DNA of 64,000 bases from Litorimonas taeanensis (GTDB taxonomy: Bacteria > Pseudomonadota > Alphaproteobacteria > Caulobacterales > Maricaulaceae), in assembly GCF_003634015.1 (NCBI RefSeq), contig NZ_RBII01000002.1, positions 399,597 to 463,596 of the forward strand. The letters run 5' to 3'. Position numbers and translations under genes: made by a program. This document shows, in pieces, positions 1-64,000 of the stretch (positions within the stretch are counted from its first letter, which is position 1; each line of letters starts with the position of its first letter). Below the pieces are notes generated by a model. That model searched no databases. It was not told the DNA's origin and saw nothing but the letters and a program-made list of their open reading frames with translations.

Positions 1-2
1 CT

Positions 3-893
3 CATGCGACGCCGGCCTCTATGTATGGTCATTCAGTTAGCCGCGACTGGGAAGCTGAGAAAGATATTACGGACGATATCGGCACCCTTGGTTGTAAATC
101 GCTTTCCCAGCAATTGGTCGAGAGCCAAGTTGATTTGGCACTTGGCGGCGGATCGAAAGAATTTACGGACGAACAACTCTCTCAGTGGCCGGGTAAAGTC
201 GTCACCACAGCCGCGGACATGCAGAAGTCTGGCGATGAAAAGCTACTTGGCCTCTTTAATCGTAGTCATATGTCATTTGAGGCGGACCGCGCAGATACTG
301 AGGAGCCTTCGCTTTCTGATATGACGGCCTTTGCTATTGAACGGCTTTCCAACAATGAAGACGGTTACGTCCTTATGGTTGAAGCCGGGCGTATTGACCA
401 CGCCCATCACGGCACAAATGCTTTCCGCGCTTTGAAAGATACGCAAGCTCTGAACGAAGCGGTGAAAACGGCCTTGGCCAAAACAGGTGATGACACATTG
501 ATAGTAGTCACCGCCGATCACAGCCATGTCTTTACCATGGCCGGATATCCGACGCGCGGCAATCCTATTTTGGGCCTTGTGAAAACCACAGACCGTAAAA
601 CGGGCGAGCCAAGTGCAGATTACGTCATGGCCGAGGATGGCAAGCCTTATACAACGCTTGGCTATCATAATGGGCCAAACCAGAGAACGGATGATAGCCC
701 TGCCCTGACGGATAATATGGTGCAGTCGCCAGATTTCCATCAGCAAACCTCTATTCCTTTGGGCTCTGAAACCCATGGCGGTGAAGATGTACCTCTTTAT
801 GCGACAGGCCCTGGCGCTGAGTATTTCAGAGGTGTGATGGAGCAAGACGAGATTGGACAAATCCTCGGAGATATCATCGCAAACCAAAAATAA
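3..893 (+). CDS. alkaline phosphatase, C-terminal part (5' end outside window)
   Basis: The frame is open from the window edge and begins HATPAS-MYGHS, the motif that follows the active-site region in PhoA-type alkaline phosphatases, so the N-terminal part lies upstream. Further metal-ligand motifs are GRIDHAHH (Asp and His), TADHSH (Asp-His pair) and ETHGGEDV (the last His). Family knowledge: a periplasmic, zinc-dependent phosphomonoesterase that releases phosphate from organic phosphates. The ATG at 21 is internal, not the start. A hairpin terminator follows 45 bases after the stop. The family call is firm; substrate and regulation are not visible because the promoter is outside the window. 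Confidence 0.9.
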   Translation, partial: HATPASMYGHSVSRDWEAEKDITDDIGTLGCKSLSQQLVESQVDLALGGGSKEFTDEQLSQWPGKVVTTAADMQKSGDEKLLGLFNRSHMSFEADRADTEEPSLSDMTAFAIERLSNNEDGYVLMVEAGRIDHAHHGTNAFRALKDTQALNEAVKTALAKTGDDTLIVVTADHSHVFTMAGYPTRGNPILGLVKTTDRKTGEPSADYVMAEDGKPYTTLGYHNGPNQRTDDSPALTDNMVQSPDFHQQTSIPLGSETHGGEDVPLYATGPGAEYFRGVMEQDEIGQILGDIIANQK

Positions 894-938
894 CTCTCAC
901 TTTTCAAGCCTCATATTTTAAGGGGTATATATAATGTA

Positions 939-967
939 AGCCTCGCCTCTAAAGGGCGGGGCTTTTC
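939..967 (+). terminator. rho-independent terminator after the phosphatase gene
   Basis: AGCCTCGCC (939-947) pairs with GGCGGGGCT (955-963), with one G-U pair, a 7-base loop and TTTT following. It separates the phosphatase gene from the oppositely oriented flavoprotein gene. Confidence 0.8.
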
Positions 968-1013
968 CATTTAGGGCGCGCCTATTGGCGAGTCAGAACA
1001 AACCCACTCCGCG

Positions 1014-2144
1014 TCATTCCGAAAGAGCAAAGCGGGCATCTTCGACCCCCTCTAAAACCATATCGGCCATTAACGCGCCAGAGCCTGCGCAAAGAGTCCA
1101 GCCCATATGACCATGCCCCGTATTCACCCAGAGATTCGATCTTGAGAGCGGCCCAATATAAGGCCGGCCAACGGGGCTGAGAGGGCGAAGGCCAGACCAC
1201 ACCTCGCGGGCGGGCGCGAGGCGGCGCATAATATCAGGCACCAAATGATACCAACGCTTTAATAAAGGGTGCGCGCTTTGCTCTCCAAGCGTGCCTGAAA
1301 ACCGCAATGTCTCCCCTAATACGGTCAGGGCAGAATGTGTTTGCGCGTCCATAATCGGGGCCTGCGGTAGAACCATATCAGGTTTGTCAAAATTGACGGC
1401 AAAGCCGCGCTTATTCACAAGGGGCAAAACGATGTCCAATTGCGACAACACCTCACCACTCTGTGGCCCCGCACAAATGATGATATGATCCGCATGAAAA
1501 ATATGCCCGCGCAGTTGCGCCGTGACGGCTTCACCGCCTGATGGGCTTCGGCCCATGCGCAGACGTAAATCTCCGGCATCATATATAAAGACGGCCCCAT
1601 TTTCTGCCAGACGCGCGGCGAGCGCCTGCCCATAAGTGAAAGCATTCGCGCCGAAATCATCAGGAAAGTGCAACGCCAAATAGCCGAGCGTTTTCTCATG
1701 ATCAGACATCAGCGCCGTCTGCACGCCCAAAGCTTCGTATTTTTCTTTGGCCGCATAGGCGGGCTCGCTTTGTTCAAAAATTTGATAACAGCTTCCCGAT
1801 TGAGACAAGACGTCTTGAGACAGGGCATCGGTTTTAGATAAATCTTGAATATTTTGCCGCAACAAATCTTGTGACATACGCGCCAAATCAAAAACGGCTT
1901 TTGAAGCGCGCTCAAAATCTGGATCGTCCGGCACAGAGGAAAGCGCCGCACCCCAAGGCCGCGCCTGACTGGGATGTACCATACCAGAGTTTGAATAGCT
2001 TGTGCCGCGCATAGGCTTTGGGCGGGCTTCAGTAATCGTCACCTTTGCGCCGCGCCGCTGCAAAGCATCGGCCGTCGAAAGACCTATCAATCCCGCCCCT
2101 ATGATCAATATATGCGGGGCATTATTTTGCGGCTTCGTCACCAT
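1014..2144 (-). CDS. FAD-dependent D-amino acid dehydrogenase/oxidase-family protein (DadA-like)
   Basis: An N-terminal Rossmann motif ILIIGAGLIGLSTA followed by a VTITEA strand end marks an FAD-binding oxidoreductase of the DAO/DadA family. The C-terminal WSGLRPLSPVGRPYIGP and NTGHGHMGWTL stretches match the FAD-contacting end of DadA-type enzymes, which deaminate D-amino acids oxidatively and pass electrons to the respiratory chain. The frame stays open upstream to 2402, but the ATG at 2144 sits just ahead of the Rossmann strand. The upstream extension is unlike any DadA and contains a DNA repeat, so 2144 is preferred; 2189 (MFRLSLF) is a possible alternative. Exact substrate is unknown. 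Confidence 0.8.
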   Translation of the reverse strand: MVTKPQNNAPHILIIGAGLIGLSTADALQRRGAKVTITEARPKPMRGTSYSNSGMVHPSQARPWGAALSSVPDDPDFERASKAVFDLARMSQDLLRQNIQDLSKTDALSQDVLSQSGSCYQIFEQSEPAYAAKEKYEALGVQTALMSDHEKTLGYLALHFPDDFGANAFTYGQALAARLAENGAVFIYDAGDLRLRMGRSPSGGEAVTAQLRGHIFHADHIIICAGPQSGEVLSQLDIVLPLVNKRGFAVNFDKPDMVLPQAPIMDAQTHSALTVLGETLRFSGTLGEQSAHPLLKRWYHLVPDIMRRLAPAREVWSGLRPLSPVGRPYIGPLSRSNLWVNTGHGHMGWTLCAGSGALMADMVLEGVEDARFALSE

Positions 2145-2265
2145 GCCGCGCGGTATAGCCAAACCCCAGAAAAGGGAAAGCCTAAACATCTGCACAGCCG
2201 CCTGTAGGTTCAGTATGTTTTGACTATGCCCTGCAAAGCGTTGGTAAGCGTACCGTTCTACATAA

Positions 2266-2310
2266 TTCATGCACTCATGGTTCATGCACGCATGGTTCAT
2301 GACCCCATGC
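2266..2310. repeat. 3 x 15-bp tandem repeat
   Basis: TTCATGCACTCATGG, TTCATGCACGCATGG and the more diverged TTCATGACCCCATGC stand head to tail in the 5' region of the DadA-like gene. Read on the minus strand it would encode MNHAC/MNHEC repeats if the longer start were used. It is one of several 15-17 bp arrays in this window. Confidence 0.85.
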
Positions 2311-2402
2311 GCGCTCTGCCGCTCGCCATCGGGGGCCGAGCCAATGAGGGAAATCCAATAAAGAGGACATGCCCGCGTGGAGGTCTCTGCGATGGAGACC
2401 AA

Positions 2403-2811
2403 AATGTGTTTTGTTTTACGCAGCCTTCACCACGCGGCAGCAGTTTTTGATGAAGCGGCCGTGGTATCGACCCCACAGTACGTCACCTGCGAATTAGTTG
2501 TTTAGAAATCTAAACAACGACCTAGGCAACGGTGGTAATGCACACGCTCCAAAAGACCCGGCACAGTCGCCCTGTCAAAAGCGATGCTCAATCCCGCTGT
2601 CTCATACTCCAGAAGGTGACGTCTTCCTGTCCATGAGCAAAAGAACAAGTTTGAAACTAAGAGGAAATAGAGAAAGGGGGATAGGATTATTAAAAAGGGC
2701 GGCGATATTGGGAAAATGGGCACGTTAAACGCGGAACCATTTTAACAGCCTATAATAGGATTTAAACGTCACAATAGCACAAAGCCAAACTTCACCATAT
2801 AGAGGCCCGCT
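2403..2811. other. 409-bp intergenic region with a palindrome; no confident gene
   Basis: No convincing protein gene is seen. A near-perfect palindrome lies at about 2497-2518 (GTTGTTTAGA / TCTAAACAAC around two bases). GTGG-N8-CCAC (2461-2476) could form a second small hairpin. A 33-codon plus-strand ORF (2404-2505) starts seven bases after GGAG and ends at the palindrome; its product is unrecognised. The region is GC-rich up to about 2640 and then turns A/G-rich. I looked for tmRNA, RNase P RNA, SRP RNA and tRNA signatures and found none that fit. A 6S-like or other small RNA cannot be excluded. Confidence 0.3.
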
Positions 2812-3222
2812 TTATCGGCGGAGTTGTATTTTGCCCGAGACCTTCTTGTCTTTCTCAGGCGTCCAGCCATGTGCGTTCTTTACGCGTTCCCGTCTTTCAA
2901 AATCGGTCTCATATATCTCTTCTTTAAAGAAGACCAAATAGCCCCAAGCGATAAAGCGCCCCATGAAAAAGAATGCCGGCAAGAGGAAGAATGACAGCCT
3001 TAACAAGAACGGCAATTGCATAAAACCAATGAAATAAATCTCAAAGGGATTGACGCTACCAATAAAGCCACTGGCCGAGGCCCCGACCAGTATGACAGAG
3101 CGCATCACCAACCCGCCAACCATCAAAGTCGAAACAAGGGCGGAGAGAAACGCCTTGGTGTGATAAGCACTCAAAACGCCTAGCGCCGTCCCGATCAAAA
3201 ATGCATAAAAAAGATAAATCAT
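2812..3222 (-). CDS. small integral membrane protein, unknown function
   Basis: 136 residues with three to four hydrophobic segments: about 3-20, 26-50, 62-75 and 78-98, the last two poorly separated. The C-terminal tail after about 110 is highly charged (RRERVKN, EKDKKVSGK) and presumably cytoplasmic. I do not recognise a family. It is transcribed alone, 81 bp downstream of the phnA-like gene on the same strand, so a shared transcript is possible. Codon use resembles its neighbours, which supports a real gene. Confidence 0.6.
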   Translation of the reverse strand: MIYLFYAFLIGTALGVLSAYHTKAFLSALVSTLMVGGLVMRSVILVGASASGFIGSVNPFEIYFIGFMQLPFLLRLSFFLLPAFFFMGRFIAWGYLVFFKEEIYETDFERRERVKNAHGWTPEKDKKVSGKIQLRR

Positions 3223-3303
3223 AAACTGCCTTAGGGCTGTGACTTATCGCATATTCGTTAAAATAACTTTGAAACGGGCCTTAGGGTTTTGCGCTTAACC
3301 TGG

Positions 3304-3825
3304 TTAGCTCTTTTTCAAAAACGCCGCGACGAGAACAATACGCTGACCATTCACGCGCCCCTCTATGTGCTCTGGATTATCAGTCAGCGAAATCCCGCGA
3401 ACGGCGGTGCCGCGTTTGGCGGTAAAGCCTGCGCCTTTGACAGGCAAATCTTTGATAAGGGTGACGTTATCACCCGCCTGTAAAATCGTTCCATTACTGT
3501 CGCGGGTCGGAGTGGTGTTCATCACGGGAACGCCCGCTTCGGCCCATATTTTTACATCCTCTTCAATATAAAGCATATCGAGCGCGTCTTGAGCCCATGT
3601 TTCGCCCGACAATTGCCGTAACAGCCGATAAGCCGTGACCTGTACAGCGAGGTCTTCGCTCCACATAGATGTGGTGAGGCATTGCCAGTAATCAGAATGT
3701 TCTATCGGCATGACGCGATGGGCGTCGCACGTCTCGCACAGGATGATCTCCATCGGCGAAGGCGCCTCGGAAAGCGTATGGGCAATCGTGGCGGGGGCCG
3801 CGTCACATAGAGGGCATGGGCTCAT
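3304..3825 (-). CDS. PhnA/YjdM-family zinc-ribbon protein
   Basis: The N-terminus carries CPLC (residues 4-7) and CETC (30-33), a zinc ribbon. The C-terminal 65 residues match the PhnA domain closely: DSNGT-LQAGD, VTLIKDLPVKG, KRGT, LTDNPEHIEG and VNGQ-IVL. The family was named alkylphosphonate uptake protein in E. coli, but that link is historical and no phn operon is present here, so the cellular role is unknown. Length (173) exceeds the shorter E. coli protein because of a helical segment between zinc ribbon and PhnA domain. The upstream gene on the same strand is cysS, about 57 bp away counted stop to start on the transcript. Confidence 0.85.
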   Translation of the reverse strand: MSPCPLCDAAPATIAHTLSEAPSPMEIILCETCDAHRVMPIEHSDYWQCLTTSMWSEDLAVQVTAYRLLRQLSGETWAQDALDMLYIEEDVKIWAEAGVPVMNTTPTRDSNGTILQAGDNVTLIKDLPVKGAGFTAKRGTAVRGISLTDNPEHIEGRVNGQRIVLVAAFLKKS

Positions 3826-3881
3826 ATGAGGCTTTCTATTATTATAACCGCTTCATTACGGAGCGAGAGAGGCCTTAAGCG

Positions 3882-5345
3882 TTAAGCCTTGCGCCATGTT
3901 GTTGTGCCGTCGGGATTGTCTTCGAGGACAATACCCAGCGCTTTGGCCTCGTCGCGGGCGGCATCTGCGGCGGCCCAATCTTTGGCCTTGCGCGCCTCGG
4001 CGCGGCGGTTGGCAATGGCGTTAAAATCAGCTTCCTCATCAGCAGAGGCTCCGCCCTTGAACCAATCCTCTGGGTCTTTTTGTAGCAGGCCGAGGAGGTT
4101 GGCTCTCACAAGGAATGTTTCAGCATCTTCTGCAGCCGAAGTTTGACTGAACTCATTAAGGGGAGGCGCAGAAAAGTAATAAGTTAACTCTTTATCTTCA
4201 TTAAGCATTTGATAAAAAACTTGTACTGTATCCAAGTCGTCATACATAGACGAGTTCCTATTTTTCCTCCGTATAGCTAATAGTCTTTTATTGGAATAAT
4301 GCAGGCCTCTTCTTTCACTTTCAGGTAAAGCTGCAATTTCTCTTATCTTTAGCAAGTTGCGATACCATCGATCCAAATTTGCCTTACTCTCCTTGAGTAA
4401 ATCCTCTGACCACTGCAATTCACTGCGGTAATGCGCTTTCAATAAAGCCAAGCGAATAACCTCGCCGTCCCACTCTTTGAGCAGGTCATGGATAAGGGTC
4501 ACATTCCCCAAACTTTTGGACATTTTTTCGCTACCCATATTCAGAAACTCATTATGAATCCAGAATTTGGCAAATGTCTTTGTGTCATTGGCACAGCAGC
4601 TTTGCGCGATTTCGTTTTCGTGATGCGGGAATTTCAAATCCACGCCGCCGCAATGAATATCAATAGTTTCGCCCAAGGTCGCCTTGGCCATGGCGGAACA
4701 TTCAATATGCCAGCCCGGACGCCCTTTTCCAAAAGGCGCGTCCCATCCCACGCCGTCCAGTTCAGGTTTCCATAACACGAAATCGGCGCTATTCCTTTTG
4801 CGGGCAGTTTCGCCTTCGCCGACACGGTCGCCGCCTTTTAGCGCCTTTAGGGAATTGCCAGAGAGCTTTCCATAATCATCATATTTCGACACATCAAAAA
4901 AGACATGACCATCCGATTCATAAGCAAAGTCTTTTTCAATTAATTCCGAAATCATCTCTATCATATGCGGAATATGGACGGTTGCTTTGGGTTGATGGGT
5001 GGGCGGTAAACAGCCAATCGCGGCGAGGTCTTCATTATAGATGCGGGCATATTTTTCGGTGATGTCAGAAATCGGCACGCCTTGCTCTTTGGCGCTGGCG
5101 ATAATTTTGTCATCCACATCGGTGATATTGCGCGCATAGACAACATGGTCTTCGCCGTAAATATGGCGCAATACGCGGAATAACACATCCGCCACCACGG
5201 CGGCGCGAGCATTGCCGATATGAGCATAGCTATAAACCGTTGGGCCGCAATTATACATCGTCACCCGTTTTGGATCTTGGGGTGTGAAGTCCTCTTTGCG
5301 CCGCGTCAGCGAATTATAGAGCGTTAATTGTGGTTGTTCCGTCAT
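3882..5345 (-). CDS. cysS: cysteinyl-tRNA synthetase
   Basis: Charges tRNA-Cys with cysteine in the cytoplasm. Counting from the ATG at 5345, the zinc ligands are Cys33 (YNCGPTVY), Cys216 (HIECSAM), His241 and Glu245 (FPHHENE). The HIGH-type motif is HIGN at 42-45 and the KMSKS loop is at 274-278. The frame is open to 5384, but the family start MTEQ..LTLYN fits 5345. About residues 345-410, in the anticodon-binding half, are unusual: AT-richer DNA and weak resemblance to the usual DALR-domain sequence, before the conserved C-terminal ending resumes. The divergent ClpP-fold gene starts only 24 bp away. Confidence 0.97.
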   Translation of the reverse strand: MTEQPQLTLYNSLTRRKEDFTPQDPKRVTMYNCGPTVYSYAHIGNARAAVVADVLFRVLRHIYGEDHVVYARNITDVDDKIIASAKEQGVPISDITEKYARIYNEDLAAIGCLPPTHQPKATVHIPHMIEMISELIEKDFAYESDGHVFFDVSKYDDYGKLSGNSLKALKGGDRVGEGETARKRNSADFVLWKPELDGVGWDAPFGKGRPGWHIECSAMAKATLGETIDIHCGGVDLKFPHHENEIAQSCCANDTKTFAKFWIHNEFLNMGSEKMSKSLGNVTLIHDLLKEWDGEVIRLALLKAHYRSELQWSEDLLKESKANLDRWYRNLLKIREIAALPESERRGLHYSNKRLLAIRRKNRNSSMYDDLDTVQVFYQMLNEDKELTYYFSAPPLNEFSQTSAAEDAETFLVRANLLGLLQKDPEDWFKGGASADEEADFNAIANRRAEARKAKDWAAADAARDEAKALGIVLEDNPDGTTTWRKA

Positions 5346-5369
5346 GACAAGACGGTCTAATGTTTTACC

Positions 5370-5987
5370 ATGAAAAGGCAACAAATCATCGCGGCTGTTT
5401 TAGCGCTTATCGTTCTGGCCGTCGCCACATTCCAAGCAAGCCGCCCCGATGCAGGACAACTCAAGTTCAAGGTTCGTGATAATATTGCCTATGGTTATGG
5501 CGGGACGAATAGCCGGTCATATGGCGTGGTTAAAAAATTGGTCCAAGACCATCCTCAAGTTGACACCATAGTTTTGAAACATATGCCGGGCACCCAAGAT
5601 GCGGTGACGAACCTAAAAATCGCGCGAAATATTCGCAAAGCTGGATTGAAAACCCACCTAGAGAGTCGCTCCTTTATTGCGTCTGGCGCTGTAGATTTAT
5701 TCCTCGCCGGGACAGAACGCACTATGGAGTGCGGGGCAATGATTGGCGTACATACGCATTATGTCCTCGCCAAAGGGGGCCTTGTCCGCGGAAAATCTTA
5801 TCACCCGCGCAATACAGGCTATGATAGCCTCGGGGCCCATGTTCAAAAGTTTCATATCGATATGGGCATTAGTCCAGACTTTTATGCTTTTACCCGCGAC
5901 GCCGCTTTGCCCGAAGAGCTCTATTACTTAACGCCCGCTGATATTGCGCGGTTCGGCCTGCTGACGACGCCATTAAATTGCCCATAA
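5370..5987 (+). CDS. ClpP/crotonase-fold periplasmic protein (COG3904-like)
   Basis: A short N-terminal hydrophobic segment (residues 5-23) acts as a signal peptide or anchor. The rest resembles the ClpP-fold COG3904 group: a VDTIVLKHMPGT strand/turn, ARNIRKAGLKTHL, then FIASGAVDLFLAG and GAMIGVHTH, which would hold the Ser and His of a ClpP-type site. Enzyme activity is not proven for this group. Proteins of this sort are common and poorly characterised in alphaproteobacteria. It stands head to head with cysS with only 24 bp between starts, so the two promoters must overlap coding sequence or a transcript must be nearly leaderless. Confidence 0.65.
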   Translation: MKRQQIIAAVLALIVLAVATFQASRPDAGQLKFKVRDNIAYGYGGTNSRSYGVVKKLVQDHPQVDTIVLKHMPGTQDAVTNLKIARNIRKAGLKTHLESRSFIASGAVDLFLAGTERTMECGAMIGVHTHYVLAKGGLVRGKSYHPRNTGYDSLGAHVQKFHIDMGISPDFYAFTRDAALPEELYYLTPADIARFGLLTTPLNCP

Positions 5988-6057
5988 CGGGCTTCCTTAA
6001 CGCAGTTTAACCCAACGGTAGGGGAACCAAACAGAGTTTCAGCTATAGTTTCTTTAA

Positions 6058-6099
6058 CTCTGATGCGGGTGGCTAACATCCGTACTATTCGCATCAGAG
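6058..6099. promoter_or_regulatory. 10-bp inverted repeat ahead of the Lys/Met-rich gene
   Basis: CTCTGATGCG (6058-6067) and CGCATCAGAG (6090-6099) are perfect inverted copies around 22 bases, and the loop can extend the stem (GGTG with CATC). There is no T-run, so it is not an ordinary terminator. It could be an mRNA leader hairpin or an operator for the gene at 6150. Confidence 0.5.
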
Positions 6100-6149
6100 A
6101 CTGAATTTAAGCGTTTTGGTGAATATCGCCAATCTATTATGGAGACGAC

Positions 6150-6716
6150 ATGACACATTTAAAAACATTTTTGGTAACAGCGGCAGCGAGCTTAGCCTTG
6201 GCTTCACCGGCCTTTGCAGATGGCCATATGGAATCAAAAGCCAAAGTCGAAGCCTCGGCCAAAGTTGATGCAAAAATTAAAACAATGTGGGAGAATATGT
6301 CGGCCACTGAAAAAGCCGAGCATCAAGCCAAGATGCTATCGATGTCATCTGATGAAAAAGCGGCTTATAAAATGAAGCTGCTTCATAAGACAAAGCTCAA
6401 CTCTATGACGCCAGAGGAAAGAGCCGCCTATAAGCAGAAGAAAATGAAAAAAATGTCTGCTGATGGTAAAATGACCATGAAAGACAAAATGCATACAATG
6501 ACCGATGCCGAGAAGGAGGCGCACAAAGCCAAAATGATGAATATGACAGATATGGAAAAAAAGGCGCATAAAAAGAGCCTCATGTCTGCGCCAAGCGTTA
6601 TGCAAAAATCATCAACCAATACACAAATCACAACGAGCGTAAGCTGCCCAGCTGGTACGACGGCTCAGCCTGATAACACATGTTTGATTACAGGTGATTT
6701 TGCGCCAAAAGGCTAG
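6150..6716 (+). CDS. secreted Lys/Met-rich repeat protein, unknown function
   Basis: A clear signal peptide ends near ASPAFA-DG (residue 24). Residues 50-146 consist of six imperfect units of about 15 residues (starting near 50, 65, 86, 102, 117, 132) of the form M-T-x-x-E-K-x-A-H-K-x-K-M-M, rich in Lys, Met, Glu and His. This predicts a long amphipathic helix. The C-terminal 40 residues differ and hold two cysteines (SCPAG and NTCLI) that could form a disulfide. I do not recognise a named family. Met/His-rich periplasmic helices can bind metals or act as chaperones, but that is inference. A strong terminator lies about 105 bp after the stop. Confidence 0.7.
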   Translation: MTHLKTFLVTAAASLALASPAFADGHMESKAKVEASAKVDAKIKTMWENMSATEKAEHQAKMLSMSSDEKAAYKMKLLHKTKLNSMTPEERAAYKQKKMKKMSADGKMTMKDKMHTMTDAEKEAHKAKMMNMTDMEKKAHKKSLMSAPSVMQKSSTNTQITTSVSCPAGTTAQPDNTCLITGDFAPKG

Positions 6717-6772
6717 GGCATAACCGCTTTAGGCCCTTTAGTCCGTCAAACGACTGACCAACAACCTCTAAA

Positions 6773-6820
6773 ACGGGGCACACCCAGAACAGGGCACAGT
6801 TAAGACGGGGCACATAAAGA
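6773..6820. repeat. 3 x 16-bp imperfect tandem repeat
   Basis: The core GGGCACA recurs exactly every 16 bases (CACA at 6779, 6795 and 6811), with ACGGGGCACA, ACAGGGCACA and ACGGGGCACA as cores and variable remainders. It lies just before the terminator. Confidence 0.7.
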
Positions 6821-6821
6821 G

Positions 6822-6849
6822 AAAGACAGGGTTCCCCCTGTCTTTTTTT
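6822..6849 (+). terminator. rho-independent terminator
   Basis: AAAGACAGGG (6822-6831), loop TTCC, CCCTGTCTTT (6836-6845), then a run of T. The 10-bp stem is perfect. It ends the transcript of the Lys/Met-rich protein gene. Confidence 0.9.
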
Positions 6850-6987
6850 ATGTCTTTTTTTATGCCATTTTATGACTTTGTTTGACCTTTATATTGGTAC
6901 TCTGCCCAAGCCTCCCTATATCCTGCATAGTTAGATTACAGCTTTGCGGACTGGCTATTTCCGCATCCTTTGCGCTATAGGCACGCC

Positions 6988-7608
6988 ATGAAGAATGATA
7001 CTGTACAAAAACCCACGCTAAAAGCGGTTCACAGCGCGCCGCGCCCGTCTCAAGAAGAGGCGATGGAAGCGGTTCGCACCCTCATCGCTTGGGCCGGCGA
7101 CAATCCTGACCGCGAAGGCCTGATTGATACACCTAAGCGCGTCGTCAAAGCCTATAAAGAATGGTTTCGCGGATATGATATGGATCCGGCCGAGGAACTC
7201 TCCCGTGTGTTCGAAGATGTCTCTGGCTATGATGATATGGTTGTTTTGCGCGAAATAGATGTGGAATCACATTGCGAACATCACATCGCGCCATTTTTGG
7301 GCAAAGCCTATGTCGCTTACCTGCCCACGGACAAAGTGGTCGGCATTTCTAAATTGGTCAAAGTTGTCGAAATCTTTGCCAAGCGCTTGCAAACTCAAGA
7401 AACGATGACGGCGCAAATTGCAGAGGCTATTGACGAAGCGCTTAAACCCCGCGGCTCCGCCATCATGATTGACGCTGTCCATCAATGTATGAGCACACGC
7501 GGCGTGCATCACCCTGATGTGTCCACGATTACAACGCAGTTTACAGGTGAGTTTAAAACCAATCCTCAGCTTCAAGACAGATTTTTAAAGCTTATTGGTA
7601 AGGCCTAG
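6988..7608 (+). CDS. folE: GTP cyclohydrolase I
   Basis: Converts GTP to 7,8-dihydroneopterin triphosphate, the first step of tetrahydrofolate (and related pterin) synthesis. Zinc ligands are visible as Cys96 and His99 in ESHCEHH and Cys167 in HQCMSTRGV. The motifs [16 protein letters not shown] and QETMTAQIA are typical of the type I enzyme. Total length of 206 residues is normal. The ATG at 6988 is preferred over an in-frame TTG at 6970. It appears to be a single-gene unit bounded by a strong terminator upstream and a weak hairpin at its stop. Confidence 0.97.
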
Positions 7609-7628
7609 CCTTATAAAAAATCTAGGCC
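7602..7628 (+). terminator. weak terminator-like hairpin at the folE stop
   Basis: GGCCTAG (7602-7608, including the stop codon) pairs with CTAGGCC (7622-7628) over a 13-base A-rich loop. Only TATTTT follows, so termination would be weak. Confidence 0.4.
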
Positions 7629-7674
7629 GGTATTTTCCCGATGAACCGCCGATCAGATTTACGGCAGAGCCGAG

Positions 7675-7929
7675 TTAATTTTCGCCACATGACCGAAGGT
7701 GGCTTGGCTTGAGTTCGGCTGGGCGGCCGAAAAGCGTGTTGCCCATAACGACAGCGCATAATGTCCCTTTTGCTGTTACGCCCAGCGACACCTGCAATCG
7801 ATCCCGAATCGACAACACGGCCAAGGCGATTAAGAAAACCTTGGCTAAAACGTGGTTAACAATTCCTTTATTTTTTGCCGTGTGACCGTCTCTTGACCCA
7901 AACTTCACAAAATAGTCGCGAAAGCGCAT
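7675..7929 (-). CDS. possible small protein, unknown
   Basis: An 84-codon frame with plausible codon use and one hydrophobic stretch (VFLIALAVL). No recognised family, no convincing ribosome binding site, and a mostly basic, mixed composition. It fills most of the folE-porin gap (7609-8032), which otherwise shows nothing beyond AT-rich promoter-like sequence near 7980. It could be chance. Confidence 0.25.
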   Translation of the reverse strand: MRFRDYFVKFGSRDGHTAKNKGIVNHVLAKVFLIALAVLSIRDRLQVSLGVTAKGTLCAVVMGNTLFGRPAELKPSHLRSCGEN

Positions 7930-8032
7930 TGCTTCGCGTGAAACATTCAGCGTAAATCCCCCTCCCCCGAAACTTTATCAATCGCGCAATAATCGCTATC
8001 ATGCGCAAAGTCTGGGGCCGTTTGGGGGAACT

Positions 8033-9046
8033 ATGCGCTTGCCTTTTTATTTCTTAGCGGCCTTGCTTGGCGGCGGCCTATGCCCTGCTGCGGCGCAGGC
8101 CCAAACAGCATCGGACACCGATTTAGAGCTTTACGGATCGTGGAGGCTCCATGCCAATTATGTCAGCGTCGACGAATCGTCTAACCCAGAAGGAGACGGA
8201 GAGCTGGGCTTAACAGACGCCTATTCCCGATTGGGCGCAAAATTACGCTTTGGCGATGAGGCCATAAAAATAACAGCGCGGTACGAGGTAAACATCAATT
8301 CTGCAGATTTAGAGTTAGGCGATCCTTCATTTTTCGACGACGAAGATTCCCGCCTATATAGTGTCAAAGCCGAAGGGAAATTCGGAACCGTATTAGTCGG
8401 CAAGGACTGGCTGCCTTATTATAATAATATTGGCTATCCCGTAGATTATTTCAGCTCCATCTATGCGGGCTACACCACTTATGCTTATTTTCGAGAGCAT
8501 CAAATCACCTATATAACGCCAAGAGTTAACGGCTTTAGCGGAAGCCTAGCCCGAATGCAGCGCACAGGCGGGGGGGCCAAAGGTTGGCACTATGCCTTGT
8601 CTTACGTCAAAAATGGAGTGACGCTTGCGGCAGGCCGAGAAGATATGGACGGCGCCGAAGCGGACACACAGGGCGTGGCCTTATCTTATACTCATAAGGA
8701 TTGGTATCTGGCGGGAAAATACGAAAAGAATGATATAGCTGGAACGATTTATAACGGCTTTGTCCAATATCGGCGCGGCCCCTATAGCTTTAAAGCGGGG
8801 CTCGGGCTTGGCGATCAATATTCAGGTGACACCTACCATTTGGGTGTGGACTATCATCTGAACGCACAATTTAAACTCTTCACGGAATTTTACGCCGAAG
8901 AATTAAACTACGCCCTGCTTCGTAATGATGCACAAAGGGCAAGCGATTATTTCGGTGCAGGCGGCTTTGGCGTTCGGCAAAATGGCAAGGCCATCCTCAC
9001 AGGGTTTCGATGGGATTTCTCCTTTCGCCCTCAACACCATCAATAA
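8033..9046 (+). CDS. outer-membrane porin, Gram-negative porin family
   Basis: A signal peptide ends near AAAQA-QT (residue 23). The rest is typical beta-barrel sequence with alternating aromatic strands: ELYGSWRLHANYV, SRLGAKLRFGDE, KAEGKFGTVLVGKDW, YALSYVKNGVTLAAGR, ALSYTHKDWYLAGKYE and near the end TGFRWDFSF. It lets small hydrophilic solutes cross the outer membrane; its selectivity cannot be read from the sequence. The extension RPQHHQ after the terminal aromatic strand is slightly unusual, since porins normally end in an aromatic residue. Its stop overlaps the stop of the opposite channel gene by 7 bp. Confidence 0.85.
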   Translation: MRLPFYFLAALLGGGLCPAAAQAQTASDTDLELYGSWRLHANYVSVDESSNPEGDGELGLTDAYSRLGAKLRFGDEAIKITARYEVNINSADLELGDPSFFDDEDSRLYSVKAEGKFGTVLVGKDWLPYYNNIGYPVDYFSSIYAGYTTYAYFREHQITYITPRVNGFSGSLARMQRTGGGAKGWHYALSYVKNGVTLAAGREDMDGAEADTQGVALSYTHKDWYLAGKYEKNDIAGTIYNGFVQYRRGPYSFKAGLGLGDQYSGDTYHLGVDYHLNAQFKLFTEFYAEELNYALLRNDAQRASDYFGAGGFGVRQNGKAILTGFRWDFSFRPQHHQ

Positions 9047-11157
9047 AATTTCACCAACATAGCAGTGAGCAATATCGCAAAGAATATCGGGAAATAAACC
9101 GCCCGATAAATTTGATTGTCATTAAAATCGAATAGGCTGGTTTTGTTTTTCGTATAAAACATCAAATTCAAAGTCGATGCGACTATCATGAAGTAAGTCG
9201 CAAAGTAGAAATACTCCATAAAAATAACATCTGCCGTCACGATGTCTTTGCGAAGATCAATATGCGAGAAAATCAGCACAAAGAAAAAGGCGGCCATGCT
9301 CTCTATAATGCCTTGTCGGGCCTCTGTTTTTCCACACGCCATAATCAAAATATATATCAAGCAAAGCGCCACAAATATCGGAATTAAATATGTAACAAAG
9401 GCATTGAGCAAAAGACGTTTAATATGAACATTATAATGTAAAATAGAGGTATTCTCTAAAAAAGCTTTCGAGCCATAACCCATATTGAAATCATAACTTT
9501 TCGTAGAGAAGTTAAAATAGCTCCGCGTTATCTCATTACCAGACATGACAATGTCTGGATTTAATCCCGCTAACTTTGTCGGGCTTGTGAAATCATAACT
9601 GTTTAAATCAGGTACAAAAATTAAATTATCATTCTGCGACTTGGGTGTGATTTGAATATCTAAATGCCGTTTATCAAAAGGGAAATCAGCATATTTTAAA
9701 TTCAGGCGAAGTGTCACGCGATAATCAAACCCGACGAGAAGATAGCCCGCTTCGCCTTCTTTGCCTTTGACAGATTCTCTATATGCCTCTTCGATATAAG
9801 ACGCCTCTGCAAAGGGGGATGTTTGGGGAAAGCGAATACCGACTTCAATTTCATCGGACATATCCAGAGGATATTTCTGCCACACAACTCCGCCAAAATT
9901 GACATTATAGCTATCAATGAAATCTATTCTCTCAACATAAATTCCTGTTGGAACCACAATAGGCGGGTCAATCTTTAACGCCTCTGCGCGGCTATTTTGC
10001 CGAGAGACATAGGCTTCTAGGCTAGACGTATCTATGACAGGCGGACTTTCTGCGGCGCCCAATGACCCGACTGAACCATGTTGAAGGAAACCGATAAACA
10101 CAACATTGGCGATGAGCAGCAGAGTCGCCAATAGGCTGATGACTTCTATCTCCATCGCGTCGAGAACATCACGACCAAAATAAAGCGTAATAGCCAAGAC
10201 GCATAACACAGAAAACGTCAGAAACATTTTTATGTAACGGCGATTTCTTTGGCGCTGGTCGTCCATCATATCGCGCTTAAAAAACACCATACCCATGCCG
10301 AAATCGGCAATTTCCAATTGGTCATAGAAAATCAAAGAGTGATCATTATGCTCGGCATCAAAAAATTCAGAATAGCCCGACTTCTTGTCAATTATACCCT
10401 GATAAGCGGCCTTCAAACGCGGTCTGTTTTCTTCGGCTAAGAGAGATTGCACCGTCTGGGTGCCGACGAAATCGGCATTAGGATGGGTAATAAAGCTTCC
10501 ATTTTTTGATGTGATAAACCCATACCCGGCCTTACCCACCGTCAACCCATGTACAATGCGTTTGAAATCACCCACTTCGAGGGAGAAATCTATGATCCCT
10601 CTAATCTGTCCCTTTTTCGGGCCAGAGGCATAATAAAACGGCACGCCGTAATCGACGAACCATTCACCTGCGGCGGCCCCATAATAGGGATTAGCCCAAG
10701 CCTCACCGAACTCCACCACATCTGTGTACCATGCCGTGCCATCGCGTTTTACAGTGTAATCATAGCTATCCCCGACATCGAGATAAGATTGAGAGCTCTT
10801 ATTATAATAAGGGCAATATAAGGCCTGAGTTTCAGAAAAGGCGTATTTCTCATAGCAGGCCGTGACGCCGCGTATTTCGGGGTAATCCAAGGCGACTTGA
10901 CGAATGAGGTCTTTGACTTCGGCATCCGTAAATTCACTCTCACCAAATTTTTGGCCCAGCTCATCACCTGCAGCTTTCACCGTGTGCAAGAGCGTTTCTA
11001 TGTCAGTTTTTAAAGAGGCGGTTATCGCCTCGCCTGTTTCTATAGCCTGAGTTTCTTGGGATTTTACGTAACGCCCATAAGAGATGACATTGAAGGCCAA
11101 AAACCCAGCCGTTAGCAACAGCAATAGATAGAGTATGATACGGGTCATCTTCTTCAT
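9040..11157 (-). CDS. dCache sensor fused to a pentameric ligand-gated ion channel (Cys-loop receptor family)
   Basis: Domains in order: TM1 (about 7-26); a periplasmic double-Cache/PDC sensor (30-300) with the hallmark GYGFITSKNGSFITHPNADF near 211-230; two TM segments (308-328 and 338-358) that return the chain to the periplasm; a pLGIC extracellular domain (about 400-575) with PTGIYVERIDFID and the family hallmark ADFPFDKRHLDI (490-501); then four channel helices M1 (580-606), pore-lining M2 (613-634), M3 (643-668) and M4 (686-704). This topology puts both sensor domains outside and fits pLGIC architecture. Cache domains bind small molecules such as amino acids or amines, so this may be a channel gated by two ligands. 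The ligand and ion are unknown. Confidence 0.85.
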   Translation of the reverse strand: MKKMTRIILYLLLLLTAGFLAFNVISYGRYVKSQETQAIETGEAITASLKTDIETLLHTVKAAGDELGQKFGESEFTDAEVKDLIRQVALDYPEIRGVTACYEKYAFSETQALYCPYYNKSSQSYLDVGDSYDYTVKRDGTAWYTDVVEFGEAWANPYYGAAAGEWFVDYGVPFYYASGPKKGQIRGIIDFSLEVGDFKRIVHGLTVGKAGYGFITSKNGSFITHPNADFVGTQTVQSLLAEENRPRLKAAYQGIIDKKSGYSEFFDAEHNDHSLIFYDQLEIADFGMGMVFFKRDMMDDQRQRNRRYIKMFLTFSVLCVLAITLYFGRDVLDAMEIEVISLLATLLLIANVVFIGFLQHGSVGSLGAAESPPVIDTSSLEAYVSRQNSRAEALKIDPPIVVPTGIYVERIDFIDSYNVNFGGVVWQKYPLDMSDEIEVGIRFPQTSPFAEASYIEEAYRESVKGKEGEAGYLLVGFDYRVTLRLNLKYADFPFDKRHLDIQITPKSQNDNLIFVPDLNSYDFTSPTKLAGLNPDIVMSGNEITRSYFNFSTKSYDFNMGYGSKAFLENTSILHYNVHIKRLLLNAFVTYLIPIFVALCLIYILIMACGKTEARQGIIESMAAFFFVLIFSHIDLRKDIVTADVIFMEYFYFATYFMIVASTLNLMFYTKNKTSLFDFNDNQIYRAVYFPIFFAILLTAMLVKFY

Positions 11158-11240
11158 AAAATCTGATTAACCGCTATTTCAAAGATTTACAGGCTTATTT
11201 TTCTACTTTTACGCGAAACCAAGTACGCTAGATTTTCAAT

Positions 11241-12614
11241 CTAACACTCCACCACATTCACGGCGAGGCCGCCTTGGCTCGTTTCTTTGTATTTTGTGCT
11301 CATATCTAGGCCCGTCTGGCGCATCGTTTCAATGACCTGATCAAGGCTCACCTTTGCAGCCTCAGAACTATGCAGGGCCAGACGTGCCGCGTTCACCGCT
11401 TTCACCGCACCAATGGCATTACGTTCGATACACGGAATTTGCACAAGCCCCCCAACAGGGTCACAGGTCAGGCCAAGATTATGTTCCATGCCGATCTCTG
11501 CCGCGCTACAAACTTGGTCAGGCGTGCCGCCCCATACTGCGGCGAGCCCGCCCGCCGCCATAGAACAAGCCACGCCCACCTCGCCTTGGCATCCCATTTC
11601 TGCGCCAGAAATTGACGCCCGCTGTTTGTAAAGCAGGCCAATTCCACCTGCCGTCAAAAGGAAGGTCCGCACTGCGGCGGGGCTTTTATCCATGCAATAA
11701 TGTCGAATAACAGACGGGATAATCCCCGCCGCGCCATTTGTGGGGGCGGTGACAACTTGGCCGCCTGCCGCATTTTCTTCATTCACGGCCATTGCGTAAA
11801 CATTGAGCCAATCGAAGAGTTGTTCTCTTTCATTTGACATTGGCGCATTCTGAAGACGATCCCAAAGGCGCGGTGCGCGGCGCGTCACCTTTAAGCCGCC
11901 GGGCAAGATACCATGTGTTTCCAAACCACGATTAATACAGTCCATCATTTTCTCGGCTATATCGTCGAGCATGGCCTTGGTTTTATCTCTGGGGCGTTTG
12001 CTATCTTCATTCGCCAGTATGATTTCATGAATGGGCAAGCCTTCGGCACGGCAAAAATTTAAGAGATCGGCGGCGGATTTAAATTGATAAGGGCCTTCGC
12101 TTACGCCGATTTTCACAATGTCATTTTTAGCAGGTTTTTTCAGCTGCGCTTTCGACGCAATAAATCCACCGCCTGTTGAATAATAGGTCCGCTTTTCTAG
12201 CAAGCCGCCCGTAGCATCATAAGCCATGACTGCCATTTCATTGGGGTGAAGATCCGCAGGTGTATCGTAATCTAATCGAATATCAGCCTTATAATTAAAC
12301 GCGATATCGCGCTTTCCGCCTAGTTTCAGAGTATTATTTTCGAGAGCCTCAGACCAGACTTTAGCCGCAATATCAGCTTTAAAGCTTTCTGGCTTTAATC
12401 CGGCGAGGCCCAAAAGCGCGGCCCGAGGCGAGCCATGCCCTTCGCCCGTAAAGGCGAGCGAGCCACGTAGCGCGACCTCTATACGCTCTGTTTTCTCAAA
12501 AAGCTTCATACGTTGTAAACGGCGTATAAAGCGTTCTGTAATCCGCATCGGCCCCACGGTGTGGGACGAAGATGGGCCGATACCCACACGAAATATATCA
12601 AGCACAGAAAGCAT
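11241..12614 (-). CDS. sdaA: L-serine dehydratase, single-chain iron-sulfur type
   Basis: Deaminates L-serine to pyruvate and ammonia using a [4Fe-4S] cluster rather than PLP. The N-terminal beta domain starts [20 protein letters not shown], with the SSSHT motif. The C-terminal alpha domain has [30 protein letters not shown], and [14 protein letters not shown], which supply the cluster cysteines. Length (457) is standard for the fused one-chain form. It is transcribed on the same strand between glpD and the channel gene, with a gap of about 180 bp after glpD that shows no clear terminator. Confidence 0.96.
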
Positions 12615-12795
12615 AGGCTCTAATAGACCGTTTCAATGCTTTGGCACACCCGTAATTTAACAAAAAGGCAAGATTCTAATCACGCCAATGGGGCGCTCTC
12701 GCCGCGCGCAATCAGCCCGAATGTCGCGGCGGGCAAGACGTTAGACAGCGTAGCTGAGACGCGGTACGCCTCAGAGACGACATAATAATGCCGCC

Positions 12796-14340
12796 CTATG
12801 TAAAGGTAATATTGGCCTCGAACCATTCGGCAAAAGCTATTCTCTGCTCGGCGCTCATATGAAGACCGCATCGGGTACGGCGCCATAGAATATCATCTGC
12901 CGATTTGGCCCATTCAGCTTTTACCATATAACGTATATCGGCTTCGCAGAGCGTACCGCCAAAGTCTTGCCCTAAGCCATTTTTCAAAACCTCGGTTAAG
13001 CATGTGCCGTAACGACGGGCCATACGTAGCAGCTGGGTCGGGTCGATATCAGGATAAGCCTTGCGCTGCGTTTGATAAAAGGCTTCGAAATCAGCATCTT
13101 TGATATCGCCGCCAGGGAGATGCGCTTTGCGCGTCCAAGGCTTGCCCATTTTTGGATAGAAATCTTCGAGCTTCTCCATCACATGATCGGCGAGTTTGCG
13201 AGACGTGGTAATTTTACCACCATAAACCGATAAGAACGGAGCGCCTTTTACTGGCGTGTCTAAGCCGAGGACATAGTCGCGCGTAACCTCAGATGCCTCT
13301 GCCGCTTTATCATCATAGAGCGGACGGACGCCTGAATACGTCCACACAACATCTTCGGGCGAGATATCTTTTTCAAAATACTCGTTCACACACTCACAAA
13401 GATAGGCAATTTCTTTGGCGGACGCTTCGGGCAGATCGTCAGCCTTCTCATGCGGGACATCCGTTGTACCAATCAGGGTGAAATCATGCTCGTATGGTAT
13501 CGCAAAGACGACGCGGTCATCGGCATTTTGGAATATATAGGCATGCGGGTCATCAAACATTTTCGGGACAACGATATGGCTGCCTTTGACGAGGCGTAGA
13601 GAGCTTGCATGGGGTTTGCCGCCCTGTGTTTGCGTGCCTGCGGCGGCAATTTCCGAAAGAGTTTCTACCCATGGCCCCGCCGCATTGACGATACCCTTAG
13701 CTGTGATGGTCTCTATTATCTCGTCGTTTTTATCATTGCCTGTTCTTAGCTCGACGGCATAGGCCCCGCCTTCACCGCGAATGGATATCACCTCTGTTTG
13801 CGTACGAATGTCCGCGCCGCATCGCGCCGCGTCCATCGCGTAAAGCGTCACAAGGCGAGAATCTTCGACCCAGCAATCAGAATATTCATACCCAGTCGTA
13901 AAGCGGGTTTCTAATTCATCATAGATGGGGTCCGTTAGTTTCCGGGTTTTCGTCCCCGGTAAAAGCTCTCGGCCGCCCAGATTGTCATAAAGAAAGAGCC
14001 CAAGGCGTAAAATCCATTTCGGGCGCAAACCTTCATCATAGGGCAAGACAAACCGCATGGGCCAAATAATATGCGGAGCCGCACGCAATAAGACTTCGCG
14101 TTCTTTTAGAGATTCGCGTACCAAGCGAAAATCATAATGCTCTAGATAGCGCAGACCGCCATGGATTAATTTCGTACTCGCCGATGAGGTATGACTCGCA
14201 AGGTCATCACGCTCACAGAGCAAAACAGATAGCCCGCGCCCCGCCGCATCACGGGCAATAGCCGTGCCATTAATACCGCCCCCTATGACGAGCATGTCAT
14301 AGCTTTGCGGCTGATTATTTGCGTTTTTCTCGGCTGTCAT
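12796..14340 (-). CDS. glpD: aerobic glycerol-3-phosphate dehydrogenase
   Basis: A membrane-associated FAD enzyme that oxidises sn-glycerol 3-phosphate to dihydroxyacetone phosphate and feeds electrons to quinone. The FAD motif is LVIGGGINGTAIARDAAGRG (residues about 16-35), followed by the family signature SSASTKLIHGGLRYLE. Later conserved stretches are VNAAGPWV, TDVPHEK and SGVRPL, then the C-terminal helical domain ending EQRIAFAEWF. Length of 514 is normal. glpR lies immediately upstream on the same strand (107 bp gap), a common arrangement for repression by GlpR. No glpK or glpF is in the window. Confidence 0.96.
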   Translation of the reverse strand: MTAEKNANNQPQSYDMLVIGGGINGTAIARDAAGRGLSVLLCERDDLASHTSSASTKLIHGGLRYLEHYDFRLVRESLKEREVLLRAAPHIIWPMRFVLPYDEGLRPKWILRLGLFLYDNLGGRELLPGTKTRKLTDPIYDELETRFTTGYEYSDCWVEDSRLVTLYAMDAARCGADIRTQTEVISIRGEGGAYAVELRTGNDKNDEIIETITAKGIVNAAGPWVETLSEIAAAGTQTQGGKPHASSLRLVKGSHIVVPKMFDDPHAYIFQNADDRVVFAIPYEHDFTLIGTTDVPHEKADDLPEASAKEIAYLCECVNEYFEKDISPEDVVWTYSGVRPLYDDKAAEASEVTRDYVLGLDTPVKGAPFLSVYGGKITTSRKLADHVMEKLEDFYPKMGKPWTRKAHLPGGDIKDADFEAFYQTQRKAYPDIDPTQLLRMARRYGTCLTEVLKNGLGQDFGGTLCEADIRYMVKAEWAKSADDILWRRTRCGLHMSAEQRIAFAEWFEANITFT

Positions 14341-14447
14341 GAAGACGCCTTTCCTTAGGTTATAATTCGGCTTTGGATGCCTGCTTCCTTACCTTTGCAT
14401 TTACAGAGTATAGGCGATTTCGCAAATCAGAATAGTGTGAGTCATAC

Positions 14448-15233
14448 CTAGGATGCGATAAAAACATTCACGCCTGAATTTTCACAAAGCGTTTGATAAT
14501 TAGAGGATAAGGCGCGGTCTGTCACAAGCATGTCCAAATCTTCTAAATGGCCCATTCGGTTCATAGCCGGCCGGCCAAATTTATGTTGGTCTGCGACTAA
14601 TATAGTCTTTCGAGAATTGCGTAATATGGTTCGCGCGGTTTTGACTTCTTGATGGTCAAAATCAAGCAACACGCCCGCTTCATCGATACCGCCAATGCCG
14701 ACAATACCAATATCCAATCGGAACTCATTGACAAAATCCACAGAGCTAGAGCCTATAATCGCGCCGTCTTGGCTACGGACTTCGCCGCCTGCAATCATAA
14801 TTTTAAAGCTACTATTATGGGCCAATATCTGGGCCACATTGATATTATTTGTTACGACATGCAGATTTTCATGCCCCAGCAAAGCCTGTGCCACAAATTC
14901 AGTTGTTGTCCCAATATTCAAAAACAATGAGGCGCCATTTGGCACAAGTGACGCTGTTAGTTCTGCAATTTTTCTCTTGGCATCCACGCCAGATTTCAGG
15001 CGGTCTTTATAGGGCCGATTTTCAACGCTATCGGCTTGGCCTGCGCCGCCGTGAAAACGCGTCAATAATCCGTGGGCTTTCAATTCATTCAGGTCGCGGC
15101 GAATGGTTTGCGGTGTGACGTCAAACTCTGTGACCATAGCTTCGGTCGCCACAAACCCCCGCTCGGATACCATCTCTAGAATAGCCATTTGCCGTTTTGA
15201 CGGCTTGAAAATTGCGGGTTCACTGGTCATCAT
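14448..15233 (-). CDS. glpR: DeoR-family repressor, probably GlpR
   Basis: A DeoR-type winged helix at the N-terminus (KRQMAILEMVSERGFVATEAMVTEFDVTPQTIRRDLNELKAHGL, about 13-57, split here for description) is followed by the sugar-phosphate sensor domain with LNIGTTTEFVAQAL, VTNNINVAQIL and GGEVRSQDGAIIG. Family knowledge: DeoR proteins respond to phosphorylated sugars; next to glpD the likely effector is glycerol 3-phosphate. Length 261 is standard. Some start uncertainty (tandem ATG ATG at 15233/15230). Confidence 0.88.
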   Translation of the reverse strand: MMTSEPAIFKPSKRQMAILEMVSERGFVATEAMVTEFDVTPQTIRRDLNELKAHGLLTRFHGGAGQADSVENRPYKDRLKSGVDAKRKIAELTASLVPNGASLFLNIGTTTEFVAQALLGHENLHVVTNNINVAQILAHNSSFKIMIAGGEVRSQDGAIIGSSSVDFVNEFRLDIGIVGIGGIDEAGVLLDFDHQEVKTARTILRNSRKTILVADQHKFGRPAMNRMGHLEDLDMLVTDRALSSNYQTLCENSGVNVFIAS

Positions 15234-15306
15234 TCCCGTCTATCAGAGAGATTTCAGGATGTAAAAACTTTCATAAAACTCTCGCCCTGCAAATTTGTTA
15301 CGCGCC

Positions 15307-16176
15307 TTATAGATGCTCGGCCCACAGGGTTAAATATGCTGCAATGTCGTCACTGTGTTTGACCCATCGGAAGTGATCTATTTTTTCTTTTATGCCTGCA
15401 GGCGGTTTATAACAGACGCGTTTCACATGCGCCTTTGGTAGCTTGGAAACCAGATGGTCCGCTGCGCTATGCGGGGCGAAATTATCGCCCTCTAGGGACA
15501 AAGCAAATATAGGAAACGCCGCGCGCGACAGGGCCGCTTCATAATTTTTCTGAGCGCCTTTTGGTAGAAAATTTCCAGTTCTACCTTGCCGCGCCCAATC
15601 CCGCATAAGGGCCTTTGGCTGTTTCCCGCCAAACCCTAATTTATGGCCGGGGAAATACCCGAAGAGAGTAGAGACCAAAACCGAGCTTTGTGTTCCTATC
15701 CATATCTTCACAGCTTCTATGCCTTGATAGGCTCTGTAATATACTGAGCCACTCGCAATAATAGCCACGGCCGAAATGTCTTTTGGGTTCGTAGCCTTGT
15801 ATAGCAGGCTTAAATGTCCGCCGAGACTATGCCCTAATAATATGATTTGGTTTTGCGGACAGGCGTGCTTAGCCGCCTCTATATAGGCTGGCAAATCGAG
15901 CTCTAAAATCTCTGCATATCCAAATTTATATGTGGGTGGTTTACGGTTACTCGTCCCTTGGCCGCGTAAATCACATAAGAGAACATTATAGCCCTTCGCC
16001 TGTAATATTTCCGCCACGGGTTTATAAAAAGAGGCTTTCACGCCCATGGCAGGAAGTAGAACAAAGAGCGTTTTCTCTGAGCCATTATTATCAGAGCTTG
16101 TTTCATCAGAACGGTAAAGCGGCGCTATAATCTGGGCGCCGTCTTTTGACACGATCTTTACGCTCTCTACGGCCAT
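15307..16176 (-). CDS. alpha/beta hydrolase, last gene of the AfsA-type operon
   Basis: The nucleophile elbow is GHSLGG (near residue 115), with a typical oxyanion region at LLPAMGVKASFY. Asp in LEGDNFAP and His in IDHFRW complete a plausible triad. DLRGQGTS is a common hydrolase loop. Substrate is unknown: the family includes esterases, lipases and acyl hydrolases. It starts 13 bp after the radical SAM gene and so is co-transcribed with it. In this operon it may release or transesterify the acyl product, but that is inference. No secretion signal, so it acts in the cytoplasm. Confidence 0.75.
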   Translation of the reverse strand: MAVESVKIVSKDGAQIIAPLYRSDETSSDNNGSEKTLFVLLPAMGVKASFYKPVAEILQAKGYNVLLCDLRGQGTSNRKPPTYKFGYAEILELDLPAYIEAAKHACPQNQIILLGHSLGGHLSLLYKATNPKDISAVAIIASGSVYYRAYQGIEAVKIWIGTQSSVLVSTLFGYFPGHKLGFGGKQPKALMRDWARQGRTGNFLPKGAQKNYEAALSRAAFPIFALSLEGDNFAPHSAADHLVSKLPKAHVKRVCYKPPAGIKEKIDHFRWVKHSDDIAAYLTLWAEHL

Positions 16177-16189
16177 GTCGCCTCTCTTT

Positions 16190-17680
16190 CTATTTCATCA
16201 ATAGAGGGAATAGCTCTGGATTGCCTAGAATAAATTTTGTGACGAAATTTGTGCCAAAACGAACATCGCGCGCAAAATGTTTTTTCTTATCACTGATACA
16301 CTTTAAGAGCATTTTGCCTTGGGTATTGAGCGTATGTGACATGTAATCCGTCTGCAGATTACCATGCCAAACCACACCGAGTTTATTGATGGTATAGCGG
16401 TCGCCCTCATCTTCAGTACACCCTGATTGTATATGGCTCTCTAGAATTTTCATGGCGGGTTCATATCGGTCGCAATCTTTGAACTTAGCGAGGAGAGATT
16501 TGTCGATCTCTTTGAATCGCGGAAACATCACCATTAAGCGGTCTAACACCCCTGACATACCAATGGGCTGCATTGTTGTTGAGGAAACGCCATAAGCGTC
16601 AATATTGGCAATATAGTCTTCTATTTTGTCGGGATTTATCGAGACCATATCTTTGACATTACCACGCGCCGCACAGCCCACTCCGATTATATCTTGGCGG
16701 CCACAATGCGCCGTTTGATATTGTGAGGGTTTAGAGTTTTGAGAGAAGGTTTCAGCAATCGTATTATGATATCCATGACGGATCATATAATCATAACCAA
16801 ATTCACGCATCGCCAAGAGCTGCCACATCGTGCCCGGTTGCTCTAAGCGCTCTTTCATAATCAGCTTATGCATGGGGCGATACGGCAAATACACTGTACC
16901 GAATAAATCAGCTTCTTCAGGTTTATATTGCGTCACCAAAGTTTCGAGGTCTTTTGCAAACCCATCAAAAGTTTGCCCCGGCAAATCATACATTAAGTCG
17001 ACACAACGATCGCCCTTATAGTTTATCTGTTCTAAACCCGTAAATAAGGCGTCTATATCTTCTTGTTTATCGACTCGGCCAATTTGCTTTCTCAGCACCG
17101 GATCAAAGGTTTCAATACCAAAAGTAACGCGGTCAAACCCAAAATCTTTGACGATTTTCAATTTCTCAATATCTTTGAAAGAGCGTGGCTCGCCTGTGAA
17201 TGTCTTTTCCAGCCTATCATATTTTGGCACGACTTGCTTAAGATGGGTGAAGAGACGCTCCATCCCTTTATGCGATAAGGTCGACGGCGTTCCGCCCCCT
17301 ATATAGATCGCTGTAAAGTTTCTGGCTTGGACATAAGGCTGAGCCATATACCAATCGATTTCTTTGATGAGGTAATCCACATAGAGGTCGAGGCGATCTT
17401 GGGACTGCCGCGGGTAATGATTTTTATTAAAATTACAATAATGACAAAATGACTTACAATAGGGGACATGGATATATAGCATTATATCGTCATTTAAATT
17501 TTGCGTCTCATCCTGAAGTTTAATCAAATTATCATTGACTTGTTCCCGGCTTTGCCAATCCCAATCCATCGTCCCGAAATTTGGCATGATGAAATGTGTG
17601 ATAGCGTAAAGCCGATCAAATGGCGTCGGCTGCGGGGGATTAGGACCATAATATAGTGGTGAGAAATCAATCTTAGACAT
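16190..17680 (-). CDS. HemN-like radical SAM enzyme
   Basis: The radical SAM cluster motif is CKSFCHYC (Cys-x3-Cys-x2-Cys) within YIHVPYCKSF, followed by the HemN-type IYIGGGTPS and FGIETFD. The C-terminal HemN domain is present (DLPGQT, IGVGCAARGN). HemN relatives include oxygen-independent coproporphyrinogen oxidase, haem-degrading enzymes, and radical SAM methyl transfer or cyclopropanation enzymes in natural-product pathways. Because it sits between a flavoprotein and a hydrolase in an AfsA-type operon, with an 8-bp overlap with the gene upstream, a biosynthetic role is more likely than haem synthesis. That is inference. 496 residues, slightly long. Confidence 0.8.
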   Translation of the reverse strand: MSKIDFSPLYYGPNPPQPTPFDRLYAITHFIMPNFGTMDWDWQSREQVNDNLIKLQDETQNLNDDIMLYIHVPYCKSFCHYCNFNKNHYPRQSQDRLDLYVDYLIKEIDWYMAQPYVQARNFTAIYIGGGTPSTLSHKGMERLFTHLKQVVPKYDRLEKTFTGEPRSFKDIEKLKIVKDFGFDRVTFGIETFDPVLRKQIGRVDKQEDIDALFTGLEQINYKGDRCVDLMYDLPGQTFDGFAKDLETLVTQYKPEEADLFGTVYLPYRPMHKLIMKERLEQPGTMWQLLAMREFGYDYMIRHGYHNTIAETFSQNSKPSQYQTAHCGRQDIIGVGCAARGNVKDMVSINPDKIEDYIANIDAYGVSSTTMQPIGMSGVLDRLMVMFPRFKEIDKSLLAKFKDCDRYEPAMKILESHIQSGCTEDEGDRYTINKLGVVWHGNLQTDYMSHTLNTQGKMLLKCISDKKKHFARDVRFGTNFVTKFILGNPELFPLLMK

Positions 17681-19076
17681 GAGCAGCTCCCTTTAAATAA
17701 ATTGATTTTGGCGGGGATAAATTGAACGCATCACTGTCATTCTCAGACTGACACAAGCGCGCTACGGCGTGCTTGGCCGCGCGAAAACAATTCTCTATGG
17801 ACGCACCTTTTTGGTAATCCCCCGCCAGCTCTAATCCCGCGATTTCATTGAGAGCCAAACCTAGCTCTGTTTGGAAAGCGGCTTCATTTTTTGTGTACGC
17901 ACATAAGCCTTTTTCCCAATACCGAACTTTGTATGACGTGCAGGGGTTGTTATCTAAATTGAAATATGGACGCGCTTGAGCCTCTGCGGCCGTTAAGAGG
18001 TAATCATCATCCAGGGCCTCTAGCAGAAGTTCGGCGGCCTCTTCGCCGCTAAAGGTATACCGCACACGATTAAGCGCCGTCAGACCATACGCGCCAATAT
18101 TACTTAGAGAGTTTTCAGGCCCAAAGGTGCAAGCCCGAATTTCAGGTTTGAATACATCCTGAGCGTAATCAGCAATGATAACAGCTACAGGGAAATATCT
18201 CACGGCTGATAAAGGTATGGCCAGCTGAGGATATGACCTCTGCAAACATCGTTTTGCGCCGTGGGCGGGTAAGCATACTATGACGGATTGATAGGCTTTA
18301 GTCTCTCCCTCCAACCTAAGAACAAAACGTGCAGCCTTACTTCCCTTATGCCGTATAGGTTCATCTTCTGGCACGCGCCCCACCGCCCTCGCATCCTCTA
18401 TGTTCTGTATTGGCGTATTTAAAAATACTCGAAGAGAGGGGTGGCATTGAAACCGTCTAAAGAATTCAGATATGGGCGACTTTAATTGCTCATACTCATC
18501 TTGGAGCATTTGCAGATGGGTCCCAAAATTTTCGACGCTTATCTCTTTTGGTTCTGCGCCGTTCATTCTTATCGTTAGCGCCCGTATTATTGATTGAGTA
18601 AAAGATGGGCTAAACATCTCAGCCACAGAGCGGCCCTTGTGCCGACTGATTTCTCCACAATTCGTGTCCCCGAAATTCCGATTATTTCTGACTAAAGTCA
18701 CAAATTTTCTAAGCCGAATAAGGTCAGAGAGTTTGCCTGAACGCCATAAGGTCCATAGGCTTTTGAGTTTGTTTTGCGAGTTGTATGGCGTTAGCACACC
18801 GCGAATAAGACGCGCCGAATTAATACCAAAATATTCATATTCAGGTTTTCCATAACAGGCTAAAAACTTGCGGAATTCTATATAGTCATATCCAATATTT
18901 TTACCGCCAAAACAGACTTCTTCGCCAGACAAGTTCCCAATAGATACTCGCCCGCCAAGGCGGTTACTGGCTTCATAGAGATCCACCTGATAGCCAGCTT
19001 GTAATAGATAATGCGCCGCGGCTATGCCAGAAACCCCGCCGCCAATTACAGCAACCCGATGATTCTTACCGGTCAT
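17673..19076 (-). CDS. FAD-dependent amine oxidase/desaturase-type flavoprotein
   Basis: The N-terminus RVAVIGGGVSGIAAAHYL followed by VDLYEASNRLGGR is the FAD-binding motif of the flavin amine oxidase/phytoene desaturase superfamily. LELAGDY near the C-terminus (about 430) is the second flavin contact. The middle substrate domain is diverged, so the substrate cannot be named. The gene overlaps its upstream neighbour (AfsA-like) by 4 bp and its downstream neighbour (radical SAM) by 8 bp, a strong sign of translational coupling. It probably oxidises or desaturates the product of the hotdog enzyme. Confidence 0.75.
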   Translation of the reverse strand: MTGKNHRVAVIGGGVSGIAAAHYLLQAGYQVDLYEASNRLGGRVSIGNLSGEEVCFGGKNIGYDYIEFRKFLACYGKPEYEYFGINSARLIRGVLTPYNSQNKLKSLWTLWRSGKLSDLIRLRKFVTLVRNNRNFGDTNCGEISRHKGRSVAEMFSPSFTQSIIRALTIRMNGAEPKEISVENFGTHLQMLQDEYEQLKSPISEFFRRFQCHPSLRVFLNTPIQNIEDARAVGRVPEDEPIRHKGSKAARFVLRLEGETKAYQSVIVCLPAHGAKRCLQRSYPQLAIPLSAVRYFPVAVIIADYAQDVFKPEIRACTFGPENSLSNIGAYGLTALNRVRYTFSGEEAAELLLEALDDDYLLTAAEAQARPYFNLDNNPCTSYKVRYWEKGLCAYTKNEAAFQTELGLALNEIAGLELAGDYQKGASIENCFRAAKHAVARLCQSENDSDAFNLSPPKSIYLKGAAHV

Positions 19077-19699
19077 GCCAATTGCTTTTCATAACGTTTT
19101 AAGAGGCGCTCTGGGAAAAGACGTATATGGCTTTGATATCTCACCAAAGCGGCGCCCTTCTGGTAGAATGTGCCGTCAAACGACAAGGACTGCAGTTTGT
19201 CTTTGCGAAATATGGCATCAAAAACACGGGCTTCTATGAACAATTCATCCGAAAGATTTGCAAACCCTTGGAAGTGCATCTCGCAGCCATCCAGAACAAA
19301 AGCCTGGTCATAGCCCACATCAAAGAATAAATGCGGTATGGCTAATCCAATTTGGCGGCCTGCCTCAATTATATATAGGCCGGGAATATGGTGTCGGTCA
19401 TGTTCGAAAAAATAGGCGTGCGCCGGAAGAATACGCACCTTTGCCCGATAAAGCGTTTCGCCCTCTTCGCTTGGCAGTTTCTCTAACCAAGAGATAAGTC
19501 GGTTCTGATCCTGCACTTTGTGAACATCTCGTTGCGTTACAGGGCGATGTTGCTGACCCTGATATTTCGCGCTGCGATGGTTTACGCCGCGATGCTTTCT
19601 GGCGGACGTCTCTTGAACATCTTTGGCCGATGACGTCCCCATGAAGGGTAATGCGTTAATTGAATTATACACGCTCACGTTTATTGCCCCATTATACAA
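19073..19699 (-). CDS. AfsA-type hotdog-fold protein (A-factor/butyrolactone synthase-like)
   Basis: Residues 92-118 contain AYFFEHDRHHIPGLYIIEAG, close to the F-x-H-x-x-DH-x-PG-x-x-x-x-EA-x-RQ signature of the AfsA hotdog domain. In Streptomyces AfsA makes the butyrolactone precursor of A-factor by joining a beta-ketoacyl chain to dihydroxyacetone phosphate. Only one such domain is visible; AfsA has two. The first about 65 residues are basic, low in hydrophobics and unlike the family. The frame opens with TTG at 19699; an ATG at 19642 (MGTSSAKD) is an alternative start. First gene of a four-gene operon with two operator-like palindromes upstream. The family call is good, the chemistry is inferred. 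Confidence 0.7.
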   Translation of the reverse strand: MYNGAINVSVYNSINALPFMGTSSAKDVQETSARKHRGVNHRSAKYQGQQHRPVTQRDVHKVQDQNRLISWLEKLPSEEGETLYRAKVRILPAHAYFFEHDRHHIPGLYIIEAGRQIGLAIPHLFFDVGYDQAFVLDGCEMHFQGFANLSDELFIEARVFDAIFRKDKLQSLSFDGTFYQKGAALVRYQSHIRLFPERLLKRYEKQLA

Positions 19700-19764
19700 C
19701 CTTATAGTGTGTATGTAGAAATAAAACCTACAGGCGTCAATACAGAATTACACCTATAAGGTGT
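19676..19764 (-). promoter_or_regulatory. promoter with two related operator-like palindromes for the AfsA-type operon
   Basis: ACACCTATAAGGTGT (19750-19764) is a perfect 6-3-6 palindrome. A diverged copy, ACAACCTTATAGTGTGT, lies at about 19697-19713, and both are followed on opposite sides by ATTATACAA-type sequence. Between them, on the minus strand, TTGACG followed 17 bases later by TACATA looks like a sigma-70 promoter; a TATAAT also lies at the ORF start. Two matching operators around a promoter suggest control by a dimeric repressor, as butyrolactone receptors do in Streptomyces. The regulator is not in the window. Confidence 0.6.
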
Positions 19765-19894
19765 GTTTGTATAATTTTATCGAAAATCGTGTATCCCAAA
19801 AACCAAATAAGGCGCGCAAAGGATAGAGAAGGCTAAGGCCACCCTCTTGCCTTTTAACGGTCTTTGAACTGATGGATTATTACGAGGGAAACGC

Positions 19895-20515
19895 CTAAGC
19901 GCGCAGATTCCAAGATTCGATGGTGCTGCGACCCTCTAAGAGCGTAATCCGACCAAAGGCGGCTGTCGCGAGTTTTCGCTGAATACCTTTGGGCAAAGGC
20001 TCACTGACGGCGTCAAAAAGAAACCGCGCCACACCATTGCTCGTCACAACAAGAACGGGATCACGCTCTGGCGATTGTGCGAGGCTGTCTAAAAAACCTA
20101 CCCAACTTGCTATTATCGACTCTACATCTACCGACCAACCCGCAGGCACAAGAGCCGCATCATCCCATTGCTTGAGGGCTGCTTGGCCTAACCGCGCAAT
20201 GACATCTGATTCAGGTTTGTTTTCATCCGGGCCGTAATCTATTTCTCTGAGAAAGTCGGTTATCTGTAGGCTTAGCTTATGGGGCTGAGAGGCTATGATT
20301 GTCTCTGCCGTTTGCAAGGTACGTAAAAGCGGACTGCTATAAACCGCGCCAAAGCTGATATTTTTAAAATGCGCGCCCAAGGCTTGAGCTTGGAGACGCC
20401 CAGATGTGGATAACGGTAAATCTGTGCGCGCGCCGACGCGGGTTACGACATCGCCTTTATCAAAGGTGTTCCCATGCCGAACGATATATACCTGTTTGGG
20501 CTGCATATTACTCAT
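19895..20515 (-). CDS. histidine phosphatase family protein
   Basis: The catalytic RHG motif lies in VYIVRHGNTFDKGD (residues about 8-21), with LPLSTSGRLQAQALG and SSPLLRTLQTAETI following, all typical of phosphoglycerate mutase-like phosphatases. Target could be a sugar phosphate or a small phosphate ester. Its ATG overlaps the stop of kdsD (TAATG), so the two are translationally coupled and it may act near the Kdo pathway. It is also the gene directly upstream of the AfsA-type operon on the same strand, with 195 bp and a promoter between them. Confidence 0.85.
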   Translation of the reverse strand: MSNMQPKQVYIVRHGNTFDKGDVVTRVGARTDLPLSTSGRLQAQALGAHFKNISFGAVYSSPLLRTLQTAETIIASQPHKLSLQITDFLREIDYGPDENKPESDVIARLGQAALKQWDDAALVPAGWSVDVESIIASWVGFLDSLAQSPERDPVLVVTSNGVARFLFDAVSEPLPKGIQRKLATAAFGRITLLEGRSTIESWNLRA

Positions 20516-21471
20516 TATCCGAGGCCAATGCGTAAGCAGTCATGCACAGTTAATAGCCCTTGAATTGTGTCATCTGTATCCACGACAAAAAAGGCTGTAA
20601 TACGATAGCTATTCATAAGCCCAAGCGCTTCGCTGGCCAGACTATCTGGTGAAATCGTATGCGGGTTGGGCGTTGCAACTTCGCCTGCTGTCTTGGTCAT
20701 AAGCGCTGACATATTTCGGCGTAGGTCACCATCTGTGATAATGCCCAATAATTTACCCTCATCGGCCACAGCCGCGACGCCGAAACCTTTGGAAGTCATT
20801 TCCAAAAGCACCGCTTCCATTGGCGCGTCTGGTGAGAGCAGCGGCAAGAGGTCACCTTTATGCATAATTTGCGAAGCCGTTACTAAGGCAGCCCCTAATC
20901 GACCACCAGGGTGAAGCACGCGAAAATTATCAGCGTCAAAACCGCGAATTTTCATCAAGGTTATGGCCAAAGCATCCGTCAAAGCTAATGTGCAAGTCGT
21001 TGAGGTTGTCGGCGCCATGCCAATGGAACACGCCTCTGCTGCATCAGGTAGGCGTAAGACTATATCGGATTGCTGCCCCAAAGTGCTGTGATGATTTCGG
21101 GTAATCCCAATGACTTTAATGCCAAAGCGCTTTGCGTGAAGCATGATATCAGCTAGCTCTTTGGTTTCTCCAGAATTCGAGATAAGCACCACACAGTCAA
21201 TCTTAGCAATCATGCCTAAATCGCCATGGCTGGCCTCGGAAGGGTGCACATAATAAGCGGGCGCCCCCGTCGAAGCGAGAGTCGCCGCGAATTTACGACC
21301 AATATGCCCAGATTTACCCATGCCCGAAACGATGATGCGGCCCTGAACATTTAACAAAAGCGAGACCGCTTGAGAGAAGGAATCCGAAAGGTCCTCTGAC
21401 ATTTGCCGAATGGCATCTGCCTCTAGGGTCAAAACATCACGGGCAATCTGTTTAATGTCAGGCTGGGACAT
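20515..21471 (-). CDS. kdsD: arabinose-5-phosphate isomerase
   Basis: Interconverts ribulose 5-phosphate and arabinose 5-phosphate, the first step to Kdo of lipopolysaccharide. An SIS domain (about 25-180: IIVSGMGKSGHIGRKFAAT, HPSEASHGDLGM, ISNSGETKEL) is followed by LHPGGRLGA and two CBS domains (about 195-318), the standard KdsD layout and length. kdsA, the next enzyme of the pathway, lies at 27.6 kb in this window. Coupled to the downstream phosphatase gene by a one-base overlap. Confidence 0.95.
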   Translation of the reverse strand: MSQPDIKQIARDVLTLEADAIRQMSEDLSDSFSQAVSLLLNVQGRIIVSGMGKSGHIGRKFAATLASTGAPAYYVHPSEASHGDLGMIAKIDCVVLISNSGETKELADIMLHAKRFGIKVIGITRNHHSTLGQQSDIVLRLPDAAEACSIGMAPTTSTTCTLALTDALAITLMKIRGFDADNFRVLHPGGRLGAALVTASQIMHKGDLLPLLSPDAPMEAVLLEMTSKGFGVAAVADEGKLLGIITDGDLRRNMSALMTKTAGEVATPNPHTISPDSLASEALGLMNSYRITAFFVVDTDDTIQGLLTVHDCLRIGLG

Positions 21472-21602
21472 AAATTCTGCTCTTCCTCTATTTGCCTTAT
21501 TTCATATCGACATCTGTATCGATTAAGGCAAATCTTGGCATAGCAGTTAACCCATAGGGAACAAATTTATAAGCTCTTTCTCCAGTAAAGGCTTGGCGCG
21601 CT

Positions 21603-22061
21603 TTATTGAGTCCCGCTCGCAGAGACAAGGCGCATGACGCCTAAATCTTGCTCCAAAGCTGTGTTGTCAATCTGATGAACACTATCTGTTGTCCAAGCTA
21701 GATTGCCCAAGGCATCATGCAAAGTTACGCGAACGGCATAGCGGTGATTTGATTGGAGCGTCCCAGACGGCACAGCTAATTCAAAACCGAGCGGGACCTG
21801 CTCCGTTGTCAAGGTACGGCGCGTTTCCGCCATGACGGGCGCTTTTGCATCGGCGCGAGACACATCAGAAAGCGTGACGTGTATGACGTGACCGGGAGTG
21901 AGCGCAATACGCTCACGATAAGCGACTTCACCTGTTATGCGCATAGCCTCTGCTGGGGCTGTTATTTCTGCGCCATCAGTCCCTTCAGTATTGGCGGCAT
22001 TGCAGGCAGATAAAACCCCTAACGCAGCCGCAGATAAAATTAACTTTGAAAAATTGGACAT
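21603..22061 (-). CDS. lipoprotein of the YbaY/YscW-like family
   Basis: A lipoprotein signal peptide with lipobox VLSAC (Cys19). After it, a beta-rich domain begins ITGEVAYRERIALTPGHVIHVTLSDVSR, closely following the YbaY/YscW-type pattern, with VPLGFELAVP and YAVRVTLHDALGNLAWTTD later. Family members are small outer-membrane or periplasmic lipoproteins; their function is uncertain, and no secretin or type III system is encoded nearby. About 130 bp separate it from kdsD downstream on the same strand, with no terminator seen. Confidence 0.75.
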   Translation of the reverse strand: MSNFSKLILSAAALGVLSACNAANTEGTDGAEITAPAEAMRITGEVAYRERIALTPGHVIHVTLSDVSRADAKAPVMAETRRTLTTEQVPLGFELAVPSGTLQSNHRYAVRVTLHDALGNLAWTTDSVHQIDNTALEQDLGVMRLVSASGTQ

Positions 22062-22202
22062 AAGAGACCCTTTTAAATGGGCGAACTAGGCTTTGATTGG
22101 CCTCACGCAGTGAAATTTCAATTCAATAAGTATTGCCTAGCAAATGAATAAAGCCTGACTTCGTTCCGACTCTCTCTGGAATTTCCTCTCCATCTCCATA
22201 AA

Positions 22203-22227
22203 AAAACGGGCCATTATGGCCCGTTTT
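22203..22227 (-). terminator. terminator after cysNC (bidirectional in form)
   Basis: AAAACGGGCCAT - TA - TGGCCCGTTTT forms an 11-12 bp stem flanked by A and T runs, 31 bp after the cysNC stop. It ends the sulfate assimilation transcript. Confidence 0.85.
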
Positions 22228-22258
22228 AAATAGCTTAGACCTAGGCGACCGCCCATAA

Positions 22259-24163
22259 TCATTCCTCTAGGAAGCCCTGTTCTTCTAAATAAGAGACAAT
22301 CATCTCTGCCGCCTCTTCAGCGCTCATCTCAACCGTATTGACGGTAATCTCTGCGTTTCTCGGCGCCTGATATTCACTGTCTATACCTGTGAAGTTTTTA
22401 ATCTCACCGGCACGTGCGCGTTTATAAAGCCCTTTAACATCACGCGCCTCTGCGACTGAAAGCGGTGTGTTTACGAAAATTTCGATAAACTCTTTCTCTT
22501 CAAACATTTCGCGAACAGTGCGCCGTTCGGCGCGATAAGGCGAGATAAAGGAAGCCATGGTTATCAGCCCTGCATCCACCATGAGTTTTGAGACCTCACC
22601 AATTCGGCGAATATTTTCAATACGGTCAGCTTTGGTAAAACCAAGATCGCGGTTCAGACCATGACGGACATTATCACCGTCCAATGTATAAGTATGATTC
22701 CCACGAGATTGCAGCCGCTTATCGACTAAATTAGCGATGGTAGATTTACCCGACCCCGACAACCCTGTGAACCAAAGCAAAGCGGGTTTTTGCATCTTTT
22801 GCGAGGCACGCGCGGCTTTGTCCGTGGCCATATCTTGCCACACAACATTTTGCGAGCGGCGCAAAGCAAATTGCAAAGTACCCACGCCCACCGTTGCATT
22901 GGTTTGACGATCAATCAAAATAAACGCGCCTGTTTGGCGATTATCTTTATAGGCATCAAAGGCAATAGGTTTAGACAGGCTGATATTGGCGACACCAATT
23001 TCATTAAGCTCTAAGGTTTTCGCCGCCACTTCAGAGAAATCATTGATGTCGACGCGGTGTTTCAATGTCGTAACCGAAGCATTGGCTGTGGTGTTAATTG
23101 TCTTTAAAATATATTGGCGACCCGGGAAAAGCTTACTTTCATCCATCCAAATGATTTGCGCTTGGAATTGATCGGCTTGCTCGGTGGGGGCATCCGTTTT
23201 GCAAATAATATCACCACGAGAAATATCAATTTCATCTTCAAGGGTAAGCGTTATCGCCATCGCCTCTCGGGCCGTTTTCTTATTGCCATCATAAGTCACG
23301 ATATCTTTGATCCGTGAACGCTTACCCGAAGGGATAACGATAATCTCATCGCCCACATTAATTACGCCTGACGCGATTGTCCCTGAAAAGCCTCGAAAAT
23401 CTAGATTTGGACGATTGACCCATTGAACAGGTAATCGAAACGGCGCTTCCAGCGTATCGCTCTCTACATCTACATTTTCTAGATATTCCAACAAAGTGGG
23501 GCCATGATACCAACAAGATTGCTTTGACTTCGTAATGACATTGTCACCATTTAAGGCTGACATTGGAATACAGGTTATTTCATCAAATCCTAGATTTGCG
23601 GCAAACCGTCTAAACTCAACATCAATGTCGTTAAACACGGTTTGATCAAACGCGTTTAAATCCATCTTATTAATAGCAACAACAACATGACGTATGCCCA
23701 AAGACGATGCGATATAGGCATGGCGACGCGTTTGTTCTTGCACGCCGTAACGCGCATCAATTAATAATATTGCCACATCAGCCGTAGAGGCGCCTGTCGC
23801 CATATTACGGGTGTATTGCACATGCCCCGGCGTATCCGCGACAATGAATTTGCGTTTATCAGTTGAGAAAAAACGATAGGCAACATCAATTGTGATACCT
23901 TGTTCACGTTCAGCAGCAAGGCCGTCTACTAGCAAGGCCAAATCCATTTTGTCGCCTTGGGTACCGGATTTTTTAGAATCCTTTTCGATGCTGGCAAGCT
24001 GGTCTTCGTAAATCAATTTTGAATCATAAAGCAGACGACCAATTAGCGTTGATTTGCCATCATCCACAGATCCGCAAGTGATGAAGCGGAGAAATGATTT
24101 ATTCTCTTGGGCCTGAAGATAGGCTTCGATATCTGTCGAAATAAGGGAGTCTAGATGGGCCAT
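22259..24163 (-). CDS. cysNC: bifunctional sulfate adenylyltransferase subunit 1 / APS kinase
   Basis: N-terminal CysN (about 1-440) is an EF-Tu-like GTPase: P-loop CGSVDDGKST (30-39), DTPGHVQY and NKMD. It works with CysD to make adenosine 5'-phosphosulfate (APS) from sulfate and ATP. C-terminal CysC (about 445-634) has its own P-loop GLSGSGKST, then LDGDNVRHGLNRDLGF and FISPYRAER, and phosphorylates APS to PAPS. The CysN-CysC fusion is common in alphaproteobacteria. It starts on the last base of cysD, so the two are translationally coupled, and a strong terminator follows. Confidence 0.96.
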   Translation of the reverse strand: MAHLDSLISTDIEAYLQAQENKSFLRFITCGSVDDGKSTLIGRLLYDSKLIYEDQLASIEKDSKKSGTQGDKMDLALLVDGLAAEREQGITIDVAYRFFSTDKRKFIVADTPGHVQYTRNMATGASTADVAILLIDARYGVQEQTRRHAYIASSLGIRHVVVAINKMDLNAFDQTVFNDIDVEFRRFAANLGFDEITCIPMSALNGDNVITKSKQSCWYHGPTLLEYLENVDVESDTLEAPFRLPVQWVNRPNLDFRGFSGTIASGVINVGDEIIVIPSGKRSRIKDIVTYDGNKKTAREAMAITLTLEDEIDISRGDIICKTDAPTEQADQFQAQIIWMDESKLFPGRQYILKTINTTANASVTTLKHRVDINDFSEVAAKTLELNEIGVANISLSKPIAFDAYKDNRQTGAFILIDRQTNATVGVGTLQFALRRSQNVVWQDMATDKAARASQKMQKPALLWFTGLSGSGKSTIANLVDKRLQSRGNHTYTLDGDNVRHGLNRDLGFTKADRIENIRRIGEVSKLMVDAGLITMASFISPYRAERRTVREMFEEKEFIEIFVNTPLSVAEARDVKGLYKRARAGEIKNFTGIDSEYQAPRNAEITVNTVEMSAEEAAEMIVSYLEEQGFLEE

Positions 24164-25263
24164 TAGAAATACCCCTCTTCTTTTTTCTGTTCCATTGACG
24201 CGCCCACATCAGAGTCAATCACCCGCCCTTGGCGTTCTGATGTCGTGGTCAAAAGCATTTCTTGGATAACATCGGGCAGGCTTGTCGCCTCGCTCTCCAC
24301 TGCGCCAGTTAATGGGTAGCAGCCAAGCGTTCTAAACCGCACAGATTTCATCTCGGGGGTTTCGCCCTCTTCTAATGGCATACGATCATCATCAACCATG
24401 ATGAGAACGCCATCACGCTCTACAACAGGGCGTGGTTTAGAGAGATAGAGGTCCGGTATCGGTATATTTTCCCGATGAATATATTGCCAGATATCAAGCT
24501 CTGTCCAATTCGACAAAGGAAAGACGCGCATGCTTTCGCCTTTATGTACGCGCGTATTATACAAATTCCAAAGTTCAGGCCGTTGATTTTTTGCATCCCA
24601 GCGATGGTTCTTATTTCTGAATGAAAAAATTCGCTCTTTAGCGCGTGACTTTTCCTCGTCTCTTCGCGCGCCGCCAAAGGCCGCATCAAATTTATATTTA
24701 TCAAGGGCCTGTTTCAGACCTTGGGTTTTCATTATATCCGTATGAACGGCTGAGCCATGGGTAAATGGCCCAACGCCGTCTCGAATACCGTCTGGATTAG
24801 AATGAACAATGAGTTCCATGCCGATTTCTTTGGCGCGGCGGTCACGGAATTCAATCATCTCTTTGAATTTCCATGTCGTATCAACATGCATCAAAGGGAA
24901 AGGCGGGACAGAGGGGAAAAAGGCCTTCTCAGCCAAATGCAACATGACTGAGCTGTCTTTTCCAACGGAATAGAGCATAACGGGGTTTTCACATTGCGAC
25001 GCCACTTCGCGCATGATGTGAATACTCTCAGCCTCTAGCCGGTCCAGATGTGAGAGGCTTAATCCCGAACTTGAACGGGCTTCAAGCTCAAGCCGCCCTA
25101 AAATTAACAGAGATTGCTCTTGTGTTTTTGTCGTCAGCGAGCCGCCCTGTTGCAAGCGCTTGATGGTTTTACCATCATTGAAGATTTTTCGAGAGAGCGT
25201 CGAAAGTGACTGTCCTGTCGCCTCGGCCAATGCCTCAATACGTTGAATGATTTCAGAACTCAT
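24163..25263 (-). CDS. cysD: sulfate adenylyltransferase subunit 2 with an N-terminal HTH-like extension
   Basis: From about residue 71 this is ordinary Cys[14 protein letters not shown], the PP-loop YSVGKDSS (98-105), [11 protein letters not shown], and [12 protein letters not shown]. It transfers AMP to sulfate with CysN. Residues 1-70 are extra: [19 protein letters not shown] then [14 protein letters not shown], which reads like a lambda-repressor-type helix-turn-helix found in small alphaproteobacterial regulators. The long start is supported by GAGG seven bases before the ATG at 25263 and by the lack of a break. The promoter is bracketed by two palindromes, so the protein may regulate its own operon. 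The HTH assignment is by eye. Confidence 0.88.
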
Positions 25264-25281
25264 ACGACCTCACACATCAAA

Positions 25282-25367
25282 GTGGGAAACTCCCCACGCG
25301 TTGTAAGATAGGCAGATAAGTCGTGTAAGTATAAAGGTCAATATGTTCGTGGGAAGAATCCCACGAA
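25282..25367 (-). promoter_or_regulatory. cysD promoter flanked by two GTGGGA/TCCCAC palindromes
   Basis: Site A is a perfect 9-bp inverted repeat, TTCGTGGGA-AGAA-TCCCACGAA (25346-25367). Site B is GTGGGA-AACT-CCCCAC (25282-25297), same spacing, one mismatch. Between them on the minus strand are TTGACC (25336-25341), a 17-bp spacer and TATCTG (25313-25318). Site A abuts the -35 box and site B lies just after the predicted start of transcription; centres are 67 bp apart. This is the layout expected of a dimeric regulator. The rest of the 25264-25472 gap shows nothing else. Confidence 0.75.
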
Positions 25368-25472
25368 TGATTAAATCGAGTGTTTAATCCATCTAGGTTT
25401 CATTCAAAACTCGTCAAAGACAGGCCAATCAATGGCGCTGTCTCTTATAAAGGGATATAAAAGCCCAGATAC

Positions 25473-26132
25473 TTACTCAGTTGAAGGCTTAAACAAGCTC
25501 TCGAGTGTATGCTCAACTTTGGGCTTTTCTTCAGCGAGAGGCGCAGATTCAACAGGTGTCAGCGTTTCGCCTTCGTCTTCGGCGCGCGCGGCATCGTCTT
25601 TTGCTTTTTTCTCAGCAGCTTTCCGCACGAGAGCATCAAGATCTATCTGACTACAAAGGCCGAGCGATACAGGATCAGTTGGGTTAATCGTATTGATTTT
25701 CCAATGTGTCCGGTCTCGTATTGATTTAATGGTTGGTTTCGTCGTGCCGATGAGTTTCGAAATTTGCGCATCCGTGATCTCAGCGTGATTGCGAACAAGC
25801 CATGCAATAGCATCGGGGCGGTCCTGACGGCGTGATAACGGCGTGTAACGCGGCCCCTTCTTCTTATTTGTCGGTTGAAGCTCGTCTGAGTCGAACTTAT
25901 TGGCCTTCATCGCATAATTTGGATCTTTTTCAGCCTTTTCAATTTCTTCACGGCTGACTTGGCCATTGGCAATTGGGTCGGCTCCGCGAATACCCGCAGC
26001 CACATCGCCATCAGCAATCCCTTCTACTTCCAAAATATGGAGCATACAGAATTCACTAATTTGTTTAAATGTCATCGCTGTATTGTCGATTAACCAAACG
26101 GCTGTCGCTTTCGGCATCAAAATTTGCGTCAT
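25473..26132 (-). CDS. trcR: cell-cycle transcriptional regulator TrcR (DUF1013)
   Basis: Starts MPKATAVWLIDNTAMTF-style and continues ISEFC-LH-LEVEGIADGDVAAGI, DPIANGQVSREEIE, KGPRYTPLSRRQDRPDAIAWL and DAQISKLIGTTKPTIKSIRDRTHW, all hallmarks of the DUF1013/TrcR family confined to alphaproteobacteria. The middle part is a helix-turn-helix (about 125-155). The C-terminus is a charged, low-complexity tail. The ATG at 26132 (MTQILMPKA) is preferred over 26153. A strong hairpin terminator stands 28 bp upstream of the start, suggesting attenuation or a separate small RNA. Confidence 0.9.
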   Translation of the reverse strand: MTQILMPKATAVWLIDNTAMTFKQISEFCMLHILEVEGIADGDVAAGIRGADPIANGQVSREEIEKAEKDPNYAMKANKFDSDELQPTNKKKGPRYTPLSRRQDRPDAIAWLVRNHAEITDAQISKLIGTTKPTIKSIRDRTHWKINTINPTDPVSLGLCSQIDLDALVRKAAEKKAKDDAARAEDEGETLTPVESAPLAEEKPKVEHTLESLFKPSTE

Positions 26133-26159
26133 ATTAGGCCTCTTTCTCTTCAAGCCATT

Positions 26160-26183
26160 AAAAAAACCCCGCTCGGCGGGGTC
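26160..26183 (-). terminator. terminator in the leader of trcR
   Basis: On the minus strand ACCCCGC-CGA-GCGGGGT is followed by seven T, an excellent intrinsic terminator, yet it lies only 28 bp upstream of the trcR start and no minus-strand gene precedes it. Possible promoter elements lie upstream (TTGCAT at 26249-26254 with TATGTA about 16 bp on). The leader before it can fold GTTCG...CGAAC around GGT-AAATC-ACC. Confidence 0.75.
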
Positions 26184-26277
26184 ATTTCGTTCGTTTTTGG
26201 TGATTTACCGCTTCCGAACACCTTTATACATACGCTATTACGGTTAAAATGCAAGCGAATTGGATTAAGGAGCTGAA

Positions 26278-26469
26278 ATGGACGAAGAATCGCATTTGAG
26301 CCAAAGCGGGACAATTTCAGTAGGTGAAGACCTGTATGGCTTATCCCTGCACGAGCTAGAAGCCCGTATACAAACCTTTAAAGCTGAAATTTCTCGCCTA
26401 GAGCAAGAATTAGAGAAAAAACGCACAGAACGTACAGCGGCAGACAGTCTATTTGCGCCGAAAAATTAA
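26278..26469 (+). CDS. DUF1192 small protein
   Basis: 63 residues; a DLYGLSLHELEARI motif followed by a coiled-coil-like helix rich in Glu, Lys and Arg, matching the DUF1192 family of short alphaproteobacterial proteins with no known function. A good ribosome site (AAGGAG) sits six bases before the ATG. It is divergent from trcR and 190 bp upstream of the rcdA-like gene, the usual neighbourhood of DUF1192. Confidence 0.85.
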   Translation: MDEESHLSQSGTISVGEDLYGLSLHELEARIQTFKAEISRLEQELEKKRTERTAADSLFAPKN

Positions 26470-26657
26470 ACAAATTTGAAGGAAATATTATATTTCTTAA
26501 GGAGTCTCACGGAGTTTGGCTCAGACCTTGCAACCCGAAGCGTGTAGTGAACTAAACGCGCCGAAAATGAGACCCTATGAATGTTGGACACCCCCAAAAC
26601 ACCCCCCATACTCCAAATGCAGAACCATCCAAAACACAGATAGCTCAATCCCCCTCT

Positions 26658-27203
26658 ATGAACTCTTCTATTCCAATCGCCCCAGATACTCTGACGCCAC
26701 AAGCCGAAGCCCGCTTGCTGGAGTTCACTAAATCTGAGCTTTTCGCAAAAACATTTGGCGAAGGCATGAATATGGTAGAAGAGGCCGCGGCCTATTTAGA
26801 TGGCCCAGGCCGCCAAGATGCCAAAACATTATCACGTAATGACGCCATGACCTATGCAAGCCAGTCCATGCGACTGACGACCCGTTTAATGCAAGTCGCA
26901 AGTTGGTTGTTGGTACAGCGCGCACTGAAAGAAAATGAAATGAGCCTGACCGAAGCGCGGGCCGAGAAGTATCGCCTTGCGAGCGAAACCAAGTCTGATG
27001 AAAATCTCAGCTTTTCTGAATTAGCCAAAACCGCTTACGCTTTGCCGTCACGTTTACTTGACCTTATGGCGCGTTCAGAAGCCATTTACGAACGTATCGC
27101 GCGTCTTGACCGTTCACTTTATGGCACTATCGCAGCGCAACAAGGCAATACGGTCGCCGATCAAATTGGCCGCCTCGAAGCGGCTTTCGGGCGCTCACAC
27201 TAA
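26658..27203 (+). CDS. rcdA: RcdA-like regulator of CtrA degradation (DUF1465)
   Basis: Helical protein with FGEGMNMVEEAAAYLDGPGR, TYASQSMRLTTRLMQVASWLLVQRAL and DLMARSEAIYERIARLD, typical of DUF1465. In Caulobacter RcdA is a ClpXP adaptor hub that helps deliver CtrA and other substrates for proteolysis at the cell pole. The preferred ATG is at 26658 (MNSSIPIAPD). The frame is open to an ATG at 26577, which follows GAGA but would add an unusual Pro/Asn/Thr-rich stretch. A strong terminator follows the gene. Confidence 0.85.
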   Translation: MNSSIPIAPDTLTPQAEARLLEFTKSELFAKTFGEGMNMVEEAAAYLDGPGRQDAKTLSRNDAMTYASQSMRLTTRLMQVASWLLVQRALKENEMSLTEARAEKYRLASETKSDENLSFSELAKTAYALPSRLLDLMARSEAIYERIARLDRSLYGTIAAQQGNTVADQIGRLEAAFGRSH

Positions 27204-27261
27204 AGCTTACATAAATAAGCGCCTATTACGGCGCTTTTCGTTCACTCACCTTACCCAATTA

Positions 27262-27294
27262 AAAAGGCCTCCAAGAGTATCTTGGAGGCCTTTT
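27262..27294. terminator. bidirectional terminator between rcdA and rpmE
   Basis: AAAAGGCCTCCAAG (27262-27275) and CTTGGAGGCCTTTT (27281-27294) form a perfect 14-bp stem over a 5-base loop with A and T runs on both sides. It serves the two converging genes. Confidence 0.95.
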
Positions 27295-27316
27295 ACATTT
27301 GAATGGGTTAGACGTT

Positions 27317-27538
27317 TTAGACGCCAAAACCTGCAAATTTGTCTTTGAAACGAGACACGCGTCCGCCGCGATCCATCAATTTCGCATCGCCGCCCGTCCA
27401 AGCTGGGTGCGTTTTGGAATCAATATCAAGAGACAATACGTCGCCTTCTTTGCCCCAAGTTGAGCGTGTTTCATATGTTGAACCGTCAACCATTTTGACA
27501 GTAATCATGTGATAATCTGGGTGAATATCTTTTTTCAT
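27317..27538 (-). CDS. rpmE: 50S ribosomal protein L31
   Basis: [10 protein letters not shown] start and [19 protein letters not shown] and [11 protein letters not shown] are typical of bacterial L31. The zinc-binding cysteines of the C+ form are absent, so this is a zinc-independent type. L31 joins the large subunit near the subunit interface. It has its own promoter at 27601-27629. Confidence 0.97.
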
Positions 27539-27600
27539 TTTATGGCTCCTAAGCCTCTGGTCACGGGTTTACGTTAAATGGGCCCCCGCTCGGATGGCGC

Positions 27601-27629
27601 GATATAAGCCAGCCTGTCAAAATCGTCAA
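27601..27629 (-). promoter_or_regulatory. sigma-70-type promoter for rpmE
   Basis: On the minus strand TTGACG (27624-27629), a 17-bp spacer and TATATC (27601-27606). It overlaps the last codons of kdsA and would give a leader of about 55 bases. Confidence 0.6.
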
Positions 27630-28492
27630 GCGTCGCTGGCATTCTCGCTTACGATTTCTCGCAAAGCTTTTAACTGCGTCAAAAGAGGACGGGCCTCTGA
27701 AATGGGCAGACAGCTAGGCGCGTCGCACAAGGCTGAGTTCGGATCTGTATGAAACTCCAAAAAGACACCATCCGCCCCAGCCGCTACGGCCGCCTTGGCG
27801 ATTATCGCGACCCCGTCTCTGCGCCCTCCTGTAGAGGTGCCGCCAGAGCGCGGGTCAGCGCCGGGCAACTGCACGGCATGAGTGGCATCAATTGTGACAG
27901 GCACACCCAGTTTACGCATTTCAGAAATAGAAAGCGGGTCGACGACCAGGTTATTATACCCAAAACTTGTTCCGCGCTCGCACAGAATAATTTGATTAGC
28001 GCTATAGGTTTCACGAATCTTGGACAGAATATTTTTGCAATCCCAAGGCGCAAGGAATTGCGCCTTCTTTACATGGATAAGACTGCCCTTTGCTTTGGCG
28101 GCTTCAGCCATCGCCGTTACCAAATCTGTTTGGCGACATAAAAATGCCGGAAGCTGAATAATTTCTGCGACTTCGGCCACAGCCATAGCTTGGTCAGCCG
28201 TGTGGACATCGGTACAAATCGGAACGTTAAGCTCTGCCTTAATAGTTGAAAGCATCTCCAACCCCTTTTCCAGGCCGGGGCCACGAAAAGATGTGATTGA
28301 AGAGCGGTTCGCCTTATCAAAACTCGCTTTGAAAACATATGGCAGGTTTAAATCGGCACATACCGATTTAAGAACGCGCCCCATTGCGAGGGACTCTTCT
28401 AGGCTTTCGAGGACATTACAGCCCGCAATAACCGCCAATGGTGACCCCTGACCTATGGTCCAGCGTGTCGAGGCATGCGTTACCCGCGTCAT
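27626..28492 (-). CDS. kdsA: Kdo-8-phosphate synthase
   Basis: Condenses arabinose 5-phosphate with phosphoenolpyruvate to Kdo 8-phosphate for lipopolysaccharide. Motifs: AGCNVLES (PEP loop), FKASFDKANRSS, CTDVHTADQA, LPAFLCRQTDL, CERGTSFGYNNLVVDP and DATHAVQLPG. The Cys in AGCN and the Asn in NNLV suggest checking metal dependence: many KdsAs are metal-free with N at the first position. Starts 4 bp after the suhB stop on the same strand, so probably one operon with suhB and efp. Confidence 0.96.
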   Translation of the reverse strand: MTRVTHASTRWTIGQGSPLAVIAGCNVLESLEESLAMGRVLKSVCADLNLPYVFKASFDKANRSSITSFRGPGLEKGLEMLSTIKAELNVPICTDVHTADQAMAVAEVAEIIQLPAFLCRQTDLVTAMAEAAKAKGSLIHVKKAQFLAPWDCKNILSKIRETYSANQIILCERGTSFGYNNLVVDPLSISEMRKLGVPVTIDATHAVQLPGADPRSGGTSTGGRRDGVAIIAKAAVAAGADGVFLEFHTDPNSALCDAPSCLPISEARPLLTQLKALREIVSENASDA

Positions 28493-28496
28493 GATG

Positions 28497-29315
28497 CTAC
28501 CCTAACTTTGCTTTTAAGATCTCTATCAAGTCTGCATTTGAACAAACGATGTCGCCCGTTTCGATGACATTCCCCCCTGACAGGCTTTCTACGATACAGC
28601 CCGCTTCTTGTGCAATTAGCACGCCCGCAGCAATATCCCACGGCGCAAGTCCGCGTTCCCAGAAACCATCATAGCGGCCTGCCGCCGTCCAAGCGAGATC
28701 AAGTGAGGCAGCGCCCATACGGCGAACCCCCGCACTATGTCCCATAACTTGGTGAAGCTCTTTTAAGAATTTTGCATGACCGGGACGGCCTAGAAACGGG
28801 ATGCCCGTTGAGAACAAGCTATCTTGGAACACATCACGCTGAGATGGACGAAGACGACGATCACCGCCGCCGCGCGTTCCATCATTCACAAAGGCGCCTT
28901 TGCCCTTTTCGGCAAAAAACATTTCATCCGTGATTGGGTTATAAACCAGACCCGCCACGATTTCTTTGGGATTGCCATCAATTTCACGCTCTAGCGCAAT
29001 AGAAATCGCGAAATGGGGTATGCCGTGTAAATAGTTTGTTGTTCCGTCCAACGGGTCTACAATAAATCGATGGGTTTTATCAGAACCTTCAATTGAGCCC
29101 CCTTCTTCGAGAAGGAAACTATAACCCGGGCGATCACGCTGCAGATTTTCAACGATGACTTCTTCGGCTTTGCGGTCCGCACGAGAGACAAAATCCGCAG
29201 GCCCCTTGCGCGAGACCTGTAAATGTTCAACTTCGTTAAAATCACGCAGCAGGTTTCGCGACGCTTTGCGCGCCGCATTCTGCATGACCGTCATAATGGC
29301 AGAGAGATTGGCCAT
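28497..29315 (-). CDS. suhB: inositol monophosphatase family protein (SuhB-like)
   Basis: The metal sites are EEGGS, IVDPLDGTTNYLHGIPHFAIS and LAPWDIAAG, the three signatures of the Mg-dependent inositol monophosphatase family. In proteobacteria the SuhB branch also takes part in rRNA antitermination. The gene lies 2 bp after efp and 4 bp before kdsA on the same strand, a tight operon. Length of 272 is normal. Confidence 0.93.
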   Translation of the reverse strand: MANLSAIMTVMQNAARKASRNLLRDFNEVEHLQVSRKGPADFVSRADRKAEEVIVENLQRDRPGYSFLLEEGGSIEGSDKTHRFIVDPLDGTTNYLHGIPHFAISIALEREIDGNPKEIVAGLVYNPITDEMFFAEKGKGAFVNDGTRGGGDRRLRPSQRDVFQDSLFSTGIPFLGRPGHAKFLKELHQVMGHSAGVRRMGAASLDLAWTAAGRYDGFWERGLAPWDIAAGVLIAQEAGCIVESLSGGNVIETGDIVCSNADLIEILKAKLG

Positions 29316-29317
29316 AA

Positions 29318-29881
29318 TTAATCAGCCCGTTTGACGTAAGAACCGTCTTCTGTGTTGATAATAAGACGCTCCCCTACGCCCACGAAAGGCGGCACAGCTG
29401 TGCGTACACCATTGGAAAGCGTGGCAGGTTTGAAAGAGTTTGCAGCTGTTTGGCCTTTTACGACAGGCTCTGTATCAGCGACTTCTAGAACCACTTGGTC
29501 AGGCAGAGCGATACTAATCGGGCGCTCTTCGTAAAATTCAACTTCGACAGCCATGCCGTCAGTCAAATAAGCGGCAGCATCCCCAACGAATTCGGATTGC
29601 AGATTAATCTGCTCATAGTTTTCTGAATTCATAAAGACGAGCATATCGCCTTCTGGGTATAGATATGTATGTGTTTTTTGCTCTAGGCGCACGCGCTCTA
29701 CCGTTTCGGCAGCGCGAAAGCGTTCATTAAGTTTGCGACCATCAAGAATGTTTTTCAGCTCGACCTGATTAAAGGCTCCGCCTTTTCCGGGTTTAACCGC
29801 ATTACATTTTACGGCGACCCAGAGCGTATCTTGGTGTTTAATAATATTACCTTGGCGGATTTCATTGCCGTTCATTTTCAT
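29318..29881 (-). CDS. efp: translation elongation factor P
   Basis: Relieves ribosome stalling at polyproline. Starts [11 protein letters not shown]; the tip loop is KPGKGGAF with Lys as the residue that EpmA-type enzymes modify. Three OB-like domains with the [14 protein letters not shown] and [29 protein letters not shown] stretches. The ATG at 29881 (MKMNG) or 29875 (MNGN) is more likely than 29890. First gene of efp-suhB-kdsA. Confidence 0.97.
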
Positions 29882-29950
29882 GAGACGCACTCTCTTTTTC
29901 TTCGCTAGACGATGTCAATAAGTTTAAACTTGAAGGCCCTCTATCAGGCA

Positions 29951-29993
29951 AAAGAAAAAGGGGCAAGCGATAGCCACTGCTTTCGCTTGCCCC
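29951..29993 (-). terminator. rho-independent terminator after the ABC permease/peptidase gene
   Basis: GGGGCAAGCGA (29960-29970) pairs with TCGCTTGCCCC (29983-29993); on the minus strand a TTTTTCTTTT run follows. It lies 51 bp after the stop at 30044. Confidence 0.9.
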
Positions 29994-30043
29994 ATAAGGC
30001 CCGGTTACTGCATTCAGTCTGTTATTTCTTTTATTCTGAGACC

Positions 30044-33000
30044 TTATTCAGCAGACACCAATTTCGAGCGAGGCGACTTCACATTATCCTTTACGTTTCT
30101 TTCTATTAGTAAACGCCGCGGATCCAGCAGAACATGTGTAGGCTTCTCTGGCACCAAGAAACTCACTGTGCTTTCTTTTTCACTTACGCGAATTCGCTCC
30201 AGTGCCATCCAGTCATCGCCCAGCTTATCTTTGGGATCTTCGGTATAAAAACCAATCTCCAACCACTCATTCAAGACCTCTCCATCTATCTCTGTGACAG
30301 ACGTTTCCTCGCCATCTTCTTCAGAGGCTATCTTCTTATCAACATATAGAGGCAGCGTAACTCTATAGCCTTCGCCTTCGGCTTGGACTTGTATATCTTC
30401 CTCTCTAAATTTCAGATCCCAAAACGTAATACGTTCAAAATAATCATCAATTAGCTGCTCATAATCTGGCCCGGCCGCCGCTTTCAGATATGCCACAACA
30501 TCAAGCGAAGTGACATATGGCGCCCCAGTGCCGCCGTAATCCTCAACCAATTTACGCATGGCCCCTTGGAGCGTATCCTCGCCAATCATATAGCCAAGCC
30601 CCCAAAAGACCCAACTCGCTTTCGCATAGTGTAAATATTGTTGGCCTTCGCTTTTTGCCAAAGGCGGCTCATTATCGCGTTCGGCTGTACGGCCAATAAG
30701 ATAACCCGCTACGCCTTCAATGGAACGCGTTTCAAGCATGCGCCGCATTTTTTGATAGCCAAATTTATTGCGGTAAGCGACGATGGAAGCATTCTCAGTA
30801 AGGCCCTCTGAAACAAAACTCGAACCCAAAGTATCTGCTGGTACGACCTGATGCGCGAACCATTGATGTCCGATTTCATGAAGCGTTACATAAGTCGCGA
30901 AATCGATGTCTTTATTATCATCAGGATCACCTGGGTCCATTGTGAAGCCAATGTTTTCAGAAAAAGGCACTGTCCCTGCAAAGGCCTGCGCAAAGCTCTG
31001 ATAAGGGAATTCCATGACGCGCAATTGCGCATATTGGTATGGCCCATAAGTCACCGTATAGGTATCAAATGCGTCCTTCATGGCCTGTAGGATTAGATCA
31101 ACATTATAATCATGACCCTCGTTGAAATAGATTTTCAACTCGACATCTTCTCCGTTTGGATTTTCCCATACATCTTCGGCCACTTGATAATCGGCAGATA
31201 AGAAAGAGAAGAAATTCAATATAGGGTTTATCGCCTCATAGCGCCTACACACTCTATCGCCTTCAATTGTCTCCCCCTCAAATTTCCCAGGAGCAATGGG
31301 AATTTGCCCCGCATCCGTGCAAACTTGTGCTTTAAAATCAACATAATCCGCCGCAGCGCCAAACAGGTTGCGTTGGCGCGCTGCCCCATCCGTACGTTTG
31401 GCCGCTTTCTTACGCTCTCCTAGTTCGTATTTTCGGCGTTTATCAGGATTAGTCAAAAAGCCTGCATCCGATAATCCGATTTGCGGCATGGTGCTGAAAT
31501 TATTGACGAAGGTCCCGTTCTTTCGAATAATAGACCCGTCACCTAAGCGCGGCGCATGAAAGAAAGTTTCAAAATTCAGTGTGGCTGTATCGCCGGCCGC
31601 TAAGGGCGTATCAAAGATATAAACTCGCCTGTCATACTGGGCTAAATCCTGAGACAATTGCGAGTCTGTATCATAGCGTGCGCCAGATAATGTAAGCTCA
31701 AGAACATCTTCTTCGTGCCCTGTAGGAGGCGAGATAAAGAGGCGCGTAATGGGCTTTCCTGTTTTGTTTTCTAAGACGTATTGACCTTTTACAATCGCTT
31801 CTTGCTGACTGGGGTAAAACTGCACATCCGCTTCAACGGCTATGATTTTCGGCAAGGGCTCTTTGGCTTCGAGTAAAGGCTTTAGAAGTTTCTCATAAGC
31901 TACGGCACGCTTCTCTTGCGCTTTTTGATTTCGGAATTCACCGTTTTTATAGGCGCCGTAAATATGCACGCCAGAACCGATGAATACCGCTAAGGCCAGC
32001 CCTGCGACGACGCCCGTGATAGGCGTAACGCGTTTAAACAGTCCCTTTAATCGCAATAGCAAGCCAGCCTGCAATCCTCTGCGCCATATCCATATGGATA
32101 TAACCGCCAAAAAGAGAATTAACCCCGCCCAATAAAGACCAAACCAAGTCGCCCGTAAAACGCTGGAGAAACCGGCCATTTCTGAATAATTACCGGGCCC
32201 AACAGCGCCATATGCCATCATAGGATGGAAAAATGGAAATTGCGGCAAGACAAATAGGACAAAGACAAGCGCACCTGCTGCGGCAAACATACCAAAAATG
32301 CGATTAGGCGCGAAATTTTGAACGAACATGGCAAACAGAGTTTGGAAGGTAAATAACAAGCCAAAACTGAATAAACCAATGCGGAAAAATGTAGAGCCCA
32401 CCATCGGCACCTCACCTTTGGTCAAGCCAAGCTGAACAATCATACTGGCCACGGTTCCAGCGGCCATGACAGTAAACACCGCCGCCACGAGAGATAACCA
32501 TTTTGCCGCCAATAACACCCAGTCACGAACAGGTGTCGCATCTAATATTTTATGCATGCCGGCGACGCGGTCGCGCCACATGATTTCCCCGCCGAAAAAC
32601 ACCATAACAATAATCATGGGCAGGAATAAGCTCCCTAAGGCTAAATCAACCATGCGCATTGACGTGAAGAGTTGTTTTTGGGGAGTGATATAAATACTCG
32701 CCGCCAATGCCACGCCAAAAATAACGATGGCAATCCCGATAAGAATAAGGAAAGCGGTGCTTTTTATTGTCGTCGCATATTCAAATTTGAAACGTTTCCA
32801 AAAGCTTGCGAGATCTGGCATCAGACCAAAACGTGGCTCAATAGGGAGAAGCTCAAGCTTACCCGTGGGGACATAATCGTCTTTATGTGATTTAGTTTTG
32901 CGCGATACAATGCCGCGTGATGAAAAGAAGTAAGACGCAATAAAGAGTCCAAGCCCTAAGCCGCCCCACGCCAATCTATTCCAACCGACATATCCTAAAA

Positions 33001-33703
33001 CAGGCGTTAAGCGTGTATTTTGCTCCGCCGCTGGCCAGAACTGAACTTCATTGGCAAGAGCCGTCGTACCAAAGGGATCCAGTAAAGATGAAAGCCATTC
33101 TGGAGCATTTGATGTGACCAAACCTGCTGATAGGTAAAATGCTAAGAGCCCGACAACGGAAACATACACTAACATTTTGCTGCGCGTGAAGACGGCTATA
33201 GATGTGTAAAAGCCTGCAACGAATAATGAATTTACGAAAATAAAAATAAATGTGGGATGCAGGTAATAGAGGATTCGAAAAGGCCCAAAGGTTTCATCGT
33301 CAACCCAAGGGGCAAACCCTCCCATCATCATCCCGACGACCATGGCCATAAGGCACAATACCGTGGCGTTAAACACCCCCATCATTCGCGTCGATATCAT
33401 CTCCCACGTTTTTATAGGCGTCGAATGGACGAGCTCTAGCATTTTATGATTATCGTCACGCATCACGCCCGCAACTGCGAATACGGCACCGAAAAACATG
33501 CTGAAAATACTGATGAAGGACACTGTCCCCGCAAGCGGAATAGCCCCATTATTTTTAATCTTTGCTCCGCCTTCGGTCGACAACACTAAAAAATCAAAAG
33601 AGGAAAATAAAAACCCCATAATGAGCATAGCGGCGAGGGCTATCCAAAAGCCCGCTTGCCGCATTTGCAATGACAGTTCAAATTTTAAAAGCTGGGTAAA
33701 CAT
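30044..33703 (-). CDS. ABC transporter permease fused to an M1-family metallopeptidase
   Basis: 1219 residues. The N-terminal half (about 1-620) has around a dozen membrane segments in two ABC-2-type permease units. The C-terminal half (about 650-1219) is periplasmic and M1-like, with the zinc motif HEIGHQWFAHQ near residue 941 and the third ligand in VSEGLTEN, 19 residues on, a spacing shared with other ABC/M1 fusions. FSENIGF precedes it in the position of the GAMEN-like loop. Its ATPase gene overlaps by one base. The transported or cleaved substrate is unknown. No signal peptide is needed because the permease delivers the peptidase outside. Confidence 0.88.
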   Translation of the reverse strand: MFTQLLKFELSLQMRQAGFWIALAAMLIMGFLFSSFDFLVLSTEGGAKIKNNGAIPLAGTVSFISIFSMFFGAVFAVAGVMRDDNHKMLELVHSTPIKTWEMISTRMMGVFNATVLCLMAMVVGMMMGGFAPWVDDETFGPFRILYYLHPTFIFIFVNSLFVAGFYTSIAVFTRSKMLVYVSVVGLLAFYLSAGLVTSNAPEWLSSLLDPFGTTALANEVQFWPAAEQNTRLTPVLGYVGWNRLAWGGLGLGLFIASYFFSSRGIVSRKTKSHKDDYVPTGKLELLPIEPRFGLMPDLASFWKRFKFEYATTIKSTAFLILIGIAIVIFGVALAASIYITPQKQLFTSMRMVDLALGSLFLPMIIVMVFFGGEIMWRDRVAGMHKILDATPVRDWVLLAAKWLSLVAAVFTVMAAGTVASMIVQLGLTKGEVPMVGSTFFRIGLFSFGLLFTFQTLFAMFVQNFAPNRIFGMFAAAGALVFVLFVLPQFPFFHPMMAYGAVGPGNYSEMAGFSSVLRATWFGLYWAGLILFLAVISIWIWRRGLQAGLLLRLKGLFKRVTPITGVVAGLALAVFIGSGVHIYGAYKNGEFRNQKAQEKRAVAYEKLLKPLLEAKEPLPKIIAVEADVQFYPSQQEAIVKGQYVLENKTGKPITRLFISPPTGHEEDVLELTLSGARYDTDSQLSQDLAQYDRRVYIFDTPLAAGDTATLNFETFFHAPRLGDGSIIRKNGTFVNNFSTMPQIGLSDAGFLTNPDKRRKYELGERKKAAKRTDGAARQRNLFGAAADYVDFKAQVCTDAGQIPIAPGKFEGETIEGDRVCRRYEAINPILNFFSFLSADYQVAEDVWENPNGEDVELKIYFNEGHDYNVDLILQAMKDAFDTYTVTYGPYQYAQLRVMEFPYQSFAQAFAGTVPFSENIGFTMDPGDPDDNKDIDFATYVTLHEIGHQWFAHQVVPADTLGSSFVSEGLTENASIVAYRNKFGYQKMRRMLETRSIEGVAGYLIGRTAERDNEPPLAKSEGQQYLHYAKASWVFWGLGYMIGEDTLQGAMRKLVEDYGGTGAPYVTSLDVVAYLKAAAGPDYEQLIDDYFERITFWDLKFREEDIQVQAEGEGYRVTLPLYVDKKIASEEDGEETSVTEIDGEVLNEWLEIGFYTEDPKDKLGDDWMALERIRVSEKESTVSFLVPEKPTHVLLDPRRLLIERNVKDNVKSPRSKLVSAE

Positions 33704-34596
33704 TAGACAGCTCTTAGAGCAGGAGTGTCAACAACATGGCCGTTCAAATACGCGAAGTAACCATCCTCCAGCGTTTCCTCACCTTTTTCCCATTCCGCCC
33801 CAGGAGAGCTTTCAGACAATATAGAAACGACAACACCGCCCATTAAATAACGGGAATTGAGGAATTTATGCGCGTCTTTGATCGCGTCTAATTCAGATTT
33901 TTCTATTGTCTTACGCCAGACCTTACCCCGAATTTTGTCGATCAGGCTTTCGGGGGCGCCGCGGGCGATAATCTGGCCCTTCCCCATAATTGCCATATCA
34001 GGGCAGAGATCGCGGACATCTTCGACAATATGTGTCGAGAGCAGGATAATTTTATTTTCGCCTGCTTCGGATAATAAATCGAGAAAGCGTTGACGCTCAA
34101 ACGGGTCTAGCCCAGCGGTCGGTTCATCTACGATTAAAACCTTTGGATTTCCGAGCAAGGCTTGCGCCACACCGAAACGCTGACGCATGCCGCCAGAATA
34201 GGTCGCAACAGAAGCCGTGCGATGTGTAATCAAGTTCACATTTTCAAGCAGGGCCATAATTTGTTCTTCACGCGCTTTTTTATTCGTAATCCCTTTTAAT
34301 ATCGCAATGTGATCTAAGAGGGCCAAGGCACTCATGCGGGGGTAAACCCCAAAATCTTGCGGCAAATAGCCGAGCGTGGAGCGCATGACGTCAGGATTAT
34401 CCACGATATTGACGCCATTATAAGTGATTGTCCCTTCATCAGGCTTTTGCAGTGTCGCCAGAGTCCGCATCAAGGTCGACTTGCCAGCGCCATTCGGCCC
34501 TAGCAGACCAAATAAGCCCGGCTTCAGGTCCAAACTGACATTGTTCAAGGCGTGAACATCACCGAAGCGTTTATTAATCGCACGAATTGAAAGCAT
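33703..34596 (-). CDS. ABC transporter ATP-binding protein
   Basis: Walker A GPNGAGKST, Q-loop LPQDFGVYP, signature YSGGMRQR, Walker B VLIVDEPTAGLDP and the switch His in STHIVED. The C-terminal tail (about 215-297) is beyond the core. It powers the permease/peptidase downstream, whose start overlaps this stop by one base. The divergent gspE starts 190 bp away; that gap is AT-rich and presumably holds both promoters. Confidence 0.95.
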   Translation of the reverse strand: MLSIRAINKRFGDVHALNNVSLDLKPGLFGLLGPNGAGKSTLMRTLATLQKPDEGTITYNGVNIVDNPDVMRSTLGYLPQDFGVYPRMSALALLDHIAILKGITNKKAREEQIMALLENVNLITHRTASVATYSGGMRQRFGVAQALLGNPKVLIVDEPTAGLDPFERQRFLDLLSEAGENKIILLSTHIVEDVRDLCPDMAIMGKGQIIARGAPESLIDKIRGKVWRKTIEKSELDAIKDAHKFLNSRYLMGGVVVSILSESSPGAEWEKGEETLEDGYFAYLNGHVVDTPALRAV

Positions 34597-34785
34597 AATC
34601 GGACCTGTAAGCGAAAATTATTGTATGAACTCTGAAAAGACTAAGTGATTTCATATCGAAAAACAACAATATATTCCGTTTAACGATAAATCTGAGTCTA
34701 TACGCCCTATATTAGACACCCTAAGCTGTACCATCACAAAAACTTAAATCGCTTTTCCCGAAAAACAGTTTAATACGAAAGCTCT

Positions 34786-36276
34786 ATGACTGAAATCGCG
34801 ACATTACCTAGACTGACTTATAGCTTCGCGCGTTTGCAAGGCGTCTTAGTCGTTGCGGATGATGAAGGCTTGCCCCTTATTCTCCACCGCCCACAAGCCA
34901 GCCTTGAGGCGCTATTAGAGGCAAGGCGCGCCGTGGGGCACCCTTTGGCTAAACAAGAGGTCAGCCCCTCTGTATTTGAGGCCGCGCTTTCAAAAGCCTA
35001 TGCACAAAGTGATTTATCGAGCGCCTCTGAAGACGCCATTGGCGGCGAAGACCTTTCGGCTTTGGCGGATGGGCTCCCTAAAACATCTGACCTGCTTGAT
35101 AATTCTGATGACGCCCCTGTCATCCGCCTTATCAATGGGATTTTACAAGAAGCGATCCGGGCGCGGGCTTCGGATATTCATATAGAGCCCTATGAACAGC
35201 GCCTTTCGGTTCGCTTTCGGATTGATGGCACGCTGCAAGAACGGCTCAGCCTACCCGCGCGCCTTGCCGCCGTCTTGGTGAGCCGTGTCAAAGTTATGGC
35301 ACAGCTCGACATTGCCCAGAAACGTGTCCCGCAAGATGGACGGTTCTCATTGAATTTGGGTCAACGCGCGATTGACGTCAGGGTATCCACCCTGCCTTCG
35401 CGCCATGGTGAACGCCTTGTGATGCGGATATTGGAAAAAGACAGCACACGCTTAGCCTTACCCGAACTGGGTATGGACGCGCCTATGCTGTCTGCCTTTG
35501 CCTCTGCACTCGCAAGGCCAAATGGCATTATCCTTGTGACGGGCCCAACAGGTTCTGGTAAGACAACGACACTCTACGGAGCGCTTTCGGATTTAAATGA
35601 CGGGTCACGTAATATCCTCACGGTTGAAGACCCCGTAGAATATGCGCTGGACGGCATTGGACAAACGCAGGTCAACAGCTCGATTGGTATGAGCTTCGCC
35701 GCAGGACTTCGCGCAATTTTGCGCCAAGATCCTGACGTTGTGATGGTGGGGGAAATTCGCGACCCTGAAACAGCAGAAATCGCGGTGCAGGCCTCTTTGA
35801 CAGGGCATCTTGTTTTATCAACCGTCCATACAAATTCTGCTATCGCCGCGATTGCACGGCTTCGTGACATGGGGGTTGAGCCGTTTTTATTGGCCAGCAC
35901 CATAACGGCCTTGGTTGCACAGCGCCTTGTCCGAGAACTCTGCCCCAATTGCAAAGTCCCGCATCAGGCAACAACGGCTGAACTAGAAGAACTCGGACTG
36001 CCAAACAAGCCAACCACGATTTACGCTGCAAAAGGTTGCTCTGAGTGCCAAGACATTGGCTTCCGCGGACGCCTAGGCCTTTATGAAATGGTTGTTATGG
36101 ACGACACATTACGCGCCATGATTCATGACGGAGCCTCAGAAGCAGACATGACGGCTCATGCCTTTAACAAACGCGAGACCTTATTGCAAAGTGGAGCGCA
36201 AGCCGTTCTAGCTGGGCAAACCACCCCCGAAGAAGTTCTCCGTGTCTGCAAAGCCAAAACGGCAGAGAGTATATAG
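34786..36276 (+). CDS. gspE: type II secretion ATPase GspE
   Basis: Cytoplasmic hexameric ATPase that drives pseudopilus assembly. N-terminal domain (1-110), then RASDIHIEPYEQ, Walker A GPTGSGKTTT, the Asp box QDPDVVMVGEIRDPETA, His box TGHLVLSTVHTN, and the four-Cys zinc motif CPNC...CSEC (about 386-430), the mark of true GspE. First of nine adjacent gsp genes, gspEFGHIJKLM; gspC and gspD, normally just upstream, are missing here. Confidence 0.97.
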   Translation: MTEIATLPRLTYSFARLQGVLVVADDEGLPLILHRPQASLEALLEARRAVGHPLAKQEVSPSVFEAALSKAYAQSDLSSASEDAIGGEDLSALADGLPKTSDLLDNSDDAPVIRLINGILQEAIRARASDIHIEPYEQRLSVRFRIDGTLQERLSLPARLAAVLVSRVKVMAQLDIAQKRVPQDGRFSLNLGQRAIDVRVSTLPSRHGERLVMRILEKDSTRLALPELGMDAPMLSAFASALARPNGIILVTGPTGSGKTTTLYGALSDLNDGSRNILTVEDPVEYALDGIGQTQVNSSIGMSFAAGLRAILRQDPDVVMVGEIRDPETAEIAVQASLTGHLVLSTVHTNSAIAAIARLRDMGVEPFLLASTITALVAQRLVRELCPNCKVPHQATTAELEELGLPNKPTTIYAAKGCSECQDIGFRGRLGLYEMVVMDDTLRAMIHDGASEADMTAHAFNKRETLLQSGAQAVLAGQTTPEEVLRVCKAKTAESI

Positions 36277-36279
36277 ACA

Positions 36280-37500
36280 ATGGAGGCTTATGATTACGCC
36301 GCCATTGATGCAAAAGGCACGCGCCATCGCGGCACCGTTATGGCTAGCTCTTCGCGTGATGCACGGGATATGCTCAGGTCTCGCGCACTTACGCCTATTG
36401 ATCTGAACCGAAGCCGTAAGAAATCTGCTAAAACCTCAGATGCCTCTAACAACCGCCTCTCAGGCCGTGTGAAATTAAAAGACCTTACGCGCGCAACGCG
36501 GCAACTGGCGATACTGATAAATGCCTCCACACCCGTCGAAGATGCCTTGCGCGTTACAGGCATGCAATTTGAAGGCTCTCCAATGCGGGATGTCTTATTA
36601 TCCGTGCGATCACAAGTCATGGAGGGGTTAAAGCTCTCAGATGCTTTGCGTAGTCAACCCCAAGCTTTTGACGACCTTTACGTGGCTATGGTGGCATCTG
36701 GAGAAACGTCAGGTCGTCTCGCCTCTGTTTTAGAAAGGCTCGCCGATGACCTCGAAGCGGCGCAGGCTATTCGGCGTAAAATATTGGGCGCCACTATATA
36801 CCCCATCGTCCTTAGCTGCGTTGCGATTGGCGTTATCACTCTGATGATGGTTTTCATTGTCCCTAAAGTGGTCACCCAATTTGATAGTTTCGGACAGGAA
36901 CTGCCTAGCCTTACCAAGTTCACAATAGCCTTATCAGAAGCCTTTAAAAAATATGGCCTTTTGGCCGCAGGGCTTTTCACCGTTTTTATAATCGCGATGA
37001 AGTTCATTCTCGCCCGGCCTAAACCACGTTACATCTGGGATAGTTGGATATTAAAGCTACCGCTACTGGGCGCCATCAGCCGTGATTTAAATGCGGCGCG
37101 ATTTTCGCGAACAATGGCGGGATTGATTAGCGCCGGCACGCCGGCTTTAACAGCGCTTGAAACCTCTCGTCACACCTTAAAAAATTCCGTCATGCGTGAA
37201 GCCATAATTGAGGCCGCAGCCCGTGTGCGCGAAGGGGCCCCCATAAGCCGGGCGATGGAAAAAACAAATGTGTTCCCGCGGCTTGTCACCCATATGGTCT
37301 CAGGCGGAGAAGCCAGTGGCGATACAGGTGAGATGTTTTCTCGGTCGGCTGATTATCTTGAAAATGAATTTGAAGCCAAAAGCTCTGTGTTTCTCACGCT
37401 CTTAGAGCCTCTCATTATCATTCTGCTAGCGGGTGTTGTATTGCTCATCGTAGCCGCTATTTTCTTGCCTATCTTACAATTAAACACGGCCGCCTTTTAG
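36280..37500 (+). CDS. gspF: type II secretion inner-membrane protein GspF
   Basis: Platform protein of the secretion machine. Two GspF domains (about 65-190 and 270-390), with the repeated features ARQLAILINASTPVEDALR and FSRTMAGLISAGTPALTALE, and three membrane helices (about 170-192, 222-244, 378-402). Starts 3 bp after gspE. N-terminal YDYAAIDAKGTRHRG is typical. Confidence 0.95.
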   Translation: MEAYDYAAIDAKGTRHRGTVMASSSRDARDMLRSRALTPIDLNRSRKKSAKTSDASNNRLSGRVKLKDLTRATRQLAILINASTPVEDALRVTGMQFEGSPMRDVLLSVRSQVMEGLKLSDALRSQPQAFDDLYVAMVASGETSGRLASVLERLADDLEAAQAIRRKILGATIYPIVLSCVAIGVITLMMVFIVPKVVTQFDSFGQELPSLTKFTIALSEAFKKYGLLAAGLFTVFIIAMKFILARPKPRYIWDSWILKLPLLGAISRDLNAARFSRTMAGLISAGTPALTALETSRHTLKNSVMREAIIEAAARVREGAPISRAMEKTNVFPRLVTHMVSGGEASGDTGEMFSRSADYLENEFEAKSSVFLTLLEPLIIILLAGVVLLIVAAIFLPILQLNTAAF

Positions 37501-37503
37501 GAG

Positions 37504-37965
37504 ATGCCAATGTCAATCACTGCCCCCAAAATCGAACAGAAAGAAAATGACAACGAAGCAGGCTTCACACTTGTTGAGGTCATGGTGACCCTTGTAATTA
37601 TTGGGTTACTGACGACTGTTGTTGTGATGAATGTCTTGCCTGTACAAGATAAAGCCCTTGTCCAAAAAGCCCAAGGCGATATCAAGCAATTCGAGCTTGC
37701 CCTAGAGCAATATCGTTTAGACATGTTTGATTACCCTGAACAAACAGCCGGACTCAGCGCGCTCAAAACACGTCCTTCAGGCGCTGATGAAGCCCGTTAT
37801 CGCCCAGGTGGATATATCAAAGTCTTAGAAAAAGATCCTTGGGGAAATGACTATGGGTATCGTTATCCCGGAGAATATGGTGTCGTGGATGTTTTCTCTT
37901 ATGGCTCTGACGGCGAACCCGGAGGCGAAGGGACAGCCAAAGACATTACGAATTGGGTACAATAG
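37504..37965 (+). CDS. gspG: major pseudopilin GspG
   Basis: The prepilin cleavage site is EAG-FTLVE (cut after residue 20), then a hydrophobic helix ending VLPVQ. The C-terminal part has QTAGLSALKTRP, PWGNDYGYRYPG and YGSDGEPGGEGTAKDI, the Ca-binding loop signature of GspG. A prepilin peptidase (GspO) is not encoded in this window. Follows gspF by 3 bp. Confidence 0.96.
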   Translation: MPMSITAPKIEQKENDNEAGFTLVEVMVTLVIIGLLTTVVVMNVLPVQDKALVQKAQGDIKQFELALEQYRLDMFDYPEQTAGLSALKTRPSGADEARYRPGGYIKVLEKDPWGNDYGYRYPGEYGVVDVFSYGSDGEPGGEGTAKDITNWVQ

Positions 37966-37988
37966 CGTATTTCCCGTCCAAGACATTT

Positions 37989-38483
37989 ATGCGGCGCCAA
38001 ACGAAATCCGAAACTTTGACAAAAACCGATAAAGAATCGGGTTTTACGCTGGTTGAAATTCTGGCTGTCTTGGTCATTATTGGTCTTATATCGGGCATCG
38101 TGGCGTTTAATTTGCCTTCCCCGAAAACAGCCACGCAGACACAGGCCGAAACATTAACACGGCAATTAAATGCGTTATCACAAAACGGATTAATTAGCGG
38201 AGAGATCCAAGCTTTTGGCGTTTCCGAAAAAGGGTACTCCCTCTATCGTTATGATGGAGAGCGCTTCACAAGCGTAGCCACAATGGATTGGACAGAAAAC
38301 GTCAAAATTGCTTTGCGGCGCAACGACACTAAAACAAAGGTGCCTGAAGAGATTAGCCCCCAGATCTTGTTTGAACCCACTCAAATCAGTACGCCCTTCA
38401 TCCTTGATCTATCGGGGCCACGGGCGCGGTTTGAATTGCAATCAAAAGGCGATGGCCGCGTTGTTATGGTGAAAACCGAATGA
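37989..38483 (+). CDS. gspH: minor pseudopilin GspH
   Basis: Prepilin motif ESG-FTLVE (cut after residue 18) plus hydrophobic helix VEILAVLVIIGLISGIV, then a GspH/FimT-like domain (PETADE absent, EIQAFGVSEKGYSLYRYDGE present). The ATG at 37989 is preferred over an in-frame TTG at 37953, which would overlap gspG. Its stop overlaps gspI start. Confidence 0.9.
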   Translation: MRRQTKSETLTKTDKESGFTLVEILAVLVIIGLISGIVAFNLPSPKTATQTQAETLTRQLNALSQNGLISGEIQAFGVSEKGYSLYRYDGERFTSVATMDWTENVKIALRRNDTKTKVPEEISPQILFEPTQISTPFILDLSGPRARFELQSKGDGRVVMVKTE

Positions 38484-38887
38484 CGCCCCCCTTAAATCAA
38501 AGCGCGATTACAAACCCCACAGGCAAAGACAAAGGCTTCACCCTTGTTGAAGTCCTTGTGAGCCTTGTGATATTTTCTGTAGCCATTTTAGGGCTGACGC
38601 AGGCGGGCACTCAAACCGTTGCGACTTTGACTCAATTAGAACAAAAAACCTATGCCTCTATCATTGCTGATAACCAGTTGGCGCTCGCTAGGTTAAGAAC
38701 GGGGCCACAAAGTTCACTGACCCTCAGCGGTGAAGCCGAAGCAGGCGGACGCGCTTTTGACTACCGCGTCATCCGAAAAGATACAGATGTTCCAAATTTC
38801 TTCGAGCTTGTCGTCACCGTTAACGCCGTGAACAGCCCTCAGATTTTAATTGAACGGCGCGCCTTTATCACAGCTGAAGCCTCATGA
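38480..38887 (+). CDS. gspI: minor pseudopilin GspI
   Basis: Motif DKG-FTLVEVLVSLVIF (cut after residue 19), followed by the short GspI domain with NQLALARL and YASIIAD. Overlaps gspH by 4 bp and gspJ by 4 bp (ATGA type junctions). GspI nucleates the pseudopilus tip with GspJ and GspK. Confidence 0.9.
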   Translation: MTPPLNQSAITNPTGKDKGFTLVEVLVSLVIFSVAILGLTQAGTQTVATLTQLEQKTYASIIADNQLALARLRTGPQSSLTLSGEAEAGGRAFDYRVIRKDTDVPNFFELVVTVNAVNSPQILIERRAFITAEAS

Positions 38888-39504
38888 GAGCCATTCGTTA
38901 TAATCAGGCAGGTCATAATCAGGCAGGCTTCACTCTGATTGAAATGCTTGTCAGCCTCTTTGTTTTCTCATTAGTCTCTGTCGGGACGATGACCGCTATG
39001 GGTAGTAGCCTTTCTATGAGAGATCGGGTCAACCAAGGCATGGATGCCTTGACGCAAATCCAAGCCTCTCGCGCTATAATTCGTGCCGATTTTGAACGGC
39101 TATCGGCGCGTAAACGCCGTGACATTCTAGGCAGTTTCGAGCCTTACGTCCTGACCACAGATACGGATGCCTTAATTAGCTTTACCCGGCTCGGCCGTGA
39201 AAACCCCGGTGGTCTTGAACCTCGAGGCGATGCAGAGCGTGTTGAATATATATTCGAAGACAACAAGCTCATCCGCCAAAGCTGGAGTTCCGCGAATCCC
39301 AATGTAACGGCTGAACCCAGAGAAACGGTTTTGTTCGAAAACCTTGAAACCGTGGAAGTGGAATTCCTCGCAAGCGACCTTATCCCCATCACGCGCCTCG
39401 CTATTCCAGTGGATAATACAGCCCCAATTCCCGGTGTTATAAGGTTCCGCCTGACCGACGATAAGAATGCGACCACAGATCATATCTTTGAGTTACGGTT
39501 ATGA
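38884..39504 (+). CDS. gspJ: minor pseudopilin GspJ
   Basis: Cleavage motif QAG-FTLIEMLVSLFVF. The leader contains a 15-bp tandem duplication (38901-38930) giving NQAG-H-NQAG before the cut site, so a second, decoy Gly precedes the true one. The rest matches GspJ: RAIIRADFERLS, AERVEYIF and the ISF-TRLGRENPGG stretch. Overlaps gspI and gspK by 4 bp each. Confidence 0.9.
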   Translation: MRAIRYNQAGHNQAGFTLIEMLVSLFVFSLVSVGTMTAMGSSLSMRDRVNQGMDALTQIQASRAIIRADFERLSARKRRDILGSFEPYVLTTDTDALISFTRLGRENPGGLEPRGDAERVEYIFEDNKLIRQSWSSANPNVTAEPRETVLFENLETVEVEFLASDLIPITRLAIPVDNTAPIPGVIRFRLTDDKNATTDHIFELRL

Positions 39505-40604
39505 TCCTGCGCCGGAAACATATTGATTCACAAGATACTGCCGATTCTGAATCAGGCGCCGTCTTGCTCACCACCCTTTTAATTATGGCGATAATGGCGG
39601 CCCTCGCTGTGGCATTAATGGATGATGTTCGGCTGGCCTTAAAGCGAACAGCCAATGTAAATGACTACGCCCAAGCCGATTGGTATGTGCGCGGCGCAGA
39701 AGATTATGTCGGTGATGTTTTGGGGGCATCATTACTCAATATTGAAGCAGAAAATAGAAACCAAGTTTTGACCTCTATGAACCCCTTAATTTTACCGCTT
39801 GAAGGCGGCGCTATGCAATTAGATATTCGTGACGGATCGCATTGTTTCAATCTTAACAGTTTAACGTCAGCCGAAAATGAAAGCGTGAATACGGTTGCCG
39901 CCAATCAATTCATTCAACTGATGGAAATTCTAGGCATCCCCCCCATTCAATCAACCGTTATCAGCGCACGTGTCATAGATTGGATTGATAGCGATAATCA
40001 AACCCAACCCGGCGGTGCAGAAGACGGGGATTATCTACGCCGAACACCTCCCATTTTAACGGCCAATACAGGGCTGGCATCGGTTATGGAACTTCGAGCC
40101 ATCGAAGGCATTACAGCGGAAATATATGAAACTCTGCGCCCTTGGGTCTGTATCGGGCCGCCCCATGAGATCAGCCCCTTTAATGTTGATTCTGCGCAGC
40201 CTTGGCAGGCCCCATTACTGGCTACCTATTTAGGCGGTCAGGAACAATTGGCTCTTGCTCTGCAAATTTTACAAGAACGGCCGCCGCAAGGGTATGGAGA
40301 TTTTGCGACCTTATCTGAAAGCCCTGCGCTCGCGGCTTTTGGCGATGACAAAGAAGACGCAATCGACTCTGACCTTTGGGCTGAAGATATTATTGTTTTC
40401 ACCCCGCCAGCCCTTTGGGTTGAACTCTCCCTCGCTTATCGAAAGGTGCAACGCTCACGGAGCTTTAACTTTACAGGGCTGGACAATAACACCCTCCTTC
40501 TGACATATCGCGGGTGGGGCCGGGAAAGTTTCAGGCCTAATCTTGACCCCAATATTTTAGAAGCCGCCTCACTGGGGCAAACCACGAATACGGAAGAGAA
40601 TTAA
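39501..40604 (+). CDS. gspK: minor pseudopilin GspK
   Basis: Large pseudopilin that caps the tip. Motif ESG-AVLLTTLLIMAIMAALAV lacks Glu5, as is usual for GspK, followed by the alpha-helical insertion domain: CFNLNSL, VIDWIDSD-Q, EDGDYLRRTPP and the VMELRAIEGI helix-hairpin stretch. Spacing to gspL is 2 bp. Confidence 0.92.
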   Translation: MILRRKHIDSQDTADSESGAVLLTTLLIMAIMAALAVALMDDVRLALKRTANVNDYAQADWYVRGAEDYVGDVLGASLLNIEAENRNQVLTSMNPLILPLEGGAMQLDIRDGSHCFNLNSLTSAENESVNTVAANQFIQLMEILGIPPIQSTVISARVIDWIDSDNQTQPGGAEDGDYLRRTPPILTANTGLASVMELRAIEGITAEIYETLRPWVCIGPPHEISPFNVDSAQPWQAPLLATYLGGQEQLALALQILQERPPQGYGDFATLSESPALAAFGDDKEDAIDSDLWAEDIIVFTPPALWVELSLAYRKVQRSRSFNFTGLDNNTLLLTYRGWGRESFRPNLDPNILEAASLGQTTNTEEN

Positions 40605-40606
40605 TA

Positions 40607-41686
40607 ATGCGGGACAGTCTTATTCTTATTCTACCGGTCAATTCTGAGTCGGCGCTGCATTGGGGGCATTGGGACGGCGAGTCTGTAATCGAAACAGGCC
40701 AGTGCGAGATGACAAATCTCAGTAAACTGGCACTGATGAATCTCCCCGCCGTCGCAATTATAGCGGGGCAAGACGTTCAGAGCTTTGTTCACGAAATTCC
40801 AAAAATGAACCGGCGTGATCGCCTCAGCGCCGTCTTGTTTTCGCTCGAAGATAATATTTCCTCTCCTTTAGATAACTTACATCTGGCATTGCGGGACGGC
40901 GAGCCACAAACTGTATCCATTATGGAGCGGAGCTATATAGAGCAGGCCGCGAGTTGGGCTTCTAAATCAGGGTTAAGCCTCAAACATCTCGCTGCAGATT
41001 ACGATGCGCTTGCCCAAAGCGGGTTAGAGGCAATTGACCTCTCAGACCGCATTGTAATTCCCGGCGTGACCGGCCATGCCTTAGATCCTGATTGGTATAA
41101 GAGCGCTGCCTCGCAACTGGATAAGCCCAGCTTATTTGCCATTATTGGAAAGAACCTGTCTCAGACGACTAATCTGTTACAAGGTGACTATGCGCCAAAA
41201 AGCCAATTTAGCGGCCAGACAAAAACATGGTTACGTCTTGGGGCTTTGGCCGCTTGTCTAGGCCTAGCGTTTCTTTTCTATGAAGGTATGCAAGCCCGCG
41301 CCGTGAACGCCCAAGCTGTGAATGTACGAGGTGAAACTGCCGCCTTATATGCCAAAGTCACTGGCAAGCCAGCACCGTCAAACCCAGTGCGCGCCGTCGC
41401 ACAAGCCAATAAAGCTGGAGGGCTAGCGCCCACCAACTTCCTTATGCTGAGTGATATAGCCTTTCGCGCTTTGGAGGAATTCAATGACGTGCGTATCGAA
41501 CGCGTTACCTATCAAAACAGCCGAGATGAATTACAACTCCGCCTAATTTATCCAAGCTATGAACGCGCAGAAGAGGTCAGCCGTGCAATGCAAAAAGCAG
41601 GCGGAGCCTTTACCCCAGGCGGCGTAAGAGAACAAAGCGGACGCTTCATCGGAGAAGCGGTGTTAAAGCGAGGGGGCGCATCATAA
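40607..41686 (+). CDS. gspL: type II secretion protein GspL
   Basis: Cytoplasmic actin-like domain (about 1-195: LPVNSESALHWGHWDG, LSAVLFSLEDNISSP), a single membrane helix (about 205-223), and a small periplasmic ferredoxin-like domain with RIERVTYQNSRDELQLRL. GspL recruits GspE to the membrane and pairs with GspM. Its last base is the first of gspM. Confidence 0.9.
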   Translation: MRDSLILILPVNSESALHWGHWDGESVIETGQCEMTNLSKLALMNLPAVAIIAGQDVQSFVHEIPKMNRRDRLSAVLFSLEDNISSPLDNLHLALRDGEPQTVSIMERSYIEQAASWASKSGLSLKHLAADYDALAQSGLEAIDLSDRIVIPGVTGHALDPDWYKSAASQLDKPSLFAIIGKNLSQTTNLLQGDYAPKSQFSGQTKTWLRLGALAACLGLAFLFYEGMQARAVNAQAVNVRGETAALYAKVTGKPAPSNPVRAVAQANKAGGLAPTNFLMLSDIAFRALEEFNDVRIERVTYQNSRDELQLRLIYPSYERAEEVSRAMQKAGGAFTPGGVREQSGRFIGEAVLKRGGAS

Positions 41687-42168
41687 TGTTCGACACAGTT
41701 CAAACTTCCCTAGTCAATCTATGGCGCGATCGTGAACCGCGTGAGCAGGTTTTGTTAGCTGTTATGGGGGTTTTATTAGGCCTCTTTGTTTTATGGCAAT
41801 TTATTCTAACGCCAATTTCTAACGCCCGTTCAGACGCCCAATCCGCCTTGATTACCGCAGAGCGTGATTATGTCGCCGTGGCCCGCGCTCTCCCGCAATT
41901 ATCGGCGCCAACAACCTTATCGGGGCCGCAATTTACCCAAGCCGTTTTCATTGACGCGGCAAGGAAGCGCGGATTGAAACCGTCACGCATTCAGCCTGAT
42001 GGAAATAACAATCTTTCGGTCTGGATCGACACCAAAGATACACTCGCGCTCTATGGGTTATTAAATGATATTATTACGCAAAATGGCGCTATCCTAGCCC
42101 GCGCCTCTATCACAGCTGGCGCTAATCAAAGTTTAAATGCCCAATTGACCTTTACCCTTACACCATAA
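41686..42168 (+). CDS. gspM: type II secretion protein GspM
   Basis: Short cytoplasmic N-terminus with WRDREPREQVLLA, one membrane helix (about 22-42), then a periplasmic domain (VARALPQLSAPTT, LKPSRIQPDGNNNL). Small and diverged like all GspM, but position and features fit. The stop codon lies in the first unit of a 17-bp tandem repeat. No gspN follows. Confidence 0.88.
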   Translation: MFDTVQTSLVNLWRDREPREQVLLAVMGVLLGLFVLWQFILTPISNARSDAQSALITAERDYVAVARALPQLSAPTTLSGPQFTQAVFIDAARKRGLKPSRIQPDGNNNLSVWIDTKDTLALYGLLNDIITQNGAILARASITAGANQSLNAQLTFTLTP

Positions 42169-42232
42169 CTTAGGGTGCGCCTTAACTTAGAGTGCACCTG
42201 AACTTAGGGCGCGCCTGAACCTAGAGCGCGCG
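42166..42232. repeat. 4 x 17-bp tandem repeat at the end of gspM
   Basis: Units are TAACTTAGGGTGCGCCT, TAACTTAGAGTGCACCT, GAACTTAGGGCGCGCCT and GAACCTAGAGCGCGCG. The GGG and GAG variants alternate, giving a 34-bp higher order. The first unit starts with the gspM stop codon. It lies between the converging gspM and ada genes. Confidence 0.9.
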
Positions 42233-42260
42233 ACATAGCCCCGTAAGTATTTTGCTGAGT

Positions 42261-43334
42261 TTAAAGGTTATTTGTTTCTAGAGAGAGCAACGCGCTTTTC
42301 CGCTCGACCCCGCCTGCATATCCCCCAAGTGAGCCATCTTTGGCGATTACGCGATGGCAGGGCACAATCAGTGCTAATCCATTTTTAGCATTAGAGCTAG
42401 CAACGGCGCGCACCGCTTTTTCATTTCCTACGGCCATAGCGAGCTGCGCATAGGAACGCGTTTCACCATAAGGAATTGCACAGAGTTGCGCCCAAGTTTG
42501 TTTTTGGAAATCCGTACCCGTTAGCACTAATGGCGTCTCAAACTGTTTCAGCTCGCCTTTAAAATACCGTTTAAGCTCATCCTCTATGTGTTCGGATATA
42601 ACCGTTCGTCCGACAAGTATCGGACGATTGTGCAGACGGTGTAGTCGCTTAACTTGGGCCAGCATCTTCACGCGATTGGTGAATTCAAGCATATAGAGCG
42701 CGGTTTCATCGGCGATACTCACCATACGGCCCATTGGCGTTTCATGCCAAGCCACGCATAACGGATTTTGTTCATCAAATTTTATCCGGGCGGGGGCCTG
42801 CCCAAACATATCGCCAAAAGCGGCCCGAAACCCAGACGGACTATCGAAGCCTGCATCTAATTGTGCCATGATTACAGTTTCCCCTTGCGTCAAAGATTGC
42901 GCGGCCTGGCCAAGACGAACCCAGCGAATAAAGGCGCCTAATCCAAAGCCTGTATGGGCTTTAAATTGTCGTCTTAGGGTCGTCGGGGCAAGCCCCTTTT
43001 CTTCTAATGCTTTCGCGCTCCAATCGGCCTCTGGATTGGCATAAATTTCCTGCATCAAGCTTTCTAATGCTGCGCGCTGCCCCCCGAGGGGGTGACAGCG
43101 TTTACAGGGCCGATACCCCGCTTTCAATGCGAGAGCGGCCGTTTCATAGAACACGCAGTTCTTCCGTAAGGGCCGTCGTGCTGGGCAGCCTGGACGACAA
43201 AAAATACCTGTTGAAAGGACGGCCAGAATAAAGTTCAAACCCACGGCGCCTTTGCGGTCTTTTAATGCCTCATAGCGCATATCATCTGTGCGCAGATCAT
43301 CTGTGCGCATATCATCTGTGTGAACGGTCATCAT
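42261..43334 (-). CDS. ada: Ada: methylphosphotriester/O6-methylguanine repair protein and transcription activator
   Basis: N-terminal Ada zinc domain with Cys46, Cys50 (FCRPGC), Cys77 and Cys80 (CKRC); the first accepts methyl from phosphotriesters. An AraC-type helix-turn-helix region (about 95-190) follows, then an O6-methylguanine transferase domain with PCHRV (active Cys about 326) and GGYAGGVERK. Methylated Ada activates the adaptive response. The first 20 residues are TDDMR-type repeats from a 15-bp DNA array; the true start could be after them. No alkB or alkA nearby. Confidence 0.95.
   Translation of the reverse strand: MMTVHTDDMRTDDLRTDDMRYEALKDRKGAVGLNFILAVLSTGIFCRPGCPARRPLRKNCVFYETAALALKAGYRPCKRCHPLGGQRAALESLMQEIYANPEADWSAKALEEKGLAPTTLRRQFKAHTGFGLGAFIRWVRLGQAAQSLTQGETVIMAQLDAGFDSPSGFRAAFGDMFGQAPARIKFDEQNPLCVAWHETPMGRMVSIADETALYMLEFTNRVKMLAQVKRLHRLHNRPILVGRTVISEHIEDELKRYFKGELKQFETPLVLTGTDFQKQTWAQLCAIPYGETRSYAQLAMAVGNEKAVRAVASSNAKNGLALIVPCHRVIAKDGSLGGYAGGVERKSALLSLETNNL
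43278..43322. repeat. 3 x 15-bp tandem repeat in the ada 5' end
   Basis: CATATCATCTGTGCG, CAGATCATCTGTGCG and CATATCATCTGTGTG, encoding DDMRT-like units at the Ada N-terminus. Confidence 0.9.
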
Positions 43335-43559
43335 TTTACTAAACTAGCATAGATAGGAAATTTCATCGCCGAAAAACAACCATGACAAGCAATATTCCGT
43401 ATTATGGCATTTGTTATCAGATAGGTTTTCTTGATGCAGTTGTCACACCGCCAACAGCCCTAACCTTCAGCCCCTTTGAAAGTTTACGCTCTATAAACCT
43501 TATCTTTCAACGCTCCATTGACCTATAATGTGTAATGACACCGCCATGGAGAGTGGTGC

Positions 43560-44948
43560 ATGCTAAAGAAATTCTTAAAATCAAATTCGGGTAACATTTC
43601 CATTGTTACCGCCGTTGGAATGTCTACCATTTTGGTTGCAATTGGCGCCGCCTATGACTTCTCTGCGACCTCTAAACATAAACAGTCTTTGCAGGACATG
43701 GTAGATAATGCGACTCTGGCGGCGGCCAAATCTAAGCTTAGAAAAAAGTCTGAGCTGAAAGTTATCGTCGATAAAGTTATCGCACAACATAACACACAAA
43801 ATTGGCCCATTACCTCTAGTATAGAACTCAAAAATGACGTTCTCTATGTCGAAGCCAATAGTGCTTATGACACTCTCATTATGGGTTTTATGGGCTATAA
43901 AGAGATTGATGTTGTCGCGAACGCCGCCTCGCCTCTGGCCATCGATACCCCCATCAATATCGCGCTTGTTCTAGACACAACAGATTCCATGACAGGTAGC
44001 AATATCAAAGACTTAAAATCCGCATCGCACGCCATGATTGAAGAATTTGAAGCCTTTGAGAGCAATATAAAAATTGCCGTTATTCCTTTTGGGAAATATG
44101 TGAATGTCGGGCTTAAGAATAAAGACGCAACATGGATTGATACCTCTAAGGACGGTACATTTACTGAACAAGAACATTGTTACGACGAGCAACGCACAAT
44201 CAAAGAACCGGTTTGCACAGGTAATGGCACCTATACCACGCGGGATAATTATAGTGATGGCCGCTATACGGGCTCCACTACTTATGAAAATAAAACATGC
44301 GAGCCGGGCGTCTATGAACCGACTGGGAACCGCATATGCGAAATGCGTAGAACAGATTATACTTGGTATGGATGCGCTGGTTCCCGTGAAGCCCCGTATA
44401 ATGAGCAGGCCCCTTATGCATCTCGCCGTATTCCGGGGATCATGAACCATAGTTGCGGCACAGAAATGATTCCGTTGACGGAAAATATGAAAGAAGTAGG
44501 CCGCACAATTGATGCTTTATCAACATCTGGTGAGACCTATTTACCCTCTGGTGTTATCTGGGGTTGGCGCGCCATGCAGAAAGATCTGCCATTCACCGAA
44601 ATCGCAAAAGACGGAAAACGCCGGCTGCAATACGCGTCTAACGCTATGGTCATAATGACGGACGGCGAGAACACGCTTTCTCAAGGGCCTGGAGAATATC
44701 ATAATTACCGCGATAGTGATGAGGCAGACAAACGAACCGCCACATTATGTGAAAAAGTCAAAGACGATGAAATCGAAGTCTTCACCGTGGGCTACCGCAT
44801 GGGCAGTGGTCGGGGAAAAATGGAAACGCTTTTGAAAAACTGCGCCAGTAAGCCAGATAATTACTTCGATGCGAGTAATGCTGCAGAGCTTGAAAAGGCC
44901 TTTAAGGACATTGCTAACAGTCTCGATTTCACGCGCCTCTCGCAATAA
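43560..44948 (+). CDS. TadG-like pilus/secretion protein with VWA domain
   Basis: Residues 9-35 form the TadE/TadG-type membrane segment (SGNISIVTAVG...), the rest is extracellular. A von Willebrand A domain (130-460) has the metal site LDTTDSM (Asp139, Thr141 in place of Ser, Ser143) and VIMTDGEN. Inserted in it, residues about 200-300, is a Tyr-rich stretch with Cys207, 219, 247, 260, 272 and 299. Family members sit in or beside tight-adherence pilus loci, but no other tad gene is in this window, so this is a solo copy. Likely surface adhesion; not proven. Confidence 0.8.
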   Translation: MLKKFLKSNSGNISIVTAVGMSTILVAIGAAYDFSATSKHKQSLQDMVDNATLAAAKSKLRKKSELKVIVDKVIAQHNTQNWPITSSIELKNDVLYVEANSAYDTLIMGFMGYKEIDVVANAASPLAIDTPINIALVLDTTDSMTGSNIKDLKSASHAMIEEFEAFESNIKIAVIPFGKYVNVGLKNKDATWIDTSKDGTFTEQEHCYDEQRTIKEPVCTGNGTYTTRDNYSDGRYTGSTTYENKTCEPGVYEPTGNRICEMRRTDYTWYGCAGSREAPYNEQAPYASRRIPGIMNHSCGTEMIPLTENMKEVGRTIDALSTSGETYLPSGVIWGWRAMQKDLPFTEIAKDGKRRLQYASNAMVIMTDGENTLSQGPGEYHNYRDSDEADKRTATLCEKVKDDEIEVFTVGYRMGSGRGKMETLLKNCASKPDNYFDASNAAELEKAFKDIANSLDFTRLSQ

Positions 44949-44959
44949 TAGCGGCCAAG

Positions 44960-46144
44960 TTATCCATAATGAATTTTCACAGCCTGCGCTGCGGCGCGGG
45001 CTTTATTTTTGGCGGCCTCTATTGTTTGGTCCTTCGCCACGGCTACGCCTAATCTTCGGCTCCCGTCTATGGCAGGTTTCCCGAACAATCTAATCTCTGT
45101 ATCAGCTTCGCTCAAAGCCTTATCTAAGTTTGAAAAGCTAATATCTCTTGATTGGCCTTTGCCCATTATGACCGCAGACGCAGACGGACCTTTCTGCTCG
45201 ATTTGAGGAATAGGCAGCCCCAATATAGCCCTTGCATGAAGGGCAAACTCAGACAGGTTCTGACTGATTAATGTCACGAGGCCCGTGTCATGTGGACGCG
45301 GAGACACTTCTGAGAAAATGACCTCATCGCCTTTTACAAAAAGCTCTACCCCAAAGACGCCATACCCGCCCAAAGCCTCCGTAATTTTCTCGGCCATCTT
45401 TTGGGCTCTGGCGAGCGCTTTTTCGGACATTGCTTGCGGTTGCCAACTTTCTCGATAATCGCCGTCTTCTTGTAAATGGCCTATGGGGGCACAAAAGGAC
45501 GTTCCTTCCTTGTGGCGCACCGTCAACAAGGTTATTTCATAATCGAAATCTACAAAGCCCTCGATAATAATGCGAGAAGCCCCTGTCCGCCCTCCCGTTT
45601 GGGAATACTGCCAAACACGCGCCATATCATCCTCTGATTTGGCCATGCTTTGACCTTTTCCCGAGCTACTCATTACGGGTTTAACAATACACGGAAGACC
45701 TATTTCTTTCATAGCCGCGCGCATCTCCGCTTCACTTTGAGCAAAACGGTATTCTGATGTGACTAGACCCAATGTTTCTGCCGCTAGAGTACGAATCCCT
45801 TCTCTGTCCATCGTTATTTGCGTTGCCCGCGCCGTCGGAATAACCTGAAAGCCTTCGCCTTCTAGTTCCGCAAGACAATCCGTTGCTATCGCCTCAATTT
45901 CGGGAATAATCAGATCTGGGTGTTCAGCCTCTATTATGGCTCTGAGCGCCTCCCCCTTTGTCATATCAATAATATGGGCACGATGCGCGATTTGCATGGC
46001 AGGCGCATTCGCATATCGATCGACGGCAATAATTTCGACACCATAGCGTTGTAGTTCAATCGCCACTTCTTTTCCAAGTTCTCCTGACCCCAACAACATG
46101 ACTTTCTTGGCGCCTTTGCATAAAGCTGTGCCTAATCCGACCAT
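44960..46144 (-). CDS. purT: formate-dependent GAR transformylase
   Basis: ATP-grasp enzyme that makes formyl-GAR from GAR, formate and ATP in purine synthesis. Motifs: [65 protein letters not shown]. Length 394 is normal. It converges on the TadG-like gene with 11 bp between stops. Confidence 0.97.
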
Positions 46145-46262
46145 TGTAAATTCATCCTCTTAAGACCAAACGTGCTGCCTTTGCCGCTTCGCAACACTAA
46201 AGCTCTAATAGAACACGTCATTTCAACTTTACACCTAGGCTAATCTTCGCAAGTTTTAAACT

Positions 46263-46640
46263 ATGGAACACCATATCGCCCAAAAACTTGAATCCATAGA
46301 ATCTCTCGCAAGATTAATGGATAGCCGGTTCAAAATTCCAGGTACATCTTTGGGCCTCGGCATTGATACCCTGATAGGTATAATTCCTGGTATTGGTGAT
46401 ACGGTCAGTTTAGGTGTGGCGGCTTACATCGTACATCAAAGCGCCAAATTAGGCGTCAGTAAACCCAAACTTATACGAATGTCCCTCAATATTTTCATCG
46501 ACTGGCTTATCGGCCTCATCCCTCTTATTGGGGACTTATTTGACTGGGGCTGGAAAGCCAATAACAAAAACGCGGCGATTTTAAGAGAGCATTTAGAAGG
46601 GCAAGATGCGCGCCCAATTACAGAAAAGACACACCTCTAG
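46263..46640 (+). CDS. DUF4112 membrane protein
   Basis: 125 residues beginning with a helical LESIESLARLMDSRF and the family stretch GLGIDTLIGIIPGIGDTVSL, with a second hydrophobic hairpin DWLIGLIPLIGDLFDWGWKANNKNA. Function unknown. It is divergent from purT and its stop overlaps that of the MarR gene by 4 bp. Confidence 0.85.
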   Translation: MEHHIAQKLESIESLARLMDSRFKIPGTSLGLGIDTLIGIIPGIGDTVSLGVAAYIVHQSAKLGVSKPKLIRMSLNIFIDWLIGLIPLIGDLFDWGWKANNKNAAILREHLEGQDARPITEKTHL

Positions 46641-47146
46641 CGTTTTCCTTTGGCCTTTCTCAGCACGAAGGCTGCGCGCTTTTTAATATCATTGATGCGG
46701 TCGACAGTTGTCCCTTCTGGTCGGCGGATCACTGATGAATCTGAGGCCCGCTCTATAGATGACAAGAAGTCATCAAATGAGTCATAGCATAAACGCGCGG
46801 CGGCCTGCCCCTTATCCGTTAAAGAGATCATTTTACTACGACCATCGGCTTCATTTTCTACCGTGGTGACAAATCCGCCGCGAACTAAGATAATAAGAGA
46901 GCGGGTCACTGTCGATGGATCTTGCCTTAACTGATCTGCTAATTCTGATGCAGATATCGCCTCGCGTGATTGGCCAAGCCCCATGACCAAACGGACTTCG
47001 CGAAGTTTAAGATTATAAAGCGCCTTCACGGCTGGCACGACAACCAATTTCAGCACTTCAGTATAATCTTTACTGATTTGCTCAGCCAAAATCATTAGAC
47101 TGTAGTCAGAGTTGTCCTCAGGATATTTCGAATTTGAAAATCGCAC
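46637..47146 (-). CDS. MarR-family transcriptional regulator
   Basis: Winged helix with LREVRLVMGLGQSREAISASELADQL, DPSTVTRSLIILVRGGFV and the wing NEADGRSKMISLTDKG, the MarR pattern. The C-terminal 40 residues are a basic tail. Target and ligand unknown. A palindrome AACCTTAGGTT (47208-47218) lies in its upstream region and could be an operator. Confidence 0.88.
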   Translation of the reverse strand: MRFSNSKYPEDNSDYSLMILAEQISKDYTEVLKLVVVPAVKALYNLKLREVRLVMGLGQSREAISASELADQLRQDPSTVTRSLIILVRGGFVTTVENEADGRSKMISLTDKGQAAARLCYDSFDDFLSSIERASDSSVIRRPEGTTVDRINDIKKRAAFVLRKAKGKR

Positions 47147-47551
47147 GTCTGCCCATATTGATTATTTTTGTTATTCTTTACTTATATCATCTCAACTAAA
47201 CAACCATAACCTTAGGTTGGACGACGGGTTATAAGATGCGCCGATTATCGTAAATAGCTTTACTTTGCAGCCTCTCTCCCACGAAAGGGGAAGAATGACA
47301 GCAAACTCGCCTAAGCTGTGAATGTTACCCTCCGTATTTTGGAGTGTCTTAGGGGTAACCAATAACCGACACCTTTCCGCTTAATGAACACTTGTCGATT
47401 GAAGACTTAGAGCCCCATTTTCCTCATATGCCTTAGATTAAACTGTGACATCCGTTATATTTAGAAAGATTTTCTTCTGTATTCGTTTATACTATAGAAA
47501 CACAACTACGGCGACTGCCGTCAAACGCCTTATTATAAAGACCCTAAGCCT
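47147..47551. other. 405-bp intergenic region, no gene; palindromes
   Basis: No coding frame is credible. It holds AACCTTAGGTT (47208-47218) and a stem-loop GTTACCC-TCC-N7-GGA-N9-GGGTAAC (about 47324-47359) with possible further pairing (CTAAG 47311-47315 with CTTAG 47348-47352). The right end is AT-rich and likely carries the promoter of the receiver gene at 47552. Confidence 0.4.
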
Positions 47552-47971
47552 ATGACTCAGATTGTCTCACTTTTAATTATTGAAGATGATGACTTTGACT
47601 TTGAAATCATGAAGCAAACGCTTTCGACTATGGGTGTGTCTAACCCGCTCATTCGTGCCAAAAATGGTATTGAAGCTTTGAACCTCCTTCGCGGCGAAGA
47701 CGGCCATGCTGCGCTCTCAAAGCCCTATTTGATTTTCTTAGACCTGAACATGCCCAGAATGGGCGGCATGGATGTCTTAAAAGAAATACGAGCCGATAAA
47801 GATTTAGAAAATTCGACAGTGTTTATTTTTACCTCTTCAGAAAGTGATGAGGATATTTTAAATGCCGATAAATATAATGTCGCTGGGTTTATTTTAAAAT
47901 CCGACATTGAAGGCAGTTTACGGGAGGCCGTACAAAGTTTGGGTTTTTCGTGGTGTATCGTCGCAGATTAG
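47552..47971 (+). CDS. stand-alone response regulator receiver (Rcp1-like)
   Basis: A single REC domain: acidic pair IIEDDDFDF, phospho-acceptor Asp in IFLDLNMPRMGG, TS in FTSSESDED and Lys in ILKSD. The pattern with an inserted NGIEALNLLRGEDG resembles the Rcp1/CheY-like group that pairs with bacteriophytochrome-type kinases. No kinase is next to it. Second receiver gene lies 60 bp downstream. Confidence 0.88.
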   Translation: MTQIVSLLIIEDDDFDFEIMKQTLSTMGVSNPLIRAKNGIEALNLLRGEDGHAALSKPYLIFLDLNMPRMGGMDVLKEIRADKDLENSTVFIFTSSESDEDILNADKYNVAGFILKSDIEGSLREAVQSLGFSWCIVAD

Positions 47972-48030
47972 ACTTAACTATCGTGGTGCCTTCACCTTGC
48001 TTCCATATGGATTCGGCCATAGGGTGAGCT

Positions 48031-48408
48031 ATGATTTCGATTTTGCTCATAGATGATGACGAAACTGAATATCATCTTATAAATCAGATGATGCAAGATT
48101 GTTATGGCGGAGCCTTCTCATTGCGCTATGCCAGATCCATCAAAGAAGCCACTGTAACGCTCAAAACACAGACTTTCGACATTATCTTGCTGGATAATAA
48201 CTTACGAGACGGTCAAACGGCCAAAGACAATGTTCCAGCCTTGCGTGATATCGTTGATTCCGTGCCTCTTATCGTAATTTCAGGGGTTATTGATGCCGCC
48301 TATCTGAAAGATAAAACGATTTTGGACGTGTATGATGTTGTCGATAAATACCACCTAAGAGACAAAATCGCCCGCGGCTTATTAAGCGTTTCTGACGAAA
48401 ACCCTTAA
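48031..48408 (+). CDS. stand-alone receiver domain protein
   Basis: REC domain with LLIDDDETE, IILLDNNLRDG (phospho-acceptor Asp), VISG and Lys in VVDKYHLRDK. More diverged than its upstream neighbour, but the key residues remain. No output domain. Probably in one transcript with 47552-47971. Confidence 0.82.
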   Translation: MISILLIDDDETEYHLINQMMQDCYGGAFSLRYARSIKEATVTLKTQTFDIILLDNNLRDGQTAKDNVPALRDIVDSVPLIVISGVIDAAYLKDKTILDVYDVVDKYHLRDKIARGLLSVSDENP

Positions 48409-48441
48409 ATACGATTAGGGGCTTTCACAGCTTGACCGTTC

Positions 48442-48918
48442 TTATGGTGCCGTCGTCTCAATTAAGGGCTTCGCGGCATGAATATTCCAGTATAGGATTG
48501 TCTTTTTTACGAACATTTGTTTCATGTCGCTGTAATTGCCATCGGCAATGGCTACTCGAACCATGGCTGTAATCACATCTAGCTTGTGCGGCAGAAACTT
48601 TATCTCTTTCAAAATTTCTAAAAGCACTGTGTCATACTCAAGACTATCAACCATTTCTATCAATGATGTCTTATTCAAACTAATCCAGTCTTGAATCATA
48701 CGGTGGGTGACGACAAGCTTTGGGTCGATAACAATGGCCAGTTCCCGTAAAGCCTTTACATAGGCATCAACCGATTCCGGGACAACTTTCTTATCCGCAA
48801 CGACGACAAGGCCTAAAAGCCGAAATAGATACTTCCAATGGGAAGGACCAAATTCTGTGCTGGGCTTTTTTGCGCGCACAATGTGTTTGTCTAAGTCTTT
48901 ATCTAATATAAGAGTCAT
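48442..48918 (-). CDS. TerB-like helical protein
   Basis: An all-helical protein whose LLGLVVVADKKVVPESVDAYVKAL and VITAMVRVAIADGNYSDMKQMFV fit the TerB (tellurite-resistance B-like) repeat, in which an Asp-Gly-x-x-x-x-x-E pattern recurs. The start at 48918 (MTLILDK) is preferred to 48969. Function unknown and no other ter gene is near. Convergent with the receiver gene. The family call is moderate. Confidence 0.6.
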   Translation of the reverse strand: MTLILDKDLDKHIVRAKKPSTEFGPSHWKYLFRLLGLVVVADKKVVPESVDAYVKALRELAIVIDPKLVVTHRMIQDWISLNKTSLIEMVDSLEYDTVLLEILKEIKFLPHKLDVITAMVRVAIADGNYSDMKQMFVKKTILYWNIHAAKPLIETTAP

Positions 48919-49045
48919 CTTCGGCCTCACAGAAGGAAAATATGACGAATTATTCTTAACAAATTCCAAATTTACATGGTTAATGCATATAGGGTACCCT
49001 GCCCCTCGCTTTTACAAGACTCTTTAAACCACCCAAAGTAGAAAA

Positions 49046-49243
49046 TTAAAATCAAGCACTGTAAAATAGTGCATTTTAACAGTTTGTGAATACTAGATGA
49101 CCCAAAATGAACCAATTAGTTAACGCAAATTAAGATATAGATTTTTGCTGAAAACCCCCATTATTGTGGATAATTTGACGTGATTCGCCAGGAGAAGAGG
49201 AATTTACCCACAACTACAAGGTTTATTCACAGAGTTATTCACA
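49046..49243. other. cluster of DnaA boxes with AT-rich palindrome: origin-like or DnaA-titration site
   Basis: Within 79 bp are three perfect DnaA boxes (TTATNCACA): 49165-49173 on the minus strand, 49223-49231 and 49235-49243 on the plus strand, 12 bp apart, plus TTACCCACA with one mismatch at 49204-49212. To the left is an AT-rich stretch with the interrupted palindrome TTAAAAT-N3-GCACT-N7-AGTGC-ATTTTAA (49046-49079). TTAA-N6-TTAA (about 49121-49134) resembles a CtrA site with spacing one short. A ParB-domain gene starts 100 bp to the right. Confidence 0.65.
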
Positions 49244-49343
49244 GAAAACATGCATGCGCCGTTCATGTTTAGCCCTTTACTAGAGAATGGACAGTCAAAT
49301 GACCGTCGAAACAACTTTAGACGACGGCTATGGGAGTTGAATA

Positions 49344-50078
49344 ATGATTAATGCGACGACTTTGTTACCTTTAAAGTCTTTGACAGCTGAGACATCAATT
49401 ACCTTATTTAAAAGCAAACCCCGCACAGACATTAAAGAACTGATCGCGAGCATCTCAACAGATGGGCTTTTTAATCCTCTTATTGTTATAAAGAAAAAGA
49501 ACAAATATGAAGTTCTCGACGGGAAAAAACGCCTACGTGCCCTCAAAGCGCTTGCTAAATCCCCACGGTTCACACGCGCTTTACACAAAATTCCTTGCGT
49601 CATAACAGAGGTCGACGCCTTACAAGTCGAGGCATTGCAACCATCACGGCCAAGCCTCATGCGCGAGGCAGAATTAGCTCACGCCGTTCTAAGTGACATC
49701 AATATGCATAAGCCATGGGATAAAATTGCAAAACGGTTTGATTGCGACATCAAACTCGTGAGCGATATATCAACACTTCCACGGTTGAACCCAAAAGTCT
49801 TAAAGTGCTTCAATGATGCAGCTATAAATTTGGATCAAGCCGCTGCTCTGGCCACCATTCCAAATCCAAAGGCGCAATGGGAGCTCTTGCTTCAACTCGG
49901 GCCTTTTGTGTCTAATTCTAAAATAATTGAGGCCATTAAATCAGGAGAGACTGTCATCGAACTTCCTGATGATAATATCTTGATTGTGCCTTCCCGTAAT
50001 CCTGAACCTGATTCAAACTTTGGTAGATCCAATTCAGTGCTCCAAGATGAGGCTTTCACGCAACCTCTTGCAGCCTGA
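49344..50078 (+). CDS. lone ParB/Spo0J-domain protein
   Basis: The N-terminal ParB-like domain (about 20-95) has RTDIKELIASISTDGLFNPLIV, YEVLDGKKRLRALKAL and the helix-turn-helix part LMREAELAHAVLSDINMHKPWDKIAKRFDCD, more like plasmid RepB/ParB or KorB proteins than chromosomal ParB; the Gly-Glu-Arg-Arg box reads DGKKRLRA. C-terminus is short. No parA is adjacent. With the DnaA-box cluster just upstream, roles in replication control or a plasmid remnant are possible. Moderate confidence in family. Confidence 0.7.
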   Translation: MINATTLLPLKSLTAETSITLFKSKPRTDIKELIASISTDGLFNPLIVIKKKNKYEVLDGKKRLRALKALAKSPRFTRALHKIPCVITEVDALQVEALQPSRPSLMREAELAHAVLSDINMHKPWDKIAKRFDCDIKLVSDISTLPRLNPKVLKCFNDAAINLDQAAALATIPNPKAQWELLLQLGPFVSNSKIIEAIKSGETVIELPDDNILIVPSRNPEPDSNFGRSNSVLQDEAFTQPLAA

Positions 50079-50174
50079 CCCTTACCTTTTGAGGGCTTTC
50101 CCACCCCCCTCAAAAGGCCTTCTGCCGAACCCCTGCGTGTTGTAACTTCCCTTACATCTCAGCACGCAACCAAA

Positions 50175-50202
50175 AAGGCCGGAACACCCGAGTTCCGGCC
50201 TT
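50175..50202 (+). terminator. terminator after the ParB-domain gene
   Basis: AAGGCCGGAAC (50175-50185) pairs with GTTCCGGCCTT (50192-50202); TATATTGTTTGG follows. About 97 bp after the stop. Confidence 0.8.
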
Positions 50203-50316
50203 ATATTGTTTGGGGTTTGTACGACTGTTTCTTACGCGCTTGACTTCACCCACACCATGTCAAAGTCATCCCTCGAAATGAGACTATGATTCAGTGTAAA
50301 TTTATGAGTGAGAGCA

Positions 50317-50346
50317 CTCCCTGAAGCCATACTCTCTGAAGCCATA
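50317..50346. repeat. 2 x 15-bp tandem repeat
   Basis: CTCCCTGAAGCCATA followed by CTCTCTGAAGCCATA in the gap between the ParB gene and the small membrane genes. A 16-bp-period pair of GCATAGGGTGA lies at 50476 and 50492. No gene is seen in 50079-50378 apart from the terminator and this repeat. Confidence 0.85.
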
Positions 50347-50378
50347 TTACTTAGATATGAGGAGTTTGGCATGCCAAC

Positions 50379-50495
50379 CTAGAGAGTATGAAGCCCTAAA
50401 GCGGCAAGCATTGCCAATATCACCGTTCCAAAAACGATGCAGGCAACAACCGCCCTTTGCTGTTTATCATAATCAGCATAGGGTGAATGCGGCAT
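50379..50495 (-). CDS. possible 38-residue single-pass membrane protein
   Basis: A short frame with MPHSPYADYDKQQR then a hydrophobic helix VVACIVFGTVILAMLAALGL. It follows the 57-residue gene on the same strand by 71 bp. The frame can open at 50642, but that part overlaps the real gene at 50567-50740 in another phase. No firm evidence beyond shape. Confidence 0.25.
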   Translation of the reverse strand: MPHSPYADYDKQQRAVVACIVFGTVILAMLAALGLHTL

Positions 50496-50566
50496 AGGGT
50501 GAGAGGGTTTCGAATATGTTATTCCAAACCTCTCACCCGACAGCGTATTGTTTTCTTGAGTCAAAC

Positions 50567-50740
50567 CTAAGCCGACTTTGGCCCAATAAAGAACCATACG
50601 ACCAGCCCTACAATTGGGAAGAGTAGAACAAATAACGTCCATAAAATCTTACTAAGGCCTGACGCGCCTGATCCTAAAATATTTAGGATGGCCCAAATCG
50701 CGACGACCAAATGAATTAAACCTAATAATCCTTCTAACAT
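50567..50740 (-). CDS. 57-residue two-helix membrane protein, PLDc_N-like
   Basis: Reads MLEGLLGLIHLVVAIW, AILNILGSG, then KILWTLFVLLFPIVGLVVWFFIGPK, the pattern of the short PLDc_N (cardiolipin-synthase N-terminal-like) proteins: two membrane helices with the WxFIGPK end. Function unknown. A GGAAC-N16-CGTT promoter sits 75-99 bp upstream, so it is probably under the EcfG general stress sigma factor, and GGAGAG lies just before the start. It is below 60 residues and easily missed. Confidence 0.75.
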   Translation of the reverse strand: MLEGLLGLIHLVVAIWAILNILGSGASGLSKILWTLFVLLFPIVGLVVWFFIGPKSA

Positions 50741-50814
50741 AAATCTCTCCGTGTTCTATTCATGCGCAATTATTCACGCATGAGGGGTGGTGTATTTTTA
50801 TTGACACAGTGAAC

Positions 50815-50839
50815 AACGGACGATTGCGGTTAGCGTTCC
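50815..50839 (-). promoter_or_regulatory. EcfG-type stress promoter for the 57-residue protein gene
   Basis: On the minus strand GGAAC (50835-50839), exactly 16 bases, CGTT (50815-50818), the alphaproteobacterial EcfG consensus. Confidence 0.75.
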
Positions 50840-50907
50840 AAAATAAATAGGCCTCTTAACTCAGAGGCTTATGCGGAAGCTATCAATTAAATTAAATTAA
50901 ATATTCA

Positions 50908-50932
50908 GGAACGCTTTATCCTCCGGGGAGTT
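50908..50932 (+). promoter_or_regulatory. EcfG-type stress promoter for the secreted 162-residue protein gene
   Basis: GGAAC (50908-50912), 16 bases, AGTT (50929-50932), one mismatch to the EcfG -10. With the opposite box at 50815-50839 it makes a divergent stress locus with 68 bp between the -35 boxes. Confidence 0.6.
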
Positions 50933-50966
50933 TAATTTCTACAACAACACTAGAGAAGATATAACA

Positions 50967-51455
50967 ATGTTTAAGTCCATAACCACAATGAGCCTTCTAA
51001 TGGTTATAATCACCTTTTGTGTAACCAGTATTATACAAGGCGAGCAAAACTTAGCCTTTGCTGACAACCAACCATCCACCCCTGAACGCCTTGATGTCAA
51101 ATTAGATGAAAGCGTGGAGTTTTCAGAGAGTTGCTCGCAAATCGATTTAGATATTTATTTCCACGATCAATATGTCACCATGCATTCAGCGGAAGCGATG
51201 AACGACACCGTGGAAAGAGCAAAAGACTGTAATGTAGAGACTATTCTTGTTACATTTATTGAGACGGCTGACGCACCAAATCCGGCTGTTAAAACTGAGT
51301 TAATGGCCTATCTGGAAGCCTTAGAGGTCGCGCATTTAACAGAAACTCATACGCTTCAAAGAGAAGAAGATACGCGCAGTTTAAATGGACATGCTGCGAC
51401 GCTCTCTTTTGTCATGCCAGATCTCGTCGATATGGCAGAGGCAGGGCAGTCTTAA
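50967..51455 (+). CDS. secreted protein, unknown function, probably stress-induced
   Basis: 162 residues. An N-terminal signal peptide (hydrophobic residues 7-23, cut near AFADN). The mature part is acidic with two cysteines (SCSQ and DCNV) that could pair. No family recognised. The EcfG-type promoter just upstream suggests a periplasmic stress role. Convergent with the SDR gene, 19 bp between stops. Confidence 0.65.
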   Translation: MFKSITTMSLLMVIITFCVTSIIQGEQNLAFADNQPSTPERLDVKLDESVEFSESCSQIDLDIYFHDQYVTMHSAEAMNDTVERAKDCNVETILVTFIETADAPNPAVKTELMAYLEALEVAHLTETHTLQREEDTRSLNGHAATLSFVMPDLVDMAEAGQS

Positions 51456-51474
51456 ACGCTACCCTGCGCAAGGT

Positions 51475-52308
51475 CTATAAATCTTTAAGCTCTTCCAAGC
51501 ACGCATCATAATCCGCGAGAACAGATTTGTGGCGCTCAACAAGACTCTGCCGAGCAGAGGCATCATTAAAGACATAAAGACGATTAGCCTCAATACTCTG
51601 ACCACATAAAGCCGCATACCTGTCTGGGCTCATGCCATTTTCTATCAAGTCTTTAACAGCCATATAGGATGATGATGTTTTAAAACGCTCTCGGGTCTTG
51701 TCACCCATAGGGCTTTTATCTGCGGTATTGTGTATGTTGGACTGCACCCAAGTTGGGCAAAGACATGATACACCAATATTTACAGACTTTAATTCGTGAA
51801 ATAACGCTTCTGAATAACCAACAACCCCAAATTTCGTTGCAAAATACGGTCCCATTCCCACGGTGGCGATATGGCCGGCCATAGAGGCCGTGTTCACGAC
51901 ATGCCCCCCTTCACCATGAGAAAGAATTAGCGGAATAAATATCTCGCAGCCATAAGCTACGCCCATCATATTGATGTCATTAATCCAGCGCCAATCTTGA
52001 GGATATATCTGACCGGGGCGCCCAGCAAGGCTTACCCCCGCATTATTCACGACGATATGTACCTTACCGAATTTCCGAATAGTTTCATCTGCGGCCGCTT
52101 TTATAGAATCATATTCGGCTACATCACACACAATATGAGCGATCGCATCACCGCCGCCCAATTCTTCGCGCGCGGCGAGCAACCCTTTTTCATCGATATC
52201 CGCCATCATGACTTTGGCGCCTTTTTCCAAAAACATCTTGCACAATGACAAACCAATGCCTGAGGCAGCGCCTGTCACAAAGGCGATCTTGTTATTCATA
52301 TCTGTCAT
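51475..52308 (-). CDS. short-chain dehydrogenase/reductase
   Basis: Cofactor motif TGAASGIGLSLCK (residues 11-23), NNAGVS, and catalytic Ser in NTASMAGHIA with YFATK (Tyr-x3-Lys). D in ADIDEKG suggests NAD preference. Substrate is unknown; the C-terminal end differs from well-known enzymes. Single gene, no operon partner. Confidence 0.9.
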   Translation of the reverse strand: MTDMNNKIAFVTGAASGIGLSLCKMFLEKGAKVMMADIDEKGLLAAREELGGGDAIAHIVCDVAEYDSIKAAADETIRKFGKVHIVVNNAGVSLAGRPGQIYPQDWRWINDINMMGVAYGCEIFIPLILSHGEGGHVVNTASMAGHIATVGMGPYFATKFGVVGYSEALFHELKSVNIGVSCLCPTWVQSNIHNTADKSPMGDKTRERFKTSSSYMAVKDLIENGMSPDRYAALCGQSIEANRLYVFNDASARQSLVERHKSVLADYDACLEELKDL

Positions 52309-52489
52309 TTCACAATCCTATAGTTCAAGTGTAGCTCTTTATTCCACGAGCGATGTTTTGCAAAAGAAGTCAATAGTCGTTATTAAATGCAAACAATGCA
52401 GGTCTGCGTTTCAACATATTTTACAGTTCTTTAAACTCAATATGGGAACATAAAGCCTCGGGATTCATTATCTCCATATGGACGACTTA

Positions 52490-52834
52490 ATGAAAATATT
52501 TTTAGCAGAAGACGAAGCCATTATTGCGCTTAGCCTCCAGATGGACCTCGAAGACATGGGTGCCGAAGTAGTCGGCCCTTTTCTGTCTCTTGAAGCCTGC
52601 ATGAAATCAATAGACAAAGTGAAATTCGATGCCGCTATATTGGACATCGATTTGAATGGCCGTGAAGTTTTTCCTATCGCTAAGAAAATGGCGGCGCAAA
52701 ACATCCCATTTGTGTTCCATACGGGACGAAGACATGCTGAAACTGTCTCTAAAAAGTTTCCAAAAGCAAAAGTGTTCACAAAACCTAGTTCGCCAAAGCG
52801 CATGTATATGGCCTTACAGGAAATGACGGGCTAA
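52490..52834 (+). CDS. stand-alone receiver domain protein
   Basis: REC domain: LAEDEAII, phospho-acceptor Asp in AILDIDLNG, T in HTGRR, Lys in FTKPS. Resembles short REC regulators of alphaproteobacterial stress and light pathways, such as LovR; the match is not close enough to name it. GGAAC-N16-CATT at about 52445-52469 could be a weak EcfG promoter. The ATG at 52490 (MKIFLAED) is chosen; 52478 is possible. Confidence 0.82.
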   Translation: MKIFLAEDEAIIALSLQMDLEDMGAEVVGPFLSLEACMKSIDKVKFDAAILDIDLNGREVFPIAKKMAAQNIPFVFHTGRRHAETVSKKFPKAKVFTKPSSPKRMYMALQEMTG

Positions 52835-52903
52835 ACTCGAATTTCCTATTTGCCCTGTGCCTGAGAGCACAGTACACCTTAGCCTCTTGATGAAGGCTTT
52901 TTT

Positions 52904-54706
52904 ATGCGGTTACTTTCCACCTTATTTCTCGGAACAATACTGAGCAGTGGGCTTGTCGCCTGCTCTAACACATCGAAAGCCCCGCCAGCTCAAGACCCAA
53001 TAGAATTAATTTCTCAAACGCCCGCCTTGGCCTCAGGTATGGTGGCGGCGGCAAATCCGCTAGCCACCCAAGCTGGTATAGAGATATTAAATGCCGGCGG
53101 GTCAGCCATTGATGCGGCTATTGCCGTTCAGACAGTTTTAGGCCTTGTAGAGCCCCAAAGTTCAGGCCTGGGCGGAGGCGCGTTTATGGTCGTTTATGAT
53201 CCTGAAACGGCCAAGGTCTGGAATTATAACGGGCGGGAAACGGCCCCTAGCAATATTACAGATGAACTCTTTCTTGATCCCAATACGGGGGCCCCATTAC
53301 GTTACTTTGAAGGTATTGCCTCTGGGCGTTCGACTGGTGTGCCTGGCGCGATGGTTATGCTGCACAAAGCCTATGAAGATTACGGAAAACTGCCTTGGGG
53401 CGAGCAAATGGAGCCAGCCATTCAATTAGCCGAAGAGGGTTTCAAAGTAAGCCCTCGGATGGCTAGTCTTGTCAAACGCATGAGCGGCTATGTCCTTGCA
53501 AATGATACAGAGGCCAGAGATTATTTTTTCCTAGAGGACGGTAAACCCATAACCGAGGGTTTCGTTCGAGATAACAAACCTTATGCCGAGACCCTTTACG
53601 CTCTGCAGGAAAATCCGCGTGCGCTTGTCGAAGGCCCTATAGCGGAAGCCATCATTGCTAAGACACAAGCACCCCCCCTAGCAGGCACGCTTACATTAGA
53701 AGACATGGCCGCTTATCAAGCACAAAAAACCGAGGCCGTTTGCAGCCAGTATCGTGATCATATTTTATGCGGCGCGCAGCCCCCAGCCTCTGGCCCCATA
53801 GCGGTTATGTCTATTCTTGGGGTGTTGGAAAACTACGACATGAAGGCACTAGGGCCATCAGCAGATGGCTGGCATGTTTTTGCTGAAGCCTCTGCGCTCT
53901 CTTATGCTGACCGCGATAAATATGTGGCTGACCCCGATTTTGTCGAAGTTCCTACTAAAGCCATGCTGAACAAGGATTACTTGAAAAGCCGCGCCGCCCT
54001 TATCCAAACGCAAACTGCCCTAACCGATATTCAGGCTGGAAACCCTGTCGATTTTATACGAGGCCAAGATGCCACGCCCGACAGCCCAGGGACCTCTCAT
54101 TTTACAATTGTTGATAAAACGGGTCTTACTGTTTCTATGACAACAACCGTTGAAGCGCCCTTTGGCAGCCAACGCATGACCCATGGTTTTATGCTCAACA
54201 ACCAACTGACTGATTTCTCGTTCCGGCCTGTTGATGCCGCCGGAAAGCCGATTGCCAATGCGCCCGCACCGCGAAAACGCCCACGTAGTTCTATGGCGCC
54301 AATGATAGTCTTTAATCCGCAAGGTGAGTTCTTATTTACGACAGGATCTCCGGGAGGAAATTCAATTATTGCTTATACGGCCAAATCAATTGTCGGAATG
54401 ATAGATTGGGGCCTGACACCGCAAGACGCTATTGAGCTCCCCAATGTGATTTCTCGCAATGGACGCGTCCGACTCGAATCGCAGGATCTCAAGTCGGAAG
54501 AGACAGACGAAATTGACCGCGGCGCTGGTGCGGTCGAATTCGGATTGCCGAATGACATCGTCAGCGCACTCGAAGAAAAGGGTCATCAAGTCGTACGGTC
54601 TAAGGGCGAGATTTCAGGCTTGCACATTATTTACCGTCAAGCCGATGGAACATTAATTGGGGGCGCGGACCCTAGGCGTGAAGGCATCGCTCTTCCCGCC
54701 GAATAA
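52904..54706 (+). CDS. ggt: gamma-glutamyltranspeptidase lipoprotein
   Basis: Lipoprotein signal with lipobox GLVAC (Cys20), so an outer-membrane- or periplasm-anchored form. Mature enzyme self-cleaves before Thr397 in PGTSHF; large subunit motifs SGLGGGAFMV, small subunit NNQLTDF and GSPGGNSI. It transfers or hydrolyses gamma-glutamyl groups of glutathione. Length 600 normal. Ends 3 bp from the opposite histidine kinase gene. Confidence 0.93.
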   Translation: MRLLSTLFLGTILSSGLVACSNTSKAPPAQDPIELISQTPALASGMVAAANPLATQAGIEILNAGGSAIDAAIAVQTVLGLVEPQSSGLGGGAFMVVYDPETAKVWNYNGRETAPSNITDELFLDPNTGAPLRYFEGIASGRSTGVPGAMVMLHKAYEDYGKLPWGEQMEPAIQLAEEGFKVSPRMASLVKRMSGYVLANDTEARDYFFLEDGKPITEGFVRDNKPYAETLYALQENPRALVEGPIAEAIIAKTQAPPLAGTLTLEDMAAYQAQKTEAVCSQYRDHILCGAQPPASGPIAVMSILGVLENYDMKALGPSADGWHVFAEASALSYADRDKYVADPDFVEVPTKAMLNKDYLKSRAALIQTQTALTDIQAGNPVDFIRGQDATPDSPGTSHFTIVDKTGLTVSMTTTVEAPFGSQRMTHGFMLNNQLTDFSFRPVDAAGKPIANAPAPRKRPRSSMAPMIVFNPQGEFLFTTGSPGGNSIIAYTAKSIVGMIDWGLTPQDAIELPNVISRNGRVRLESQDLKSEETDEIDRGAGAVEFGLPNDIVSALEEKGHQVVRSKGEISGLHIIYRQADGTLIGGADPRREGIALPAE

Positions 54707-54709
54707 CAC

Positions 54710-56104
54710 CTAAGCGTTGATACTGGGTAAGCAGAGGCGGAAATGCGTCCCTGTTGAATCTGTTCGTACGAGCGTTAAATCGCCATTTTGGGCAATGGCG
54801 AGTTCTTTTGATATTGATAGCCCCAAACCCGTACTCCCAGCCTCGCCGCGCGAAGCCGCGAAAGCCAAGAACAAATTCTTCTCTGCTCTCTCTGGTAAAC
54901 CTGGGCCATTATCAACAATGTCAATATAGACAACTTCATCAGTTTCCTCTGAAGAAACGTGAATCCGCGATGTGGGTCGCCCTGCCATCGCCTGCGCCGC
55001 ATTACGGAATAAATTATGTAAAATCCGGTATGTCTGATCAGGGTCGGCTATAATTTGCAGGTCAGATGGCACCTTGTTTTTAAAGTGAAGGCTTGGATAT
55101 TGTGCCATCGTGTCGCCTGCGACTTCGCCCAAAAGGAAAGAAATGCGAATGGGCTCAACATCAGGGTCCGCCGTATCAGCGCGGCTATATGCCAAGACTT
55201 CTTCTGTCAGCCCTACACCTCGCTCAACGGTTCTAACAAGCTTCTCCCCCATATCGACCACCTTCTCATCTTTATGGGTGGTCAGTCGATCAGAAACTAA
55301 AAGGGCCGTTGAGAGAACATTCCGCAAGTCATGATTAATTTTCGCAACCGACAGGCCCAAGCCCGCAAGACGTTCTCTTTGCCGAAAGGCCGACCGTAGA
55401 GACTGTTTTAAATCATAAAATTCTCGCTCTAATTCGCCGAGCTCATCTTTACGGTGATTTGAACGTCCAATATTTTGTCGACGTTGGGGGTTTTCTCGGA
55501 AGGCTTGCATGCCGCGTAAGAGTTGCTGCAAAGGCCGAACAATCACCATTACCATAGCAAAATATATAAAGGCGCCTGTAATTATGGCGATAGCAAGTGA
55601 CAGTAAAAAAATGCGTTCGGAATACTCCCAAAGCTCTGCCCGCATGGCCTGCCTTGGAATAATTAGCTCCATTTTTTCTTGGCCCTCAACGGGGGAATTA
55701 GCGATAACACGCAAGCGGTCTTCACCTGTGGCAAAGAAGTCTCCGAACGTATCGCGGAAAAGCGGTAATCGCTTTGGATGCCGCATATCGACTTCGATAT
55801 AGTTCACAGTATTTGGCGGCATACCGAGTAACAAAGAAGTCATACCATCCTGCTTTGTTGCCAAGAGCTCAATATCTGTTTGCCGCATAAAGTCCCCCGA
55901 AAGAACTTCTGTAGCTTCATAATCAGGAACGCTTGTTAAAGCTTGATTTAATATTCCCGCCTGCTCGATGCGTTCCAGCAAACGGTTCTGCCGATAAAGC
56001 GCGGCCGAAGGGATGAATATGACAAGCTCCGCCAGCATGACAAAGCCAATCGTCATCATGAGGAGCTTCGCCGAAAGGCGGCGGGCTATATAGCCGTCAA
56101 ACAT
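54710..56104 (-). CDS. orphan sensor histidine kinase
   Basis: TM helices at about 13-33 and 165-190 enclose a periplasmic sensor domain, then HAMP, then a helical region with INHDLRN (His phospho-acceptor), NLFRNAAQAM (N box), DNGPGLP (G1) and GSTGLGLSIS (G2). The Asn-rich RN box is typical of kinases with HDLRN rather than HELRTP. No response regulator is adjacent; the REC proteins at 47.5-52.8 kb are candidates. Confidence 0.88.
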   Translation of the reverse strand: MFDGYIARRLSAKLLMMTIGFVMLAELVIFIPSAALYRQNRLLERIEQAGILNQALTSVPDYEATEVLSGDFMRQTDIELLATKQDGMTSLLLGMPPNTVNYIEVDMRHPKRLPLFRDTFGDFFATGEDRLRVIANSPVEGQEKMELIIPRQAMRAELWEYSERIFLLSLAIAIITGAFIYFAMVMVIVRPLQQLLRGMQAFRENPQRRQNIGRSNHRKDELGELEREFYDLKQSLRSAFRQRERLAGLGLSVAKINHDLRNVLSTALLVSDRLTTHKDEKVVDMGEKLVRTVERGVGLTEEVLAYSRADTADPDVEPIRISFLLGEVAGDTMAQYPSLHFKNKVPSDLQIIADPDQTYRILHNLFRNAAQAMAGRPTSRIHVSSEETDEVVYIDIVDNGPGLPERAEKNLFLAFAASRGEAGSTGLGLSISKELAIAQNGDLTLVRTDSTGTHFRLCLPSINA

Positions 56105-56176
56105 TGTTTTGCGTTAGCCTGTTATCCGTAAATATAAAAGGGTACCATCATGCTACCCTGATACTCTTTAATAAGC

Positions 56177-57616
56177 TCAATGAAACTTTGCAAAAAAACC
56201 TGCCAATTTCTTTGTTTTCGGAGAAAACAGAGCGTCTGTGTACCAAGAGCCCGCAGCCCGCTTCACAATTTCTGACCGTGTCGGATAAGGCGAGATAAAA
56301 GCCGTGAGTCCACGAATTTTTATCCCATTGGCCATCGCAAGCGATATTAATTGAATGATGTCACCCGCGCCTTCACCAACACAAGAAGCCCCAAGAATTT
56401 TTCCTTTTGGCGTTGCCACAATTTTTAGGCCGCCTTGCGTATTCCGTTCCGCAATCGCTCGATCATTCTCATCAAAGGCCCAATGAACGACTTTCACATC
56501 GCCATGATCTTTGCGCGCTTGAGCCTCTGTTAATCCAATTGACCCTAACTCCGGTTCGGAATAAATCGCTGCAGGCATTCGGTCTGTCGTGGCTTTGGCA
56601 AGTAATCGCCCTAGGGCTGGCGGCATAAAATAGAAATTTTTGATCAAGGCACTCGCATGATGTCCTGCGGCATGTGTTAACCCGCCCATATCTTTGGCGA
56701 CGTCCCCTGCAGCATATATCCGCTTATTACTTGTACGCAGGTCTGGGTCGACTTCTATACCACGCTTGTCATATTGAACATTTGCCGCTTCTAGATTTAA
56801 TCCCGACACAGAGGGTTTACGACCCGCCGCGACCAAGAGGTGCGACCCTGACAAGATTTCACCGCTTTCAAGTTCAATTTCGACACCATTTTCTGATTTG
56901 CGCACTGCCTTGGTCGTGACTGGTGCGCGGAAGGTTACGCCTTCCTCTTCCAATGCCTTTACTAATACCTTTGCATGTTCCGGCTCGGATCGACCTAAAG
57001 GCTCGGATACATCAATAATCGTCACGTCACTTCCTAGGCGGCGAAAGGCTTGACCCAATTCAAGCCCAATTGGGCCAGCGCCGATGACGAGTAAATGTTT
57101 CGGCAGGCTATCCACCGTGAAAATGTTTTCGTTTGTTAAATACGGCGTTTCTGACAGTCCTGGGATTGGCGGCGCAGAAGCCCGCGAACCTGTGGCAATA
57201 ACAAAGCGTTTCGCGATCACCTCTGTTGTATCTGATTCAATCGTTTTGGTATCCTTAAACCGCGCATATTCTCTTATGACAGTACAGCCTAGGCCTTCAA
57301 ATCTTTCTTGGCTATCAACAGGGGCAATTGTCTCGATGACGCCTTTCACATGCGCTTTCACGGCTTCAAAGTCGACCTTGGGTTTGACAGGCTTGATGCC
57401 GAAGACTTTTCCCGCGGTCTGAGCATGTGCTGCTTTACCAGCCGCAATCATGGCCTTTGAAGGAACGCAACCCGTATTCAGGCAGTCCCCGCCCATATCT
57501 TCGGCTTCGAACAAGACCACAGACCGACCCAGCTGAGCCGCACCTGACGCAACAGACAGACCCGCAGAGCCAGCACCGATGACACAAATATCAACATTAT
57601 AAAGTGTTTTAGTCAT
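56177..57616 (-). CDS. FAD-dependent pyridine nucleotide-disulfide oxidoreductase
   Basis: FAD motif VIGAGSAGLSVA, redox disulfide GGDCLNTGCVPSK (CX4C), NAD motif LVIGAGPIGLELGQ, and the dimerisation domain with SEPELGSIGLTEAQA. The end reads SPYPTRSEIVKRAAG rather than the lipoamide dehydrogenase HPHP, so it is the mercuric-reductase-like or MerA-like branch without a metal-binding head. Its neighbour on the same strand, 10 bp upstream, is a TVP38-type membrane protein. Confidence 0.9.
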   Translation of the reverse strand: MTKTLYNVDICVIGAGSAGLSVASGAAQLGRSVVLFEAEDMGGDCLNTGCVPSKAMIAAGKAAHAQTAGKVFGIKPVKPKVDFEAVKAHVKGVIETIAPVDSQERFEGLGCTVIREYARFKDTKTIESDTTEVIAKRFVIATGSRASAPPIPGLSETPYLTNENIFTVDSLPKHLLVIGAGPIGLELGQAFRRLGSDVTIIDVSEPLGRSEPEHAKVLVKALEEEGVTFRAPVTTKAVRKSENGVEIELESGEILSGSHLLVAAGRKPSVSGLNLEAANVQYDKRGIEVDPDLRTSNKRIYAAGDVAKDMGGLTHAAGHHASALIKNFYFMPPALGRLLAKATTDRMPAAIYSEPELGSIGLTEAQARKDHGDVKVVHWAFDENDRAIAERNTQGGLKIVATPKGKILGASCVGEGAGDIIQLISLAMANGIKIRGLTAFISPYPTRSEIVKRAAGSWYTDALFSPKTKKLAGFFAKFH

Positions 57617-57626
57617 TTCAATTCTC

Positions 57627-58382
57627 TTATTTTATCGCAGGTTTTTTAAATAATTTCTTATAGAGAGTCGGCAATAACGCGACCAAAGCTAAAGCAAAAA
57701 AGGCAGGAAGGAAATTAGCGCCGGCCTCTTTGACTAAGGCCCCGACATTTGCCGTCTCGCCTGCTTCTGCAGCGGCTAATAACGTCCCCCGCAAGCCAGA
57801 CCCAATTAAAGTATAGGCAATCGTTCCCGGAATAATGCCTAGGGCGGTTGATATAAAATAGTCGCGAAACTTCGCGCCCAAAATAGCAGGTGCAATATTG
57901 ACGACAGCAAAAGGGAAAATAGGGATGAGCCTTAGAGTAAACATATAAGACAAAGCATTTTCATTAAAGCCTTTTTCCATCTTGGCGAGGAAAGGGCCGG
58001 CAATGGTTTTTAAGGTCGCGCCAATTGAAGACTTAGCCGCAAGGAATAAAATACAAGCCCCTATTGTAGCCCCTATAATTACGGCGGGCGCGCCAACAAA
58101 CACACCAAACAAAAAACCGCCCCCAATAGTCAAAGCACTCGCAGGGACCATAAATGCTGTCGCTGCAACATAAATTCCTATGAAAGCAATCAGGACAAGC
58201 CAAAAATTATTCTCGACAAGAGTGTTCAAATACACTGCGTTTTCACCAAGCGCTTGTGGCGACAACTGATTTTGCCAACCTTGCGACAACGCCAAGGCAA
58301 GCCCGGCCAATATAATGTAAAGCGGCCAGAGCTTCACCCAGAGGGATGCGGGCTTGACTGCGACCTGTTGTTCTTCTGTCAT
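57627..58382 (-). CDS. TVP38/TMEM64 (DedA-related) membrane protein
   Basis: Five to six membrane segments. The conserved core is AFMVPASALTIGGGFLFGVFVGAPAVIIGATIGACI and RLIPIFPFAVVNIAPAILG with SNARE-associated/VTT features. Function in lipid scrambling or transport is known for relatives but not for this group. The pair with a disulfide reductase is common in alphaproteobacteria and suggests the two act on one substrate. The gap 58383-58752 holds the rpmH promoter. Confidence 0.88.
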   Translation of the reverse strand: MTEEQQVAVKPASLWVKLWPLYIILAGLALALSQGWQNQLSPQALGENAVYLNTLVENNFWLVLIAFIGIYVAATAFMVPASALTIGGGFLFGVFVGAPAVIIGATIGACILFLAAKSSIGATLKTIAGPFLAKMEKGFNENALSYMFTLRLIPIFPFAVVNIAPAILGAKFRDYFISTALGIIPGTIAYTLIGSGLRGTLLAAAEAGETANVGALVKEAGANFLPAFFALALVALLPTLYKKLFKKPAIK

Positions 58383-58631
58383 TTTCCTACCTGTATTTAT
58401 ATTATGCCGTCTCGTCTTTCAGTCGAACAGGCAAGCCTTCTTTGTATAACGTCGTTACGAGCGAAAAGCCTCATTCAAATTTGTAGCGCTACATAAAGGG
58501 GCTTTTCTCATTTGGCTTCTCACAAGCGTTCACCTTTTTGTGTTAAACTGTTCAACGGGTATTCAAAGGAATGTGAGCCATGCCGACCGTTATATTGTCA
58601 TTTATTCCCTGCTTTTCTCGAAAGGCTATGC

Positions 58632-58660
58632 TTGACAGCGCCCGCGCATCCTCTTATGGG
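58632..58660 (+). promoter_or_regulatory. sigma-70-type promoter for rpmH
   Basis: TTGACA (58632-58637), a 17-bp spacer and TATGGG (58655-58660). About 92 bp before the rpmH start. Confidence 0.6.
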
Positions 58661-58752
58661 ACGCCTCTTGAATTCAGATGTTTACTGATATGGGCTTTAG
58701 GCCGTATGGATAACATCTATATTAGCCTTTTTTATGCTCCTTGGAGACTGAA

Positions 58753-58887
58753 ATGAAACGTACATTCCAACCTTCTGTTTTGGTTCGCAAACGCCGCCAC
58801 GGTTTCCGTTCGCGCATGGCTACCAAAGCGGGTCGTCAAATTCTTTCACGCCGTCGTGCAAAGGGCCGTAAGGTCCTTTCCGCATAA
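58753..58887 (+). CDS. rpmH: 50S ribosomal protein L34
   Basis: 44 residues, [20 protein letters not shown] then ATKAGRQIL and RRRAKGRK, textbook L34. First gene of the rpmH-rnpA-yidC-yihA-argB run. Confidence 0.98.
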
Positions 58888-58918
58888 GCGTAACCTAGAC
58901 GGTTCAGGCTCACCGTTT

Positions 58919-59332
58919 ATGACGGGTGCCTCAAAAGAAATTTCAAAACTCGGCGTGCTGAAAAAGCGGGCCGAGTTTTTGTATGTCCGAAACGGAGTTT
59001 ATCGCGCGCAAGGGGGGCTGGTTATTCAAATGCGCGCGAATCCTGAGCAATCAGGTCTCCGCGTTGGCTTCACTGCCACCAAAAAAATCGGTAATGCCGT
59101 TAGGCGAAATCGGGCCAAACGCCGTATGCGAGAGCTTGCCCGAGCTCTCTTACCGCAATATGGCCTTGCTGGGCATGACTATGTTTTCATCGCCCGCGAC
59201 AACACAACCACACGAGAATGGACAGCTTTGCTTGACGACGCGCAAAAAGCCCTCATAACGCTTGGCAAACGCCATGGGCCTAAGAACCCTATGAATTCTA
59301 TTATTAAAGACACGAAAAAAGCAGACAGATGA
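58919..59332 (+). CDS. rnpA: ribonuclease P protein component
   Basis: RnpA motif KKIGNAVRRNRAKRRMREL (RNR box) after GFTATK, with LKKRAEFL at the start. Binds RNase P RNA for tRNA 5' processing. The ATG at 58919 (MTGASKEISK) is chosen; the longer frame from 58856 would overlap rpmH. Overlaps yidC by 4 bp. Confidence 0.96.
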   Translation: MTGASKEISKLGVLKKRAEFLYVRNGVYRAQGGLVIQMRANPEQSGLRVGFTATKKIGNAVRRNRAKRRMRELARALLPQYGLAGHDYVFIARDNTTTREWTALLDDAQKALITLGKRHGPKNPMNSIIKDTKKADR

Positions 59333-61113
59333 ACGAACAAAGAAATTTCATCCTTGCCATGGTGCTCTCAGCACTGGTTTTGATCGGATATTGGGTGTTT
59401 TACCAAGGTCCCGCCGTTGAAAAAGCAAAAGCCAATGCAGAACAAGAAATGGCGCGCGCTAAAGCCGAGCAATCCCTTAATGGTACTGTATCAAACGAAG
59501 TCTCTTCGCCGATTAAGCTCCTGCCGCGTGAAAACCTTGTTGGACAAGGCACGCGTATCAAAATCGACTCGCCGAGTATTCGCGGTAGCTTTTTGACCAC
59601 AGGCGCCCATTTGGATGATGTCACCCTAAAAAATTATGATGAAACATTAGATGCCGCGGATGGACAAGTCTCATTATTGTCTCCGGAAGGTTCTGAAAAA
59701 GCGGCATATATCACGGATAACTGGGTGAAGGCTGGATTAGGCACACAAGGGTTTGATACACCTTGGGCTGTGATTTCTGGCACAACCCTAACCCCTGAAA
59801 CTCCTGTAACGCTTGGCTATACGGGCGATGGTTATGAAGTCCGCCGCACTATGAGCATTGATGATCGTTACCTCATCACTCTTGAGGATGTTGTCACCAA
59901 TACATCAGGCAGCGAAATTGCCCTGCAGCGCAAAGGCGTCACACGTCAACACAGCTTACCCGATGACTTGACCAATTTCTTTATTATTCAAGAGGGCCCA
60001 ATTTCCATCGTCGATAATGGCTATAGTGACATGAAATATAAAAGCCTGCGTAAAAAAGGTGACTGGACAGAAACAGGCACCTCTGGCTGGGTTGGTTTGA
60101 CGGATAAATATTGGCTTTTGGCGGCCATCGCTCCGCAAGAGAAAACTATCACCGCAGAGCGCCGATTCAGAACCATAAATGATCAAGACGTATACGAAAC
60201 ATCCTATACATTAGCCGCCACAACGCTCACCGCTGGCGCGTCTATCACATCAAAGGGGTATATGTTCTCTGGCGCGAAAGATCGCGACGTATTGAAGACT
60301 TATGAGAAAGACCTTGGCATTGCCCAAATGGAACGGGCCATTGATTGGGGTTTTGTTGGCATTTTAGTGAAACCTATTTACTGGGCGCTGTCGCGCCTTG
60401 GCGAACTCTTTGGTAATTTTGGTATCGGTATCTTGGCGCTGACCTTAATTATTAAACTCTTCATGTTCCCGCTCTTTAATAAACAATATGAGAGTCAGGC
60501 AAAAATGAAAAAAGTTCAGCCTAAACTCAAGAAACTGCAAGAGCGCTACAAAGAAGACCGCGTAAAGCTACAACAAGAAATGATGGCGCTATATAAGCGT
60601 GAGGGAGCAAACCCTGTTGCAGGGTGTCTGCCCATTATTCCAACCATCTTTGTTTTCTTTGCGCTATATAAATCTGTCTTTATCAATATTGATATGCGCC
60701 ACGCGCCATTTTTTGGCTGGATCCAAGATTTGTCCGCGAAAGACCCATTATCTATTCTAAACCTATTCGGCGCTCTACCGTGGAGCGGAGACCCATTTGG
60801 CATCGCTTTCCTCGCCATTGGGCCACTGGCCATTCTCTACGGTATTTCAATGAGCCTTATGTACACGCTCACCCCTCCAGCAGGGGGCGGAGAACAGGCC
60901 GAGATGATGCAAAAAATGATGAAGTGGATGCCTTGGATATTCATGTTTGTTTTGGCGCCATTCCCTGCAGGCCTTCTGCTTTACTGGGTTTGGAACAATG
61001 TTCTCTCATTCGGCCAACAATATTACATCACACGTAAGTTTAAGGTTGATACCCCAATTGATGCTTTCTTTAGAAAGCTTACAGGTAAGGCAGAACCTGA
61101 AGCGCCCAAATAG
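59329..61113 (+). CDS. yidC: membrane protein insertase YidC
   Basis: N-terminal anchor (about 7-25), large periplasmic P1 domain (50-330) and the conserved five-helix core with ALTLIIKLFMFPLFNKQYESQAKM, GANPVAGCLPIIPTIFVFFALYKS, and the YWVWNNVLSFGQQYYI end. 594 residues, Gram-negative form. Inserts and folds inner-membrane proteins with or without Sec. Confidence 0.98.
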   Translation: MNEQRNFILAMVLSALVLIGYWVFYQGPAVEKAKANAEQEMARAKAEQSLNGTVSNEVSSPIKLLPRENLVGQGTRIKIDSPSIRGSFLTTGAHLDDVTLKNYDETLDAADGQVSLLSPEGSEKAAYITDNWVKAGLGTQGFDTPWAVISGTTLTPETPVTLGYTGDGYEVRRTMSIDDRYLITLEDVVTNTSGSEIALQRKGVTRQHSLPDDLTNFFIIQEGPISIVDNGYSDMKYKSLRKKGDWTETGTSGWVGLTDKYWLLAAIAPQEKTITAERRFRTINDQDVYETSYTLAATTLTAGASITSKGYMFSGAKDRDVLKTYEKDLGIAQMERAIDWGFVGILVKPIYWALSRLGELFGNFGIGILALTLIIKLFMFPLFNKQYESQAKMKKVQPKLKKLQERYKEDRVKLQQEMMALYKREGANPVAGCLPIIPTIFVFFALYKSVFINIDMRHAPFFGWIQDLSAKDPLSILNLFGALPWSGDPFGIAFLAIGPLAILYGISMSLMYTLTPPAGGGEQAEMMQKMMKWMPWIFMFVLAPFPAGLLLYWVWNNVLSFGQQYYITRKFKVDTPIDAFFRKLTGKAEPEAPK

Positions 61114-61130
61114 GCGCTTTGGTCAACCCC

Positions 61131-61823
61131 GTGACGGAGACACCCACATCTGAACATATGGCCCCTGAGGAAGAAATACTTTCTCAGGAAGATATTGAAC
61201 GCGGCCGCCTTCTGTTTGCACGTGATGTCGATTTTATGCGTAGCGCGGTAAGCCTTGAAACCTTACCGCCGCCTGACCTGCCCGAAGTTTGTTTTGCAGG
61301 CCGGTCAAATGTAGGAAAGTCCTCTTTGATTAACGCCCTTACAAACCGTAAAGGTCTAGCGCGCGCCTCTAATACGCCGGGCCGTACACGAGAGCTGAAT
61401 TACTTTAATGTTGATGGACGTCTATTTCTCGTGGATCTACCCGGATTTGGTTATGCCAAGGCCTCAAAATCAGACATTGCGCGCTGGCAAATTTTGACCA
61501 AGGCCTATTTACGGGGCCGTGCGGGTCTGCGCCGTGTCTTTTTATTGATAGATAGCCGCCACGGAATCAAACCTTCCGATATCGAAGTTATGGAAATGCT
61601 CGACGAAGCCGCTGTAACCTATCAATTGGTCCTGACCAAAACCGATAAGTTAAAAAAGGGCCAGTTAGAAAAAGTTTATAAGGCCACGCAAAAACGAATT
61701 AAAAAACGCCCTGCCGCCTATCCAAATGTGATGAAAACAAGTTCTGAGAAAAAAGACGGGCTTGATTCATTACGGGCTGAAATTGCTGACTTGGCGCTGC
61801 CAGAGAATTTGGCTAAGAAGTGA
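61131..61823 (+). CDS. yihA: ribosome biogenesis GTP-binding protein YihA/YsxC (EngB)
   Basis: G1 FAGRSNVGKSSL, G3 DLPGFGYAKA, G4 TKTDK. Small GTPase needed for large-subunit assembly. Start unclear: GTG at 61131 or TTG at 61119, both with weak ribosome sites; the region before MAPEEE is unlike the family. Stop overlaps the start of argB. Confidence 0.93.
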   Translation: MTETPTSEHMAPEEEILSQEDIERGRLLFARDVDFMRSAVSLETLPPPDLPEVCFAGRSNVGKSSLINALTNRKGLARASNTPGRTRELNYFNVDGRLFLVDLPGFGYAKASKSDIARWQILTKAYLRGRAGLRRVFLLIDSRHGIKPSDIEVMEMLDEAAVTYQLVLTKTDKLKKGQLEKVYKATQKRIKKRPAAYPNVMKTSSEKKDGLDSLRAEIADLALPENLAKK

Positions 61824-62689
61824 GCCTTATGAAACGCCGCGCCAATGAAAACAGCTGGAATACTGCACAAGTCCTTTCAGAAGCCTTGCCGTTTATCCAG
61901 CGCCATGCCGAACGCACAATTGTCGTAAAATTTGGTGGCAATGCGATGGGCGATGAAGAGCTAACCCAACAATTTGCAAATGATATTGTGTTGCTGCGCC
62001 AATGCGGCCTGCGCCCTGTTGTCGTCCATGGCGGCGGGCCACAAATTGGGTCCATGCTTAAGCGCCTTGATATCAAGTCAGAATTTGTTGACGGGCTTCG
62101 CGTAACAGACATGGAAACTGTTGGTGTAGCAGAAATGGTTCTCTCGGGTGCCATTAACAAATCTATTGTCGCAGCTATCAATCAAGCCGGCGGACGCGCC
62201 GTCGGATTTTCTGGACGTGATGCAGGATTAATAACGGCCGAAGCCGTTAATGCTGACCTTGGCTTTACAGGGCACCCTATCGCCGTTGACCCGCTTGTTA
62301 TTCATACATTAGCAAATGCGCGACCCGGTTTTATTCCTGTTATTTCGCCTATCAGCGGCGGCAAGAATGGTGAAAGCTTTAATGTCAATGCTGACACTGC
62401 CGCTGGCGTCATTGCCGGAGCTCTGAATGCCGCGCGGTTGATGCTGTTAACTGATATTGAAGGCGTGATGGATGCGAATAAGAACCTTCTGACAGATTTG
62501 TCTATCAGGGATGCTCGCGGCTTAATCGAAGACGGAACAGCCAATGGCGGTATGATTCCAAAACTAAATACGGCGATTGACGCCATTGAAGATGGTGTGG
62601 AAGCCGTTGTCATTTTAGACGGAAGGCGCGCGCATGGGCTTTTGGTTGAACTCTTTACCGATATGGGTGCAGGGACATTAATTAGATGA
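61820..62689 (+). CDS. argB: acetylglutamate kinase
   Basis: Phosphorylates N-acetylglutamate in arginine synthesis. VVKFGGNAMGD, VVVHGGGPQIG, NADTAAG and GMIPKL motifs are clear. GTG at 61820 overlaps the yihA stop; ATG at 61829 is an alternative. Arginine-sensitive forms carry an N-terminal helix as here. Confidence 0.96.
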   Translation: MSLMKRRANENSWNTAQVLSEALPFIQRHAERTIVVKFGGNAMGDEELTQQFANDIVLLRQCGLRPVVVHGGGPQIGSMLKRLDIKSEFVDGLRVTDMETVGVAEMVLSGAINKSIVAAINQAGGRAVGFSGRDAGLITAEAVNADLGFTGHPIAVDPLVIHTLANARPGFIPVISPISGGKNGESFNVNADTAAGVIAGALNAARLMLLTDIEGVMDANKNLLTDLSIRDARGLIEDGTANGGMIPKLNTAIDAIEDGVEAVVILDGRRAHGLLVELFTDMGAGTLIR

Positions 62690-63813
62690 GAAAACAGGTC
62701 ACATTAGCCTTAACACTCGCTTTTGCATTGAGTGGTTTTCCTGCCACAGCTTCTGCCCAAACGTCCGAAACAGACACAAATTCCGTCGAAATCATTAATC
62801 CCGCCAACACGGCATCGTGGAATATTTGCAATGAAACCTCTTTCATTCTCCGCCTTGCCCACGCCACCCTTCGAGATGGTCAAATCAAAGCCAAAGGGTG
62901 GCGCGAAGCCCAGCCCGGTCAGTGTATAGTAGAGACCATCGTCGAAAATGCTCCACGCTTTTTATATGCGGAAAGCAGCCCCATCCATCGCGGCGGCATT
63001 CGGGAATGGAAAGGCGAAGCCACTCTATGCGCCAAAGATACGGATTTTGAATCCGCCGCGACAGATAATTGCCGCGTTCAAAATCTAGAAACACGGCCAT
63101 ATTTTGCTGTTAAGCCCGGCGAGGACACAACAACATTAATCGAACCCGCCGATTTTGGTGAGAACGCCCTAACCGCAGGTACACAAAGGTTACTGCGCGA
63201 TGCAGGGTATAAAATTACTGCGATAGACGGCATGCCAGGGCGCCGTACTGCAAGGTCTCTACGCGAATTTCAAAAGAAAGAGGCGTTGGATGATTTACCC
63301 GAGGGCGAGGCCTTAATTTCCGCTTTGGCTATCTCCGCGGCAGCCAAAACTAAAGAGATCGGATTAGAATTTTGTAATAAGAGCGACAGCCGCATTTATA
63401 CGGCCATTGGCTTGCAAGAGGACGGAAACTGGACCTCGCGAGGGTGGTGGGAGCTAGCGCCCGAAAGCTGTGTCAGACCCGTCACGGAAGACTTAAAAGG
63501 CCTAGACGTTCACTATTATGCTTTGAAAGAATCTCTGCCGGGGCCTGCCAATGACGTTACGGCTATTCTGACAGGTACAGGGGATGCGGCCATTAATGAA
63601 AGAGCCGATCTGAAACTTCGTTCCATCGCCACCATTCCTGCACAGTTCTGTATTGCAGAAGCACAGTTCTCGGCTCTGGGGCGCGAAATGTGTCTGGAAA
63701 GCGGATATGGCGTAGCCAATTTTCGCCCGTTACCAACGGATAAAGAAAGCCTGACAATTTCGCTCACAAATGAAGATTTTGCCCAATCTGGCCCCGCAGG
63801 ATTGCGGCAATAA
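62686..63813 (+). CDS. secreted DUF1036 protein with a peptidoglycan-binding-like middle
   Basis: Signal peptide to about residue 24 (ATASA-QT). Two DUF1036-like halves, each beginning with a C-N-E/K-T/S motif and containing a GWWE or KGW-type Trp: WNICNETSF...KGWREAQPG (about 45-80) and LEFCNKSDSRIY...SRGWWELAP (about 228-262). Between them (163-200) AGTQRLLRDAGYKITAIDGMPGRRTARSLREFQ fits a PGB_1 peptidoglycan-binding fold. Overlaps argB by 4 bp. Function unknown. Confidence 0.78.
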   Translation: MRKQVTLALTLAFALSGFPATASAQTSETDTNSVEIINPANTASWNICNETSFILRLAHATLRDGQIKAKGWREAQPGQCIVETIVENAPRFLYAESSPIHRGGIREWKGEATLCAKDTDFESAATDNCRVQNLETRPYFAVKPGEDTTTLIEPADFGENALTAGTQRLLRDAGYKITAIDGMPGRRTARSLREFQKKEALDDLPEGEALISALAISAAAKTKEIGLEFCNKSDSRIYTAIGLQEDGNWTSRGWWELAPESCVRPVTEDLKGLDVHYYALKESLPGPANDVTAILTGTGDAAINERADLKLRSIATIPAQFCIAEAQFSALGREMCLESGYGVANFRPLPTDKESLTISLTNEDFAQSGPAGLRQ

Positions 63814-63879
63814 ACCCTCTTTTATCTCTGGCTGGTCTTGCGCCTTGCCCCTCACGGCTTGCCCGTCTAAGCGAAGCTT

Positions 63880-64000
63880 ATGCCTGATACATCCCACTTT
63901 GATTCCTCGGACCTTGCCCATATCCGCCATTGGATATTCGATCTCGACAACACGCTTTACCGCGCAGATGCCAAGTTCTTTGGTCAAATTGACACCAAGA
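63880..64000 (+). CDS. HAD-family pyrimidine 5'-nucleotidase, N-terminal part (3' end outside window)
   Basis: A start ATG at 63880 opens a frame that stays open to the window edge, reading MPDTSHFDSSDLAHIRHW then IFDLDNTLYR, the HAD catalytic motif of the pyrimidine 5'-nucleotidase group. Follows argB and DUF1036 as in other alphaproteobacteria. Only 40 residues are visible. Confidence 0.85.
   Translation, partial: MPDTSHFDSSDLAHIRHWIFDLDNTLYRADAKFFGQIDTK

Follow-up and report, generated by a model that had tools for sequence, protein, structure and literature searches.

Organization of the locus

In the window, a stretch of 64,000 nucleotides from Litorimonas taeanensis, positions 9040-11157 form one intact open reading frame that runs from an ATG to a stop codon with 0 internal stops and encodes a protein of 705 residues (Table 1). 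It lies on the minus strand, which the original prediction did not name. An AlphaFold2 model of this protein (pLDDT 89, pTM 0.80) resembles both dCache structures and the pentameric ligand-gated ion channels (pLGICs) GLIC and ELIC. In the model a helix spans residues 2-73, further helices form TM2, TM3 and M1 to M4, and residues 400 to 581 form strands. Hydropathy peaks fall at residues 7-25, 309-327, 339-357, 591-609, 617-635 and 686-704, with M3 below the threshold used. The layout is more than chance because hydrophobic segments at the places of TM1, TM2 and TM3 recur in all 39 aligned Cache-bearing relatives longer than 600 residues, window protein included. The original prediction of a dCache domain, two transmembrane helices and a complete pLGIC in one chain is backed by profiles, the model and homologues.

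Table 1 Features of the dCache-pLGIC gene and its porin-like neighbor.
Feature	Window position	Strand	Basis
Porin-like outer-membrane protein, 337 residues, possible partner	8033..9046	+	ORF; identity read from sequence
dCache-2TM-pLGIC gene, 705 residues	9040..11157	-	ORF, model, homologues
TM1, residues 7-25, N terminus predicted inside	11083..11139	-	Hydropathy; hydrophobic segment in 39/39 Cache rows; K/R-rich N terminus
dCache domain, residues ~33-300, predicted periplasmic	10258..11061	-	Pfam dCache_1; 31/31 A3 members; Foldseek 3LI8
TM2, residues 301-326	10180..10257	-	Model; 39/39 Cache rows
TM3, residues 334-361	10075..10158	-	Model; 39/39 Cache rows
pLGIC ligand-binding beta-sandwich, residues 398-581	9415..9966	-	Model; Foldseek; GLIC profile match spans its second part
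FPFD, Pro/Cys-loop equivalent, residues 492-495	9673..9684	-	P493 invariant, D495 at least 90% (64 rows)
M1, residues 583-607	9337..9411	-	Model; P593 in at least 90% of 64 rows
M2, presumed pore helix, residues 614-638	9244..9318	-	Model; R636 invariant (64 rows)
M3, residues 647-670, family signature EYFY	9148..9219	-	Model; E648, Y649 invariant (64 rows)
M4, residues 682-704	9046..9114	-	Hydropathy; model

The channel half is related to pLGICs

The pLGIC assignment had been staked on a profile match and on a model with a pLGIC beta-sandwich and four-helix bundle. Both structural elements are present in the AlphaFold2 model, where a beta-sandwich with an xPxD loop (FPFD) is followed by four transmembrane helices. 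At the level of Pfam, the profile match is missing: neither the single sequence nor its closest clade matches Neur_chan_LBD or Neur_chan_memb. The single sequence finds no pLGIC in Pfam, NCBIfam or the PDB, and the close clade finds none in Pfam or PDB sequence profiles. A Neur_chan_memb scan gave no match in the L. taeanensis genome, but it matched none of the 14 control genomes either and so carries no weight. This literal failure is overruled because wider-family profiles, profile-profile matches and Foldseek all find pLGICs. A profile of four channel halves (A2) matches GLIC (E about 1e-4, profile positions 88-312 of 323) and the family profile (A3) matches a GLIC chimera (E 8.3e-4), so that sequence profiles reach known pLGICs only with the wider family. 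With hhalign, the family matches pLGICs fused to periplasmic binding proteins (PBP) at 99.7% (global) and 99.1% (local); in this PBP-fused set (A4, 19 rows), Neur_chan_memb matches 7 of 19 and Peripla_BP_6 17 of 19, and two wrong-frame picks, L019 and L037, were removed before hhalign. Among the matches listed, Foldseek on the model finds GLIC (E 1.5e-10 to 6.6e-10, TMt 0.67-0.74) as well as ELIC and sTeLIC.

According to Tasneem et al (2004; PMC549065), pLGICs have a helix-bending residue (P/G/S) in M1 and a basic residue where the ligand-binding domain ends. P593 and R581, each found in at least 90% of the 64 family proteins of the structure alignment (A5, the source of our conservation figures), appear to be these residues, matched to the published positions by description rather than superposition. 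In the pore region, the HMMER and hhalign alignments both need gaps and place M2 in registers one residue apart; E612/A613/R614 therefore cannot be read as a selectivity motif, and we dropped it as a cation or anion signature.

The N-terminal sensor is a dCache domain

The profile search proposed in the original prediction matches Pfam dCache_1 to residues 33-245 of the single sequence (E 2.7e-8; 34.1 bits, below the Pfam cut-off of 45). At E <=0.01, dCache_1 is found in all 31 members of A3 (best 5.4e-17), and the A3 family profile retrieves the dCache structure 3LI8 with an E of 1.2e-24. Foldseek on the model also lists 3LI8 among its matches (E 1.2e-12, TMt 0.79). The protein thus combines Pfam homology with a double-Cache fold held between transmembrane helices, and it is the only dCache_1 match in its own genome.

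Known ligand classes of dCache_1 domains can be compared at individual positions. In dCache_1AA amino-acid sensors the pocket includes R126 and D173 in PctA numbering (PMC10104139). The window protein has T141 and S192 at these columns, which we anchored on the WY pair and the 3LI8/3LIB alignment rather than on PctA itself, and its pocket does not fit the amino-acid motif. None of the 39 rows has arginine at the first column (one has K), and 5 of 39 have aspartate at the second. Amine sensors of the dCache_1AM class use an aspartate equivalent to PctD D235, and S192 at that column does not fit this motif either; the clade has S in 14 of 17 rows and T in 3 of 17. The shared aromatic pair is present as W143 and Y144, and the purine motif of dCache_1PU is the McpH-type motif of five residues.

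Membrane topology

We infer that both sensor domains are periplasmic, as originally predicted, because an even number of helices separates them and because of what both families are. The charges around TM2 of the window protein run contrary to the positive-inside rule and count against this arrangement: the TM2-TM3 loop, with 1 K/R and 4 D/E, is net acidic, and the stretch that precedes TM2, with 6 K/R and 3 D/E, is basic. None of the 17 rows of the window protein's clade has a net basic TM2-TM3 loop, compared with 19 of 22 rows outside it.

Distribution of the fusion and origin of the window gene

Of the 91 family proteins compared, which come from several bacterial phyla as well as an archaeal group, 52 carry the Cache domain. 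On a quick tree the Cache label changes only twice over 90 rows, a count that omits one row whose 5' end is open. The Cache-pLGIC fusion is therefore common and stable within the family, which is new here. Left out of the 91-row tree were duplicates of either the window gene or the G394 gene (L001, L003, L004, L008, L012), L010 as a duplicate of L009, fragmentary or weak loci (L017, L022, L038, L039, L040, L059, L084, L102, L106, L120), and channel matches of <=100 bits (PBP-fused proteins, the stand-alone L005-L007 and the middle genes of clusters). From the scan of genome contigs, 80 of 121 relatives (79 loci) were retained; because a single peptide pattern served as the seed, this set is biased toward proteins with that pattern.

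The window copy groups with 18 Bacteroidota sequences, and therefore the gene was probably transferred into this alphaproteobacterium from another phylum, the direction being our reading of the sequence grouping. The full channel gene is absent from 17 of 18 genomes of the genus. One scan of viral contigs found no relative.

Neighboring genes

The porin-like gene is convergent with the channel gene, and their 3' ends overlap by 7 bp. Its 337-residue product reads as a porin by eye, a putative assignment confirmed by no tool: it has no significant family match in Pfam or NCBIfam and no PDB match, and the 17 other genus genomes contain nothing that matches the gene at E 0.001. Unlike the AT-rich channel gene (GC 0.427), the porin-like gene has a GC content of 0.495, which counts against a link between the two. 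In the Bacteroidota loci of the clade, a porin-like gene lies directly upstream of the channel in 9 of 18, a count that excludes L042, L059 and L084 (Bacteroidota with no upstream neighbor or a partial channel gene). Of three members of that family tested, one has Pfam matches, and these are weak, which also counts against the porin link. Homology of the porin-like protein of the window to this family is not supported (HMMER E 0.033 in a ten-protein set, hhalign probability 5.8%). In Vibrio sp. THAF191d, the channel gene overlaps by 4 bp a gene for a 207-residue product, putatively a membrane protein with no clear Pfam match, which in turn overlaps the gene of an SBP_bac_3 solute-binding protein. 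We count this arrangement as a solute link elsewhere, in favor of the explanation preferred below.

The sdaA gene lies on the same strand as the channel gene, with a gap of 83 bp. We rejected an operon with sdaA as a functional link because all 18 genus genomes have sdaA and 17 of them do not have the full channel gene. A simple empty site is not supported either: in the sister genome G015 some 15 kb separate folE from sdaA and contain 11 other ORFs that reach 100 residues or more, and the slot is therefore variable rather than empty. Around sdaA in five other genus genomes (L143-L147), no other window gene is near, except for one 24% match (L146). Promoter-like matches number 9, near the shuffled mean of 7.0 (sd 2.9), and terminator-like matches 11, above the shuffled mean of 5.1 (sd 2.2); we assigned neither a promoter nor a terminator from them. 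PADLOC assigned no defense family to the channel or the porin-like protein.

Proposed function and alternatives

We propose, with a probability of roughly three in four, that the protein is a pLGIC of the inner membrane with two periplasmic sensors per subunit and an ion current as its output; the pentamer, presumably homomeric, and its conduction are predicted. In this mechanism the N-terminal dCache domain would be held between TM1 and TM2, with the pLGIC beta-sandwich following TM3. A small solute that reaches the periplasm, plausibly aided by the neighboring porin-like protein, would bind the Cache domain. The resulting change could be relayed through the TM2-TM3 hairpin, domain contacts, or both, to the beta-sandwich, and this would determine how readily the pore lined by M2 opens. 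The current may then change the membrane potential or affect ion homeostasis, and might also reach the flagellar motor, with no MCP/CheA relay. Control of the channel by a Cache-bound ligand is a reasonable inference, and none of the papers that we found reports a bench study of a Cache-pLGIC fusion.

A chemotaxis receptor of the kind put forward by Tasneem et al (2004; PMC549065), in which the current steers motility and the Cache domain concentrates or senses attractants, fits the flagellin encoded in the genome. However, the genome (99.95% complete) has 0 matches at E 0.001 to MCPsignal (PF00015) and to CheW (PF01584), each of which matches in 7 of 14 control genomes, and no classical pathway was found for such a receptor to feed. 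Because these matches are missing despite the flagellin, a classical chemoreceptor role is unlikely, and the output is probably the current itself. At most, the current might affect the motor directly, and we consider the chemotaxis reading as a whole unlikely. Still harder to credit is a non-conducting, pLGIC-derived signaling or transport protein in which the Cache domain would act through the fold and no ion pore would be involved. The divergence of the clade from pLGIC Pfam models would suit such a protein, as would an M2 region that has E619 and an M1-M2 linker without the residues found in 50 of 64 rows. Yet the model has no cytoplasmic effector domain and the channel half is 46-64% identical to the Bacteroidota copies, which leaves the helix bundle as the sole visible output. 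A chance fusion or assembly artefact has a negligible probability, with nothing found in its favor, the frame open without a stop, and homologues across phyla already refuting it.

The gated-channel explanation can be extended, more speculatively, to a transferable conduit across two membranes, in which an outer-membrane porin would admit the solute, the Cache-pLGIC would sense it and the ion pore would open. Elsewhere, heteromers might form with Cache-less subunits from the same gene cluster (L062, which is of Thiotrichaceae type, L075, L083, L108), and the second sensor would then sit on a subset of the subunits. This extension is doubtful; if true, it would give a quick electrical answer to a solute in a cell where no MCP or CheW was found.

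Comparison with known systems

Cache-fused prokaryotic pLGICs ('MCP-N + Cache') were published in 2004 from Methanosarcina, Cytophaga and Microbulbifer (Tasneem et al, 2004; PMC549065). This answers the question about the layout that the original prediction left open. The window protein, in which one chain joins an N-terminal Cache sensor to a complete pLGIC, is a member of this known, functionally unstudied kind, and its layout is not new. As described there, the 2004 fusions share an N-terminal Cache domain, a pLGIC ligand-binding domain and four transmembrane helices with the window protein, and a sporadic distribution suggesting lateral transfer with its family. Compared by description, the window protein differs in its organism and Bacteroidota-type subclade, and has two extra transmembrane helices that the consulted part of PMC549065 does not mention. 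New here are the breadth and stability of the fusion, the Bacteroidota grouping of the window copy, and the porin-like genes adjoining it and upstream in the Bacteroidota loci.

Prokaryotic pLGICs are standard models of neurotransmitter receptors. GLIC, ELIC and sTeLIC share the ligand-binding beta-sandwich, an FPFD-type loop and M1-M4 with the window protein, and among the Foldseek matches listed their alignments are confined to the channel half, at 10-17% identity; they are not known to have a Cache domain or extra helices. DeCLIC also adds a periplasmic N-terminal regulatory domain to a pLGIC, the only such domain that is partially characterized according to PMC12664993, which says of the N-terminal domains of prokaryotic pLGICs that 'little is known'. 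Unlike the dCache domain, however, it consists of two jelly-roll lobes, as described in PMC9897478, and among the Foldseek matches listed DeCLIC (9ev1) is a weak overall match to the model (TMt 0.31). PBP-I-fused pLGICs likewise carry a periplasmic solute-binding domain, and match over the channel in profile-profile comparison, but their sensor fold is Peripla_BP_6.

The window sensor fold is shared with the dCache_1 sensors of histidine kinases and chemoreceptors (3LI8/3LIB, PctA) and with the calcium-channel subunit alpha2-delta-1, which the A3 profile matches with an E of about 4e-4. The output of the window protein is predicted to be a channel, in contrast to the kinase or chemotaxis module of other dCache_1 sensors. 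A confidently modeled dCache-pLGIC in a genome without an MCP or CheW match may offer a clean system for second-sensor gating of a pentameric channel, and a parallel to the Cache domain of alpha2-delta-1.

A dCache domain joined to a complete predicted ligand-gated channel

The gene for the window protein is a single uninterrupted ORF of 705 codons from its ATG. Pfam places a dCache_1 domain near the N terminus (E 2.7e-8, 34.1 bits, below the cut-off of 45), and hydropathy marks the transmembrane (TM) segments listed in the table, with channel helix M3 falling below the threshold. An AlphaFold2 model calculated from a 64-row alignment (mean pLDDT 89.2, pTM 0.80) comprises a Cache-like alpha/beta domain, then two additional TM helices, and a channel half made of a beta-sandwich and four TM helices. 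The original prediction of a dCache domain, two extra membrane helices and a whole pentameric ligand-gated ion channel (pLGIC) was right, as seen from Pfam dCache_1, wider-family profiles, the AlphaFold2 model, and Foldseek.

Coordinates of the features described here (window positions unless a locus is named)
Feature	Position	Strand	Length
Cache-channel gene	9040-11157	-	705 aa
dCache_1 domain	residues 33-245
TM segments	residues 7-25, 309-327, 339-357, 591-609, 617-635, 686-704
Porin-like gene	8033-9046	+
Met/Lys/Glu-rich protein	6150-6716	+
Three-gene pLGIC clusters	L062:2804-7929, L083:1440-6052, L108:1071-6259, L075:1-4975
Archaeal member	L078:1091-4891		1,267 aa
Aquimarina agarilytica gene	L106:2840-4942
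Cache-like ORF, same genus	L002:1420-1737		105 aa

Profile searches bore out the Cache half with this sub-cut-off match, and the channel half only through family profiles. The window protein alone has no match to the pLGIC families of Pfam or to NCBIfam, and phmmer against PDB sequences returns chemoreceptor and histidine kinase sensor domains plus one chance match at E 0.71. A2, a profile built from four channel halves, matches GLIC entries (E about 1e-4) at positions 88-312 of 323, a stretch that starts midway through the beta-sandwich and runs to M4, with a GLIC/GLRA1 chimera as the best row (E 2.1e-5). A profile of 31 full-length members matches dCache structures (1.2e-24), alpha2-delta-1 (4e-4) and a GLIC chimera (8.3e-4), and a comparison with PBP-fused pLGICs by hhalign reaches a probability of 99.7% in global mode (281 columns) and 99.1% in local mode (274 columns); in that comparison set, Peripla_BP_6 occurs in 17 of 19 proteins and Neur_chan_memb in 7 of 19. 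With the 12 rows of the protein's own clade as query, neither a PDB sequence nor a pLGIC Pfam family is matched, and by sequence this clade is a divergent branch.

Distribution of the Cache-channel layout

Scanning genome_contigs (84,980 species) with A2 yielded 121 relatives, with 79 loci kept. With the own genome counted, matches at E 1e-3 occur in 29 of 398 genomes of a phylum sample, and matches occur in 5 of 385 of a class sample. Relatives include proteins of Vibrio sp. THAF191d, THAF191c and THAF64, and an alphaproteobacterial protein (G394, apparently the same record as L089, sharing a 765-aa ORF and score); Acaryochloris marina matches in the channel half only. A Cache domain is present in 52 of the 91 family proteins compared and absent from 39, one of which is open at its 5' end; carriers include Bacteroidota (17/20), Cyanobacteriota (14/14), Pseudomonadota (11/36) and Methanobacteriota (3/3), among others. 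A quick maximum-likelihood tree of 90 rows needs just two switches between Cache and no Cache, suggesting an old, stable fusion. In the 64-row alignment, all 39 Cache rows longer than 600 aa have hydrophobic segments at the places of TM1, TM2 and TM3, the helices flanking and following the Cache domain, and each of the 25 shorter rows has one or more ahead of the channel.

Four cyanobacterial loci (L079, L088, L094, L100) carry two Cache-channels in tandem. The archaeal member has, by eye, a seemingly duplicated Cache region before the channel, and the A. agarilytica gene is recorded as two separate ORFs.

Probable horizontal origin

The window gene was probably acquired horizontally, judging from its placement in the tree. 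Its protein is nested in a 16-row group that is 15/16 Bacteroidota (SH-aLRT 97), within a 19-row group that is 18/19 Bacteroidota (SH-aLRT 100), and we infer the direction of transfer from this nesting under midpoint rooting. The row closest to it comes from Saprospiraceae (65% over 310 columns), and the full-length alphaproteobacterial relatives L069, L081 and L089 are 23-24% identical overall. Among 18 genomes of the genus, the full gene occurs in this one only. GC content is 0.427 for the channel gene, 0.477 for the window and 0.495 for the convergent porin-like gene. Both genes sit between folE and sdaA; a sister genome keeps the order and orientation of these two, with about 15 kb and 11 other ORFs between them, and the window gene order is not conserved around sdaA in five further genomes of the genus. 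The folE-sdaA interval is a variable slot, with a clean insertion not proven.

In another genome of the genus, a 105-aa ORF similar to residues 27-102 of the window protein's Cache region ends early and looks like a gene remnant; it adjoins an ABC-transporter ATPase gene, LptB-like by eye.

Porin-like neighbours and subunit clusters

Of the 18 Bacteroidota loci that have a gene upstream, 9 (L045-L052 and L055) carry there, immediately before the channel gene, a member of a single family encoding porin-like outer-membrane proteins; the gap is -56 to 72 bp, with start codons unverified. Of three members tested, one weakly matches DcaP (E 0.0024) and Porin_O_P (0.0026), below cut-offs, and two have no match. 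The window neighbour looks porin-like by eye, with no tool confirming it; comparison does not establish homology to the Bacteroidota family, and the other 17 genomes of the genus contain no match to this neighbour (of all 18, 12 pass the quality bar). The possible porin association of the Cache-channel is a fresh lead.

Subunit clusters are another. At four gammaproteobacterial loci, three pLGIC genes are clustered: one with Cache, one short (381-394 aa) and one divergent (366-370 aa; E 3e-5 to 9e-7 with A2). Other genes can intervene, such as a methyltransferase-like gene in L062. This gene content suggests that heteromeric channels may form. In Vibrio sp. THAF191d, the channel gene overlaps a 207-aa gene by 4 bp, which in turn overlaps an SBP_bac_3 gene.

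Elsewhere in the window, a protein very rich in Met, Lys and Glu looks secreted, contains repeats and has no Pfam match; the sister genome holds a partial match of about 40%.

Ligand pocket and output

A chemotaxis receptor role has been suggested for Cache-fused prokaryotic pLGICs (Tasneem et al; PMC549065, accessible text). The own genome (99.95% complete) encodes flagellin, and the window protein is its sole dCache_1 match. The genome contains no match to MCPsignal or to CheW at E 0.001 (7 of 14 controls positive in each search), which makes signalling by the classical chemotaxis pathway unlikely for this protein; its one visible output is the channel.

Pocket motifs for amino acids and amines are published for dCache sensors (PMC10104139, accessible text). 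The amino-acid motif was rejected, its arginine column being T141 and its aspartate column S192 in the window protein, as was the amine motif, which calls for an aspartate where the window protein has S192. Across 39 Cache rows, the arginine column holds R in none and K in one, and the aspartate column holds D in five. Within the window protein's clade of 17 rows both columns are T or S, consistent with a conserved Cache pocket matching neither motif. A net basic TM2-TM3 loop occurs in 19 of 22 rows outside this clade and in 0 of 17 inside, and the cytoplasmic placement of the loop in the clade is therefore based on the family and the helix count. HMMER and hhalign set the register of M2 one residue apart, and no ion selectivity is assigned.

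Relation to known systems

Whether the layout had been described was left open by the original prediction; the accessible text of PMC549065 (2004) reports MCP-N and Cache domains fused N-terminally to prokaryotic pLGICs, as well as an operon in Rhodopseudomonas in which the Cache protein is separate. A term search of the accessible text of PMC4795631 finds no mention of Cache, and that of PMC12664993 names DeCLIC as the one pLGIC whose N-terminal domain has been partly characterised. We found no work on Cache- or dCache-pLGIC fusions later than PMC549065, in a search covering few subscription papers. As far as we found, the layout was first reported in 2004, and the window protein is an additional member. 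In a Foldseek search of the PDB with the model, dCache entries head the list (3LI8 with E 1.2e-12 and TMt 0.79), and ELIC, GLIC and sTeLIC appear from rank 7 (GLIC TMt 0.67-0.74 among the matches listed). The predicted N-terminal domain resembles dCache sensors such as 3LI8, and the predicted channel half resembles the fold of GLIC, ELIC and sTeLIC.
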